This document shows positions 1-48,057 of a stretch of DNA of 48,057 bases, piece after piece. How positions within the stretch are numbered: position 1 is the first letter of the stretch; the number at the start of each line of letters is the position of its first letter. The notes under the pieces are model-generated. The model did no database searches and had not been told where the DNA came from. It saw only the letters and a list, made by a program, of their open reading frames with translations. The translations under genes were made by a program, and so were the position numbers. The DNA is from Caldilineaceae bacterium (GTDB lineage Bacteria > Chloroflexota > Anaerolineae > Caldilineales > Caldilineaceae): contig JAGRCP010000027.1 in the NCBI GenBank assembly GCA_020433455.1, positions 1 through 48,057 of the forward strand. Reading direction: 5' to 3'.

Positions 1-60
1 GTTTGACCCCGGTGCGTTCCCCGGTAATGCAACCGCGTAGGACGCCAGTCCGGCAGGCGT

Positions 61-115
61 GCCAAGCTGGAGCTTGGCGTTCCCAGGTACGGGCGATTCA
101 TGAATCGCCCGTACC
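61..115. repeat. Two adjacent palindromes downstream of the HDAC-like gene
   Basis: Positions 61-78 form an 8-bp stem (GCCAAGCT / AGCTTGGC) around 2 nt. Positions 86-115 form a perfect 30-bp palindrome whose left half is GGTACGGGCGATTCA. Both lie just beyond the stop codon of the minus-strand gene ending at 136. There is no T-tract on either side, so a simple rho-independent terminator is unlikely. A dispersed palindromic repeat element is more probable, but no second copy was seen in this window. Confidence 0.7.
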
Positions 116-135
116 CTATACCCCACACGCTTTTC

Positions 136-1038
136 TTACCCCACCACTTCGCTTGCGGCCCTGTGCAGCAGCACGTGACGCCGGGCCAGCGCATCGATAT
201 CCTTGCTGTACCCGCCGCCCACCACACAAGCCGTAGGAATGCCCCGCTTACGACACTCGGTAAGAACAAAATAATCCCGCGCATAGAGTCCGGCGTCGCT
301 CAGGGCCAGCTTGCCCAACCGGTCGTCCCGATGGGAGTCCACACCCGCGTCGTAGAAAACCAGATCGGGGCGCACCGTATCCAACAGGCCGGGCAGGCGC
401 TCAGCCAGCACAGCCAGATAGGCTTCGTCCTCCATTCCGGCCGGCAGGCTCAGGTCCAGATTGCTCGCGCTTTTGCGGAAGGGGAAATTCTTCTCGCAAT
501 GCATGGAAAAGGTGAAGACGCTGGGATCGTGAGCGAAGATGGCCGCGCTGCCGTCGCCCTGATGCACGTCCAGGTCCACAATGAGCGCTTGCCGGACGTC
601 CTCTTCCCGCTGCATGACCCGCGCGGCCACGGCCAGATCGTTAAAGATGCAGAAACCCGATCCAAAATCCGCATGGGCGTGATGGGTGCCGCCGGCCGTG
701 CTGCACGCTATGCCATGGGCCAACGCCAGCCGCGCGGCGAGAACGGTCCCGCCTACCGCAGTACACGTGCGGGTGACCAGGGCCGGACTCCACGGAAAGC
801 CGATGCGACGCATGGCTTTGGCGTCAATACTCCCGGTCAGGTAGCTGGTCACATATGCGGGCGTGTGGACCAGCTCCAACCACTCGCGTTGGGCAATCAG
901 GGGCAGATGAAACTGATCCGGTCCGGCAATGCCCGCGTGCAGAATCTCTGCATAGATGCGCCCGAACTTGGGCATGGGAAAGCGGTGTTCCGGCGGGAGG
1001 GGCGTGACGAAGTCGGGGTGATAAACGAGAGGAAGCAT
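136..1038 (-). CDS. Histone deacetylase / acetoin-utilisation family deacylase
   Basis: 300-aa zinc-dependent amidohydrolase of the arginase/deacetylase fold, the usual length for bacterial family members. Visible family motifs are the paired histidines in GGTHHAHAD, the metal ligands in VDLDVHQGDG, and the late VGGGYSKD segment; YDAGVDSH supplies another conserved Asp. Such enzymes deacetylate small molecules or acetyl-lysine proteins in the cytoplasm; the substrate here cannot be told from sequence. The start codon abuts a nine-copy 7-nt tandem repeat (1039-1101) that occupies the place of a Shine-Dalgarno site, so its translation start signal is unusual. It follows thymidine kinase on the same strand with 87 nt between them. 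Confidence 0.88.
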   Translation of the reverse strand: MLPLVYHPDFVTPLPPEHRFPMPKFGRIYAEILHAGIAGPDQFHLPLIAQREWLELVHTPAYVTSYLTGSIDAKAMRRIGFPWSPALVTRTCTAVGGTVLAARLALAHGIACSTAGGTHHAHADFGSGFCIFNDLAVAARVMQREEDVRQALIVDLDVHQGDGSAAIFAHDPSVFTFSMHCEKNFPFRKSASNLDLSLPAGMEDEAYLAVLAERLPGLLDTVRPDLVFYDAGVDSHRDDRLGKLALSDAGLYARDYFVLTECRKRGIPTACVVGGGYSKDIDALARRHVLLHRAASEVVG

Positions 1039-1101
1039 GGTGGCAGGTGGCAGGTGGCAGGTGGCAGGTGGCAGGTGGCAGGTGGCAGGTGGCAGGTGGC
1101 A
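1039..1101. repeat. Nine tandem copies of the heptamer GGTGGCA
   Basis: A perfect array of nine 7-nt units fills the space directly upstream of the ATG of the deacetylase-family gene (minus strand reads TGCCACC). A degenerate, oppositely oriented version (CTTGCCACC, AACTTGC, GACTTGCC words) lies at about 1134-1177 inside the 3' end of thymidine kinase. Together they can form an imperfect large hairpin. A 7-nt unit is not a multiple of three, so copy-number change would not preserve frame if it entered coding sequence. Confidence 0.95.
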
Positions 1102-1125
1102 GGAAAAATTATCCCCAATCTTCGG

Positions 1126-1758
<633 letters not shown>

Positions 1759-1847
1759 ACTTGCCTCCAGAAATCTGCCGGAAAGCGGATGGAGCAGATC
1801 ACGCATCCGACCGCCACATGATATTCGCCATAATATCCGCCGGAACC

Positions 1848-1889
1848 AAAAAAAATGTCCGTTCAGCATAGCGGCTAAACGGACATTTT
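1848..1889 (-). terminator. Rho-independent terminator of the rplU-rpmA-rpmE operon
   Basis: A 12-bp stem (AAAATGTCCGTT 1852-1863 with AACGGACATTTT 1878-1889) is extended by AGC/GCT past one mismatch. On the minus strand it is followed by eight T residues (plus-strand A-run 1848-1855). It lies 33 nt past the rpmE stop codon, in the correct orientation to end the ribosomal operon. Confidence 0.88.
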
Positions 1890-1922
1890 GGGAATGCGGC
1901 GTCCTACAAAAATCCGAAGCGG

Positions 1923-2267
1923 TTACGCCTGCTCGGATTCGTAACGGGCCATGACCTCGGCGGCCGCGGCATCGGGATCGTCGCCCCGGGCCCGGGCCTT
2001 GCGCGCAGCCTCTTCGGCTTCGGCGCGGGCCTTGCTTTCGATCTCGCGCTGGGCGCTCTTGCTCTGACGGCGCTCCAGGCGCTTCATAAAGCGCTCAACC
2101 TGGCCGGCCGTATCGACGATGCGCTGCTCGCCCGTGTAAAAGGGGTGGCAGGTGCTGCAAATGTCGGTGCGGATCTCTTCCTGGGTGCTGCCTGTAAGCC
2201 AGGTCGCGCCGCAGGAGCAGGTAACACGCGCCGCAGGATAGTAGGTAGGATGGATATCAGGCTTCAT
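1923..2267 (-). CDS. rpmE: Ribosomal protein bL31 with long C-terminal extension
   Basis: 114 aa, longer than the usual 65-85. The first ~65 residues are a typical zinc-binding (C+) L31: MKPDIHPTY, then TCSCG and [10 protein letters not shown] supplying the cysteines, then the FMKR end. Residues ~66-114 form a charged, Ala/Glu/Arg-rich tail, probably helical. It belongs to the 50S subunit, at the central protuberance. Its ATG overlaps the 3' end of rpmA by 11 nt, so the two are translationally coupled in the rplU-rpmA-rpmE operon. The C+ form suggests this is the zinc-replete paralogue. Confidence 0.95.
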
Positions 2268-2532
2268 GTTTTGCTGCCTTTTCCGGATAAACGCTCACCT
2301 GACGCTTGCCCTTCTTGTACCACTCGAAGGTTACATAGCCGTCACTGGTGGCAAACAGTGTGTCGTCCTTGCCCCGGCCCACGTTCATGCCGGGATAAAT
2401 GCGGGTGCCGCGCTGACGCACGATAATATTCCCCGCCTTGACCAGCTCGCCGCCGTAGCGCTTGACGCCCAGCCGCTGGCCGTTGGAATCACGATTGTTG
2501 CGGCTGGAACCGCCGCCTTTTTTGTGAGCCAT
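2257..2532 (-). CDS. rpmA: Ribosomal protein bL27
   Basis: 91 aa, standard length. It begins [16 protein letters not shown], the N-terminal arm that reaches toward the peptidyl transferase centre in bacterial ribosomes. It has no cleavable N-terminal extension of the Firmicute type. Conserved [11 protein letters not shown] and the [13 protein letters not shown] core are present. It is the middle gene of the operon and overlaps rpmE; a 65-nt gap with a hairpin separates it from rplU. Confidence 0.97.
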
Positions 2533-2564
2533 TGTAGTTTACTCCTCTTTTCTCTCGCGCCGAA

Positions 2565-2597
2565 TGCAGTGCGACGTAAACATCACGTCAAACTGCA
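2565..2597 (-). promoter_or_regulatory. Intercistronic hairpin between rplU and rpmA
   Basis: TGCAGT + GACGT (2565-2577) pairs with ACGTC + ACTGCA (2585-2597) around a 2x2 internal loop and a 7-nt apical loop, ending exactly at the rplU stop codon. There is no T-run, so an mRNA processing or stability element is more likely than a terminator. Confidence 0.5.
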
Positions 2598-2915
2598 CTA
2601 GCTGCCGGCGTTAATGGATTCAATCTCAAGCCGGGTCAGATACTGGCGATGACCGCGGCGCACACGGATGCGCTTCTTGGGGCGATAGCGGAAGACCATC
2701 ACCTTCTTGCCCCGATGCTGACCCGTGATCTTGGCCGACACGGATGCGCCGTCCACAACGGGCCGACCGATAGAGACAGAATCGCCGTTGGCGACGAGCA
2801 ATACTTCGGCGAGCGAAATGGAATCGCCCACGTTGCCCTCAAGCTTTTCCACCTCGAGGATATCGCCGGGGGCAACCCGATATTGCTTGCCGCCGGTCTT
2901 AACTACTGCGTACAT
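2598..2915 (-). CDS. rplU: Ribosomal protein bL21
   Basis: 105 aa, standard length. MYAVVKTGGKQYRV at the start and the C-terminal KKRIRVRRGHRQYLTRL rRNA-binding stretch identify L21, a 50S protein that contacts 23S rRNA. The ATG at 2915 was chosen because GGGAG lies about 8 nt upstream; an open extension to 3017 has no family similarity. It is the first gene of the rplU-rpmA-rpmE operon, with a ~150-nt leader from a strong promoter near 3076-3104. Confidence 0.97.
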   Translation of the reverse strand: MYAVVKTGGKQYRVAPGDILEVEKLEGNVGDSISLAEVLLVANGDSVSIGRPVVDGASVSAKITGQHRGKKVMVFRYRPKKRIRVRRGHRQYLTRLEIESINAGS

Positions 2916-3075
2916 GGATTTTCTCCCTTTCTGAGCCGCGTCCGGCAGAGCAAGGCCGGAACTTTGCGAGCGGCCTTGTAGCCCAAAGGGTGGGGATACA
3001 AGAGTGCTCAATGGCAAAAAATAGAAAACAAAAATCAGAAACCAGTCTGCGGGTTAGATAAACCCACAAACGTGA

Positions 3076-3104
3076 ATTATACCGAAGATGGAGCAGAAGG
3101 TCAA
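3076..3104 (-). promoter_or_regulatory. Sigma-70-type promoter of rplU operon
   Basis: The minus strand reads TTGACC (3099-3104), a 17-nt spacer, then a perfect TATAAT (3076-3081). The predicted transcript starts near 3069, giving a ~150-nt untranslated leader before rplU. That is long enough for an autogenous ribosomal-protein leader, but no known leader fold was recognised. No plus-strand promoter for tetR could be assigned confidently in the rest of 2916-3280. Confidence 0.75.
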
Positions 3105-3188
3105 AACAAAGTCCGGCTTATTTTGACTCACTTATTGGGTAATCGCCATGCGAATTCCGCCCAAATATTCGTAATTGTAAAACCGCCT

Positions 3189-3249
3189 ACCTACCAATCG
3201 GTAGGTTAGTGCAATACTCGCTCTCGCGCCAACCTACCAAACAGTAGGT
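3189..3249. promoter_or_regulatory. Paired operators for the adjacent TetR-family regulator
   Basis: Two inverted repeats with the same layout, ACCTAC-N6-GTAGGT, lie at 3189-3206 and 3232-3249, 43 bp apart (about four helical turns), immediately upstream of the TetR-family gene. The first has perfect 7-bp arms (ACCTACC / GGTAGGT). Position, symmetry and duplication fit autoregulation of the tetR-MFS-ABC gene set; binding is inferred. Confidence 0.75.
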
Positions 3250-3280
3250 AAGTAAGCGCCCATGCACCAGGGAGAACACG

Positions 3281-3946
3281 ATGGCGTCAAATGCGACGGA
3301 ACCCATGAACGCAAACGACCAGGATGAGATCAGCGAGGCCAAGGAGCGCGTGCTGGATGCCGCGGAAATTCTCTTCATGCGCCAGGGGTATACAGCCATT
3401 ACCCTACGCGACATTGCGCGCGAATTGAATATGAAGCAGGCCTCGCTCTATTACCACTTTCCCAAAGGCAAGGAGCAGCTTTACATGGAGATGTCCCAAC
3501 GCTTCTTTCTGCGTAACCGCCGGGGGCTGGACGAAGCGATTGCCACCGCCGCTCCCACCGTTAGCGCCCAGCTCTATGCGGTTGCCGAATGGTTTGCGGG
3601 GCAGCCGCTGGTTAGTCTCGCCAGCATGATGCACACGGACATGCCTGCGCTCCAGCCCGAGACGGCCGATCATCTCAGCCGCATGGCCTATGACGCGCTC
3701 TTCGTGCCCTTACGCACCATCTTCATAGACGGAGCCGCGCGCGGCGAGACCCGTCCGGTGAATCCTGACGTGCTGGCCGGCTCATTCCTGGCCATTATGG
3801 ACGGCATCCAATTCGGCCGCAAGTCTCCCCACCGCCCCAGCCGGGCCCAGATGCTGGACGAGATCATCTCCGTCCTCCTGGACGGGCTGCGCGACCGGAC
3901 CCAACCAACCGGGCCGCCTGGAATCTCCCGCTCTCCCAGCGCATAA
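3281..3946 (+). CDS. TetR/AcrR family transcriptional regulator
   Basis: 221 aa. The N-terminal TetR helix-turn-helix spans residues ~18-75: RVLDAAEILFMRQGY, then TLRDIAREL and ASLYYHFPKGKEQLY, the diagnostic end of the recognition helix. The C-terminal domain (~80-200) would hold the ligand pocket and dimer interface; its ligand is unknown. GGGAG lies 6 nt before the ATG. The two palindromes just upstream suggest it represses its own promoter. The downstream genes encode an MFS exporter and an ABC exporter-like pair, so it is probably an efflux regulator. Confidence 0.9.
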   Translation: MASNATEPMNANDQDEISEAKERVLDAAEILFMRQGYTAITLRDIARELNMKQASLYYHFPKGKEQLYMEMSQRFFLRNRRGLDEAIATAAPTVSAQLYAVAEWFAGQPLVSLASMMHTDMPALQPETADHLSRMAYDALFVPLRTIFIDGAARGETRPVNPDVLAGSFLAIMDGIQFGRKSPHRPSRAQMLDEIISVLLDGLRDRTQPTGPPGISRSPSA

Positions 3947-4018
3947 TCGCCCAATCGCGATCAAGCAGAGATTGGGCGATTGAGGGATTCGAGATTAGAG
4001 ATTAGAGATTAGAGATTG
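3945..4018. repeat. 12-bp inverted repeat followed by GAGATTA heptad array
   Basis: AATCGCCCAATC (3945-3956, starting within the tetR stop codon) is complementary to GATTGGGCGATT (3970-3981). Ten nt later come three GAGATTA units and one GAGATTG (3991-4018). No T-tract follows, so termination is uncertain. It separates tetR from the MFS gene. Confidence 0.85.
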
Positions 4019-4059
4019 AGAACAGACACAAATGCAATTAGAAAGCGCATCGATCAAAA

Positions 4060-5343
4060 ATGGAACTAAATCGTCGCCGTCTTACAACTATTTTTCTCAT
4101 CGTCATGGTGGACCTGCTGGGCTTCGGGCTGATCCTGCCCCTGCTGCCCTACTACGCTGAAACATATGGCGCAAGCAAATTTCTCACCGGCCTGCTGGTG
4201 GCTTCCTATGCCGCAGCCCAGTTTATCGGCGCTCCTCTCCTGGGCCGCCTGTCGGATCGCTTTGGCCGGCGACCGATCCTGCTCATCAGCATTCTGGGCA
4301 CGTCGGTCGGCTTTCTCATCTTCGGCCTGGCTGAAGTATTGGGCCAGGGCATCGTCAACACCTTCCTGGGCGGCAACCAGGCGTACTTCAGCGCCACGGT
4401 CCTGACCATCTTCTTTTTTAGCCGCATACTCGACGGGTTGACCGGCGGCAACATCTCCGTGGCTCAGGCCTATATCGCGGATGTGACCGACGAAAGCAAC
4501 CGCGCCCAGGGATTGGGCCTGATCGGCGCGGCGTTCGGCCTGGGCTTCATCATGGGGCCCGTACTGGGCGGTCTGCTCTACGAGTATGGTCATCCCCTGC
4601 CTGCATTGGTTGCGGCCGGATTGGCCCTGCTCAATTTCGCGGCCGTCTTCTTCTTCCTGCCCGAATCGCTGACGCCGGAACAGCGCCAAAAGATGAGCAA
4701 CCGCAGCCGCAAGATTCTCGACCTGCAAGCGTTGGCTGATTCCTTTCAGCAGCCCCGGGTCGGTCCTCTTCTGACTATCCGCTTCTTTTACGGACTGGCC
4801 TTTTCCACCTTCCAGAGCATCTTCTCCCTTTACGCCGCGGGCGCGCCCCTCTACCTGAGCCCACGCCAGACCGGTTTCGTTCTGGGATATGTGGGCATCC
4901 TCGTGGCGCTGGTACAGGGCGTGATTGTGGGGCGATTGGACAAGCGCTATCCGGACAATCAGCTTATTGTGGCCGGCTCGCTGCTCATGGGCGTATCCCT
5001 GCTGGCGTGGGGCTTTACGCCCAATCTGATCTGGCTGCTCATCATTCTGGCGCCCCTTTCATTGGCCGGCGGCATACTCAACACGGTAATCAACTCGGCC
5101 CTGACCAAGGCCGTTACGCCGGATGAAATCGGCGGGACGCTGGGCATCTCCGCTTCGCTGGAAAGCATGACCCGGGTAATCGCCCCCATCATGGGCGGCT
5201 ATCTTCTGGGACAAGTGGGCGGAATTGGACCGGGACTCTTCACCGCGCTGGTCATGGCCGGCGTCGTCTGGTTCGCCTGGCAGCGCCTGATCGTCAATCC
5301 CGATCTGCCCGTCCAGCGCCCCGTCACCGATTCAGCGGAGTAA
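4060..5343 (+). CDS. MFS drug/H+ antiporter-like transporter
   Basis: 427 aa with about 12 predicted membrane helices, typical of DHA1-type exporters including TetA. Motif A between helices 2 and 3 is visible as GRLSDRFGRRP, and the motif-C-like glycine-rich GAAFGLGFIMGPVLGG occurs in helix 5. It should act in the cytoplasmic membrane exporting small lipophilic compounds in exchange for protons; the substrate is not predictable. No Shine-Dalgarno site is obvious before the ATG. It is followed 4 nt later by the ABC permease gene, so the two are likely co-transcribed and under the TetR regulator. Confidence 0.88.
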   Translation: MELNRRRLTTIFLIVMVDLLGFGLILPLLPYYAETYGASKFLTGLLVASYAAAQFIGAPLLGRLSDRFGRRPILLISILGTSVGFLIFGLAEVLGQGIVNTFLGGNQAYFSATVLTIFFFSRILDGLTGGNISVAQAYIADVTDESNRAQGLGLIGAAFGLGFIMGPVLGGLLYEYGHPLPALVAAGLALLNFAAVFFFLPESLTPEQRQKMSNRSRKILDLQALADSFQQPRVGPLLTIRFFYGLAFSTFQSIFSLYAAGAPLYLSPRQTGFVLGYVGILVALVQGVIVGRLDKRYPDNQLIVAGSLLMGVSLLAWGFTPNLIWLLIILAPLSLAGGILNTVINSALTKAVTPDEIGGTLGISASLESMTRVIAPIMGGYLLGQVGGIGPGLFTALVMAGVVWFAWQRLIVNPDLPVQRPVTDSAE

Positions 5344-5347
5344 CAAC

Positions 5348-6511
5348 ATGTCGCTACCACTTTTTTTGGCGGTCCGGGAAATCTGGCACAACAAGGGACG
5401 CTTTCTGCTCATCAGCATGGTTGTCGCCCTCATCACGACTTTGGTGCTCTTCATTGCCGCATTGGCCGAAGGTCTGGGCAATGGCAATCGGGAATATATC
5501 GAGAACCTCTCGGGTGAACTCATCGCCTTCCAGGCCGACGTGGACCTCTCCGCCTCGGCCAGCCGCATCGGCCGCTCCCGGCTCAACGAAATTCGCCGCA
5601 TTGAGGGCGTAGCCGATGTGGGGCAAGTGGGCTTTGCCAACGCGACGATTGTCTTTGACGACGGCGAGGATCCGCTGGACGTTTCCCTGATCGGCGTGGA
5701 GCCGGGACAACCGGGCGATGTGTCCATTCTCAGAGGCAAGCCTCTGCGCGGCAGCCGCGCCAACGAAGTCGTAATCGATGCCAATGTCGCCGCGCGCAGC
5801 GAGATCCAGGTCGGCGACACCATCAGCATCAGGACAATCCAGGGCGCCAGCGAAGAGTTCTTCCAGCTTTATGTGGTCGGCCTGAGCAGCGGACAGGCCT
5901 ACTTTTTGCGCCCCTCCCTCATCGTCCCCTTCCAAACCTGGGACAAGATTCGCCCCCAGGGCGTCAATGAGCGGACGGACAACGGCGAGCTGATTTCCAA
6001 CATCGTGGCCATCAAGCTGATCAATCCGGACCAGACCGTCCAAATGGGCCGGCTAATCGCGGAGCGTGTGGATAATTTGGAAGTTGCCGATCGCAAAACG
6101 GCCTATGAGGCCGCGCCGGGGTATTCGGCCCAGCAGAGCACGCTGGATACCCAGCGCTACTTTTCCTTTTTTATCGGCATTCTGGTGTTAGGCGGCTTCT
6201 TTCAGATTCAGACGCTCCAAAAGGTGGCGCAGATCGGCATGCTCAAGGCCATCGGCGCCTCTAACTGGCGCATCGGCCTTTCCGCCATGCTGCAAATTAT
6301 TCTGATCAACACGCTGGGCGTAGCCATCGGAGCGTTGGGCTCCCTGGGATTAGGCGCAACCTTCCCGCCCGCGGTGCCCATCGAATTCTCACGCGATGCA
6401 TTGACCACGGCCGTCATCGCGCTCCTGCTCATCGGCCCCGCGGGCGGACTCGTGTCCATCTTCTATCTTCTGCGTATTGAGCCCCTGACCGCGCTGGGAT
6501 TGGCGCAGTAA
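5348..6511 (+). CDS. ABC transporter permease, FtsX/MacB-like (DevC type)
   Basis: 387 aa with the four-helix FtsX-like layout. One N-terminal membrane helix (residues ~18-40) is followed by a ~220-residue extracytoplasmic domain, then three helices near residues 275-380. It begins MSLPLFLAVREIWHNKGRFLL, as in DevC/LolC-type permeases. Its partner is the ATPase encoded 18 nt downstream. These mechanotransmitting ABC systems usually drive export or envelope functions rather than import. No membrane-fusion (HlyD/DevB) gene is adjacent, so the complex may work alone or with a protein encoded elsewhere. Confidence 0.85.
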   Translation: MSLPLFLAVREIWHNKGRFLLISMVVALITTLVLFIAALAEGLGNGNREYIENLSGELIAFQADVDLSASASRIGRSRLNEIRRIEGVADVGQVGFANATIVFDDGEDPLDVSLIGVEPGQPGDVSILRGKPLRGSRANEVVIDANVAARSEIQVGDTISIRTIQGASEEFFQLYVVGLSSGQAYFLRPSLIVPFQTWDKIRPQGVNERTDNGELISNIVAIKLINPDQTVQMGRLIAERVDNLEVADRKTAYEAAPGYSAQQSTLDTQRYFSFFIGILVLGGFFQIQTLQKVAQIGMLKAIGASNWRIGLSAMLQIILINTLGVAIGALGSLGLGATFPPAVPIEFSRDALTTAVIALLLIGPAGGLVSIFYLLRIEPLTALGLAQ

Positions 6512-6529
6512 AAAAATGAGAAATAAGGA

Positions 6530-7273
6530 ATGAGAAAAGAGAAAGACGCATTACGCGCAATTGATGTGACCAAAATTTACGGGGAAGGCGATATGGCCGT
6601 GCGCGCGGTGGATAACGTCTCTTTCGGCGTGCGTTCGGGCGAATTCATCGCGCTGGTGGGGCCCAGCGGTTCGGGCAAGACGACCATGCTGGCCATGCTG
6701 GCCGGACTATTGACGCCCACAGAGGGCGTTGTCAAAATTGCCGGCAACAACATGAACGAGCTAAGCGAAGCCAAACGCACGCGCTTCCGGGGCCAACGCA
6801 TCGGCTTTGCTTTCCAGGCCAGCAATCTGGTTCCCTATCTCACCGCGCTGGAAAATGTGGAACTCATGCTGCGCATCAACGACACGTACACCCGCAAAAA
6901 CCGCGTCCGGGCCAGGGAGCTGCTGGTACGTTTGGGGCTGGAGGAGCGGCTAAAGAACTATCCTGAACAGCTTTCCGGCGGTCAACGCCAGCGGGTCGCA
7001 ATCGCCCGGGCCCTGATCCACGAACCGGACGTGGTCCTGGCCGATGAACCTACAGCCAGCCTGGATACGGAGCGGGCCAATGAAGTGGTAGCAACCTTCG
7101 CCGAACTGATCCACGAACAGGGGCGGGCGGGCATCATGGTGACCCACGATCTGCGCATGTGCAAGTATGTGGACCGGGTTGTACAGATGGTGGACGGACA
7201 GATCACCCACATCATCAGCGAGCCAGAGGAAATCGAACGGATGGCGGCGAATAGCGAGTTCCAAATGGAGTAA
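6530..7273 (+). CDS. ABC transporter ATP-binding protein (LolD/DevA/MacB class)
   Basis: 247 aa. Walker A is GPSGSGKT (~44-51), the Q-loop is in FAFQASNL, the signature is LSGGQRQR, Walker B is VVLADEP followed by the TASLD D-loop, and the switch histidine is in MVTHD. It powers the FtsX-like permease encoded just upstream; the pair forms a type VII-like ABC complex at the cytoplasmic membrane. The Shine-Dalgarno site is weak (AAGG right before the ATG). It is the last gene of the tetR-MFS-ABC set. Confidence 0.92.
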   Translation: MRKEKDALRAIDVTKIYGEGDMAVRAVDNVSFGVRSGEFIALVGPSGSGKTTMLAMLAGLLTPTEGVVKIAGNNMNELSEAKRTRFRGQRIGFAFQASNLVPYLTALENVELMLRINDTYTRKNRVRARELLVRLGLEERLKNYPEQLSGGQRQRVAIARALIHEPDVVLADEPTASLDTERANEVVATFAELIHEQGRAGIMVTHDLRMCKYVDRVVQMVDGQITHIISEPEEIERMAANSEFQME

Positions 7274-7301
7274 TCAGGGGCACGCCCACTGCGGCTGCCC
7301 A

Positions 7302-7337
7302 TGACGCATGAACCAAATTGAGGCGCGTCACGCGTCA
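7302..7337. repeat. Short inverted word repeat at a convergent gene border
   Basis: TGACGC at 7302-7307 is complementary to GCGTCA at 7325-7330 and 7332-7337; the second copies reach into the 3' end of the CYTH gene. The element lies between convergent genes and could contribute to bidirectional termination, but no T-tract is seen. Confidence 0.45.
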
Positions 7338-7831
7338 GACATCATTCGCTCTTCTTCCATCCACTGAGTATATGGATAGACGCTCAGGTTGGCGTTGTAG
7401 TAGCGGGGCAGGTGGCTGACCTCCGAGCCGACCCACGGCGGCAGCTCAATGGCCTGGTCGGGAGCGCTTAGCTCTACTTCGGCCAGAATGAGGCCGGCGT
7501 TATCGCCCAAAAATTCGTCAACTTCCCAGACCAGGCCGCCGTATTCAACGCGTCGGCGATCCTTTTCAACCAGCGGGCCTTCGCAGAGGACAGCCAGCAT
7601 CGCCTCAGCGTCATCAACCGGGATTTCGTATTCATATTCCAGACGCGAAATGCCCAGCATCATGCCCTTGACCGTAAAGAAAGCCTGGCGGCGCGTCGCC
7701 GATTCCGTCATGCGCACCCGCAGCGTGCTCTGGGCCTTGCGGCAGAGATACCCCTGGCGATAACGGACGGGCTGCGCCGCGCGCCATTCATCGCTTACGA
7801 CGAGAAACTTGCGTTCGATCTCCTGCCCCAT
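7328..7831 (-). CDS. CYTH domain protein (triphosphate-binding)
   Basis: 167 aa. It opens MGQEIERKFLVV, the ExExK signature of CYTH triphosphate tunnel proteins. Further alternating charged strands follow (LRVRMTES, FTVKG, LEYEYEIP, VEKDRRRVEYGG, LAEVEL), which line the tunnel. Family members are inorganic triphosphatases, thiamine triphosphatases or class IV adenylate cyclases; the most likely role is phosphohydrolase. The ATG at 7831 matches the family N-terminus, with GAGGGG about 10 nt upstream. It is transcribed convergently with the ABC operon. Confidence 0.9.
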   Translation of the reverse strand: MGQEIERKFLVVSDEWRAAQPVRYRQGYLCRKAQSTLRVRMTESATRRQAFFTVKGMMLGISRLEYEYEIPVDDAEAMLAVLCEGPLVEKDRRRVEYGGLVWEVDEFLGDNAGLILAEVELSAPDQAIELPPWVGSEVSHLPRYYNANLSVYPYTQWMEEERMMSDA

Positions 7832-8234
7832 GGGAGTGATTCCCCTCTCCGCAAATAATTTGGCCGAAAAGCGTTTGTCCGCTGCCCGGCGACAACACCT
7901 TCGCAACGAGACGGCACTACGATATGGTAGTATAGCGGCAGACGCCACGCGCAGACCAACACAACAAGCCGCGGACGCGGCCACGCCCGTGCATTCCGTA
8001 CGGGAACCTTTCCCATACGCTCCACGTAGTTGAATGCAGAAGGGTAGAACCGCACGCGCCTCGTCGGACGTTTACAGGGAGAACAAATAAACATTGGATA
8101 TTGCGGCAGGGACATGCGCCGTCGCGGCCGGCGGAATGCGCGCGGAGGGAGAACTTCCTCCGCTGCGCCTCATGTTCGTACGGTTTGTCCAAAAGCTATT
8201 TGGGCTCTCTGTCAGAAAAGTTATGGAGAATACG
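7832..8234. other. 403-bp divergent intergenic region, nothing recognised
   Basis: It lies between the divergently transcribed CYTH and DksA-like genes and should carry both promoters. No convincing -35/-10 pair, palindrome or RNA gene was identified. The frame of the DksA-like gene stays open upstream to about 8094, but without a Shine-Dalgarno site or family similarity. Confidence 0.5.
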
Positions 8235-8567
8235 ATGAGTACCAAGCTGGATTTGAAAAAAGTGCGAAGTCAGCTAATGGCCGGCCGTAAGGAATTGCTG
8301 GCAAAGCTGGAGGAAAAAGACCGGGATGCCCGGGGCGAAAATCCCGGCCGGGGCGATCTCGCCTATGACTACACCAACCGGGACCGGGTCACCGCCCTGC
8401 GCAGCGTAGAAGAACAGACGCTTGAGCAGATCGATGCGGCGCTTGAGCGGCTGGATGCCGGCACGTACGGCATATGCAGCCATTGCGGCAAGCCCATCAA
8501 TGAGGAACGCATGGAGGCGCTGCCGTATGCCACCCTTTGCATGGAATGCACCAACCAACAGGCGTAA
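8235..8567 (+). CDS. DksA/TraR-type C4 zinc-finger protein
   Basis: 110 aa. The N-terminal ~70 residues are highly charged and predicted helical/coiled coil. The C-terminal zinc finger is CSHCGKPI ... CMEC, the DksA/TraR pattern, with INEERMEALPYATLC between. Such proteins insert into the RNA polymerase secondary channel or act as general stress regulators; Chloroflexota and Firmicute versions (YteA/YocK-like) are not fully characterised. The start was placed at the second of two in-frame ATGs because GGAG lies 6 nt before it. A hairpin at 8802-8836 may terminate its transcript. Confidence 0.88.
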   Translation: MSTKLDLKKVRSQLMAGRKELLAKLEEKDRDARGENPGRGDLAYDYTNRDRVTALRSVEEQTLEQIDAALERLDAGTYGICSHCGKPINEERMEALPYATLCMECTNQQA

Positions 8568-8728
8568 CGCAAAGCCGATCAAAAAATTGTTCCCCAAAAC
8601 GCTTCCGGGATTGGCCTCAAATTTCCCGGCAATTTCGCCGCGCATCGACATGTTGCCAATCTGTGACGGAAATGTCGGCCGCAAGTCCGGCTCAGGCGCA
8701 AATTAACCCCTTCGAGCGACCTGAAAAT

Positions 8729-8760
8729 TTGACATATGTCAATGTCGGGCGTAGTATAAC
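8729..8760 (+). promoter_or_regulatory. Candidate csp promoter with palindromic -35 region
   Basis: TTGACATATGTCAA (8729-8742) is a perfect 14-bp palindrome whose first half is a consensus -35 box. TAGTAT (spacer 17) or TATAAC (spacer 20) is downstream at 8752-8760. A regulator bound to the palindrome would occlude the -35 element. The distance to the csp ATG gives a leader of ~150 nt, a length typical of cold-shock mRNAs. Confidence 0.5.
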
Positions 8761-8801
8761 AACTGCAAGATGTTGAAAGTTCTGATTTAGCTGCGTAAAA
8801 G

Positions 8802-8836
8802 CGCCGTTCAGACTCCACTCTGAGCGGCGTGTTTTT
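8802..8836 (+). terminator. Strong terminator-type hairpin inside the csp leader
   Basis: CGCCGTTCAGA (8802-8812) and TCTGAGCGGCG (8819-8829) form an 11-bp stem with one G-U pair and a 6-nt loop, followed by TGTTTTTC. It may end the upstream DksA-like transcript, but it lies downstream of the best csp promoter and so could act as an attenuator. Confidence 0.75.
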
Positions 8837-8892
8837 CTGCCGAACAATCGGGAACTCCGACGTTTTGTAACAATCGTATTTTGTAGTACTTA

Positions 8893-8910
8893 GAAAACCA
8901 AGGAGTTTTC
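8893..8910 (+). promoter_or_regulatory. Weak hairpin presenting the csp Shine-Dalgarno in its loop
   Basis: GAAAAC (8893-8898) and GTTTTC (8905-8910) form a perfect but AU-rich 6-bp stem. The loop CAAGGA carries the ribosome-binding site of the cold-shock gene, 10 nt before the ATG. The stem would be more stable at low temperature. Confidence 0.5.
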
Positions 8911-8915
8911 CGAAC

Positions 8916-9128
8916 ATGAGCGACGATCGCGTCACAGGAACCGTCAAGTGGTTCAACGATCAAAAGGGCTTCGGCTTCATCGAGCATCCCGGTAACAAGG
9001 ACGTATTTGTCCACCATTCCGCTATCGTAGCGGAAGGCTACCGCAGCTTGGCTGAAGGCGACCGCGTCGAGTTCTCCATCGAGCAGGGACCCAAGGGCCC
9101 CAACGCCACCAATGTCGTGAAGATCTAA
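8916..9128 (+). CDS. csp: Cold-shock domain protein (CspA family)
   Basis: 70 aa, a single cold-shock OB-fold domain. RNP1 is KGFGFI and RNP2 is VFVHH; the family start [13 protein letters not shown] is present. It binds single-stranded RNA/DNA and acts as an RNA chaperone in the cytoplasm. It is monocistronic: a long structured leader (8761-8915) precedes it and a rho-independent terminator follows at 9222. Confidence 0.96.
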
Positions 9129-9221
9129 TCGGATCCACGAAGTAGACGAGATCTTGCAGTAGAAGTATGCAGTGATCCTTACTGCCGTCGCTGCCGCAAT
9201 ACCCAAGTCTGCTAACGTCAT

Positions 9222-9258
9222 AAAGGGGCCGGATTAAATCCGGTCCCTTTATTTTTTT
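9222..9258 (+). terminator. Rho-independent terminator after csp
   Basis: AAAGGGGCCGGATT (9222-9235) pairs with the segment ending TCCCTTT (9250), including one G-U pair, and is followed by ATTTTTTT. A textbook intrinsic terminator about 95 nt past the csp stop codon. Confidence 0.92.
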
Positions 9259-9324
9259 ACGCGGTTTTACCGGCAATTTCACGCTTGTATCCATTCCGTC
9301 TATGTAAACGGACCCGACGTGCGC

Positions 9325-9330
9325 TATAAT
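9325..9330 (+). promoter_or_regulatory. -10 box for the DUF2892-like gene
   Basis: A perfect TATAAT lies 62 nt upstream of the 69-aa gene. The only -35 candidate at suitable spacing (TGTAAA, 9303-9308) is weak. Confidence 0.4.
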
Positions 9331-9392
9331 ATTCTGAATCGGATTGATAAACTTATTCACTACACTCCCACGTTTCACAAGGAGAAGTCACC

Positions 9393-9602
9393 ATGCAACC
9401 CAACATGGGCATAGCGGACCGTCTGATCCGCGTCGTGATTGCGCTGGTATTTGTCGTCGTCTATTTCATGGGGCTGCTGCCCGGCTGGCTGAGCCTGACT
9501 CTGCTTATTCTGGGCCTGGTCTTTCTGGCTACGGCCATTGTGGGCTACTGCCCTCTCTACTGGCCCTTCAAATTCTCGACCAACCGCAGCACAAATTCCT
9601 GA
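9393..9602 (+). CDS. Small two-helix membrane protein, DUF2892 (YgaP-TM-like)
   Basis: 69 aa. It has MGIADRLIRVVIAL at the N-terminus, two membrane helices (~residues 13-28 and 32-50) and the closing GYCPLYWPF, which is the characteristic end of the DUF2892 family. The function is unknown; homologues occur alone or fused to rhodanese domains. AGGAG lies 7 nt upstream of the ATG. It is monocistronic and flanked downstream by a 19-bp perfect hairpin. Confidence 0.85.
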   Translation: MQPNMGIADRLIRVVIALVFVVVYFMGLLPGWLSLTLLILGLVFLATAIVGYCPLYWPFKFSTNRSTNS

Positions 9603-9617
9603 TTCGACTGCATCATT

Positions 9618-9659
9618 CAACGCAAAGGGCGGGGGTAATTACCCCCGCCCTTTGCGTTG
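9618..9659. terminator. 19-bp perfect hairpin between convergent genes
   Basis: CAACGCAAAGGGCGGGGGT (9618-9636), a 4-nt AATT loop, then its exact complement (9641-9659). It lies between the DUF2892-like gene (plus) and the end of the pseudo-tubulin gene (minus). It lacks T-tracts, but its stability and position fit a bidirectional terminator or mRNA 3'-end barrier. Confidence 0.7.
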
Positions 9660-9694
9660 CAGCCAATCAACTCTCCTCCTCACGCTTCACTCCT

Positions 9695-12595
9695 TCACAC
9701 TTGGTCCCCGCAGGCTTCAAACTCAGCCCGATACCGCTGCATGCAGCCCAGATCGTCCAGCCCCAGACCGTGGACGGTTCGGACAAAGGTAATGGAAAAA
9801 GGCGCCTGACTGGGCAAAAGCGCCAGGCTATACTCCTGAAGCAGGGTGCGACTCAAGTCCGTGTCGGCTGCGCCTGAGGCACTCACAAAATCGACGGCCA
9901 CGCCATAGACGGCCAGGCGATCCGAAACGTCATAATTGGCCGTGGGCTTGGCCCGATTCCAGGCATTTTCGATGTAATAGCGGCGGGGAAAGGCCTGCAC
10001 GTTGGCCGTCAGCGCGGCTCGTCCGGGAGCCGCCTCCAGCACGCGCAACTGCTGCTGCAGGGCCTCCTCCTCTTCCCGGCTGCGCCACAGCATATGTTCA
10101 ATGGTGTACTCTTTGGCCAGGGTGCGGATCAGTTCGGCCCGGGCCGGCTCGGCTCGCCCCAGGCTCACGGGCGCGACGGAACGGCGCACGGTGCGGCGGA
10201 TCAGCTCGGCCAGGGTGCGGGGCTGATTCGGGCGGGCGCGTTCTTCCCGTCCGCCCGCGGCGGCAGAACGCATGATGCGGGCCACATCTCGTCGCCATGC
10301 TTCATCGCCCCACAGATTGTCCAGCCGCACCTCGTTGCTGTCGCCGCGCTCATCCTGCTGGCCGCGCAGATAGGTCAGGCAATCCTCCCACAATTGCCGG
10401 CTCAAATAGGGTTGGTAGAGATGGGTCGGGCGGACGTCAGGCGGCGGCGCAACGGGCATGACCGGCGGCGCGGCCAGGGAGTGGAGTTCCTCATGCGCGT
10501 CGTCCAGCATGGTTTGCCAATCGCGCAGAAGCCCGTTGAGCTGACGCACCATGCGCAGCAGGCCATCGGCAGCCGCTTCCCGCAGAGCCTGGGTGACGGC
10601 ATCGGTCGCGAGCGCAAGCCGCCGCCGGCGCAGCTGCTGAATCTGCGCCGCCCCCCGCCGGAAGCCAAAGAACGCGGCCAGCAACACGCCCGTGGCAAAA
10701 CCGGCTAAAGCCAGGCCGTCGCGCCGCAGGTCCCACGCTGCATCCGTCAGGGCCAGATAGCCCCAGGCAAGCAGCGCCACCAGCGCAATCACGCCCGCGG
10801 CGCGCAACAGCATTGGCCCCGGGGCAGACTTGGAGACAGCGGCCGCGTCATACTCGCTGCGCCAAGTATCCAGCGCCACCTGCCGACGCACGTCATCCAG
10901 CTCCCGGCGGCTGGGCGTAGCGGAGAGAGAAAGGGATTGCTCCATCTGCTCGGCTTCGGCGCGCCAATGCTCCATCTGGATACGAGCGGCCGAAAGGCCC
11001 GCAGGCGATGCCGCGACCAGATCCACAAGCTGCTGATCCAGGTTGCGCACCAGCGCAGGAAAGATGCGCGTATCCGCGGCCCAACCGCCTCCGCGAATCG
11101 TCCACTCGCCGGCATCCAGCCCCCAGGCTTCACTGACCGCGTCCGGGCCGACAGCCAATTCCTGATATCGCTGCAACCCGGCAACGTGATCGGAAAAGCC
11201 GTCGGGCCACGCGCGGATGCTCTGGCGGCGCAGGGCTGAGGCCGCGCTGTCGGACAGGACGAAATCCGGATTGGCGCGCAGATCGCTGATGCGCTGGTGC
11301 GCGGCGGCGGCAAACAGATCGGGCAGGCGCGCGACCAACCCGCTGAGCGCGGGCCCTTCTTCCAGCCCCAACTCATGCAAAGTTTGGCGGCGGGGCGTAC
11401 GCCGGGTCATGGCGCGCAGGAGGGGGTTTGCGGGCGTCGCGTCATCGGGCGTGCTGCGCAGCACCCACTCGCGCACCAGGCGGCTCTCTTCCTGGCGATG
11501 GACCGCATGGAGCACCTGCTCCACAGGCACATAGTCAGTGGCCGCGCCCAACAAGCTGTAGGGCCGGGCTTCGCCCGCGTGCAGGCCAATACCCAACTGC
11601 TCCTGAATGTGAAAATTGCCGCCGGAGACGACGTGCGCTTCCAACGCGTTGGCGGCCAAAATGGCGACCTCATGACTGTCATCGGCCAGCCCCTGGTTGC
11701 TCTTCTCCCGATCGAGGAGATAAATGTAGTCGAAGAGGGGCGTCCCCGTTGCACTGAGCAAATCCGGATTGTGGGTGCGAATAAGGTTCTCTAACGCCGC
11801 ACCGTCCGCGCCGCTTGATCCGCCCTGATAACCGCTGAGGATCTCCAAGTCGCGCAGCGCGGCATAGGTAGCCGCATCTTCGCGGCTGCGGCTCAGGTCA
11901 CGGGCGTAGCTGCCCGTGGCGAAAAGGGCCACAACCTGGGCGATATGCTGGCGTCCGCTGCGGGCCAACAGCCGCCCCACAAGCGGCCAAATCAGCGCCG
12001 ACGTCAGCGGCTCAAAAAGAGGCGCGACGACATACAGCGTCGTCTGCACGAATGGATCGTCAGGATCCAGGCTGTCGTGACGAATGGGGTCAAGGAGATG
12101 CGTCTCCAACAGCCGCGCCACGGGATCCGCATAATGCAGTCCAGCCGCGAACAGCTCCCGGCGTACGGGCAGCCGCGCCTCATCCAGCCGCGCCAGACGA
12201 AAATCGGCCTCGCCAAAGCCCAGCGTCTCCATGTAGGGACGCACGGTGTCCAGCAGGAGAAGCGCGCGCCGCTCCGAGGCCGTCAGCTCAAAGGGCAGTC
12301 GTCGGCCCGCGCCCAACGCCCCCAGAGTACGCTCCACAAAGTAGGGCGGCAGCGTCAGATCCGCGCCGGGACGAAACAGCTCAAAGCGGACCTGGCCTTC
12401 CTCTGTGCGCAGGGGATCGGCGACCAGCGCGCCAAAACTGGTCACATCGTGGAGATTCGGACCCAGCGCGCCCAACGCGCTTCGCTGCTCCTGGAGCGCC
12501 TGAAGACGCGGCAGCAGGTGAAACATAACCTGAAGACCCCAACCGCCGAAGCAGAGTATCGCTGCACGACCTTGGGTATAGTTGGCTCTCATCAT
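9695..12595 (-). CDS. Membrane protein with degenerate tubulin-like N-terminal domain
   Basis: 966 aa, not a named family. By eye, residues 1-~420 parallel the 847-aa tubulin-like protein encoded just upstream: AILCFGGWGLQ matches its VVGVGGMGTN glycine loop, LYVVAPLFEPLTSA matches YVVSSLCGGTGSG, YAALRDLEIL matches YAALKELNYF, and FDYIYLLDRE matches FDFIYLVSRT. The GGTGSG nucleotide-binding signature is lost, so GTP binding is doubtful. Two membrane helices lie near residues ~600-622 and ~632-650, followed by an Arg-rich, probably coiled-coil C-terminal part. It is the third gene after vWA and tubulin-like, 74 nt downstream of the latter. A membrane adaptor for the tubulin-like polymer is inferred. 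Confidence 0.72.
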   Translation of the reverse strand: MMRANYTQGRAAILCFGGWGLQVMFHLLPRLQALQEQRSALGALGPNLHDVTSFGALVADPLRTEEGQVRFELFRPGADLTLPPYFVERTLGALGAGRRLPFELTASERRALLLLDTVRPYMETLGFGEADFRLARLDEARLPVRRELFAAGLHYADPVARLLETHLLDPIRHDSLDPDDPFVQTTLYVVAPLFEPLTSALIWPLVGRLLARSGRQHIAQVVALFATGSYARDLSRSREDAATYAALRDLEILSGYQGGSSGADGAALENLIRTHNPDLLSATGTPLFDYIYLLDREKSNQGLADDSHEVAILAANALEAHVVSGGNFHIQEQLGIGLHAGEARPYSLLGAATDYVPVEQVLHAVHRQEESRLVREWVLRSTPDDATPANPLLRAMTRRTPRRQTLHELGLEEGPALSGLVARLPDLFAAAAHQRISDLRANPDFVLSDSAASALRRQSIRAWPDGFSDHVAGLQRYQELAVGPDAVSEAWGLDAGEWTIRGGGWAADTRIFPALVRNLDQQLVDLVAASPAGLSAARIQMEHWRAEAEQMEQSLSLSATPSRRELDDVRRQVALDTWRSEYDAAAVSKSAPGPMLLRAAGVIALVALLAWGYLALTDAAWDLRRDGLALAGFATGVLLAAFFGFRRGAAQIQQLRRRRLALATDAVTQALREAAADGLLRMVRQLNGLLRDWQTMLDDAHEELHSLAAPPVMPVAPPPDVRPTHLYQPYLSRQLWEDCLTYLRGQQDERGDSNEVRLDNLWGDEAWRRDVARIMRSAAAGGREERARPNQPRTLAELIRRTVRRSVAPVSLGRAEPARAELIRTLAKEYTIEHMLWRSREEEEALQQQLRVLEAAPGRAALTANVQAFPRRYYIENAWNRAKPTANYDVSDRLAVYGVAVDFVSASGAADTDLSRTLLQEYSLALLPSQAPFSITFVRTVHGLGLDDLGCMQRYRAEFEACGDQV

Positions 12596-12616
12596 CAGAA
12601 CTCAGCATAGCGTCAT

Positions 12617-12661
12617 GAACCGTTCACCGTTATCCATTGAGTAAACGATTTGAATGGTTCA
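12617..12661. repeat. Imperfect inverted repeat between the tubulin-like and pseudo-tubulin genes
   Basis: ATGAACC (12617-12623) and GGTTCAT (12655-12661) bracket further related words (CCGTTATCC inside, AACGGAT outside). The element fills the 74-nt intercistronic gap and could fold in the mRNA, tuning expression of the downstream membrane protein. There is no T-tract. Confidence 0.5.
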
Positions 12662-12669
12662 TAACGGAT

Positions 12670-15213
12670 TCATACTTGTGAAGGGTTGATTAACTGCTCA
12701 TCCGCCTCGGGCGTAATTTCAGGCAAGCCAACCCACGCCGGATTGAGATGGAATTCGGCGCGGATGGGAAAGTCCATGCTGTTCTCATACTGGGCGCGGT
12801 AATCCTCCAGCCGCTCCAGAAGCGTCACCGGCAGGCCATGGACAATCCAGACGGCATCCATACGCGTGGGATCGCCCGTCGGGATCCACTTGAAGTCCTC
12901 CTGCCCCACGGTGGCTGCGGTGAGGCGAGGATCATCCCGCCGACTGGTGGGCGCGGCCGCCAGTCGGATATGCTCCAGATTCGTCTCATGGAAGCTGAAG
13001 CGGTCCGCGTCCCAACGGATGTAGGGATTGAGGCGGTCCAGCCATTGGTGGATGCGGTTGTCGGGCCGCTGGCGGGCCCGGGCCACTTCCTGGCCGTGCT
13101 GTTCGCCGATCACGTGATTCACGTCCACCGACCGATCAACCCGCTGGAGCAGGTCGCCGTTGCCTGCGATGTCGCCGGCCAGGCGGGCATAGAGCTGTTC
13201 CGCGCCGATAACGTCCGTGGACTGGATCAGGTGCGCATAGAGGGGCTCCAGCGCGCGCTGCCAATCCGCGGCAGTCACCACGGCCCCCGCCCGGCGGTAG
13301 AAATCCTGAAGATAGTCCCGCCCGACCACGCCCGTCTCCAGCTCGTAGTAGGTGCTGGTGCTGGGATAACCGTCAGGCGTACGCGGGTCGATGCGATCCG
13401 CCAGGCGGCCGGCCTCCTGATTGGCGCGCGCCAGGGCCAGGGCGCATGCGCCCACCTGCCCGGCCAGCACATCGCGCAAGAGCGCAGCGCGCTTGCCCAA
13501 CTGCTCCACCAGGACGCGCTCCACCAAATCCCGCCGCTGGTAGATGCGCGCCCGCGCGCGGCGTGAGGCCGAGTCGCCGGCCCGCTCCCGGGCCCGACGG
13601 GGGTTGAAAGCCATCATGAGCATATCGCCGAAACTGGAGCTGACCTGGCGGGCCTGCTCGGCCAGACCGCCCTCCTGGGCCAACACCTTGCGCCAGCGCT
13701 CCCGGTCCTCTTCCGTAACGGGCCGCCCGTTGAGGAGGAAGAGACGCTGGCGCGGCAGGGCTGCGGCCCCGGCCGCGCCGGGATTGGCCGGCCCAAGCAA
13801 GTCGCAAATAGCCTGCGCTCCCCGAATGCCCGTATCGGTCAGAGCCTGTTGCAGCGTGGCCTGAACGGGCGACCAGAAGCTGTACCAAGCGCCCGTCTGG
13901 CCTTCGATTTCAGCCGCGATCTCCTCCAATCGGTCATTGTCCAGCGCTGCATAGCGGCTTACCAACTGGGCCAGCAATCCCTGCCACAAGCTGTTTACCC
14001 GCTGCTGATCGGCCTCGGGCATGGGGCCGCGCGGATCGGTGAGAGATGGTCCGGCGGCAAAGCGGCGCACCAGATCGGCCGTAAAGGCCCGCTGCCAAAA
14101 CTCGGTCAGCGACTCGTGGGGGGCGACCAGCGCGGACGCGGCAAAGCCCGAATAGACCAGGAAGTGACCGCGCCGATGACCCAGGCCGTCGCCCGCGCCG
14201 TTTTCATCCGAAAGCGCCGCGCCGGGAAAAGAAGGCGGCTGCATGCCCGTGACTTCGCCTGCCGCGCCGTTCAGGTCATAAAGACGCTCACGCACGACGT
14301 TCACTTCCAGGCCCAGGATTTCGCTGCTCAGGTGGCTGATGGCCGTGAGCTGGATGAGGTGCGCGGCCATCTGCTCGGCGTCGGACTTGCGAGCCAGGCT
14401 GTTGCCGTTGCGGTTGGTGCGGCTCACCAGGTAGATGAAGTCGAAGGGCGCATAGGGCGTATCGGGCAGTTCCCGCTGCTCGCTGGGATAAAGAGCCTTG
14501 AACTGCTGGGTCTCCTGAAAATAGTTGAGTTCCTTGAGCGCAGCATAGGCATTGGCCCGGATACGCCGGCGCTGAATATCGCTGGAGATTTCCGGCTCCA
14601 GTACGTCGGGCAGGAAGAAAATGCCCACGACGCGCCCGTTGTTGCGCACCGCGGCGCGGATGCGGTGAACCGTATCCATGAACATGCCCGACCCCGTCCC
14701 GCCGCAGAGGCTGCTCACCACGTAGATGAGTTGATAATTGCCCACCACAGGAAAGCCCCGATTCTGGGCCGCTTCCATGTCGCGTATCTTATCCAGACCG
14801 GCCAGCTTGGTCTCCAGCAACTGCTTGAAGGTGACGTAGTTGCGGAAAAAGGAAAGGCGGCCAATGGGACGCAGCTGCTTGGCCCCGTTATGGATGTAGC
14901 CCAGAGGAATAGAGGGGTAGTTCCACCAGCGGGCAATTTCCGGATGCTGGTCCAGATTGGCCACCAGGCGCGTGGCGTCAAATTTGCCCATGTAAGCGAA
15001 CTCATCGGCAAAAAGGGGCTCCTGATCCAGCCGGTTGACCAGCGGTTCGGTGTCCAGCGCCAGGAGCTGAATCATGCCGGGCAGCTGATCGCCGCCCCAC
15101 ACATTGCGCAGACGGCGCTTCACCGCGCGCACGGTATTGGTCCCCATGCCGCCCACGCCCACGACCATGGTCGGGTAGATGGTGGGCTTTTCAAAATGGT
15201 TGTTTGAAGTCAT
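12670..15213 (-). CDS. Large tubulin-like GTPase (Tubulin_2-type)
   Basis: 847 aa versus ~350-450 for FtsZ or tubulin. The N-terminal glycine loop is VGVGGMGTNTVRAV (~residues 17-31), and the tubulin signature appears as SLCGGTGSGMF (~167-177), followed by a helix and strand typical of the GTPase domain. The remaining ~450 residues are a family-specific extension without recognised motifs. It resembles the Pfam 'Tubulin-like' group rather than cell-division FtsZ. ATG at 15213 is chosen because AAGGA lies 6 nt before it; the open extension upstream runs back into the vWA gene. It is co-transcribed between a vWA receptor-like gene and a membrane pseudo-tubulin gene. Nucleotide-driven polymerisation at the membrane is inferred. 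Confidence 0.82.
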   Translation of the reverse strand: MTSNNHFEKPTIYPTMVVGVGGMGTNTVRAVKRRLRNVWGGDQLPGMIQLLALDTEPLVNRLDQEPLFADEFAYMGKFDATRLVANLDQHPEIARWWNYPSIPLGYIHNGAKQLRPIGRLSFFRNYVTFKQLLETKLAGLDKIRDMEAAQNRGFPVVGNYQLIYVVSSLCGGTGSGMFMDTVHRIRAAVRNNGRVVGIFFLPDVLEPEISSDIQRRRIRANAYAALKELNYFQETQQFKALYPSEQRELPDTPYAPFDFIYLVSRTNRNGNSLARKSDAEQMAAHLIQLTAISHLSSEILGLEVNVVRERLYDLNGAAGEVTGMQPPSFPGAALSDENGAGDGLGHRRGHFLVYSGFAASALVAPHESLTEFWQRAFTADLVRRFAAGPSLTDPRGPMPEADQQRVNSLWQGLLAQLVSRYAALDNDRLEEIAAEIEGQTGAWYSFWSPVQATLQQALTDTGIRGAQAICDLLGPANPGAAGAAALPRQRLFLLNGRPVTEEDRERWRKVLAQEGGLAEQARQVSSSFGDMLMMAFNPRRARERAGDSASRRARARIYQRRDLVERVLVEQLGKRAALLRDVLAGQVGACALALARANQEAGRLADRIDPRTPDGYPSTSTYYELETGVVGRDYLQDFYRRAGAVVTAADWQRALEPLYAHLIQSTDVIGAEQLYARLAGDIAGNGDLLQRVDRSVDVNHVIGEQHGQEVARARQRPDNRIHQWLDRLNPYIRWDADRFSFHETNLEHIRLAAAPTSRRDDPRLTAATVGQEDFKWIPTGDPTRMDAVWIVHGLPVTLLERLEDYRAQYENSMDFPIRAEFHLNPAWVGLPEITPEADEQLINPSQV

Positions 15214-15247
15214 AAAAAATCCTTGGAAATCGAAAGGGCTGATTTCC

Positions 15248-15286
15248 CCTTCCGCGTTGTTTTTCCGCATTGTCTTTCTGCGTTGT
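15248..15286 (-). repeat. Three tandem 13-nt repeats in the vWA/tubulin-like intercistronic gap
   Basis: In mRNA sense the units are ACAACGCAGAAAG, ACAATGCGGAAAA and ACAACGCGGAAGG, back to back, just after the vWA stop codon and ahead of the tubulin-like Shine-Dalgarno site. Two or three mismatches separate the units. Possible roles are an RNA-binding site or a spacer. Confidence 0.8.
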
Positions 15287-15289
15287 CTT

Positions 15290-18200
15290 TTACCAACCCT
15301 GCGACCAGGGATCGCCCGGCGCGCGGTCTGTGGCAGGCGGGGCGGACGTTTCGTCCGCCGGCTCGCCGGCCCAGGGCGCGCCCCATTCCGACCGGCCCCA
15401 GACGGCATCCTGAGCCGGTGCGCTCACGGGCGTAAAGGAGCGGGCTGCCGCCCGATCCGAGGCCGGAGACGCGGCCTGGGCGGCAAACTCCGCAGCCGCC
15501 ATTTGGCGCGTGGCGGCCATGGCAGCCTCTTCTACGGCGTCTTCATCAAAGTCACGTCCCCGCAAGCGTGCGGTCAGCAACAAAAGCAGCAAAAGCGTCA
15601 GCGGCACGGTGAGCAGCGCCCAGGGCAGTGTATAAACCGGTACGAAAACAGGCGCCAAATAACGCTGGACGGTATTGGGGCTACGGAAGGTCAAATCCAC
15701 CGGCTGCACCTGCTCCAGCCCGGCAACGCGCAGGCCCAGCGTCCCGGCATAGACGCTCCCCCGCAGCGGATCGAAGGGAATGGCCCGCCGTGCAGTAAAG
15801 GTGAGCGGTACGGCGTAGAGGCCATTCTCATCCGGCGCGCCGGTGACTTCCACCGCGCTCATGGCAACGTCCTCGTCGCTGACGGCGATGCCCTGTTCGC
15901 CGCTGCCCGCGGCCTGCAAGTCCGCCATCTCCACGATGAACGGCGTCTTGCCCGTGAAGCGCAGGCGCAAAATCGCGTCGGCCTCTTCACCGGGACGCTG
16001 AAGATTGCCCAGGCGCAGGGTGGGATCCACCGCCGCCCACTCCACCGCGCTGACCCGAGTACGCCAGGAAATCTCGGTCGGCGTGACGTCGTAATCCCCG
16101 TTGGGCCCGGACAGCGCAATCCGCCCGGAGCAGGTCCCGGCCGGGACGGGTTGGCTGCTGCTGAGGCGTAAAGGCAAGACATCCTGCCCGGCCTGACGCC
16201 GCAGCTCGTCCGGCGTGATGATGATATCCGGGCATGAATTATCCGCCATCTCAACATGCAAGGCAAAAGGATCGCCGCTGAACGCTACGGGCAGGAGCGC
16301 CTCCTGACTCAGGCGGAAGTTGGGCGACGTATCAAAGAGGGTTTCGCCGAAGTCCAGCGCTTCAGCATTGATGATGACGGCGGGGCGGGCAACGTCCAAC
16401 GTCACCGGCAGGGCGGCTCCGGGCCGAATCTCCACATTCATGGGCAGGCCGCTGGGCGTAAAGGTTTGCAGGGTCAACGTGCCCGTATACGCGCCGGGAC
16501 GCAGATCATCCAGGCCGTCTATGCGCAGAGAGGTAGCCAGGCTGCCCGTCTCGGGCACGTCCTCGTTGAACTGCACGCTGACGCCCTCTACCGGCGTGGT
16601 GACGGCGGGGTCATCATCATCCGCCCGGGCCAGAGTCACCGTAGCCTGGATGGAACCGATCTCTTCCGTCGCGCCCGACGCCAGTTCGATGGGCCAGCCG
16701 TCGGCAGGCATCCGGGCCAGGTCCAGCTCGCCGGGCAGGCCGCGCAGATAGACCGCAGGGGCCAGTTGGGTCTCGCTCTGGGCCCAATCGCTGAAGCGCA
16801 GGCCCTCTTTCACCGCCTCCAGCACAAACGTATAGCGATAGGCGCGACCGTCTTCAGGCGTAAAGCCGTCGTCGCGACAGAGGCGATTGGCGCACTGCAT
16901 GATCGCCTGATAGACCAATGCGCCGTTCCGGGCATCGTCCGTCGTGTCGCTGACGAAGACCGTGCCCGCGACATCGCTGATGGCGTCATCGCCCTGAAAG
17001 CCCGCCTGCAGCTGCTGACGCCCGTCTTCCAGCAGGCCGGGAGCCGCGACGGTGGGCGAAATGGCCCGGACCAAAGGCAGGTCCGCCCGGGCCTCAAGCT
17101 GGAATGTGCGCACCAGTTGCAGCGGTTCAGCGTCATCGCCCAGCTGCAGGCGCACCGCGCCCGGCTCTTCATTGAGGGCCAACGCACGGACGCCGTCATC
17201 GCCAAAGGGCTGGAGGACGGAGCCGTCATTGTAGGTGATGGGCTCGGCTGCGCCCGGTCCCGCGCCCCGGGCCATAAGCAGAGGCGGCTTGCCCGCAGGA
17301 TAGTAGCGCACGGATGCGGGGCTATCCGCAATGCTGGGCGGCGGATTAAGCAATTGGGGATAACTGGCAGCCTGGACGACGGCAAAGCCGCCCTGGTCGC
17401 CCGTGTCGGCCTGCCAGCGGCCGGCCGTGAGCTGAGCTTGCTCTACAGCGCTGACGGTAATGTTGGCATCGTCCGTCAAGGTGCGGGCCAACATGGACTG
17501 TTCGTCACGCTGGAGGTTCAGCAGGGCGCTGCTGGGTGTGATCAGGGTCAGGCTCTGCGCGCCGTGGGCGGCGCGGATGGAAAGTTGCAGCGCGCCGCTG
17601 CCGGCCGCGCCGATAACCGAGCGATCCGGCTTCATATCGGCCACGATGGCGCTGAAAAGCTGGAGCAATTCGGGAGCCGAGTTGGCCTCGCGCACGCCGA
17701 AATCGGCAAATTCCTCGCGCAAAAAATCCCCGGCGCAGCCTGCGGTAGGGTTACAAAGCACCACGGGAAAAATCAGCACGCCCGCCGCGTTGAGCGCGGC
17801 GATCTGCTCGCGCACGCGGGCAGTCTGGTTGATGACGCCGGATTGGGCGCTGGGTTCGCCGTCGGTGAGCAAGAGAACGTACTGGCTGCGGCCGGGCGTA
17901 CGGCCTGCGTCCAACAGGCGAATGGCCTCGTCCAGGCCCAGGTCGATGCGGGTATAGCCGCGCTGAAAGTAATCGTCAGGCGCTTGCAGGGTAGCGGACA
18001 ACGCGCGCCGATTCTCATCGCTGCCGACGGGCGTCAATTCGCCCAGCGCGCCGACGCCCTGGGCTGCGCTATCGAAGCGCACCACGGCCACCCGGTCATC
18101 AGCGTCGGCCAGCTCCAACAGAAGACGGGCCGCACTGTAACGCAGGCCGGCCGGATCGCTGGGCAGATTGGGACTGGCTCCGCCGCAGGGAGGATTGAAA

Positions 18201-18445
18201 GGAGGGCCGTCCTGGGGCCAGGGCCAGCAGGTCGCCATACTGCCCGAATCGTCCAGCAGCACCACCACGTCCAAAGCCTGATCTGCGCTGTCCCGCGTGA
18301 CCGCGGGCTGGGTTGCCTGGCCCACAGGCGCGGCCGACAACGGACGGGGTATAAGCAGGGCAAGAATCACGCCCAGCAGGGCGAGCAACCGATAAAATGG
18401 AACCGGCGCATTTCTCATGCGCCGGCCGAAAAAGAGATCTTTCAC
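15290..18445 (-). CDS. Membrane-anchored von Willebrand factor A domain protein
   Basis: 1051 aa. An N-terminal signal peptide or anchor (~residues 15-38) precedes a vWA domain (~55-260) with an intact metal-ion-dependent adhesion site: DDSGSM, the Thr of GYTRIDLG, and LLTDGEPS. About 650 residues of beta-rich extracellular sequence follow, then a single membrane helix near ~935-960 and an ~85-residue acidic/Ala-rich cytoplasmic tail ending DPWSQGW. The topology suggests an external sensor or adhesin whose tail could contact the tubulin-like protein. The start is GTG with AAGGA 12 nt upstream; an ATG eight codons later (MRNAP) is an alternative. It is the first gene of the three-gene tubulin-like operon. 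Confidence 0.85.
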   Translation of the reverse strand: MKDLFFGRRMRNAPVPFYRLLALLGVILALLIPRPLSAAPVGQATQPAVTRDSADQALDVVVLLDDSGSMATCWPWPQDGPPFNPPCGGASPNLPSDPAGLRYSAARLLLELADADDRVAVVRFDSAAQGVGALGELTPVGSDENRRALSATLQAPDDYFQRGYTRIDLGLDEAIRLLDAGRTPGRSQYVLLLTDGEPSAQSGVINQTARVREQIAALNAAGVLIFPVVLCNPTAGCAGDFLREEFADFGVREANSAPELLQLFSAIVADMKPDRSVIGAAGSGALQLSIRAAHGAQSLTLITPSSALLNLQRDEQSMLARTLTDDANITVSAVEQAQLTAGRWQADTGDQGGFAVVQAASYPQLLNPPPSIADSPASVRYYPAGKPPLLMARGAGPGAAEPITYNDGSVLQPFGDDGVRALALNEEPGAVRLQLGDDAEPLQLVRTFQLEARADLPLVRAISPTVAAPGLLEDGRQQLQAGFQGDDAISDVAGTVFVSDTTDDARNGALVYQAIMQCANRLCRDDGFTPEDGRAYRYTFVLEAVKEGLRFSDWAQSETQLAPAVYLRGLPGELDLARMPADGWPIELASGATEEIGSIQATVTLARADDDDPAVTTPVEGVSVQFNEDVPETGSLATSLRIDGLDDLRPGAYTGTLTLQTFTPSGLPMNVEIRPGAALPVTLDVARPAVIINAEALDFGETLFDTSPNFRLSQEALLPVAFSGDPFALHVEMADNSCPDIIITPDELRRQAGQDVLPLRLSSSQPVPAGTCSGRIALSGPNGDYDVTPTEISWRTRVSAVEWAAVDPTLRLGNLQRPGEEADAILRLRFTGKTPFIVEMADLQAAGSGEQGIAVSDEDVAMSAVEVTGAPDENGLYAVPLTFTARRAIPFDPLRGSVYAGTLGLRVAGLEQVQPVDLTFRSPNTVQRYLAPVFVPVYTLPWALLTVPLTLLLLLLLTARLRGRDFDEDAVEEAAMAATRQMAAAEFAAQAASPASDRAAARSFTPVSAPAQDAVWGRSEWGAPWAGEPADETSAPPATDRAPGDPWSQGW

Positions 18446-18528
18446 GAGTTAAGCTGGTCCTTCAAACCCAAAGCCGATAGATGCAGCGCGGCCCGGATAA
18501 CGCCCGGAAAGCGGTAAACGTTCCGCGT

Positions 18529-18557
18529 CTTATATACCATGAACATGACGGTAACAA
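18529..18557 (-). promoter_or_regulatory. Candidate promoter of the vWA/tubulin-like operon
   Basis: The minus strand reads TTGTTA (18552-18557), a 17-nt spacer, then TATAAG (18529-18534), placing the start about 77 nt before the GTG of the vWA gene. It lies between that gene and the stop codon of the SanA/YdcF-like gene. Confidence 0.45.
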
Positions 18558-18570
18558 CAAGAAAAGGGCT

Positions 18571-19269
18571 CTACAGCAGAGGAATCGGCTCGCCCAGCAC
18601 GGGAGCGGGCGCGCGTCGCACCACATCAAAGAGCGCCATGACCAGCGCAGGCAGTTCCCGGGATTCGGACCAGGCCACGGAGCGGGGATCGTAGGGACGG
18701 CGGTCGGCGATGACGCCCACGGCATCGATTCCCAGCGCGCGGCAGGTGAAGAGCGCACGGGGCAAATGAAATTCCTGGGTCACCAACACAGCGGCATCAA
18801 GCTGAAACACGTGCCGGGCCCGGTAGCAGGTATCGTAGGTGCGACGGCCGCCGTAATCGGGCTGGAGGTCCTCGAGCGGAACGCCCTGAGCCGCGGCATA
18901 AGCCAGCATGGCGCCGGGCTCATCATACTCCAGCGTCTGATTGTCCCCGCTGAGGAGCAGCTTATCGACTTTCCCGGCCTTGTAGAGAGCGATGGCCGTA
19001 TCCACCCGATCGCGCAACATTCCGCTCAGGCGACCGCCGGCATAGACTCGTGCGCCATACACCACCGCGACCCGGGCATGGGCTTCCTGGGTCAGCGCCG
19101 TATCCAGGGCATAGATGTGCCGGCTGTAACGCTGATCCACCCAGGCGCGCCAAAGGTAGGGAAAGGCAATCAGCGCGGCGACAAGCCCCAGCGCAAGCAG
19201 GCTAAGCCAGGCCGGTCGTCGGAAAAAGCGTGGCGATCCAAAAGCGGGTGAAGAGAGTGTACGGGTCAT
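18571..19269 (-). CDS. SanA/YdcF-like membrane protein (DUF218)
   Basis: 232 aa. One N-terminal membrane helix ([20 protein letters not shown]) precedes a DUF218 domain. Family motifs are [21 protein letters not shown], the LLLSGDN loop, RTYDTCYRA and [10 protein letters not shown]. SanA/YdcF/ElyC relatives act at the cell envelope and are linked to lipid-carrier or peptidoglycan metabolism and barrier function; the activity here is unproven. The start was set at MTRTLSS; an upstream ATG at 19317 is possible, and neither has a strong Shine-Dalgarno site. It precedes the vWA operon on the same strand. Confidence 0.85.
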
Positions 19270-19545
19270 AAAGTGATCAGGGATTTTGCGGACTCCATGT
19301 GGTCCGTTTTCTGCCATCCATTATCTGCAATACGCAAATCATTGCTGTTTCGTTCCCTACATTCTCAACGAACCGAAGACCCGGATTGCGCCGCTCCAGA
19401 AAATCAAACTATGATTTTTGTGATTGCGTGATGAACTATGATTGCGCCATCGGCAGATCAGGCCCCTTAACATCCCCGGCATGAAACACGCCCGCGTATC
19501 CGCCTTATTTGACAGCGCCGACATCCACGCCCATACTGTACGCCC

Positions 19546-21312
19546 ATGAACGATGATCCCAACCGGCAAGACAACTCCCCTCCCCGACAAACCGATCCTT
19601 CCGCCTATTTTCGTCGAGGGCGGGAAAGCCGGGAAGAAGACGATCCGTGGGCGGACGACGCTGCATGGGCGGGCGATGAGGCCGGACCCCTGCTGGACGG
19701 TGAGGCGCTGTTCGTCGAGGAAACCGCATTCGCCTTCACAGACGCCTGGGATGCGGACAGGCGCGCTCTCCTCTTGGACATTCAGGATCAATACGACGAC
19801 ATCATCATTGCCGGTCTGCAGGCCGATCGCCTGGCCGTAGAGCCGGGCGAAGCCGCGACGTACCAGGTTCACGTCCTCAACAACGGCCCCATTCAGGCTG
19901 TCTTTCACGTGCGCGTGGAAGGTTGGCTGGACGAACGCTGGATTACCATCGCGCCCGTAAGTGCGACGCTGGAGCCGGGGCAGCGCGCCACGCTGGAGGT
20001 GGTCATCATGCCCGAGCGGGCGTCAACCAGCCGCGCGGGAGAACATGCTCTGGCCATCGTCACCCGCTCGCCCAATTACCCGGGCCGACGCAGCGCGCTG
20101 GCCGCGACGCTGGTCATCGCGCCGTTTATGGAGATCATTGCCGGCGTTCTGCATCCCGGCCGCACGAGCGTAGGCTGGAACCGCCGGGCCAGGCCCAGCC
20201 GGCTCCCCATCATCAACCGCAGTAATTCCCCCGCCACCATTCGAGTCAGCGGGCAGGAGATCACCCGTTCCTGTCGTTTTGAGTTCGCGCTGCCCAATAT
20301 GGGGCGATGGCAGGCGGACGAGCTGGAAATGACGCTGGAGGCGGGAGAAACAGGATCCGTGCAGGTGCGGGTTACGCCCAGCCGGCCGCGGCTCTTTGGC
20401 CTGAGCCGGGAGCTATTCCCTTATCGAATTATGGTCCGCCCTCAGGATGAGACCCATGCGCCCCAGTCCGTTCCCGGCCGGGTGGAGAATCGTCCGCTCA
20501 TCGGCGTGTGGCACCTGGTCGCGACGCTGGCCCTGGCCGCGGGGGCGCTCATGCTGGCGCTGCTGGTGGGAATGGGCAGCGCACTCTTGTGGCAGAGCGC
20601 GCGCATGACCCGGCCCAGCGTCCCCACGCCGATTCCTGCGCCCCAATCAGCGCCGCCGATTATCGCCATCATGCTCAATAACAGCCCGCCCACCTCACAG
20701 CCGGAGATGACGCCCGCGCCTGTCGTCGACGCGCCGGTAACGGGTGATGCGCCCATCGTCCAGGCCGATCAGGTCTCGGCTCCGAACCCGGGAGCACCCG
20801 AAGCGCCGGGCAACGAATTGCCGGTCACGCGTGTGGCCCCTCCCCTGCCCAGCGGCGGCGGCCTGTCCGCTGCGCCCGACGCCGGCCTGACCTACGGCGA
20901 GATGTTCCGGATGGTGGCGCTTCAATATGATCTGGATTGGCGCATGTTGGCGGCCCAGGCCTACATTGAGAGCAACTTCAACACCCTGGCTCTGGGTGCG
21001 GACGGCGATCTGGGCCTCATGCAGATATTGCCCGGCACGTGGAGAGAATGGTCGCCGGCCGTGGGCGTTGACGACCCCTTCGACGCGTACAGCAACACGC
21101 TGGTGGCTGCGGCCTACCTGGACCACTTGCGCACCGTTTTTGCGGCCCGGGGCCTAAACGACTCGGGCTGGATGTTGGTGGCCTACAATTGGGGGCCGGA
21201 TAAGGTAATCGCCCATTTGGAATCCGGGCAGGGCTGGGAACAGCTTGCATCGGCCCGCCGCCGCTACGCCGAGCGCATCCTGGAAATCGCCAACAACATC
21301 GCGTTGGAATGA
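19546..21312 (+). CDS. Membrane-anchored lytic transglycosylase with N-terminal beta-sandwich region
   Basis: 588 aa, no signal peptide. Residues 1-~75 are acidic and disordered. Residues ~80-310 look like two Ig-like beta-sandwich repeats (EPGEAATYQVHVLNNG, then LEAGETGSVQVRV). A single membrane helix is at ~322-350, followed by a Pro-rich linker (~355-450) and a C-terminal SLT domain (~455-588). The SLT motifs are AYIESNFN with the catalytic Glu, DGDLGLMQILPGTW, and LVAYNWGP. The predicted topology puts the beta-sandwiches in the cytoplasm and the peptidoglycan-cleaving domain outside. It is transcribed divergently from SanA-like and vWA/tubulin-like genes, suggesting a wall-remodelling context. 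Confidence 0.87.
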   Translation: MNDDPNRQDNSPPRQTDPSAYFRRGRESREEDDPWADDAAWAGDEAGPLLDGEALFVEETAFAFTDAWDADRRALLLDIQDQYDDIIIAGLQADRLAVEPGEAATYQVHVLNNGPIQAVFHVRVEGWLDERWITIAPVSATLEPGQRATLEVVIMPERASTSRAGEHALAIVTRSPNYPGRRSALAATLVIAPFMEIIAGVLHPGRTSVGWNRRARPSRLPIINRSNSPATIRVSGQEITRSCRFEFALPNMGRWQADELEMTLEAGETGSVQVRVTPSRPRLFGLSRELFPYRIMVRPQDETHAPQSVPGRVENRPLIGVWHLVATLALAAGALMLALLVGMGSALLWQSARMTRPSVPTPIPAPQSAPPIIAIMLNNSPPTSQPEMTPAPVVDAPVTGDAPIVQADQVSAPNPGAPEAPGNELPVTRVAPPLPSGGGLSAAPDAGLTYGEMFRMVALQYDLDWRMLAAQAYIESNFNTLALGADGDLGLMQILPGTWREWSPAVGVDDPFDAYSNTLVAAAYLDHLRTVFAARGLNDSGWMLVAYNWGPDKVIAHLESGQGWEQLASARRRYAERILEIANNIALE

Positions 21313-21376
21313 ACTTGATTCAGGCGGCGCGCATGTTGTCGGCAGATGAATGACGCGTGACTCCTGATGCGTCACC

Positions 21377-23221
21377 CTATCCCCTTTTTTCCTCGCCGAT
21401 TGTCCCATCCAAAAATTCCGCCATGCGGGTAAAGCTGTCGATACGGTTGGCCAGCTTGCTGATCTTGTGGCCTTCATCCGCATAGTGGAGAAACTCCACC
21501 GTGCCGCCCGCCGCGCGCACCCGCTCCACCACCTGCTCGGACTCATAAAGAGGCACCCGGGGATCGTTGTCGCCGGCGATAACCAGCAGCGGCATGTCAA
21601 TGCGCTCGGCCTTGTGGATGGGGGAAATCCGCTCCAACAGCGCCCGGTGATTGGCCAGGCTGCCGTATTCCCGCTCCCGATGGGCGCGACGCCAGTCGCT
21701 GGTCCGCTCCAGGAAGGTGACCCAGTTGGCAATTCCCACCACGTCAATGCCCGCGGAAAAAAGTTCAGGGTATTCGGTCAGTGCGGCCAGCACCATAAAA
21801 CCACCGTAGCTGCGCCCGTAAACGGCGATACGCGCGTTGTTGATCTCCTGCCGGGCGTGGAGCCAGAAGACCGCATGCTGGAGATCGGCCACGCTCTCCA
21901 TGCGCTTCTCCACGTCGTCCAGCATCATGTACGCACGGCCATAGCCGGTGCTGCCCCGGACGTTCGTCACCAAAAGCGCATAGCCCCGCTGGAGGAAATA
22001 CTGAAAGCGCACGTCAAAATCGGGACGCTGCTGGCCGGCAGGACCGCCGTGGACGTAGAGAATGCACGGATAGCCGCCCGCGGGGGGCGCACTCTGCGGC
22101 GTATAGTAAAAAGCCGGGATCCGGCGTCCATCGTGGGTGGGAAAGTGAATCAAATCCGGGACAACGAAAGTGTCGGAGCCGATGCCGGCCCGATTGGAGG
22201 CCGTCACCGGACGGGCGCTTTCGGCGCGCAGGTCGCAAAGCCAAATATCGGAGGGGTTCGCAGCATTTTGACGCGAGAAGATCAGGGTGTCCCGACCGCC
22301 GTAAGCCGGGTCGGCAATGACGCCGTCGGGCGCATACGCGACGGGCGTAATCCCGCCGTCGGCCAGATTCACCCGGTAGAGATGGCTATAGCCTTCAACA
22401 TTGAGCGCCAGGGTCGCCTCCTCGCCGTCGTCCCGCACGGCCAGGAGTTCCAGTTCGCACGCAGCGTCATGACCGGCCGGCAGGTCATGCGCCGCCACAA
22501 TCTCGGTCAGCTCGCCGCTCGCCGCGTCCAGCCGACAAAGCGCGCCGGCATCCCACTCCAGGTCGGTCAGAAGATAAATGCCCCTTTCCTTCCAGTTGAA
22601 CGCGGCATAGCGGGCATGGCCCTTCTCCCCGAGCAGGCGTCGCTCGACGCCCGTGGCCACATCCAGCACGGAAAGTTCAATCTGCTCCGTCGCCGCCACA
22701 TCGACCATGAGCAGCTGATCGCCGTCCGGCGACCAGGCGGCGATCATGCGGTTGCCCCGCATTTCGGCCAGCATCCGCCGCTCGCCCGTAACGATATCCA
22801 TGATCCACGGGTCAAAATCCCGGGACGAACGGGCATTGCTGGTGTAAACGATCTGCCTGCCGTCGCGGCTGAACGCGCCAAAGCGATGGATGGCCTCATC
22901 ATCAGGCGTGAGGCGGCGCACGTCATGCCCGTCGCCGCCGAAACCGGTGATGAGATATAGCTGCTGGCGCTCATTGCCGCCCACATCACTCACGGCAATG
23001 AGATGGTCGGCCGCGGCCGTGGCGTAGAGTTCCCAGACCTTATCGGCGAAGAAAGTGAGCTGCCGGGGCCAGGCCGGCTCGGCGCCGTCGGCTATGGAGA
23101 CGCTCCATACCTGATTGTTGCCGGTAATGTCGGTGAGGAAGGCAATCCGCCGACCGTCGGGCGCAAGCGCGGGCATGGTCGCACTGCGAATGTTGAGGTA
23201 ACGGGCGAAATCAATGGGCAT
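21377..23221 (-). CDS. S9 family prolyl-oligopeptidase-type serine peptidase
   Basis: 614 aa. An N-terminal beta-propeller region (~1-340; repeated WSPDGD-like blades, for example LAPDGRRIAFL) precedes an alpha/beta-hydrolase domain. The catalytic triad is visible: Ser in GRSYGGF (~469), Asp in AGDNDPRVP (~552) and His in YADEGHKI (~584). It lacks a signal peptide, so it is probably cytosolic, cleaving small peptides (acylaminoacyl-peptidase or dipeptidyl-peptidase-like). The ATG at 23221 is preceded by AGGAG at 8 nt. It converges with the transglycosylase gene. Confidence 0.93.
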   Translation of the reverse strand: MPIDFARYLNIRSATMPALAPDGRRIAFLTDITGNNQVWSVSIADGAEPAWPRQLTFFADKVWELYATAAADHLIAVSDVGGNERQQLYLITGFGGDGHDVRRLTPDDEAIHRFGAFSRDGRQIVYTSNARSSRDFDPWIMDIVTGERRMLAEMRGNRMIAAWSPDGDQLLMVDVAATEQIELSVLDVATGVERRLLGEKGHARYAAFNWKERGIYLLTDLEWDAGALCRLDAASGELTEIVAAHDLPAGHDAACELELLAVRDDGEEATLALNVEGYSHLYRVNLADGGITPVAYAPDGVIADPAYGGRDTLIFSRQNAANPSDIWLCDLRAESARPVTASNRAGIGSDTFVVPDLIHFPTHDGRRIPAFYYTPQSAPPAGGYPCILYVHGGPAGQQRPDFDVRFQYFLQRGYALLVTNVRGSTGYGRAYMMLDDVEKRMESVADLQHAVFWLHARQEINNARIAVYGRSYGGFMVLAALTEYPELFSAGIDVVGIANWVTFLERTSDWRRAHREREYGSLANHRALLERISPIHKAERIDMPLLVIAGDNDPRVPLYESEQVVERVRAAGGTVEFLHYADEGHKISKLANRIDSFTRMAEFLDGTIGEEKRG

Positions 23222-23311
23222 GACGTGATCTCCTGGAATCAAAACGATGGGTCAATGGGGTGGCATTTCGAGCGGCATGAGGTTAATTGTCAGATGGATA
23301 AGCAGGTAAGG

Positions 23312-25210
23312 TCAGCCCGCCTCTTTTCGCTCTTCCAGCTCAAACCAGCGTTCCAGCGCGTCATCCAGTTGCGCTTCGGCTTTCTCCAGCTCTCCGACCA
23401 GTTCCTGCAGGCGCTGATAATCGTCGCCCGCGTCGCTCATGGCCGTGTGGAGGCGCGCCTTTTCCGTCTCCAGTTGGGCAATACGCGCTTCCAACGCCTC
23501 CAGCTCGCGCGCTTCTTTCCAGCTCAGCTTACGGGATGAGGGTGATGAGGACCTGGGCGGTTCCGCTTTTTGGGGCGGCGGCGCGCTGGTCTCCTGGCGG
23601 GCGGAAGGCGCGGCCGCCTGACTCAAGCGGATAAACGTGCTGTAGGGTGTGGGGTAGCGGGGGCCCAGCTTGCCGGCCTGCATTTCAGCCAGGTGATCCA
23701 CCGTGCGGTCGAGAAAATACCGGTCATGGCTGACCACCACCAGACAGCCAGCAAAGTGATCGAGAAACTCTTCCAGCACGGTGAGCGTCTGAATGTCCAG
23801 ATCGTTGGTGGGCTCATCCAGCAGAAGCACGTTGGGCTGATGAACCAAAGTACGCAGAAGGTAGAGTCGGCGTCGCTCTCCGCCGCTGAGGCTGCCCACC
23901 CGGGCCCACTGCATGGGCCGGGGAAAGAGAAACCACTCCAGCATCTGTGCGGCCTCAATGCGATCGCCGTCCTTGGTTTGAATCAAAGCGGCTTCATCTT
24001 CGATAAGTTCGATGACGCGCTTGCGGGGATCCAGGCCGGCGCTGCGCTGGTCGTAATAGCCAATCTTCACCGTCTCCCCCCAGCGTACGCTGCCCTTGTC
24101 GGGCGGCAGAGCGCCGGCCAGGATGTTGAGCAGCGTACTCTTGCCCGCGCCGTTGGGTCCCATAATGCCCAGACGTTCGCCCGGTTCCAGATGCAGGGCG
24201 ACGCCGTCAAGGACGCAAGCGTCGCCGAAGCGCTTCACAAGGCCCTGGGCATCCAGCGCTTGCTTGCCCAACCGGCGGCTCGCCAATGCTATAGAAACTC
24301 GATCTTCGCCCGCATCGTACTGAAGTTCCAGCAGTTCATCCACCCGCTGCTTGCGCGCCTTCTGCTTGGTCCCCCGGGCCATGGGCATGCGTCGCAGCCA
24401 GGCCAGTTCACGCTGGAGCAACTTCTGGCGCTTCTGCTCGGCCGCGGCCAGGCGCTCGTGGTGCGACGCACGCGCGTTCAGGTAACGGGTGTAGTTACCG
24501 CTATAGCTGACCAGCCGGCGCCGGTCCAGCTCCACAATCCGGTTGACGACCCGATCCAGAAAATAGCGGTCATGGGTAACCATGAGGAGTGCGCCGGGCG
24601 TAGTCGCCAGATAGTCTTCCAGCCAGGCCACGGTGTCGGCGTCAATGTGGTTGGTCGGCTCATCCAGCACCAACAGATCGGCCCGATCGATGAGCGCGCG
24701 GGCCAGGGCCACGCGCTTGCGCTGACCGCCGCTGAGGGTAGCGATCGGGGCATCAAAATAGGTGACGCCCAGCCGGGTAAGGATCGCCTTGGCGTTGGCC
24801 TCAGCCGCCCAGCCGCCGGTGCGGTCCAGTTCGCCGCCCAATTCCATAAGTCGGGTCTGAAGTGCAGAATCCGCAGGCGCGCGCAGGAGTGCGTCGCCGG
24901 TCTCCTCGTAGGCGCGCAGGAGCTGCATCTGGGGCGAGTCGCTATGAAAAATAGCTTCCAGCACGGTCCGGGTATCGTCCAGTTCCGGCTCCTGGGCCAA
25001 ATATTCGATACGCACGCCGCCCGGCGAGGTGACGCTGCCCTGGTCCGGCGCTTCCAGCCCGGCGGCGATGCGCAAAAGGGTGCTCTTGCCGCTGCCGTTG
25101 ACGCCGATCAGGCCGATACGGTCGCCTTCGTTAATGAGCAGATCGGCATCCTCAAAGAGCAGCCGTTCGCTGAATTGCTTGGTGAGATGTTGGATGGTCA
25201 GGAGATTCAT
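23312..25210 (-). CDS. ABC-F family ATPase (Uup-like)
   Basis: 632 aa with two ABC domains in tandem and no membrane segments. Walker A motifs are GVNGSGKS and GPNGAGKS; signatures are LSGGQRKR and LSGGERRR; Walker B motifs are LLVLDEPTNH and VLLLDEPTND. The linker of about 80 charged residues between domains is the ABC-F hallmark. The C-terminal ~100 residues (from SRKLSWKEARELE) form a coiled coil as in Uup/Ettan-type members. It acts on ribosomes or DNA-linked processes rather than transport. The start lies in a perfect 14-nt tandem duplication and lacks a Shine-Dalgarno site; a possible 5-codon upstream reading frame ends on it. Confidence 0.93.
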   Translation of the reverse strand: MNLLTIQHLTKQFSERLLFEDADLLINEGDRIGLIGVNGSGKSTLLRIAAGLEAPDQGSVTSPGGVRIEYLAQEPELDDTRTVLEAIFHSDSPQMQLLRAYEETGDALLRAPADSALQTRLMELGGELDRTGGWAAEANAKAILTRLGVTYFDAPIATLSGGQRKRVALARALIDRADLLVLDEPTNHIDADTVAWLEDYLATTPGALLMVTHDRYFLDRVVNRIVELDRRRLVSYSGNYTRYLNARASHHERLAAAEQKRQKLLQRELAWLRRMPMARGTKQKARKQRVDELLELQYDAGEDRVSIALASRRLGKQALDAQGLVKRFGDACVLDGVALHLEPGERLGIMGPNGAGKSTLLNILAGALPPDKGSVRWGETVKIGYYDQRSAGLDPRKRVIELIEDEAALIQTKDGDRIEAAQMLEWFLFPRPMQWARVGSLSGGERRRLYLLRTLVHQPNVLLLDEPTNDLDIQTLTVLEEFLDHFAGCLVVVSHDRYFLDRTVDHLAEMQAGKLGPRYPTPYSTFIRLSQAAAPSARQETSAPPPQKAEPPRSSSPSSRKLSWKEARELEALEARIAQLETEKARLHTAMSDAGDDYQRLQELVGELEKAEAQLDDALERWFELEERKEAG

Positions 25211-25233
25211 GGAAGGAAATTCATGGAAGGAAA
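25206..25233. repeat. Perfect 14-nt tandem duplication over the ABC-F start codon
   Basis: TTCATGGAAGGAAA occurs twice in a row (25206-25219, 25220-25233). On the minus strand the upstream copy supplies an extra ATG opening a 5-codon frame (MNFLP) whose TGA overlaps the ABC-F ATG as ATGA. Leader-peptide control is known for some ABC-F genes; here it is only a possibility. Confidence 0.9.
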
Positions 25234-25242
25234 TTTCTAATG

Positions 25243-25336
25243 CGTAATGCGTACTACGGTAAGACGTAGCGGCACGTAAATCCACATACGGCTTGAAACG
25301 GCGAGGGCAATTACGCAGTAAGCAGTACGCATTACG
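25243..25336. repeat. 13-bp inverted repeat with GCGTAAT words
   Basis: CGTAATGCGTACT (25243-25255) and its exact complement AGTACGCATTACG (25324-25336) are separated by 68 nt. The right arm includes the stop codon of the gene ending at 25332. Heptad-like words GCGTAAT/GCGTACT occur inside. Likely a 3'-end hairpin for the minus-strand gene or a repeat element; no T-tract. Confidence 0.85.
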
Positions 25337-25982
25337 GCTGGAGCAGCGCCGGCCCATACCCCAGCAGTTGGGGTTCGCCCCAAACAGCCCAGTTCCAACG
25401 GTTGTCGCCCAGGCCGTCGGTGATAAACTGGAGCACCATTTCGCGGCCGCCGGGATTGGGCAGATCGATGAGATGGCGCTCCCACTCGTTGGTCTGCTTG
25501 GTTACGCTCCACACCCGCATGCCGTTAACAAAGATGCGGAAGGCGCAGAGATTGTCGCCTTCCATCATGGCGCCGTCGCGGATGCCCACAGCAAAGCGCA
25601 GGCGCAGGCTTGTGACGACGGAGGGTACGGAAAGATTGTATTCGCAGACCGCGGCCCCCACGGTGGGCGGATGCTCCCAAATCGCGGGTTGGCGAATCAT
25701 GCCGCAGGTAGCAGACGCGACTTTGATCTCCATCATGTCGGCCTGACGGGTTGCGGCCTTGCGTGCGCTGGGGAAGCCCTCGATAAAGTCATACTGCCAG
25801 AGGAGCGCCCGCTCATCATCCGCCGGCTCAATTTCCTCATCCAGCATAGTCTGCCATAGCTCTTCCTGCCACTTGAGATAGCTGATGTACTGGGAAAGCT
25901 GGTTGAGAGACTGCTCATTGAGATCGGAAATGCGGCGCACAATACTGTCAATGGTCTCCTGGCGGGCGTCAAATTCGGCCAT
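25332..25982 (-). CDS. Hypothetical protein with C-terminal beta-sandwich-like region
   Basis: 216 aa, not recognised. The N-terminal ~60 residues are helical and charged (IDSIVRRISDLNEQ, LSQYISYLKWQEELWQ). Residues ~75-216 are beta-rich with many aromatic residues (CAFRIFVNGMRVW, NRWNWAVWGEPQLL), resembling carbohydrate-binding-type jelly-roll modules. No signal peptide is seen. It sits upstream of the ABC-F gene on the same strand, with a 121-nt repeat-rich gap. The function is unknown. Confidence 0.7.
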   Translation of the reverse strand: MAEFDARQETIDSIVRRISDLNEQSLNQLSQYISYLKWQEELWQTMLDEEIEPADDERALLWQYDFIEGFPSARKAATRQADMMEIKVASATCGMIRQPAIWEHPPTVGAAVCEYNLSVPSVVTSLRLRFAVGIRDGAMMEGDNLCAFRIFVNGMRVWSVTKQTNEWERHLIDLPNPGGREMVLQFITDGLGDNRWNWAVWGEPQLLGYGPALLQP

Positions 25983-26031
25983 GGGAAAGATCCAATCCGC
26001 GATGGGTGAAAGAAGATAAAAACGTGATGCA

Positions 26032-26094
26032 TGAAACGTGAGCGACAGATTGCCTATTCACGTCCCGCACATCACGTTTCAGAATCACGTTTCA
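26032..26094. repeat. Inverted and direct word repeat (TGAAACGTGA)
   Basis: TGAAACGTGA (26032-26041) is complementary to TCACGTTTCA at both 26072-26081 and 26085-26094; the latter two are direct repeats with period 13. It lies between the hypothetical gene and the HNH gene. Confidence 0.8.
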
Positions 26095-26136
26095 GATAAA
26101 ATCGCTGTGACTGTCCGCTGTGACTGTCCAACGAAC

Positions 26137-26700
26137 CTAAAACGACGTCATCAGTGCGTCGTCATATTCCGGCATCCAGCGAGGCGACTGGTTGCGGCTC
26201 ATGCCCATGAGCATCTCCCACCGCTCTGCTGCAACGGGATTGCTCAACAAAACCAGCGCAACGTAGCTCGGCTCAAAGGGCTTGCGGAGCAAAGCCATCC
26301 CTGCCTCTTCGGGCGTCAACGAGCCTTTCTTCTGGTTACAGCGCTTGCAGGCCGTGGTCAGATTTTGCCAATCATGGGAGCCGCCGCGGCTGCGGGGCAA
26401 GACGTGATCGACGGTCAGGTTATTGCGTCCGGGCGTTTCACCGCAATATTGGCAGGTGTAAGCGTCCCGCAGCATGATCGCGGAACGGGTTGCGGGCACC
26501 CGCCGATGGGGCAGACGCACATAGTGGACGAGGCGGATAACCAGAGGCACGGGAATGGCGCTATGGTGGCTGCGCAACATCTGCTGGGTTGCTTCCAACA
26601 TTTCCGCCTTTTCGCGCAGGAGGAGGACAACCGCGCGCCGCACCGACACGAGACTGAGTGGCTCATAGCTGGCGTTCAAAACCAGCACCTGCTTCGACAT
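26137..26700 (-). CDS. HNH endonuclease domain protein
   Basis: 187 aa. The HNH/beta-beta-alpha-metal nuclease core spans ~residues 75-125: [19 protein letters not shown] (catalytic His), then [14 protein letters not shown], with two CxxC zinc knuckles. The N-terminal part ([23 protein letters not shown]) is typical of a widespread chromosomal HNH group, distinct from phage homing enzymes, whose role is unsettled but suspected in DNA repair. The start at 26700 matches the family N-terminus. It is minus-strand, with neighbours of unrelated function. Confidence 0.9.
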
Positions 26701-26826
26701 GATTGCGCTCTTTTGTGAAAAGGTACACGAACTCTGACCTGCAAACATGGGCATTCTAGCAGGTCAGGCAGATGACGACAAACAATCGAGTTGGGAATGC
26801 GGCGGATTTCGCCGCGGCGGTTATCC

Positions 26827-27225
26827 TTACGGCAGCGTCGGCAGATACTGAGCAACCGAGGTAGCCCGCAGAATGATGCCCCACAAGAAGAGGCAGGTAA
26901 CAGCCATGGCCAGGGTCTTGACGTTCTCGTCATCCAGATTGCCGAAGTAAGACTGGGCCGCGGGCAGGGTGATGACGGCCACAATCCCGTAGAGAATATG
27001 CATAAAGGGACGCGGCAGCAGCACATCCAGACCGCGAAAGTAGAGAATCGTGCCGATAACGGCCTGGGCCACGATCAACACTTCCCCCATTACGGCTGCG
27101 CCCTGCCAGCTCGGCCCCAGGGGCTGGGAGCGGATGCGCTGGAAGACAGCCCAAATGCCCAGCGCGCCGATAAAAAGGGCGGCCGTATCGGCCAGCCCGG
27201 TATGGATGATCGTAAGTTGTCCCAT
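26827..27225 (-). CDS. Four-helix integral membrane protein, unknown function
   Basis: 132 aa with four hydrophobic segments (~10-28, 43-64, 70-90, 100-122). Conserved-looking polar residues in or near the helices include H8, H76 and E48. The layout resembles small haem-binding or CopD/b561-like membrane proteins, but no clear bis-His pattern allows assignment. It follows the glycoside-hydrolase-like gene on the minus strand after 81 nt. Confidence 0.7.
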   Translation of the reverse strand: MGQLTIIHTGLADTAALFIGALGIWAVFQRIRSQPLGPSWQGAAVMGEVLIVAQAVIGTILYFRGLDVLLPRPFMHILYGIVAVITLPAAQSYFGNLDDENVKTLAMAVTCLFLWGIILRATSVAQYLPTLP

Positions 27226-27306
27226 ACAAAATCCGTTCTAGTACAGCTTGGCGTGAATACCGCGACGGAAATACCGCATGATCCCACTGACGCACCCGGA
27301 ACGGAA

Positions 27307-28677
27307 TCACTGCTGCGCGTGTACGCCAAGATATTGCTGCAAGACCGCGCCGGCCGGACCGAGGATATCGTAGCTCTCCCAACCGCTGCTGGCAGCCATG
27401 GCGTAGACCGCGCCGCCCACCACGTAGTCGTCCTGGCGCATGGCCTCATCATACCACGCAAGCTGCTCGATGTATGCGCCCGGTCCCCACAGACCGTACC
27501 CGTTGTCGGCCCAGTAGCGCTGAAAGTCCTGCCAGCCCCGGGCGTCCAGAGGACCGGGGCGATTGGCCACCAGGCCGTCCACGCCCAGCTCGGTAAAGAT
27601 GAGGGGAACAGCCAGCCCCGCGGGCTTGAGATACTGATTGTATACTTTGCGATAACGCAGGGTCAGCCAGCCTTCATCGGTCGGACTAACGCCGGGATAG
27701 CGCCCCTGATCAGCGCGGCTGCTGTTGTAGTAGATGGTGGGCGCCGAATACTCGTGCAGCCCCAGCCAGCCGTTGTATTGCTGCACGGCCTGGACCGCGG
27801 GCAAGAAGTCGGGCCACAATTCCAGATGCGGCTGGCCCGTGCCGAAGTTGCCCACTACGCTGCGAATGCCCCGATCGCCCAGAAGGCGGGTACGCTCGGC
27901 TTCAAAATCGGCCAGGCGCTTCATCTGTTCGGCGTCGCCGGCCACCGGTTCATTGTACGATTCCCAGCCGTCAAATGTCTCCCGCCGCACGGAATCATCG
28001 GCAATAGGCAGGAGGGTCTCGACAAAGCGTCGGGCTTCGGCCATGGGATCAAAGTCCGCCAATTGAAGCTGGGGCAGATCAATGCGTCCGATCAGGGTGG
28101 CAGTGGGCGCAGCCTGCTTCATCTCCCGGGCAAAGTTGCGGTCCAGCTCCAACGTCTTAATGACCGCGGCCCCGCCGGCCGCCAGCACTTCGATCACCTG
28201 GGGGTGGTTGCGCGCCACAAAGAGGCCCAGCTTGCTGGCCGGGCCGGGCGGAAAGGGCGTGGCCTGGGGCGTAGGCGTTGCGGTAGGCGGACGCGGGGTA
28301 GCCGTCGCTTCGGGGCTCGGGGTATCGGTCGGGCTGGGCGGCGTGGGCGTAAGCGTCGGCTCGGATCCGGCCACGGCAAACGCATCGGCTCCATCCGCCT
28401 GATTGCGCACCAGCGGCATATAGACATGGCGCCCGGTACGAAACGGCGTCCCCAGGGGAGACGCGGGCAGGGGCGAATTGCCGGGCGTGGTCAAGGGCGA
28501 TGCAGGCGGATTGCGCCGCCCGCACGCGGCCAGCGTCAAGCTCATCGCGCCCGCAGCAGCCCGGCGCAAAAAACGGCGCCGACTCCAGGGGGAAGCAGGC
28601 TGGACAGCGTCATCCGCCTGGGAATCGGCGCGGGGATCGGGTTGCAGCGTTTCGTGCTCGTTTTCATGTTCTGTCAT
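27307..28677 (-). CDS. Exported glycoside hydrolase-like protein (Tat lipoprotein)
   Basis: 456 aa. The N-terminus has a twin-arginine motif SRRRFLRR (~residues 32-39), then a hydrophobic stretch ending in a lipobox LAAC, so Tat export and lipid anchoring are likely. Residues ~105-150 are a Thr/Pro-rich linker typical of Chloroflexota surface proteins. The rest looks like a TIM-barrel clan A hydrolase: WESYNEP would carry the acid/base Glu and FTELGVDG the nucleophile. The substrate is unknown. AGGA lies 7 nt before the ATG. Confidence 0.78.
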
Positions 28678-28953
28678 GTGCGTATCCTATCATCCGCCCG
28701 CTTCTTCACCAAGTAGGGCCCCTCTCATTGCCGGATCAGGCAGTCGGCGCACCCAACGGCGCATTCAATAGACGGGCGAGGCAACCGGCCGGGTTCCGCA
28801 AGCGGAGCATTTTACGGACGATTGGGCCCGCTATGGGCGCATCCCCGCCGCCGCCCGTAGCCCGCTTCACCGGCCTTACACGGCAACTGACCGCTTATGG
28901 CATAATGACAGACGCGGTAATGCATCAATTTCATTCATTGAAAGGAGTACATC

Positions 28954-29217
28954 ATGACCAAGCATCAGGTCAGCATCGAGTATTGCGTACAGTGAAACTA
29001 TACGCCGCGCGCCGTCAGTTTGGCGGCGGAACTACTTGACAAATTTCGCTTCAACATCAGCGATTTGACCATGCGCCCTTCCAGCGGCGGCCGTTTTGAG
29101 GTGATCGTGGATGATGACCTCATCTACAGCAAGAAAGCATTGGGCCGTCACGCCGAAGCGGGTGAAATATCCGATCTCTTCCAGAAGAAAACCGGCCTGG
29201 AGCCGGTAGAGGCGTAA
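28954..29217 (+). CDS. SelW/SelT/SelH (Rdx) family selenoprotein with in-frame UGA
   Basis: 87 residues if TGA at 28993-28995 is read as selenocysteine (residue 14). The translation begins MTKHQVSIEYCVQ-U-NYTPRA, giving the CxxU redox motif where cysteine relatives have CxxC. Downstream, in the same frame, GGRFEVIVDDDLIYSKKALG matches the second half of the thioredoxin-like SelW fold. AAAGGAG lies 6 nt before the ATG. A hairpin at 29005-29029 fits a bacterial SECIS. A strong terminator follows at 29231. Family members are small thiol oxidoreductases. The selenocysteine machinery is not in this window, so a nonsense-mutated pseudogene cannot be excluded but is unlikely given the intact signals. 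Confidence 0.9.
29005..29029 (+). promoter_or_regulatory. Candidate bacterial SECIS element
   Basis: CCGCGCGCC (29005-29013) and GGCGGCGG (29022-29029) form an eight-pair stem with one bulged G and an 8-nt apical loop GTCAGTTT. The loop starts with G and begins 18 nt after the UGA, within the spacing known for bacterial SECIS hairpins. It lies inside the coding sequence, as bacterial SECIS elements do. Confidence 0.75.
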
Positions 29218-29230
29218 GAGTGCGCAGGCA

Positions 29231-29269
29231 AAAAGCCGGGCTTCTGAACGAAGCCCGGCTTTTCTTTAC
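29231..29269. terminator. Bidirectional rho-independent terminator
   Basis: AAAAGCCGGGCTTC (29231-29244) and GAAGCCCGGCTTTT (29250-29263) form a perfect 14-bp stem with a TGAAC loop and a T-rich right side; A residues on the left make it usable from the minus strand. It lies between the convergent selenoprotein and NIF3-family genes. Confidence 0.93.
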
Positions 29270-29283
29270 CGACAGCAGATACG

Positions 29284-30036
29284 TTACATATCCGTGGGCA
29301 AATCGACGAACTCAAAGCTCAGGCCAAACTCGTCAACCAGATGACGTCCCAGAGCCTGGACGCCTACCGTCTCTGTTGTGTAGTGGCCGCCGTAAATGAC
29401 ATTGATGCCTGCGTTCATGGCCTCATAGTACTGAGCATGGCTCGTCTCGCCCGTGATAAAGGTGTCGCAGCCCAAAGCCGCGGCCTGTTCAATGTGATCG
29501 GCCCCGAAGCCGCTGATAATGCCCACCTTGTGGACGATGCGCGGCCCGTGGGCCTGAACGGTGCGAATGGGGCCGACCGCCTGCTCGAAGTGGTCGACCA
29601 GGTAATCCAGCTTGACGCCGCCGGACGCCTCGGCCAGCACGCCCAGCTTGACGCCGTTCACCTCGGCCCACCAGTCGGTAATCTCCAGCCCCAGCCGACG
29701 CGCCAGCTCGGCATTGTTGCCCACCGCGGGATGGGCGTCCAGGGCCAGATGCGCGGCATAGAGATTGACGCCGCTCTCCAGGTAGGCGCGCACCAGGCGG
29801 CCGTAGCTCCCGGCAATCCGCTTGGGCGGTCCCCAAAAAATGCCGTGATGGACCAGCAACATGTCGGCGCTGCGGTCTATGGCCGCCTCCACGCAGGGCA
29901 ACTGGGCATCGACCGTGCCCACAATGCGCTGAACGTCATCCCGCCCCTCGATCTGCAACCCCTGGGGACCATAATCCTTGATTTTACCGATGCCAAGATA
30001 ATCGTTGAGATAGTCCACCAATTCCGAACGCTTCAT
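29284..30036 (-). CDS. NIF3-family dinuclear metal-binding protein
   Basis: 250 aa. The metal-site motifs are all visible: [27 protein letters not shown] and GGHYTTE, typical of the NIF3/YbgI/YqfO family (often labelled GTP cyclohydrolase I type 2 homologue, an activity poorly supported). It is a cytoplasmic hexameric toroid in homologues. GAGGAG lies 7 nt before the ATG. It follows rsmE by 27 nt, at the end of the coaE-dnaJ-prmA-rsmE gene string. Confidence 0.93.
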
Positions 30037-30063
30037 GAAACGACTCCTCTGTTGAATAGAAGG

Positions 30064-30807
30064 TTATGCCCTGTCTGCCGCGGCCATCATGACGGCGACG
30101 CTTGCCACGGCCGCGGTCTCGGCGCGCAGGATACGCGGTCCAAGCGAAACGATCTGCCAATCCGCTGCCAGCGCGGCCCTGATCTCCCCCTCTTCAAAAC
30201 CGCCCTCCGGTCCGATGAGGAGGCTGTAGGTCCCCCCATGCGCCGGTATGACGTCCGCCAGGCGCGGCGCAGCCGCCTGATTTGCGCTTCCCTCATAGGG
30301 CAAAAGGTCCACGCCGGGCGCTTGCGCCGCCCTTGCCAGGGCCGCTGCCAAGTCCAGCGGAGGCGAGAGGACCGGAACAACAACCCGCCCGCTCTGCTCA
30401 GCCGCTTCACGAAGAATCGCGCGCCAGCGCGGATATTTTTTCTCCAAAGCCGCCCCGGGGCGGACAATGCTGCGGGCGCTGATGACGGGCGCAAAGCGAT
30501 TGACGCCCAGTTCCGTGCCCTTTTGCAGCACCCATTCAAACTTATCCGCCTTGAGGCTGCACTGATAAAGCGTCAGGTCGATTATCGGCTCAGTGAGGGG
30601 CGCGCTCCGCTCCACCGCGCGCCCGACGGCCGTTTTCCCGGCGATTCGGCTCAATTCCACCCGATATTCGTAGCCGTCGCCCGTAAAAACCCCAATTTGG
30701 GCGCCCGGTTCCAGGCGCAGGACCCGGCCGAGTTGTTGCGCCAGGGGCGTCAAGTCCACAGGATGCCCCACCACAATAGACGTATCAGGAAGATAAAAAC
30801 GGTGCAT
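30064..30807 (-). CDS. rsmE: 16S rRNA (uracil-1498-N3)-methyltransferase
   Basis: 247 aa, standard length. The N-terminal PUA-like region begins MHRFYLP. The C-terminal SPOUT methyltransferase has the trefoil-knot motifs LLIGPEGGFEEGE and LGPRILRAETA, which bind S-adenosylmethionine. It methylates U1498 of 16S rRNA in the assembled 30S subunit. Its position after dnaJ-prmA is a common bacterial arrangement. Confidence 0.96.
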   Translation of the reverse strand: MHRFYLPDTSIVVGHPVDLTPLAQQLGRVLRLEPGAQIGVFTGDGYEYRVELSRIAGKTAVGRAVERSAPLTEPIIDLTLYQCSLKADKFEWVLQKGTELGVNRFAPVISARSIVRPGAALEKKYPRWRAILREAAEQSGRVVVPVLSPPLDLAAALARAAQAPGVDLLPYEGSANQAAAPRLADVIPAHGGTYSLLIGPEGGFEEGEIRAALAADWQIVSLGPRILRAETAAVASVAVMMAAADRA

Positions 30808-30907
30808 GAAAATAGCAGTGGGAATAGGAGGAAACAGTAGATAAAGGCCGGCGCTGTGACTTTTGCTGTGATTTTCTCCAGAGCCTACTCTGGGGCGGCA
30901 TCAGGCG

Positions 30908-31879
30908 TCACGCCTCACGTCGCTGCATAACCAGCGCGACCCAATCCTCCTCGCTCAGCGTTTCGATGACAGCAAATCCGTGGCGTTCACCCGCCCCACG
31001 CACGAGATGGGCCCGGTCGTCGAGAATACCGGCGAGGATGAGCACGCCGTCCGGCGCCACGGGCTCAGCCAGGGGCGTGTTATCATACGCCCCGTCGAAA
31101 AGTTTGACCAACACCTCGGCCAGAATGTTCGCCACAACAATCTGGAAGCGGCCGCTCTGCCCGGCCGGTACGCTTTCCTGGCGAATGGTGATCTGCTCGG
31201 GAGCCAGTCCGTTTAGCGCGGCATTCTCCGCGGCCGATTTCACGGCCAGGGGATCGATATCGGTGGCCAAAATTGGGCCGGCGCCCAACCTGGCGGCTAC
31301 GACGGAAAGCACGCCGCTGCCCGTGCCCACATCCAGCACCGCATCACCGGGGCGGACGCGCGCCTCCAGCGCGGCAATGCAGAGGCGCGTACTCGGGTGC
31401 AGCCCCGTGCCGAAAGCCATGCCCGGATCCAGCTCAATGACGATATCATCGGACCGAGCGTCAAAATCTTCCCAGTGCGGCTTGAGGACGACCCGCCGCC
31501 CCACGCGCAGGGGTTTGTAAAATTGCTTCCAGGCGTGGGCCCAATCCTCTTCCCGAATGGCGCGGACGGTCGGTTCGGGGATGGGGCGCAGCAGGCTCAA
31601 ACGCCAAAGCCCTTCCTCTATCTGCGTGCGGATGCGGTCGCCCCGCACGCCGGGCTTGATGTAGGTCTTTACGGTAAAGCGTTGCGCCGTTTCCAGGGGG
31701 ACCTGCAGCGCCTCGCTCAGCTCAAAGCCGGTCCCCTCGATAACGGCTCCGCCGCCGCCCGCTTCGCCCGCCTCATTATCATCATCATAATCGCCGCCGT
31801 TATAGCGGTTAAAGAGCTCGCTTACCGCCTCGACCGATTCGGCGTCTACAACGACCGCCAGCTCCAGCAATTCATCCAT
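30908..31879 (-). CDS. prmA: Ribosomal protein L11 methyltransferase
   Basis: 323 aa. The class I methyltransferase core has VLDVGTGSGVLSVVAARLGA (SAM-binding loop I), ATDIDPLAVKSAAENAALNG, and the active-site VVANILAEVL; the upstream ELDPGMAFGTGLHPSTRLC is diagnostic of PrmA. It trimethylates L11 in the cytoplasm. The ATG at 31879 has AGGA 6 nt upstream; longer in-frame starts lack one. An acidic/Gly-rich insertion (around GGDYDDDNEAGEAGGGG, residues ~30-46) lengthens the N-terminal substrate-recognition domain relative to many homologues. Confidence 0.95.
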   Translation of the reverse strand: MDELLELAVVVDAESVEAVSELFNRYNGGDYDDDNEAGEAGGGGAVIEGTGFELSEALQVPLETAQRFTVKTYIKPGVRGDRIRTQIEEGLWRLSLLRPIPEPTVRAIREEDWAHAWKQFYKPLRVGRRVVLKPHWEDFDARSDDIVIELDPGMAFGTGLHPSTRLCIAALEARVRPGDAVLDVGTGSGVLSVVAARLGAGPILATDIDPLAVKSAAENAALNGLAPEQITIRQESVPAGQSGRFQIVVANILAEVLVKLFDGAYDNTPLAEPVAPDGVLILAGILDDRAHLVRGAGERHGFAVIETLSEEDWVALVMQRREA

Positions 31880-31979
31880 GGTATATCCTGCCGGGTCCCG
31901 TTGACGTTTCATCAACGCATGAAGCGCATCGGGCCGGAGGCGCCGACCTGCACAGCGCGGTTTTGAAATCACGGGCGGT

Positions 31980-33104
31980 TTAGCCGCCGAAGATGCGGTC
32001 GAAAAAGCCTTTTTGCGGCTCGATGTGGGAATCGCCCAGCGTCTGGGCCAGCTTGCGCAGCAGGTCCTTCTGCTCGGGATTGAGATTCACGGGCGTCACG
32101 ACCCGGGCGGTAATGATCATATCGCCGCGCCCGTTGCGCTGCACGCGCGGCACGCCCAGGCCGCGCTTAACGAAGCGCTTGCCGGTCTGGGTGCCGGCGG
32201 GAATATCCAGCTTCTCGATCTCACCGTCAATGGTGGGAACGTCAACCTCAGCGCCCAGCGCGGCCTGGGCGATGTTGATGGGCAGCTCAAGGTGCAGATT
32301 GACGTCGTCGCGCACAAAAATGGGGTGGGGCTCCACGGCCACCACAACATAGAGGTTGCCGGGAGGGCCGCCTAACTGCCCCACCTCGCCCTCGCCGGCC
32401 AGGCGAATGCGCGTCCCTTCGTCCACGCCCGCGGGAATTTTGACGTTCAGCTTGCGGGTGACGCGCATCCGCTTGCGCCCGTGGCAGACCGTACAAGGCG
32501 AGGCAATGATCTGCCCCGTCCCGTCGCAGGTCGGACAGGGCGAAGCGGTAATCACCGTCCCGAAAAGCGGGCTTTGCTGACGGCGCTGCACTTCGCCGGT
32601 CCCGTTGCAGGTAGAGCAGGTGACGGGCTGGGTAGGCGGCTCGGCGCCGCTGCCGTTACAGTGCTCGCAAACTTCCATACGCGGGACGTCCAACTCGCGC
32701 TCCGTACCGAAAACAGCCTCCTCGAAGGTGAGCGTTACGTCAGCACGCAGGTCTGCCCCCCGTCGCGGCTGGGCGCGGCGGCTGCGTGATGACGTTGCGC
32801 CAAAGCCGGCAAAGAGATCTTCGAAGATGCTGCCCAAATCGCCAAAACCGCCGGAGAAGTCGTTAAAGCCGCCCGCGCCGCTGACGCCGGCATGACCAAA
32901 GCGATCGTACGCGGCCCGCTTCTGGTCGTCGCTCAACACCTGATAAGCTTCGTTCAGCTCCTTAAAGCGAGCTTCCGCTTCTTCTGACTTGTTGACGTCG
33001 GGGTGGTATTGCTGGGCCAGCTTGCGAAAGGCCCGCTTGAGGGTGGCCTTATCGACGCTGCGGGGAACGCCCAAAACATCATAATAATCGCGTTGTGTTG
33101 TCAT
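31980..33104 (-). CDS. dnaJ: Chaperone DnaJ
   Basis: 374 aa, full-length type A Hsp40. J domain ~residues 5-70 with HPD in YHPDVN; a Gly/Phe-rich region ~75-105; four zinc-finger repeats CEHCNGSG, CSTCNGTG, CPTCDGTG and CTVCHGRK (~145-215); then the client-binding C-terminal domains. It stimulates DnaK ATPase and delivers substrates. dnaK and grpE are not in the window. It lies 101 nt upstream of prmA. Confidence 0.97.
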   Translation of the reverse strand: MTTQRDYYDVLGVPRSVDKATLKRAFRKLAQQYHPDVNKSEEAEARFKELNEAYQVLSDDQKRAAYDRFGHAGVSGAGGFNDFSGGFGDLGSIFEDLFAGFGATSSRSRRAQPRRGADLRADVTLTFEEAVFGTERELDVPRMEVCEHCNGSGAEPPTQPVTCSTCNGTGEVQRRQQSPLFGTVITASPCPTCDGTGQIIASPCTVCHGRKRMRVTRKLNVKIPAGVDEGTRIRLAGEGEVGQLGGPPGNLYVVVAVEPHPIFVRDDVNLHLELPINIAQAALGAEVDVPTIDGEIEKLDIPAGTQTGKRFVKRGLGVPRVQRNGRGDMIITARVVTPVNLNPEQKDLLRKLAQTLGDSHIEPQKGFFDRIFGG

Positions 33105-33113
33105 GCTTTCGTT

Positions 33114-33305
33114 TTATTCCCAACTAATAATCCAGGCGCACGCACCGGCCAACAAGATTGTCGCACCGATGACGGCCGCCCACTGACTCGGCAGAAAGCC
33201 GACGTGGCGTGCGCTAAAAAAAAGTATAACGACCATACCAATGGCCAGCACAATCCAATTTGACAAGAGCGAGTGCTCAGTCCAAAAACGCTTTAATTCA
33301 TCCAT
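33114..33305 (-). CDS. Small two-helix membrane protein
   Basis: 63 aa. The N-terminus is MDELKRFWTEHSLLSNW, then two hydrophobic helices (~17-31 and 38-60). No family was recognised. It ends 9 nt before dnaJ and follows coaE on the same strand, so it is plausibly expressed with them. The Shine-Dalgarno site is weak; coding status rests on context and a protein-like composition. Confidence 0.6.
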   Translation of the reverse strand: MDELKRFWTEHSLLSNWIVLAIGMVVILFFSARHVGFLPSQWAAVIGATILLAGACAWIISWE

Positions 33306-33389
33306 GTACGGTTACCGTTTGGTTTCAGAAGCAACGCGCGGGCAGCGGATACGTAAGCGGATGCGTAACAACGGCGCCCGGAACGAAGC

Positions 33390-34040
33390 TCACGCGCGTT
33401 CATCACGCATTGCCCGTCGCTCTTCGACTTTGACCAGGATATCGCTCCAGAGCTTGTCCAGGCGCGCATACAGCATCGGCAGATCGCCGTTGTTCTCAAT
33501 GACCACATCGGCCATGGCCACCTTTCCGGCCTCTGACGGCTGGGCGGCCATGCGGGCCCGGGCGTCTTCTTCACTCATGCCCCGCCGCTCCATGAGGCGC
33601 CGCAATTGCACCTGGGGGCGTGAGGTCACCACCCAGACTTCGTCGCTCAGATTGACCAGGCGTCCCGATTCCAGCAATTTGATGGCTTCCAGGATCACCA
33701 CATCGGCCGGGGAGTCCAAAATCTTCCAGCGCAGCAATTCAAACGTCGCGGGGTGGACAATCTCCTCCAGCCGCTTTAGGGCCTCGGCGTCATGAAAGAC
33801 GATATCACCCAGGCGCACCCGATCAATTTCATTGGCGTCAGTCAAAATCTCACTACCGAATTCGGCGATGACCTTATCGTGGGCGGGACCGTCGGGGGCC
33901 ATAGCCGCATGGGCCGCCTTATCGGCATCAAGCACGCACGCGCCCTTTTCCGCCAGGTACGCCAGGATCGTACTTTTGCCGGTGGCAATATTGCCCGTCA
34001 ACCCGATAGAATAAAGCGGCCCTGCACTGGATCGATTCAC
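33390..34040 (-). CDS. coaE: Dephospho-CoA kinase
   Basis: 216 aa. The P-loop GLTGNIATGKS is near residue 13, followed by VLDADKAAHAAM (substrate site); HPATFELLRW and VVTSRPQVQLRRLMERRGMSEEDARARMAAQ (LID region) are conserved. It catalyses the last step of CoA synthesis. A GTG start at 34040 was chosen because AAGGA lies 6 nt before it; an upstream ATG at 34079 has no Shine-Dalgarno site. It is probably the first gene of the string ending at nif3-like. Confidence 0.93.
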   Translation of the reverse strand: MNRSSAGPLYSIGLTGNIATGKSTILAYLAEKGACVLDADKAAHAAMAPDGPAHDKVIAEFGSEILTDANEIDRVRLGDIVFHDAEALKRLEEIVHPATFELLRWKILDSPADVVILEAIKLLESGRLVNLSDEVWVVTSRPQVQLRRLMERRGMSEEDARARMAAQPSEAGKVAMADVVIENNGDLPMLYARLDKLWSDILVKVEERRAMRDERA

Positions 34041-34103
34041 GACTTTTCCTTGCTGCTTTCTCTTGCTGAAATTTCGCAATCACATCAATCTACAACGCAC
34101 CAC

Positions 34104-34112
34104 AGTATAGCA
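34104..34112 (-). promoter_or_regulatory. Extended -10 promoter for coaE
   Basis: The minus strand reads TGCTATACT, an extended -10 element, about 57 nt upstream of the GTG start (predicted transcript start near 34097). A short palindrome (CCTGAC / GTCAGG, 34117-34131) sits in the -35 region. Confidence 0.5.
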
Positions 34113-34145
34113 TAAGCCTGACCCGGTCAGGAAAATTTTTTTTGA

Positions 34146-34189
34146 TTTTATCGTTGTCCAATGTTAATTTTATTGTTGTTCAACGTTAA
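34146..34189. repeat. Two adjacent 22-bp direct repeats upstream of livK
   Basis: The units 34146-34167 and 34168-34189 abut and differ at three C/T positions; each ends GTTGTyCAAyGTTAA. The second contains the symmetric GTTGTTCAAC and AACGTT. The pair lies 120-175 bp upstream of the predicted livK transcription start, a position typical of activator sites. Confidence 0.85.
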
Positions 34190-34284
34190 CGGGAGAAAAT
34201 GCAGGGTAAGCTGGCAGATGCCGTTGTGTCAGGGCGTCAGGGACAAGCTTCCGCGCCGGCGCAGACAAAGGCTTTTTTAACGAT

Positions 34285-34313
34285 TTGAAATTATTGCCCA
34301 CCAGTGGTTTAAT
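34285..34313 (+). promoter_or_regulatory. Promoter of the livKHMGF operon
   Basis: TTGAAA (34285-34290), 17-nt spacer, TTTAAT (34308-34313); each hexamer matches the sigma-70 consensus at 5 of 6 positions. The start would be near 34320, giving a ~175-nt leader. A second TTGACA at 34383 lacks a good -10 partner. Confidence 0.6.
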
Positions 34314-34495
34314 ATGTGACGGTAATGCCATGACTGACCGGAAGCCGTACGATACCCCTGTTTATCCGCTTCAGTTTTTGGCTTGACAAATCGGCGCAAC
34401 AAAGCCGAATTGTGACGCTACCATCTTACCGACGGGCGCCCAACGCCTTCACTAACCAATTGTTTTTTTCCAACTTAAATAAGGAGACCATTCGT

Positions 34496-35794
34496 ATGAA
34501 GCGAAGCAAACTGCTTTTGGTGTTGACTGCTATCCTGGTTTTGGCGCTTTCCGCCTGCGCCGCGCCCGTGGCGCCGGCAGGCGATGCCGGCTCCAGCGAT
34601 ACAGGCAGTGAAGCTGCCGCGGGCGGCGGGGACGCCACCTGTGACGACGCGATCGGCTGTATCGAAATCGCGCCCGGCGACCCTCTCAAGGTGGGCGGCA
34701 TGTTGACTATTTCCGGCGCCACCGCTTATCTGGGTGAAGACTCCCGCGGCGGTATCGAGATCGCCGTGAACGAGCGCGGTCAGATCGACGGCCACGACAT
34801 CACCGTGCAGATTGAGGATTCCCTCTGCAGCGCCGAGGGCGGCCAGACCGCGGCCCAGAAGCTGGCTGCGGACCCCACCGTCGTGGGCATCATCGGCACC
34901 AACTGCTCCAGCTCGGGCGCGGCGGCGCTGCCCATCGTCAGTTCAGCCGGCATGTTGATGATCTCTTCCTCCAACACCAGCCCCGTTCTGACCAGTGCTG
35001 ATACGGAAGCCGGCGGCATCTGGCAGCCCGGCTACTATCGCACCGCCCATAATGACCTCTTCCAGGGCCGCGTAGCCGCTGAGTTTGTTTTCAACGAACT
35101 GGGCGCCACGACTTTGGCCACCATCCACGACGGCAGCCCCTATGCTGAGAGCCTAGCCGCAGTCGCAGCGGACGTCTTCACCGAACTGGGCGGCGAGGTC
35201 ACCTATCAGGGTGCAGTCAACGTGGGCGACACGGACATGCGCCCCATCCTGACCGAAGTCTCCTCGAACCCGCCGGACGTTCTCTACTTCCCCTTCTTTG
35301 AGCCGGAAAGCGACTTCATGGCTGCCCAGGCCAAAGAAATCACGGGACTCGAGAACACGATCCTCATGAGCGCCGACGGCTCGCTGGTCGATTCCTTCCC
35401 CGAAAACGCGGGCGAGGCGGCGGTCGGCATGTATCTCTCCGGCCCGTATCTGAACCCGGAAAACACGGCCTATGCCGACTTCCTGGCCAAGTGGGACGAG
35501 GAAATTGGCGGCGTTCCGCCCAGCGGTTTCCACGCCCATGCTTATGACGCCACCAACATGCTCCTGGATGCGGTGCAAGCCGTAGCCCAGGAGTCATCCG
35601 ACGGCACGCTGCTCATCGGCCGCCAGGCGCTGCGGGATGCTCTGACCGCCACGAAGGATTATCCCGGCCTGACGGGCACTCTCTCGTGTAACGAGACCGG
35701 CGACTGCGCAACCGGCGAAGCGCTGGGCATCTATGAGGTGACCCAGGCCGAAGTCGACGGCAACTGGCCGCCTCCGGTCGTTTACACGCCGTAA
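34496..35794 (+). CDS. livK: Branched-chain amino acid ABC transporter substrate-binding lipoprotein
   Basis: 432 aa. The signal peptide ends in a lipobox LSAC (~residue 22), so the mature protein is lipid-anchored outside the membrane. A low-complexity linker follows, then a periplasmic-binding-type I fold starting PLKVGGMLTISGATAYLGED, typical of LivJ/LivK. Cysteine pairs such as CDDAIGC may form disulfides. AAGGAG lies 9 nt before the ATG. It is the first gene of a complete liv operon; the ligand could be a branched-chain amino acid, amide or urea, since family members vary. Confidence 0.9.
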   Translation: MKRSKLLLVLTAILVLALSACAAPVAPAGDAGSSDTGSEAAAGGGDATCDDAIGCIEIAPGDPLKVGGMLTISGATAYLGEDSRGGIEIAVNERGQIDGHDITVQIEDSLCSAEGGQTAAQKLAADPTVVGIIGTNCSSSGAAALPIVSSAGMLMISSSNTSPVLTSADTEAGGIWQPGYYRTAHNDLFQGRVAAEFVFNELGATTLATIHDGSPYAESLAAVAADVFTELGGEVTYQGAVNVGDTDMRPILTEVSSNPPDVLYFPFFEPESDFMAAQAKEITGLENTILMSADGSLVDSFPENAGEAAVGMYLSGPYLNPENTAYADFLAKWDEEIGGVPPSGFHAHAYDATNMLLDAVQAVAQESSDGTLLIGRQALRDALTATKDYPGLTGTLSCNETGDCATGEALGIYEVTQAEVDGNWPPPVVYTP

Positions 35795-35802
35795 TGCGCT
35801 GC

Positions 35803-35890
35803 GTGATGCGTAACGCGTGAGGGATCGGCGTGGAAAAAGTCCGGGCAACCGAACTTTTTCCGCCACGACCTTTCACCCGTTACGCATCAC
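35803..35890. repeat. Long hairpin of GCGTGAT-type words after livK
   Basis: Outer arms GTGATGCGTAACG (35803-35815) and CGTTACGCATCAC (35878-35890) are perfectly complementary. An inner hairpin pairs GGAAAAAGT (35832-35840) with ACTTTTTCC (35853-35861) plus CGG/CCG. The words recur once more at about 35902-35912. It starts 9 nt after the livK stop codon and would protect or end the livK message. Confidence 0.85.
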
Positions 35891-35935
35891 CCTTCCACAC
35901 TTGACGCATCACTCCACAGCGTACAGATTGTCACT

Positions 35936-35974
35936 AAAGCCGGGGAGGGGCCTCCTCCTTCCCCGGCTTTCTTC
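35936..35974 (+). terminator. Partial terminator between livK and livH
   Basis: AAAGCCGGGGA (35936-35946) and TCCCCGGCTTT (35960-35970) form an 11-bp stem, followed by CTTC rather than a long T-run. Leaky termination here would give more binding protein than permease, as is common in binding-protein ABC operons. Confidence 0.7.
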
Positions 35975-36005
35975 ATGAAAAAGTTCATGACGAACAGGAC
36001 CTCCT

Positions 36006-37106
36006 ATGGCAGCATCCGCCAAACCGGCCCGGACGGGCTTTCTCAGTAAAGACTATTTTGAGCGCATGACCTGGGTTGACTGGGTTCTCAACGCGCTCCG
36101 CGTTCTCATCCTTGCGCTGGTCATCATCGGCGCAACCAACACCCTGCTGTCCGGCAAATATACGCTTGCCCAATGGGTAAGTCTGATTATGTCCGGCCTT
36201 GCCCAGGGCAGCATCTATGCCCTCATTGCCTTGGGCTACACGCTGGTCTACGGCATTTTGCTCATGATTAACTTCGCCCACGGCGAAGTCTACATGGCCG
36301 GCGCCTTTACCGCGTACTTTATCGCCGACTGGACCGCCAAGAGCGGACTGTTGGCCAGCGCGCCCGTGATTGCCGTTTTGATTTGGGTCATTGTCGCGGC
36401 CCTTGTCTCCATGGGCGTAGCCGTACTGCTGGAGCGGGTGGCGTATCGCCCCCTGCGCGGCGCACCGCGCCTGGTGCCGCTCATCACCGCGATTGGGGCC
36501 TCCTTCTTCCTGCAATACACCTTCCGGGGCCTCTACGGCACCGGCTTCAAGTCCTACCCCGCCGTGCCCATAATTCAGGGCAGCGTGGCGATTGGCGGCT
36601 TCAACATCCTCATCGCCCAGCTTGTGGTCTTCTTCTCCGCGCTGGTGCTCATGCTTGCCCTCTACTGGCTCATCGAGCGCACCAAAATGGGCAAGGCCAT
36701 GCGCGCCGTCTCCGAGGACAAAGAAGTCTCCCGCCTCATGGGCATCGACATTGATCGGGTCATTGTCTTCACCTTCCTGCTGGGCGGGGCCCTGGCCGGC
36801 GCGGCCGGCGTCATCAACGGCCTCTACCGGCCCCAGGGCGTCAACTTTTTCATGGGCTTCTTTCCCGGCATCAAGGCTTTTACCGCCGCGGTGCTGGGCG
36901 GCATCGGCAGCGTGCCCGGCGCGATGCTGGGCGGCATCTTCCTGGGGATTATCGAGTCGGTCGGTCCCAGCCTGATTCTGGACGGGCTGGGCATTAACTC
37001 GGCCAATCAGCTCAAAGACGTCATCGCCTTCACCATGCTGGTCTTCGTTCTCATCTTCCGACCGCAAGGCATTCTGGGCGAACGCCTGAAGGAGAAGAAA
37101 GCATGA
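36006..37106 (+). CDS. livH: Branched-chain amino acid ABC transporter permease LivH
   Basis: 366 aa, somewhat longer than the usual ~300 because of a ~60-residue N-terminal segment with an extra hydrophobic helix (ALRVLILALVIIGATNTLL). The core starts LAQGSIYALIALGYTLVYGILLMINFAHGE, characteristic of LivH. The loop MGKAMRAVSEDKEVSRLMGIDIDRV couples to the ATPases. It ends in an ATGA overlap with livM. Confidence 0.94.
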   Translation: MAASAKPARTGFLSKDYFERMTWVDWVLNALRVLILALVIIGATNTLLSGKYTLAQWVSLIMSGLAQGSIYALIALGYTLVYGILLMINFAHGEVYMAGAFTAYFIADWTAKSGLLASAPVIAVLIWVIVAALVSMGVAVLLERVAYRPLRGAPRLVPLITAIGASFFLQYTFRGLYGTGFKSYPAVPIIQGSVAIGGFNILIAQLVVFFSALVLMLALYWLIERTKMGKAMRAVSEDKEVSRLMGIDIDRVIVFTFLLGGALAGAAGVINGLYRPQGVNFFMGFFPGIKAFTAAVLGGIGSVPGAMLGGIFLGIIESVGPSLILDGLGINSANQLKDVIAFTMLVFVLIFRPQGILGERLKEKKA

Positions 37107-38791
37107 ACCACACCTCTTCACTTTCCTGGCGCAGCCTGCTCAATATCGGCCTGCTGGCCGGACTGGCCATCGTCTACACCGGCCTCATCGGCATGATCCA
37201 GGTCTTCAGCGAGCGGGGCATTATCGCCGGCGTGCTGACCATGGGGCAGATCATGATCTTCCTGCCGCCGCTGGTTGCCGGGTACATGGCCGCACGACGC
37301 AGTCGGGAACAAGGCGCGGGGCGCATGATCCTCAATGCCGGGTTGGCAGGGCTCATCGCCGCGGTTTTGCCCGTGATCCTGGTTTTACTGATCCGCCAGC
37401 TTGACGTAATGGGCGTTGACATCCGCTCCATGTTCGTCAATGCGTCCAAAGCGCTCATCGACCACCTCACTTTTGAGCGCGGCATTGGTCCCGGCCTGGC
37501 CATGCTCGTCGGCTTCATGACCGCGCTGGGCCTCGCAGGCGGGGCGCTCATGGCCCTGCCCGAGCGCATTCGCCAGACGCTGATTACCGGGACGACGTGG
37601 GTCATCGGCATCGGCTTGCTCAGCGAGTTCATGATCCAGATTCTGCGCAATCTCTTCGGCAACCAGGCCGGCCGCTCCATTTTTCAGGCCGGGGCCCTCA
37701 AGCCGATTCCCGCGCTGATTATCTTCATCGTGACCGCCGGCATCTATTACTTCTGGCAGCTGCAGGGCGCCAACATCCGCGCCCGCTACGCCCGCTCCGG
37801 CGAGGGGACCAAACAAACGTTTCAGCGGACGAGCGTGGGGCTGCTGGGCATTCTGCTCCTGATGCTGCCCTGGATTGTGGGCACTTTCCTGAGCGAGGTG
37901 CTGGCCAACGTGGGTCTGTATGTCCTCATGGCCCTGGGCCTCAACATCGCGGTGGGCCTGGCCGGTCTTTTGGACCTGGGCTACGTGACCAACTTTGCGG
38001 TGGGCGCCTACGTCATGGGCGCGCTCACGTCCACCGGCCCCCTGGGATTGGCAGAACTGAACTTCTGGATCGTGCTTCCCATCAGCGTACTGGCGGCCAT
38101 GACCACCGGCTTTCTGCTGGCGCTGCCGGTTCTACGCATGCGGGGCGACTATCTGGCCATCGCCACCCTGGGCTTCGGCGAAATCATCCGCCTCCTGGCG
38201 CTCTCCGACTGGCTGGCGCCCTATATCGGCGGCGCGCAGGGCATCCTCTTTATCCCCAAGCCGCATATCGGTTCGCTCACCATCGACACGCCCGAAACCT
38301 TCTACTATCTGATCCTGGCAGCCTGTTTTATCATGCTCTTCATCTCCATCCGCCTCAACAATTCCCGCACCGGCCGCCAGTGGATGGCCATGCGCGAGGA
38401 TGAGGACGCCGCCGGCGCAATGGGCATCGACACCACCCTGGCCAAGCTGCTCGCCTTTACGCTCAGCGCGGCCAGCGGCGGCCTGGCGGGTGCGATCTTC
38501 GCCAGCAAACTGGGGGCCATTTTCCCCCACAGCTTCAGCCTGCTCATCTCCATCAACGTCCTCTCTATCATCATCGTGGGCGGCATGGGCAGCATTCCCG
38601 GCATTGTGGTGGGCGCTCTGGCCCTCATCGGCCTGCCCGAACTGCTGCGCGAATTCTCCGACTATCGCCTGCTGCTCTACGGGGCCCTCCTCATCATCAT
38701 GATGCTGGTGCGGCCGGAAGGTCTCTGGCCCTCCGCCGTACGCCGACGGGAGTTACAGAGCGATGCAGCCGAAGCCGCGGCCGCGGATTAG
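37103..38791 (+). CDS. livM: Branched-chain amino acid ABC transporter permease LivM, extended
   Basis: 562 aa, about 200 residues longer than typical LivM. The first ~240 residues carry several additional membrane helices of unknown role. The core begins near VLANVGLYVLMALGLNIAVGL and includes the coupling loop GRQWMAMREDEDAAGAMGID. It pairs with LivH in the membrane. The start overlaps the livH stop; GGAGAAG precedes it. Confidence 0.93.
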   Translation: MNHTSSLSWRSLLNIGLLAGLAIVYTGLIGMIQVFSERGIIAGVLTMGQIMIFLPPLVAGYMAARRSREQGAGRMILNAGLAGLIAAVLPVILVLLIRQLDVMGVDIRSMFVNASKALIDHLTFERGIGPGLAMLVGFMTALGLAGGALMALPERIRQTLITGTTWVIGIGLLSEFMIQILRNLFGNQAGRSIFQAGALKPIPALIIFIVTAGIYYFWQLQGANIRARYARSGEGTKQTFQRTSVGLLGILLLMLPWIVGTFLSEVLANVGLYVLMALGLNIAVGLAGLLDLGYVTNFAVGAYVMGALTSTGPLGLAELNFWIVLPISVLAAMTTGFLLALPVLRMRGDYLAIATLGFGEIIRLLALSDWLAPYIGGAQGILFIPKPHIGSLTIDTPETFYYLILAACFIMLFISIRLNNSRTGRQWMAMREDEDAAGAMGIDTTLAKLLAFTLSAASGGLAGAIFASKLGAIFPHSFSLLISINVLSIIIVGGMGSIPGIVVGALALIGLPELLREFSDYRLLLYGALLIIMMLVRPEGLWPSAVRRRELQSDAAEAAAAD

Positions 38792-38804
38792 AGGGAGATG
38801 ATTC

Positions 38805-39605
38805 ATGACTGACAACATTCTTGTCGCCGATAACGTAGTCAAGCGCTTCGGCGGCCTTACAGCTGTGAACAAGGTTGACTTCACCATTCCCCGCCTGGGC
38901 ATCGTCAGCATTATCGGGCCTAATGGCGCGGGCAAAACCACCTTCTTCAACTGCATTACCGGCTTCTATCAGATCGATGAAGGCGATATCCTGTTCGACG
39001 GGCAGCGCCTCAACGGACGCACGACCGACCAAATCACCCGCATGGGCATCGCCCGCACCTTCCAGAATATCCGCCTCTTCGGCAACATGACCGCCATTGA
39101 AAACATCATGGTCGGTCAGGAGTCCCATCTCTCGTCCACGTGGCTGGGCGCCATCTTCGGCACGCCCAAAACCCGGACCGAACAGCAAGAGTCGGAGGAG
39201 GAAGCCAACCGGCTGCTCAACTTCGTCAATCTGCGGGGAAAGGGCGATCTGCTGGCCAGAAATCTGCCTTACGGCGACCAGCGCCGTCTGGAAATCGCGC
39301 GGGCCCTGGCCAGCAGGCCCAAGCTGCTGCTGCTGGATGAACCGACCGCGGGCATGAACCCGCGGGAGACGGCCGAGACCACCGATTTTATTCGCAAGCT
39401 GCGGGACGAGTTCGAGATCACCGTGCTCCTCATCGAGCACGACATGCGGGTGGTCATGGGCATTTCGGAAGACATCACCGTGCTGGACTACGGTCAGAAA
39501 ATCGCGGAGGGGCCGCCGGCCGCCATCCAGAGCAACGAGCGGGTTATTGAGGCCTATCTGGGCCAGGGCGCGGCAGCCAGCGCCACCGTCAGCGTTGAGG
39601 AATAG
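38805..39605 (+). CDS. livG: Branched-chain amino acid ABC transporter ATPase LivG
   Basis: 266 aa. Walker A GPNGAGKTT, Q-loop RTFQNIRLF, Walker B LLLLDEPTAGMNP, and switch His in LIEHDMRVVM. The signature is unusual: NLPYGDQRRLEIARAL, where LivG proteins commonly have LSYGxQRRLEIARAL. GGGAG lies 7 nt before the ATG. It energises uptake together with LivF. Confidence 0.95.
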   Translation: MTDNILVADNVVKRFGGLTAVNKVDFTIPRLGIVSIIGPNGAGKTTFFNCITGFYQIDEGDILFDGQRLNGRTTDQITRMGIARTFQNIRLFGNMTAIENIMVGQESHLSSTWLGAIFGTPKTRTEQQESEEEANRLLNFVNLRGKGDLLARNLPYGDQRRLEIARALASRPKLLLLDEPTAGMNPRETAETTDFIRKLRDEFEITVLLIEHDMRVVMGISEDITVLDYGQKIAEGPPAAIQSNERVIEAYLGQGAAASATVSVEE

Positions 39606-39735
39606 GCTGATAAAATCGGGATGGGGCGAATCAGGCGGATGGACGCAGATTGTTCAAGCGAAGCTTACGTGAATCCGCCCAATCGAAGCGCCATCCGACT
39701 CCCACGTATTCGATCACGATGCAGGAAGAGGGATT

Positions 39736-40449
39736 ATGGCTCTACTGGAAGTTGATAACATACACGCTTATTACGGCAAGATTCACGCGCTGAAGGGCGT
39801 CTCCCTGACGGTTGAGAAAGGGGAAGTCGTATCGCTCATCGGCGGTAACGGCGCGGGGAAGACAACGACCCTGCGCTGCATTTCGGGGCTCATCAAGCCG
39901 ACGGACGGCAGCGTTACGTTTGACGACGACGTTGTAGCCGACTACGCTGCCCATGAGTTGGTGCCCATGGGCATTGCCATGGTGCCCGAAGGGCGCGGCA
40001 TCTTCTCCAAGCTGACCGTACAGGAAAACATGGAGATGGGCGCCTTCTACCGCAACGACAAAGAGGGCATCAAGCAGGATATGGAGCACGGCTACCATAT
40101 CTTCCCCCGGCTGGCCGAGCGTCGCACCCAAATCGCAGGCACCATGAGCGGCGGCGAGCAGCAGATGCTGGCCATGGCCCGGGCCCTCATGTCCAAGCCG
40201 CGCCTGTTGCTCCTGGACGAGCCGTCCATGGGGCTGGCTCCGGTGCTGGTCGAGCTCATCTTCGACACAATCAGGGACATTAACCAGCAGGGCGTGACCG
40301 TGCTGCTGGTGGAGCAGAACGCTCACATGGCGCTCCAGATCGCAAACCGGGGCTATGTGCTCCAGACCGGCGAAATCATCCTCAGTGATAACGCCGCGTC
40401 CCTGCGCAAAGACCCCATGGTGCAGAAGGCCTACCTGGGCATCGACTAG
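39736..40449 (+). CDS. livF: Branched-chain amino acid ABC transporter ATPase LivF
   Basis: 237 aa, typical length. Walker A GGNGAGKTTTLR, LivF-specific MVPEGRGIFSKLTVQENMEMGAF, signature MSGGEQQMLAMARAL, Walker B LLLLDEPSMGLAP, switch His-to-Asn region VEQNAHMAL as usual for LivF. It is separated from livG by 130 nt containing an imperfect repeat of GGCGGAT / ATCCGCC, but is in the same transcription unit. Confidence 0.95.
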   Translation: MALLEVDNIHAYYGKIHALKGVSLTVEKGEVVSLIGGNGAGKTTTLRCISGLIKPTDGSVTFDDDVVADYAAHELVPMGIAMVPEGRGIFSKLTVQENMEMGAFYRNDKEGIKQDMEHGYHIFPRLAERRTQIAGTMSGGEQQMLAMARALMSKPRLLLLDEPSMGLAPVLVELIFDTIRDINQQGVTVLLVEQNAHMALQIANRGYVLQTGEIILSDNAASLRKDPMVQKAYLGID

Positions 40450-40491
40450 ATTCCGTTGACGTTTGCCTGGACGGACGATTAAAGCAGAACC

Positions 40492-40537
40492 AAAGAGGGC
40501 GGATGAGCTAAAATTTGCTCATCCGCCCTCTTTATTT
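40492..40537 (+). terminator. Terminator of the liv operon
   Basis: A perfect 17-bp stem (AAAGAGGGCGGATGAGC 40492-40508 with its complement 40517-40533) around an 8-nt loop, followed by ATTTG. It lies between livF and the convergent Yip1-like gene, so it may serve both. Confidence 0.88.
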
Positions 40538-40586
40538 GAGCGCCTGCAAAACGAGCCGCCCGCTGCATACGCATCCCAAGACGGGT

Positions 40587-41231
40587 TTAGCCGGAAAAGC
40601 CCGCCATAAGCGTTGCAATAAGGAGCGAGGCGCAGGCTGTGAGCGCAAAGACCACCAACATGGGAATGATAATGGTAATGATAGCCTTTCCCTGGGTGAG
40701 CCCATGCTCCACCTTGGTGGCGAAATAAGCCAGGACCAGGCCGTAGATGAAGAGGAAGAAGTTCAGACAGCCGCCCAAAAAGGGTACGAAGCCCAACACG
40801 GAAGAAAGGATGGAGATAGGCGCCTGAATGCCGGCCAGCAGGTAGGCATAGCGACCGAATTCACCCTGCCCGCCCAATGCACGGGCGATGAAGTAAACAA
40901 TCCCCGCAAAAACCAGGAAGAAAAGGGGCGTAAGAATAATGCTCATCAGTCCCGCGCCGCCGCCGATACCGCCGATCATGCCCTGGAGCGCGGCCGCGGC
41001 CTCGGGCGGCATGTCCGCCGTGTCCATCATGCTCAGCATGCCCTGCGCCGCGCTGCGGAACATCTGCGCCTGAATGAACCCCAAAATGCCGCTGATGATG
41101 CCGGCAATCACCATCCAAATCAGGGCCGTCGTCAGATTGGCCTGGGGCTTCATCCGCTCGGTTTCAAATGCCTCCTCATTCGGATGGGTCAGAATATTCA
41201 TCCAGGTTTGGAACGTGGCGTTAAAGTCCAT
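40587..41231 (-). CDS. Yip1-family membrane protein
   Basis: 214 aa. About 60 soluble N-terminal residues (MDFNATFQTWMNILTHPNEEAFE) precede five hydrophobic segments; the pattern and the start 'W...IL..P...F' fit the bacterial YIP1 family. The function in bacteria is unknown. A strong Shine-Dalgarno site AAGGAGG lies 6-7 nt before the ATG. An extended -10 promoter and a 14-bp palindrome lie upstream. Confidence 0.8.
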   Translation of the reverse strand: MDFNATFQTWMNILTHPNEEAFETERMKPQANLTTALIWMVIAGIISGILGFIQAQMFRSAAQGMLSMMDTADMPPEAAAALQGMIGGIGGGAGLMSIILTPLFFLVFAGIVYFIARALGGQGEFGRYAYLLAGIQAPISILSSVLGFVPFLGGCLNFFLFIYGLVLAYFATKVEHGLTQGKAIITIIIPMLVVFALTACASLLIATLMAGFSG

Positions 41232-41294
41232 AAATCATGCCTCCTTGTGGCTTGGAATAAGTCAGAACCGCTGAGCAGAGGGGAGAAAAGGGTA

Positions 41295-41308
41295 ACCGTT
41301 ATAACGGT
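41295..41308. promoter_or_regulatory. Perfect 14-bp palindrome in the Yip1-like gene leader
   Basis: ACCGTTATAACGGT is self-complementary and lies ~30 bp downstream of the predicted transcription start of the minus-strand gene: a good repressor-operator candidate. Confidence 0.55.
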
Positions 41309-41340
41309 CTAACCGCGTGGGGTCCGGTTGAGCCACAGCC

Positions 41341-41349
41341 ATTATAGCA
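41341..41349 (-). promoter_or_regulatory. Extended -10 promoter of the Yip1-like gene
   Basis: The minus strand reads TGCTATAAT, a perfect extended -10, ~105 nt upstream of the ATG. No consensus -35 is seen at 16-18 nt, as expected for extended -10 promoters. Confidence 0.55.
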
Positions 41350-41444
41350 GCCGCCGCGGAAAGCCAAAAGTCACTTTTGTAAGGAGGGAGAACGCTACGC
41401 AGCGGCGAGGCTAATGGCCGCAGAACGCGTCATCAAGTCGCGAA

Positions 41445-42392
41445 TCACGCCCCTAACGCCCGGCGGGCCAGCCAGGCGCAACCCAGAATCGGGGCATCGG
41501 TGTCCAGCGCATTGGGCAGAATGCGCACCCGCCGGGCAAGCGCGTCAAAGGCATAACGCTTGACAGCGGCCCGGGCCGGAATAAAGAGAGAATCGCCGCA
41601 GTGGGCGACGGAGCCGCCCACGACAAAGCACTCAATATCCAGCGTCATGGCCTGGGCTCCGACCATGGCCCCGAGCGCCTCGCCCGCCTGGGCGATGACG
41701 GCTTCAGCCAGCGGATCTCCGGCCGCGGCCAGCTCGTTCACCTGCGCGCCGGTGATCCCGGTCTCCATATCCCAGGAAGGCGCGATGCTCTGGCAGGCGG
41801 CAGCGTAGCGTCGCGCCAGCCACGGTCCGCTGAGGAAAGTCTCTGCACAGCCAATGGAGCCGCAGTGGCACTGAACGCCGTGAAGGTCGATGGTGGCGTG
41901 ACCGAATTCGCCCGCCGCGCCGCGCAGGCCGTGGTAAAGGCGGCCGTCCATGATGATGGCCGCGCCCACGCCGGTGCCGATGATGATGTAGACCATGCTC
42001 CGCTCGCCCAGGCCGGCCCCAAAATAATATTCGCCCAGACCGGCCGCTTTGGCGTCATGCTCCACGCGCACGGGTGCATGGAGCTGAGCCTCCAGCATGG
42101 CCTGGAGCGGCATGTGGTGCAGGCCGGGAATGTTGACCGGCTCCAGCAGCGTCCCCGTGATGTGATCCAGCGGGCCGGGCGCGCAAATGCCGACCGCGGC
42201 CAAGTCCGCGCCGAGGGATATCTCTGCCTGCAAGGCGCCGATTGTCGCATCGATGCGCTCAACCAGCGATTGAGGGCCGCGCCAATCCTCCGTAGCAAAG
42301 CGTCGCCGGGCCGCGATCTCATTCTCCGGCGAGACCAGACCGATCTCAGTCTTCGTCCCGCCCAGGTCAATGCCGATTACCCATGGGGGCAT
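41445..42392 (-). CDS. ROK family sugar kinase
   Basis: 315 aa. The ATP-binding phosphate-1 motif GIDLGGTKTEIGL is at the N-terminus; the ROK signature and zinc site appear as ATIDLHGVQCHCGSIGCAE. Members phosphorylate glucose, N-acetylglucosamine, N-acetylmannosamine or allose. GGAG lies 8 nt before the ATG. It is the last gene of the minus-strand operon led by the SorC-like regulator, so its substrate is presumably the operon's sugar. Confidence 0.92.
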   Translation of the reverse strand: MPPWVIGIDLGGTKTEIGLVSPENEIAARRRFATEDWRGPQSLVERIDATIGALQAEISLGADLAAVGICAPGPLDHITGTLLEPVNIPGLHHMPLQAMLEAQLHAPVRVEHDAKAAGLGEYYFGAGLGERSMVYIIIGTGVGAAIIMDGRLYHGLRGAAGEFGHATIDLHGVQCHCGSIGCAETFLSGPWLARRYAAACQSIAPSWDMETGITGAQVNELAAAGDPLAEAVIAQAGEALGAMVGAQAMTLDIECFVVGGSVAHCGDSLFIPARAAVKRYAFDALARRVRILPNALDTDAPILGCAWLARRALGA

Positions 42393-42427
42393 GGTGAGTT
42401 CTCCGTTTTCTGATCATGCCGCGTGCG

Positions 42428-43933
42428 TCAGTCTTCCTGCATCATCCGTTCGGCCACCCGCAGCGCTTGCGCCGCAATCGTGAGAGCCGGGTTGATGGCG
42501 GACGAGGAAACAAAAAAGGACGAATCAACGACGTAGAGATTTTCTATGTCATGGGTGCGGCAGTAGGGATCCAACACCGATGTGGCCGGATCATGGCCGA
42601 AGCGCACCGTGCCGCACTGATGAGAGTTAGTTTCAATGCCCATGGGCTGCACAAAGACAAAGGGATAACCGGCCCTTCGCATCATGGTGCGGGCCGCGTC
42701 GGTCAGCTTACGGTGGGCGAGAAGGTTATTGGGCCGCCAATTCACGCGCACGCGGCCGTCGCTCCCCAGCAGAATGCGATTTTCCGGATCGGGCAGATCC
42801 TCGGACATGACCCACCAATCCACGCTGCGATTGGCCATCCACTGCAGGACAGGGCGAGGAACCAGAGGCTGGGCCGCCGTGAGCATGCCGGCTTGCAGCT
42901 TGCCCAGCAATTGCAAATTGCCCATGGGGTGCGGCCAATCAGGCCCGTCGGCGTAGAAATCATTGACGGCGAGCGTTTTTTGAAAAACGGTGGGATTGGG
43001 CCGTCGGGGATCGACAGCCATGAGCGCGGTGTTATTGTGAACCATGTAATGACGGCCCACCATGCCCGACGAATTGGCCATCCCCGCAGGATGATGATCA
43101 CTGGCCGAACGCAGGAGCAGCAGCGCCGAGTTCACCGCGCCGCACGCGACGACCACGCGATCAGCGTAGACGGTGACGGGCTCGCCGTTTCGTTCGGCTT
43201 CCACGCCCGTGATGCGGCGGCCGGTCTCATCCGTGAGCAGACGCACCGCGCGGGTATTGGTCCATAGCGTTACGTCCTCGCTCTCCAGCGCAGGGCGCAC
43301 GCCGCAAATATCGCTATCACCCTTGGCCAGCACCTTACACGGGAAGCCGTCACACGTTTTGCAGCGGATGCAGCGCCCGTCCTCGCGCAAATCCACGCCC
43401 ATGGGATAGTGAAAAGGATGCAGGCCCTGGGCGCGCAACCGCTCGCTCAACTCTTCGATGTAGGGTTCATGGGGCACGGCAGGGAAGGGGAAAGGACCGG
43501 AGCGCGGCGGCTCGGTGGGATCCTCGCCCGGCTCGCCGTGGACCAGGTAAATTTTCTCCGCCTGAGCGTAGTAGGGCTCCAGTTCGGCATAGCTGATGGG
43601 CCAGGCGGGAGAGACGCCCTGGGCATGCTCGATGGCCTCAAAATCATGGACGCGAAAGCGGGGCAGGGCCGCGCCGTAGACCTTGGTATTGCCGCCCACG
43701 TAGTAATGGACGCCCGGCGCAAAGGGCTTATCGTCGGGTCCGTACCACGTTTCCCTGGGCTTATAACGCTGCTCATCGAAGACGGCCTGAGGCTCCCAGT
43801 TTTCCGCTTCCTGGGGCAGATAGTCGCCCCGCTCCAGAAGCAGGATGCGCATGCCGCTCCCACGCAGGGCATAGGCCAGCGTGCCGCCGCCCATGCCCGT
43901 ACCGATGATGATAAGATCAAAGTCGTTGGTCAT
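42428..43933 (-). CDS. GMC-type FAD-dependent oxidoreductase
   Basis: 501 aa. The FAD dinucleotide loop is IIIGTGMGGGTLAYAL, followed by LLLERGDYLP; the C-terminal VVDSSFFVSSSAINPALTIAAQALRVAE is the GMC active-site end with the usual N-P-x-x-T. A Cys cluster CIRCKTCDGFPC (~residues 193-204) may bind a metal or form disulfides. It likely oxidises a sugar or polyol hydroxyl to a carbonyl. A strong AGGAGG Shine-Dalgarno site precedes the ATG. It lies between the Gfo/Idh/MocA and ROK genes. Confidence 0.92.
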   Translation of the reverse strand: MTNDFDLIIIGTGMGGGTLAYALRGSGMRILLLERGDYLPQEAENWEPQAVFDEQRYKPRETWYGPDDKPFAPGVHYYVGGNTKVYGAALPRFRVHDFEAIEHAQGVSPAWPISYAELEPYYAQAEKIYLVHGEPGEDPTEPPRSGPFPFPAVPHEPYIEELSERLRAQGLHPFHYPMGVDLREDGRCIRCKTCDGFPCKVLAKGDSDICGVRPALESEDVTLWTNTRAVRLLTDETGRRITGVEAERNGEPVTVYADRVVVACGAVNSALLLLRSASDHHPAGMANSSGMVGRHYMVHNNTALMAVDPRRPNPTVFQKTLAVNDFYADGPDWPHPMGNLQLLGKLQAGMLTAAQPLVPRPVLQWMANRSVDWWVMSEDLPDPENRILLGSDGRVRVNWRPNNLLAHRKLTDAARTMMRRAGYPFVFVQPMGIETNSHQCGTVRFGHDPATSVLDPYCRTHDIENLYVVDSSFFVSSSAINPALTIAAQALRVAERMMQED

Positions 43934-44026
43934 GACACCCTCCTGTAACGGTTCGGCCTAAACACTACGGCAGAAATCTCACGGCGCTATCTCCCATAGG
44001 CGCTATCCGCGGGTTTCCGCCCCGAT

Positions 44027-45181
44027 TTATGATGTTCTTTCCTCCATTTCGGCAACGCGCACCCAGCGCGCTTCCCGGGACGATGTTTCCGCGGCAGCCA
44101 TGACGGCCTGAATATGCAGGCCGTCGGCCAGAGTAGGCGCGGCCGGCCCGTCCTCGGCAACGGCTTTGAGGAACTGATATTGACATTCGGCATGCGCACG
44201 CACAAAGCTGGGCGCCATGCTCCAGTCAGGGCTTCGGGCTCCTTCGTAGCGGCCGACCGTCTCCACCTTCGTCATGCCGCGCAGGCCGCCCAGGGGCTTA
44301 TTCGCATCACGTACGTCATACACCTGAAGCCAACTGGGGTCCTGGGCGTCAAAGCGCAATGCGCCCTTTTCGCCAAAAATCTCCACCACCAACTCGTTGG
44401 GCGAGCCCGTCCCCATGCGCGAGCTTTCCACAAGCCCCAGCGTACCATCGGCCATGCGGGCGTGCATAAAGACGATATCATCCACATCTACGGCAACCGT
44501 CTCCTGAACATTGGCCGCAGCCGGCCGCTCGGTGATGAGCGTCTCCATAACGGCCTGCACCTGGTCAAAGTCGCCCAGCAAATAGTAGAGCAGGTCGAGA
44601 ACATGGGACCCCAGATCAAAGAGAACGCCCCCGCCGGCCACGGCACGCTGCTGTCGCCATGAGATAGGCTTCAGGGGATCAATGTAGCTGGAGCGATAGT
44701 AGCGCCCGCGGAACGAGAAGATTTTGCCCAGGAAGCCCTCATCCATCAGTTGCCGGGCCCGGATAATGGCGGGAAAGAAGCGAAAGTTAAAGGTCATCTG
44801 CGTTTTGACGCCGGCTGCGTTGGCTGCGGCGACCATGCGTTGGGCCTCGGCCACATTCATGGCCAGGGGCTTTTCGCAGTAGATATGTTTGCCCGCCTGG
44901 GCCGCGGCGACGACAATCTCAGCGTGAGCAACGTTGGGTACAGTTACATCTACCACATCAATATCCGGCCGGGCCAGCAGTTCGCGATAGTCCGCCGTCC
45001 AAAACTCACAGCCGATCTCCTGGGCGGCCTTGCGTGCGCTCTCCGCATGGGTGGTCGCCACGCCCGCAACCTGCACGCTATCGGCAGGCAGGCCATAATA
45101 AAAAGGGATGGAACGATAGGCCAGGGCATGCACCCGACCGATGCCGCCGTAGCCGATGAGGCCGATTTTGAGAGGGTTCAT
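44027..45181 (-). CDS. Gfo/Idh/MocA family oxidoreductase
   Basis: 384 aa. The N-terminal Rossmann motif is KIGLIGYGGIGRVHALAY; YCEKPLAMN carries the catalytic Lys of the family, and WRQQRAVAGGGVLFDLGSHVLDLLYYL the substrate-domain His. It catalyses NAD(P)-dependent oxidation or reduction of sugars or inositols. AAGGA lies 5 nt before the ATG. It is in the catabolic operon between the RPE-like and GMC genes; the substrate is not predictable. Confidence 0.94.
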   Translation of the reverse strand: MNPLKIGLIGYGGIGRVHALAYRSIPFYYGLPADSVQVAGVATTHAESARKAAQEIGCEFWTADYRELLARPDIDVVDVTVPNVAHAEIVVAAAQAGKHIYCEKPLAMNVAEAQRMVAAANAAGVKTQMTFNFRFFPAIIRARQLMDEGFLGKIFSFRGRYYRSSYIDPLKPISWRQQRAVAGGGVLFDLGSHVLDLLYYLLGDFDQVQAVMETLITERPAAANVQETVAVDVDDIVFMHARMADGTLGLVESSRMGTGSPNELVVEIFGEKGALRFDAQDPSWLQVYDVRDANKPLGGLRGMTKVETVGRYEGARSPDWSMAPSFVRAHAECQYQFLKAVAEDGPAAPTLADGLHIQAVMAAAETSSREARWVRVAEMEERTS

Positions 45182-45190
45182 GGTAATCCT

Positions 45191-45294
45191 TGAAGATTAA
45201 AGATCGAAGATTGGTTGGTGAGAGATTCGGGATTGAAAGATGACGAATTGGTAACGGAGCGTTATTCGACCCAATCTTTACTCTTCAATCTTGA
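45191..45294. repeat. Inverted repeat of AAGATTR words
   Basis: The left arm 45191-45214 (AAGATTA, AAGATCG, AAGATTGG words) and the right arm 45271-45294 are complementary at 19 of 24 positions. The right arm covers the stop codon of the RPE-like gene (45278). It fills the gap between the RPE-like and Gfo/Idh/MocA genes. Confidence 0.85.
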
Positions 45295-46060
45295 GCCTTC
45301 TGCTCGCCTCATCCATCACAGCGCGCAACTTCTTCACCGCGGCTTCAATTTCACCCGTGCCGGGTTGAAGCTTGCCGTTGGGGCCTTTGAGCAGAGGCGA
45401 AGAAAACTCGCCCACGGTCATACCCGCGGCGATGAAGTCAGCTACGTTGCCCGCATTGAGGCCGCCGTCTTCCATGACGTCAATGCTTGCGCCCAGCCCC
45501 GCATCCTCAACCATGCGACGCAGGCGAAGAATGTTGTCTATCATCATGGGGTCCATGGTGTGGGGGCTCTTGCCCGTCTCCCTGGCCCAGAAATAGGCCC
45601 GGCTCTCGTATTCCACGATGTCGATGTAAGGCTGCATGTACTGCTCGAAAGCGCTAATGGGCGTTCCCTGCCAGGCCCAGACGCCCGCCTTCAGCCCCAG
45701 GACATCCTTGATGAAGGAGACGGCCTGCATGGTCAGTTCACCCATGGTCTCCAGCGGCAGCGTAATGAGGTTGACGCCCAAATCGGCCAGTTGGCGGAAG
45801 ACGTCAAAGCCGGGTCGCACCATCTGAAGTTGGGCTTCGATCTCCAGGTGCGTGCTCTTACGCGTCGCCTCGATAATGTCGAAGCCGCCCCGGGGCATGC
45901 CAAAGTCCATATACTTGCCGTCCCGCACTTCGATATGCAGCCAGTCCACGCCGGCCGCTTCCAACTCCTGCACCTGCGCACCCAGCACCGCGTAATCCGC
46001 CCAAAAGAGGCCGGCCGCGATCTTGCAGGACGGAGTTACCTTACCGATTTTCTTCTCCAC
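45278..46060 (-). CDS. Ribulose-phosphate 3-epimerase-like protein
   Basis: 260 aa (beta/alpha)8 protein. Family traces: TPSCKIAAGLFWADYAVLGAQV at the start (compare PSIL..D...L), WLHIEVRDG where RPE has HxDxMDG, EAQLQMVRPG where RPE has the metal-ligand H in HLMV, and MEDGGLNAGNV for the phosphate loop. Two metal-ligand positions therefore differ (Asp to Glu, His to Gln), so the substrate or chemistry may be different. GTG at 46060 is preferred because GGGGAGG lies 5 nt before it; a TTG at 46081 is an alternative. It is the second gene of the operon, after the SorC-like regulator. Confidence 0.8.
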   Translation of the reverse strand: MEKKIGKVTPSCKIAAGLFWADYAVLGAQVQELEAAGVDWLHIEVRDGKYMDFGMPRGGFDIIEATRKSTHLEIEAQLQMVRPGFDVFRQLADLGVNLITLPLETMGELTMQAVSFIKDVLGLKAGVWAWQGTPISAFEQYMQPYIDIVEYESRAYFWARETGKSPHTMDPMMIDNILRLRRMVEDAGLGASIDVMEDGGLNAGNVADFIAAGMTVGEFSSPLLKGPNGKLQPGTGEIEAAVKKLRAVMDEASRRLKIEE

Positions 46061-46120
46061 TTTTTCCTCCCCTGTTCTCAAACTTGATCAACTTGTCTTG
46101 TCCCTTCTCCCGCTGCCGAT

Positions 46121-47071
46121 TTATCGGCTCTCCAACACTGCCTGCACGGTAGCCGCATCACTGCACAGCACGTCAATCACACCCGTACGCAGCGCGCCGA
46201 CTACGGCGTCCCGCTTCTCCTGGCCCAGCGCAACCGCCATGACGGTATCCACATCCGCCAGTTCGGTCAGATTCAGGCCGACGACGCGGCGGTTAAAGCC
46301 GCTGTTGTCGGCCTGACCGTTGAGCGTAAATATCTGCCCCGCCATATCGCCCACTCCGCCCGCACGGCGGATTCCGGCCAGCTCATCAGCCGTTAGATAA
46401 CCGCCCCGGACAAACTCAGACGTCTCCGGGTCCAGGTTGCCGATTCCAACCAGCGCAACGTCAGCCTGGCGGGCCAATTCCAGAACACGGCGGATATCCC
46501 GCTGGCTGCGCAAAACCTCTGCATCTGCGCCGCTGTCGGCCACCAATGGCGCCACCAGATAGTGCGCAACGCCCCCCAGCTTGCCGGCCAACGTGCGGGT
46601 CAACGCCGCGCTGTCCAGTTCCGGCGAAGTGAGGGCGAGGCTGCCCACGGCCTGGACCACGTTCACGCGGTCGGCAAAGCCAGGCTGCACGGCATGAATC
46701 ACCTCATATGTGGAGCGGCCCAGGCAGACCGTCAACATCATCTCATCGTGGAGCATCTGCTCCAGGTAACGCGCCCCCAGTTGACCCAGCCGGGCAAGGG
46801 CGTAGCGCACGTCACTGCCGCCGGGTCGCAGAACCAACGCCTCGCGCAGGCCGAACGCCCGGCGCAGCGCCTGCTCCAGTTCCGCCTCCCGCTGGAGCGG
46901 CCAGGCAATCGTGAAGCGAATGACTCCCTCTTCCCGGGCCTGCTTGAGCAAGCGATAAATCTTGACGCGTGAAAGACCCAGCGCCGCGGCAATGGCGTTC
47001 TGGGTCAGCTCTTGCTCGTAGTACATGGCCGCAACCTGGGCGAGGAGATCATGCTCTTCGTAGGTCAGCAT
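46121..47071 (-). CDS. SorC-family transcriptional regulator
   Basis: 316 aa. An N-terminal helix-turn-helix (LTQNAIAAALGLSRVKIYRLLKQARE, ~residues 22-46) is followed by the SorC/DeoR-like sugar-phosphate-binding domain (~55-316) with VGIGNLDPETSEF and GVGDMAGQIF conserved. It should respond to a phosphorylated sugar and control the operon it leads: epimerase-like, dehydrogenase, GMC oxidoreductase and sugar kinase genes. Two operator-like palindromes overlap its own promoter, suggesting autorepression. Confidence 0.93.
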   Translation of the reverse strand: MLTYEEHDLLAQVAAMYYEQELTQNAIAAALGLSRVKIYRLLKQAREEGVIRFTIAWPLQREAELEQALRRAFGLREALVLRPGGSDVRYALARLGQLGARYLEQMLHDEMMLTVCLGRSTYEVIHAVQPGFADRVNVVQAVGSLALTSPELDSAALTRTLAGKLGGVAHYLVAPLVADSGADAEVLRSQRDIRRVLELARQADVALVGIGNLDPETSEFVRGGYLTADELAGIRRAGGVGDMAGQIFTLNGQADNSGFNRRVVGLNLTELADVDTVMAVALGQEKRDAVVGALRTGVIDVLCSDAATVQAVLESR

Positions 47072-47079
47072 CGCGTCTC

Positions 47080-47120
47080 ATTATGTGCAATTGAACATCA
47101 ATTGTGAAATTGCACATAAT
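47080..47120. promoter_or_regulatory. Double operator of the SorC-like regulator
   Basis: Two near-palindromes, TGTGCAATTGAACA (47084-47097) and TGTGAAATTGCACA (47103-47116), share the ideal TGTGCAATTGCACA with one mismatched pair each. They are enclosed by perfect 13-bp outer arms (47080-47092 with 47108-47120). The sites overlap the -10 box and transcription start. Confidence 0.8.
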
Positions 47121-47146
47121 ATAGAGCAAGCCAAAGGGTTTGTCAA
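47118..47146 (-). promoter_or_regulatory. Promoter of the SorC-led catabolic operon
   Basis: The minus strand reads TTGACA (47141-47146), a 17-nt spacer, then TATATT (47118-47123), with a predicted start near 47111, ~40 nt before the regulator's ATG. The rest of 47150-47360 shows no recognisable element. Confidence 0.75.
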
Positions 47147-47342
47147 TCCCGTTTAATTGGCGTCAATTAGCGAAGACTCCGCTCTGCCCCGGCGAAACAG
47201 GGGATGGCCGTCAATCGCGGCGGCGCCTGGATTCAGGAAAATAAGCTCCACGTCGCTTAGCGGCCATCAGGTAAGAAGATGGATTTCAACCGATTCAGTC
47301 CGTTGCCGTTTTTGTTGCGCCAAGTGTAATGCACCGAACTAG

Positions 47343-48057
<715 letters not shown>

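Follow-up and report, generated by a model that had tools for sequence, protein, structure and literature searches.

The 966-residue protein encoded at positions 9695-12595 of the minus strand (hereinafter F966) is well supported as a member of the tubulin superfamily and as a diverged paralogue of the tubulin-like protein encoded beside it (hereinafter TUB). Its anchoring in the membrane is, from sequence, likewise well supported. We assign a probability of about 60% to the reading that F966 is a membrane-embedded pseudo-tubulin, which would dock soluble TUB onto the membrane beside a vWA protein encoded in the same cassette. The window, namely the whole stretch of 48,057 nucleotides analysed, makes up one of the 172 contigs of a 5.25-Mb genome. 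The original prediction, which described F966 as a degenerate tubulin-like protein fused to a membrane anchor and produced by tandem duplication of its neighbour, is partly supported overall.

F966 is the third gene of the cassette, which lies on the minus strand; its open reading frame is real and starts with ATG at 12595. The vWA gene (15290-18445, start codon uncertain) encodes a protein of ~1051 aa that matches Pfam VWA at E=8.3e-7. According to its sequence and a TM scan, the protein contains an N-terminal signal/TM segment, an extracytoplasmic vWA domain with the MIDAS motif DDSGSM (18236-18253), a single C-terminal TM segment (residues 939-957), and a disordered-looking, low-complexity cytosolic tail. 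The tail ends with the DPWxSxW-like peptide DPWSQGW (15293-15313), which is conserved within the family, and a further family-conserved Trp-rich motif (WG..EWG) is found in the tail-encoding region (15293-15600). TUB (12670-15213) is a soluble Tubulin_2/FtsZl1 protein of 847 aa with no TM segment. As originally proposed, it is tubulin-like, matching Pfam Tubulin_2 at E=9.8e-60 (203 bits against PF13809, above the curated cut-off of 27). Its start was placed at 15213, with AAGGA directly upstream and in agreement with the starts of orthologues; a longer open reading frame starting at 15408 was rejected, as that start lies inside the vWA gene. TUB has the T1 loop GVGGMG (15142-15159), the GTP loop T4 with sequence CGGTGSG (14686-14706), and the T7-like motif NVVRER (14284-14301; compare NVDFAD of FtsZ and NVDLTE of tubulin). 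The genome contains one Tubulin_2 gene above the cut-off and a separate canonical FtsZ-type gene.

Four short motif correspondences between F966 and TUB had been picked out by eye. All four are real, and BLASTP aligns the two proteins at E=2e-6 across F966 residues 161-354. A second segment, missed in the original prediction, aligns at the C-terminus (residues 880-964, E=0.001). When both profiles include orthologues from several families, hhalign matches F966 to TUB in the N-domain (P=96.8%, E=2.2e-10) and at the C-terminus (P=92.3%, E=5.4e-7). These E-values refer to single comparisons, and the weight is carried by shuffle and reversal controls. Specifically, the N-domain score is 82.8, whereas the highest of 60 column shuffles reaches 26.3 and reversed profiles reach 15.5; the C-terminal score is 56.5, compared with 21.1 and 16.6, respectively. 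Chance similarity is ruled out by these controls. An initial hhalign comparison reached 15.9% only, because both alignments were shallow; inclusion of orthologues from other families solved this. The paralogy defined by profile-profile comparison thus spans the N-terminal ~380 and the C-terminal ~110 residues of F966, so that the N-terminal likeness described originally is joined by a C-terminal one. Individually, 18 of 22 F966 orthologues match Pfam Tubulin_2, the best at E=3e-4 and below the curated cut-off, and F966 itself scores 14 bits, under the cut-off of 27. A PDB sequence search with the F966 and TUB profiles detected no relatives, and a search of a viral library gave no match.

The structure of F966 was predicted with AlphaFold2 from the 22-sequence alignment (pLDDT 75.5, pTM 0.65). 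Foldseek placed tubulin at the top of its matches at E=5.6e-3, which is not significant alone, with nothing below 1e-3. A second look with VIA-align was decisive for the fold match: the model aligns with CetZ at Z 18.2 (282 residues, 3.5 Å), with tubulins at Z 16-17, and with FtsZ at Z about 16, giving F966 the predicted tubulin fold that the original prediction had called for. The matches run from model residue 8 to residues 944-966, towards the end of the CetZ, tubulin, and FtsZ folds.

The order of secondary-structure elements assigned by DSSP on the model suggests a tubulin fold that is broken between H9 and S8 by a helical insert. Specifically, residues 8-380 (11456-12574) form a predicted nucleotide-binding-type domain with S7-like (346-355) and H9-like (358-378) elements at its end, followed by the long helices of an insert of ~515 residues (381-895; 9911-11455). 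Past the long helices, elements at 903-908, 916-921, 924-928, 934-944, and 950-961 resemble S8-H10-S9-S10-H11, and residues 896-966 (9698-9910), which carry the motif RTVHGL..YRAE common to the TUB C-terminus, are predicted to complete the fold. The assignment is one of element order and aligned ranges, rather than of residue-level structural alignment. Mean column identity is 0.69 for residues 8-380, 0.54 for residues 381-895, and 0.68 for residues 896-966; the lower conservation of the insert agrees with an interrupted fold. The corresponding model of TUB is poor (pLDDT 52.7) because its alignment is too uniform, and its best match, gamma-tubulin at Z 10.0, was not relied on.

The insert contains a membrane hairpin, formed by residues 599-617 and 627-645 (10661-10801). 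The two membrane helices of the original prediction are therefore present, but they are not an addition downstream of the tubulin-like part: they lie inside the predicted fold, and the chain then returns to strands. One or two central TM segments were found in 22/22 F966 orthologues and in none of 20 TUBs. K/R residues are few in the short loop of the hairpin and abundant in the flanks of the hairpin, which is a positive-inside pattern. Both halves of the F966 fold are accordingly predicted on the cytoplasmic side of the membrane, as an interrupted fold would require.

The GTP-binding machinery of F966 has largely degenerated. The lost T4 loop (11996-12037) reads LYVVAPLFEPLTSA, compared with YVVSSLCGGTGSG in TUB. 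At this position the partners have FEPLTSA, GEPRTSA, AEDLASA, SDLVGSA, and similar sequences, and no aligned partner has the GGGTG(S/T)G signature, while every TUB of the same cassettes has CGGTG[SA]G. At the T6 position (REKSNQ, 11693-11710), RTN of TUB is replaced by REK, and nothing in F966 corresponds to the T7-like motif (D)VN[IV]xxER of TUB. All aligned F966 orthologues lack T4, the T6 asparagine, and T7, which bears out the claim that the GTP signature was erased. Other than that, the T1-like glycine loop CFGGWGLQ (12530-12553) is retained, with G17-G18-W19-G20-L21-Q22 invariant in 22 orthologues. Because GGWG is kept, some residual nucleotide or ligand binding by F966 is possible. The proposed evolution into a pseudo-enzyme thus agrees with motif loss in an intact, selected gene, and F966 may be called a putative pseudo-enzyme at the motif level only.

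The cassette is conserved as a unit. The order vWA-TUB-F966 is consecutive throughout Caldilineaceae wherever the contig allows and is kept in at least seven families. TUB and F966 co-occur perfectly, with both in 37/46 genomes and neither in 9/46; as the genomes are related, these are not 37 independent events. The closest named relative is a Chloroflexi MAG, with 58% identity in F966. A single-query search with F966 gave chance-level matches only among 301 genomes of the phylum; the alignment profile later succeeded, detecting F966 in 39/396 genomes of the class, in seven families. In the other families, wherever the contig extends far enough, F966 lies beside a vWA gene and a TUB with intact T4. 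In pairwise comparisons, F966 has dN/dS values of 0.10-0.21 and TUB of 0.03-0.09, and the rate of F966 exceeds that of TUB some two- to fivefold in most pairs. F966 is a functional gene under purifying selection, evolving faster than TUB.

A tree of 54 sequences groups 18 F966-type proteins, drawn from seven or more families, in one clade (support 99/97), and places TUB of the window with the other TUBs. The duplication is therefore ancient and older than these families, and a recent local tandem duplication, as the original prediction had it, is ruled out by the tree. One branch has all degenerate partners on the same side, but its support is just 46/52, and they may have one or several origins in the phylum.

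Outside the F966-type clade, the gene after Tubulin_2 in many Chloroflexota loci encodes 700-1180 aa with a TM segment or hairpin in the middle. The partner at locus L136 passes the Tubulin_2 cut-off alone (61.6 bits), lacks T4, contains the TM hairpin, and matches the F966 profile at 44.4, compared with 19.7 for shuffled profiles. Since it matches both Tubulin_2 and the F966 profile, it is an intermediate. By sequence, the tubulin similarity of the L136 and L137 partners is firm. That of L153-type partners is marginal (hhalign 29.8 compared with 20.1 shuffled, and weak Pfam or HMM matches) and was not counted as established, and that of the L142, L147, L149, and L144 partners is suggestive at best; the TM scan found no TM segment in the L142 and L144 partners. 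The degenerate partner at L182:1191-4481(-), in G682, has an N-terminal TM segment in place of the central hairpin, suggesting that tethering, rather than the insert itself, is what is kept. At L145:7299-17840(+), one 3513-aa open reading frame contains Tubulin_2, TM, vWA, propeller repeats, TMs, and a second, degenerate Tubulin_2 domain with T4 AGGMSG. A relative, L181, has the same degenerate domain in a 2263-aa open reading frame and the first domain in separate ones, a split that may be an assembly or frame error.

Trios of vWA, tubulin-like, and hypothetical genes also lie beside brxL, helicase, and RecQ-type genes on Allomeiothermus and Thermus plasmids (L167:7129-16221 and L170:7167-15126). 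The third gene of these trios has no detectable tubulin similarity, so its identification as a dead tubulin is unsupported, and the Thermus protein is also without a TM segment. PADLOC anti-phage models gave chance-level matches only to the cassette proteins and these trios, and an anti-phage identity of the cassette was rejected. The tubulin-like protein of Deinococcus radiophilus (L169:8740-11250(+)) has GGTCSG instead of GGTGSG at T4.

In the reading that we prefer, F966 would bind GTP-competent soluble TUB longitudinally, as tubulin-fold subunits bind each other, and would hold it in place on the cytoplasmic membrane next to the vWA protein, in the form of a heterodimer or a short filament. 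The cytosolic tail of the vWA protein, with its conserved C-terminal Trp peptide, may dock on the TUB/F966 pair. Because F966 is without T7, no GTP hydrolysis would be triggered in TUB bound to that face, and because it is without T4, it would carry no exchangeable GTP; lacking both, it would serve as a stable anchor or nucleating end that does not hydrolyse GTP. The vWA domain might then sense an extracellular event to which GTP turnover by TUB is coupled. Polymer formation, TUB docking, and the tether role of F966 are steps that we infer. Homology, fold, motif loss, anchor, gene unit, selection, and the 3513-aa fusion argue for the preferred reading as a whole, while the kept T1 loop, the distant partners without TM segments, and the third gene in Thermus argue against it.

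The main rival makes F966 an integral part of a fixed transmembrane complex with vWA and TUB for signalling or transport. No polymer would form, TUB would be a GTP switch, and F966 its pseudo-GTPase docking partner. A role in transport or signalling was proposed by a reviewer in the text of the 2010 FtsZl1 paper (PMC2875224). The vWA protein, with its signal sequence, single TM segment, MIDAS, and conserved tail peptide, would suit such a complex, as would the three-in-one fusion, for which free polymer growth is less natural. TUB, however, retains T4 and the T7-like motif, that is, both faces of the tubulin longitudinal contact, and we consider a fixed complex rather unlikely. TUB and F966 might instead be alternating subunits of a heteropolymer bound to the membrane, in the manner of alpha- and beta-tubulin, with F966 as the non-exchangeable one. 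They are indeed full-length paralogues, paired and co-inherited, but alpha-tubulin keeps bound GTP and a catalytic T7, while F966 has neither T4 nor T7 and evolves, in most pairs, at roughly two to five times the rate of TUB, which makes alternation decidedly improbable. That F966 is unrelated to tubulin, its likeness being chance or a general Rossmann-like resemblance, would fit the single-sequence Pfam match under the cut-off, the Foldseek E-values above 1e-3, and the 15.9% of shallow profiles, but is hardly credible given the independent evidence from sequence and from fold, the shuffle and reversal controls, the C-terminal homology, the Z 16-18 matches to tubulin, FtsZ, and CetZ, and the intermediate partner at L136.

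The FtsZl1 family (Pfam Tubulin_2, PF13809) and its link to vWA genes were defined by Makarova and Koonin in 2010, the text of which proposes a membrane-remodelling function and leaves the T6-H7 region and the C-terminal domain unplaced (PMC2875224). A 2023 family survey, in its main text, set Tubulin_2 proteins aside (PMC9871819). FtsZl1 has since 2010 counted as a most divergent branch of the tubulin superfamily, without an established function or a clear fold beyond its first half. A degenerate paralogue as the FtsZl1 partner is not found in the main text of PMC2875224 or PMC9871819, and we found no description of a degenerate membrane-anchored tubulin paralogue in the open literature, supplements aside, which does not prove priority. 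TUB is a member of this family, with an operon shared with a vWA protein and a long coiled-coil or helical region past the N-domain. F966 differs by its membrane helices, by the absence of the family-defining GGGTG(S/T)G, and by a score under the Pfam cut-off.

Like the FtsZ tethers FtsA, ZipA, and SepF, F966 is proposed to hold a tubulin-fold protein at the membrane; unlike them, it looks like a dead copy of the very protein that it would tether. To our knowledge, neither FtsA nor ZipA is a tubulin paralogue. Nor is SepF, according to a study of this FtsZ membrane tether (PMC8178401). F966 has the same predicted fold as alpha/beta tubulin, BtubA/BtubB, and CetZ, and alpha/beta tubulin and BtubAB are also paired paralogues. 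These proteins are soluble and have kept nucleotide binding, whereas F966 has lost T4, the T6 asparagine, and T7, is membrane-embedded, and has the ~515-residue insert. Gamma-tubulin, a paralogue that serves as a fixed end or nucleator, provides a working analogy for the mechanism proposed for F966; it is soluble and GTP-binding, unlike F966.

The neighbour gene in many Chloroflexota loci thus gains an identity as a degenerate, membrane-anchored tubulin paralogue, and the missing second half of the FtsZl1 fold may sit at the far C-terminus, past the long insert. TUB and F966 are a concrete pair for co-expression. An integral-membrane tubulin relative that is a dead copy of its own partner would, if true, be unusual in the superfamily. 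More tentatively, and with more doubt than confidence, we envisage a widespread three-part bacterial machine, in which a GTP-driven tubulin-like subunit or filament on the cytoplasmic face would be under the joint control of an extracytoplasmic vWA protein, acting as sensor or adhesin, and of a pseudo-tubulin embedded in the membrane with its fold interrupted. Such a machine would be a transmembrane tubulin system with a dead paralogue of its own as the anchor.

Several features flank the cassette. A SanA/DUF218-type gene (18571-19317, minus strand) lies directly upstream of the vWA gene in the window, and its linkage to the cassette was not seen to be conserved. In several relatives, the vWA gene is preceded by one of double thioredoxin/DsbA type (Thioredoxin_4; L037:691-2253, L039:17210-18784, also L046, L048, and L050); the window has none there. 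A divergent gene (19546-21312, plus strand) encodes an Ig-like domain, a TM segment, and a lytic transglycosylase (SLT) domain, and is preceded by a promoter-like TTGACA-17-CATACT at 19509-19537. On the other side, a strong terminator-like hairpin of 15 pairs followed by a T-run (9220-9252, plus strand) sits between the cassette and a gene at 8094-8567 that is DksA-like by eye.

Follow-up and report, generated by a model that had tools for sequence, protein, structure and literature searches.

A predicted SelW-like selenoprotein gene with an in-frame TGA and a conserved downstream hairpin in a Caldilineaceae bacterium

We examined a 48,057-nt stretch of a Caldilineaceae bacterium (assembly GCA_020433455.1, contig JAGRCP010000027.1), hereafter the window. 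On its forward strand lies a short gene (table 1) that starts with ATG (28954–28956), ends with TAA (29215–29217) and contains a single in-frame TGA. When the TGA is taken as a residue, the 87-aa product begins MTKHQVSIEYCVQU..., placing a CxxU redox motif, CVQU, close to the N-terminus (residues 11–14). At this locus, calling of open reading frames under translation table 11 returned only a 65-aa frame opening with TTG (29020–29217), and the same list holds a 179-aa frame, read differently (28500–29039), that overlaps the start of the gene. An ORF finder using the standard bacterial code therefore cuts selW short, and the present analysis settles the gene. An earlier note on this DNA had described a good Shine–Dalgarno site before the ATG and a SelW-fold protein obtained by reading through the TGA; both were recovered here, the first as AAAGGAG and the second as a protein of the full 87 residues that matches Rdx/SelW profiles. 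A promoter scan found none. Rfam search at gathering scores and ARAGORN gave no matches in the window, and the tRNA-Sec of this genome sits on another contig.

Table 1. Features of the selW locus, in window coordinates.
Feature	Position	Strand	Basis
Divergent 456-aa lipoprotein-like protein, upstream, no Pfam match	27307..28677	-	conserved neighbour
Shine–Dalgarno-like AAAGGAG, 6-nt spacer to ATG	28941..28947	+	read from sequence
selW-like gene, 87 aa, Sec at position 14, CVQU, stop TAA	28954..29217	+	translation, Pfam, NCBIfam
In-frame TGA, most likely selenocysteine	28993..28995	+	translation; same codon is TGA in relatives
Putative SECIS upper stem-loop: GCCGUC (29011–29016), loop AGUUU (29017–29021), GGCGGC (29022–29027)	29011..29027	+	pairing, compensatory changes
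Perfect 14-bp inverted repeat AAAAGCCGGGCTTC-TGAAC-GAAGCCCGGCTTTT, probable terminator	29231..29263	.	read from sequence
Convergent DUF34/NIF3 protein, downstream	29284..30036	-	conserved neighbour

The genes on either side are shared by some relatives. Among 109 loci (each of at most about 3 kb, some genomes being counted twice), the upstream 456-aa protein was present in 41 and the downstream NIF3 protein in 26, so that part of the group has inherited the locus as a unit. The inverted repeat between selW and the NIF3 gene, which is absent from the list of a consensus scan, is probably a two-way terminator common to these convergent genes.

Assignment to the Rdx/SelW family was made on the protein with the TGA read as a residue. 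Residues 5–75 matched Pfam PF10262 (Rdx) with 76.2 bits (E = 2.4e-21, cut-off 22.6), and NCBIfam TIGR02174 gave 56.3 bits (cut-off 34.2). The protein also passed the curated cut-off of NF041051 (SelTWH_Campy, SelT/SelW/SelH family (seleno)protein), if barely (90 bits against 88); the name of that family points to Campylobacterota, whereas the window gene belongs to Chloroflexota. Its best relatives of solved structure are Rdx proteins, 3dex (E = 6.6e-14) and 2fa8 (E = 7.8e-12), and together with 2p0g, 2obk and 2oka these cysteine forms match it over most of residues 1–75. The earlier note had proposed alignment with cysteine-form Rdx proteins as a check, and in both alignments shown the U pairs with the second Cys of a C-T-Q-C motif, CTQC standing against CVQU with Cys in place of Sec. 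Unlike the window gene, the cysteine forms need no SECIS element. The combination of a CxxU motif with a thioredoxin-like fold suggests redox chemistry of the thiol/selenol type.

We then asked how the TGA behaves in relatives. The query consisted of the segment after the U only, so the TGA was not directly selected. Examination of the closest 80 of 164 relatives (one genome per species) revealed TGA at the Sec codon in 80/80 loci. The nearest of these came from records titled Caldilineaceae, and record titles among the best 80 of 164 also include Chloroflexi/Chloroflexota, Gemmatimonadota, Actinomycetota, Acidobacteria, Pirellulaceae, Armatimonadota, Calditrichaeota and Proteobacteria. The SelW family thus retains Sec across a wide range of phyla. 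In a separate panel of 61 genomes (its own and 60 relatives), 40 genomes carried 46 Rdx matches in all, 39 of them with one TGA (in 39 genomes) and seven without. Of the seven, L021, L024 and L041 were read, and all three have Cys; in some relatives such a cysteine form is additional to a TGA-bearing Rdx gene, in others it is the sole Rdx. Two of those read (L024 in genome G013, CAEC; L041 in G022, CADC) lie in longer open frames of 409 and 327 aa, perhaps as domain fusions. In G022, where the only Rdx lacks a TGA, the best tRNA-Sec match scored 46.5 bits.

The same panel was scored for tRNA-Sec with a threshold of 60 bits, set post hoc in the score gap between 61.5 and 53.4 (the Rfam gathering score is 47). 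At this line, tRNA-Sec and TGA-bearing Rdx occurred together in 37 genomes, tRNA-Sec alone in 15, TGA-bearing Rdx alone in two (G003 and G010) and neither in seven, a co-occurrence with a Fisher p of 0.008 when relatedness is ignored. TGA-bearing Rdx was thus absent from 15 of the 52 genomes having tRNA-Sec.

The candidate SECIS hairpin lies inside the coding region, its stem starting 15 nt after the UGA. The earlier note had proposed a hairpin here with a G at the start of the loop; the hairpin is real and conserved after the UGA, but the G is the second base of the AGUUU loop, not the first. Taken by itself, the hairpin of the window is weak evidence because 8–29 of 200 shuffles equal it: 8, 25 and 26 of 200 folded as well as the native sequence (-16 kcal/mol) in three folding windows, and 29/200 in a fourth, longer one. 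We therefore turned to an alignment of 112 sequences, made up of 85 loci from the scans and 27 TGA-bearing loci; 75 of the 112 are distinct, and 72 of the distinct ones are cellular. The 72 distinct cellular sequences share a register that pairs columns 19–24 with columns 30–35 around a loop of columns 25–29. In this register 368 of 432 cells are paired, compared with 139 and 151 after sliding by one. The second loop base is G in 72/72 sequences and the third is U, giving a loop GU, in 60/72; the outermost pair, 19–35, is weak (34/72).

To tell RNA constraint from coding constraint, we redrew synonymous codons 2000 times, using codon frequencies pooled over the part of the genes that follows. 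The five inner pairs were complete in 58/72 sequences (null 10.7 ± 2.9, maximum 23), wobble-to-wobble positions were paired in 129 of 144 cases (null 60.6 ± 5.8) and the loop GU of 60/72 compared with 9.3 ± 2.8; on all three measures the observed value was attained by 0/2000 draws. Because the 72 sequences are related they do not count as independent trials; even so, the effect is large. A second set of 50 sequences, the window and 49 that we chose from the 80 relatives, was used for covariation. Here the 29011–29027 register had 86.0% of its cells paired, with compensatory changes in five of six pairs and a covariation score of 0.320, against 0.187 ± 0.016 for shuffled alignments and 0.063–0.205 for slid structures; 0/500 shuffles were as high in pairing and 0/500 in covariation. 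Pair 21–33 was C-G in 34, U-A in eight and A-U in one of the 50, through compensatory changes at third positions, so the RNA signal can be read from third-position covariation. The SECIS candidate of the earlier note is thus real, but it is the 29011–29027 register that is conserved and not the single-sequence optimum, 29005–29029. This minimum-energy register, with 66.7% of cells paired, was equalled in pairing by 74/500 shuffles and in covariation by 16/500, and was rejected. RNAalifold returned a consensus of only three pairs (-0.28 kcal/mol) on the same alignment; our reading of the hairpin is based on the counts for named structures and on the synonymous null. These comparisons indicate that the hairpin is conserved beyond coding needs.

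Machinery for selenocysteine was sought in the genome's own assembly (5.25 Mb, 172 contigs, 98.97% complete, 3.91% contaminated), in which the window is contig C85. This revealed tRNA-Sec on C83 (72.2 bits; anticodon tca (UCA) by ARAGORN), SelA on C143 (540 bits) and SelB on C4 (307 bits, cut-off 242; a 639-aa ORF covering profile positions 2–350 of 581). SelD lies on C88 (330 bits) and has one in-frame TGA in the context MVECAG-U-ASK; the machinery genes are thus all on contigs other than that of the window. The earlier note had held that the organism encodes Sec machinery, and had tied its reading to selB and selC in particular; selA, selB, selC and selD were all found, with the scores given above for SelB and tRNA-Sec. 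The alpha subunit of formate dehydrogenase (FdhA), on C108 (724 bits), likewise has one TGA, in the context NCSRA-U-HAPT. As in selW, in both SelD (L018) and FdhA (L153) the active-site TGA is followed by a hairpin, read from the sequence as GTCGCA-GGTCG-TGCGAC in SelD and, 12 nt past the TGA, as GTCGCC-GGTCT-GGCGGC in FdhA. Counting selW, this genome has at least three genes with a TGA at a known or expected Sec site and a hairpin after it. Nine matches to peroxiredoxin AhpC/TSA (PF00578) and four to CMD (PF02627) in the same genome showed no in-frame stop.

The reading frame, the family, the conservation of TGA and hairpin and the presence of the machinery were computed here, and they point very strongly to a gene that stands alone and encodes a bacterial selenoprotein of the SelW-like type (Rdx, thioredoxin fold), in which Sec would be inserted at the UGA by way of a SECIS hairpin. 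A single TGA at a Cys-like codon is also the expected look of a pseudogene, that is, of a cysteine-form Rdx broken by a change of TGC or TGT to TGA. Given that the same codon is TGA in every one of the 80 relatives examined (the best 80 of 164), that 39 of 61 genomes have a TGA-bearing Rdx, that the remaining frame is open and that the hairpin is kept beyond the coding requirement, we regard this as hardly conceivable. The inserted residue cannot be told from the frame alone, and the UGA might instead be decoded as Trp or Gly under another code, or be read through by a near-cognate tRNA; this is very improbable in a genome with a complete Sec set, where the long adjoining genes are open under table 11, Cys is aligned with the U in the two solved-Rdx alignments shown, and SelD and FdhA have their TGA at active sites.

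It might further be argued that coding constraint and codon usage produced the hairpin incidentally and that Sec is inserted through another signal, as the weak single-sequence energy and the weak RNAalifold consensus would allow. The synonymous-codon null, unmatched in 2000 draws, and the compensatory third-position changes at pair 21–33 leave this explanation with very little probability. For the SelW-like selenoprotein, we infer the interaction of SelB with the hairpin, the insertion of Sec and the thiol/selenol redox function from known biology. In bacteria, SelB carrying GTP and Sec-tRNA(Sec) binds the SECIS loop and delivers Sec at the UGA. Ribosomes would accordingly start translation at 28954, the host's SelB-GTP-Sec-tRNA(Sec) complex would bind the hairpin through its GU-bearing loop, Sec would enter at UGA 28993 to form the CxxU redox centre, and translation would terminate at 29217.

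The SelW selenoprotein family has been known since 2005, and the Caldilineaceae gene is a further member; viewed on its own, it is unremarkable. The available part of the 2005 report describes 48 SelW-like genes from the Sargasso Sea that combine CXXU with SECIS elements of the bacterial type; it takes the motif to suggest a role in redox chemistry and notes an observed interaction of the protein with glutathione (PMC1088965). Excerpts of later papers list ten SelW-like selenoproteins in bacteria and, for Chloroflexi, three families of selenoproteins (PMC1794560, 2006) and treat SELENOW-like proteins (PF10262, CxxU) as a high-confidence prediction (PMC13188914, 2026 review). As far as these three excerpts go, the known proteins have the same domain, a CxxU in which Sec is the second of the two redox residues and, right behind the UGA, a SECIS whose small apical loop contains a G, as in the window; we see no mechanistic difference, the window gene being the Caldilineaceae member. 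A literature search found no paper describing SelW from Caldilineaceae or Anaerolineae.

Scans of IMG/VR yielded five loci first and 14 with a second profile, the five contigs recurring among the 14. On 14/14 contigs the Rdx/SelW gene (L136–L149; for example L136:5968-6198 and L141:5968-6177) shows CxxU encoded with a TGA, and its hairpin loop reads AGUUU. The inner five pairs of the hairpin are complete in 10/14, and four of the five are present in L136, L137, L147 and L148. Seven of the proteins were tested and matched Rdx with 60.7–77.6 bits. Neighbouring genes were tested on six contigs, revealing baseplate wedge proteins (L051/L136), ssDNA-binding, UvsX-like and DnaB-like replication proteins (L141), an endonuclease family (L053/L138), PhoH and ThyX families (L139), and NifU- and NifS-like families (L054/L147; NifS was named by eye, its PHROG having no function), while the single neighbour protein tested on L145 had no match. 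Genes for baseplate, UvsX and ssDNA-binding proteins typify T4-like phages; PhoH, ThyX, NifU and NifS alone are not decisive for phage origin. Nine phage rows formed one group (support 97/96); the tree was built on 83 columns and carried few-columns and long-branch warnings.

No viral record examined contained a tRNA-Sec above cut-off, the records being fragments. Two tblastn searches of 50,697 INPHARED phage records with phage SelW proteins gave no match, so this lead rests solely on the IMG/VR contigs. A literature search on phage selenoproteins found no paper; what is available of PMC8310308 treats pox viruses, and the accessible part of PMC9402790 reports that viral sequences were few or absent in families besides RNR II, plastocyanin and Cu-Zn SOD. 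On balance we favour, with some reserve, the view that the Sec-bearing SelW family moved into tailed phages, perhaps once, with its own SECIS but no tRNA-Sec above cut-off in the records examined, so that the virus would need a Sec-making host. If the phage-contig selenoprotein genes are true, the dependence of some phages on selenium-using hosts becomes testable. On the 216-kb contig L147 (3516–7290), a NifS-like gene is followed by a NifU-like gene, a gene for a 108-aa protein, SelW with its TGA and a gene for a 335-aa protein that by eye resembles glutamine synthetase; the whole run is possibly a sulfur/selenium and nitrogen cassette.
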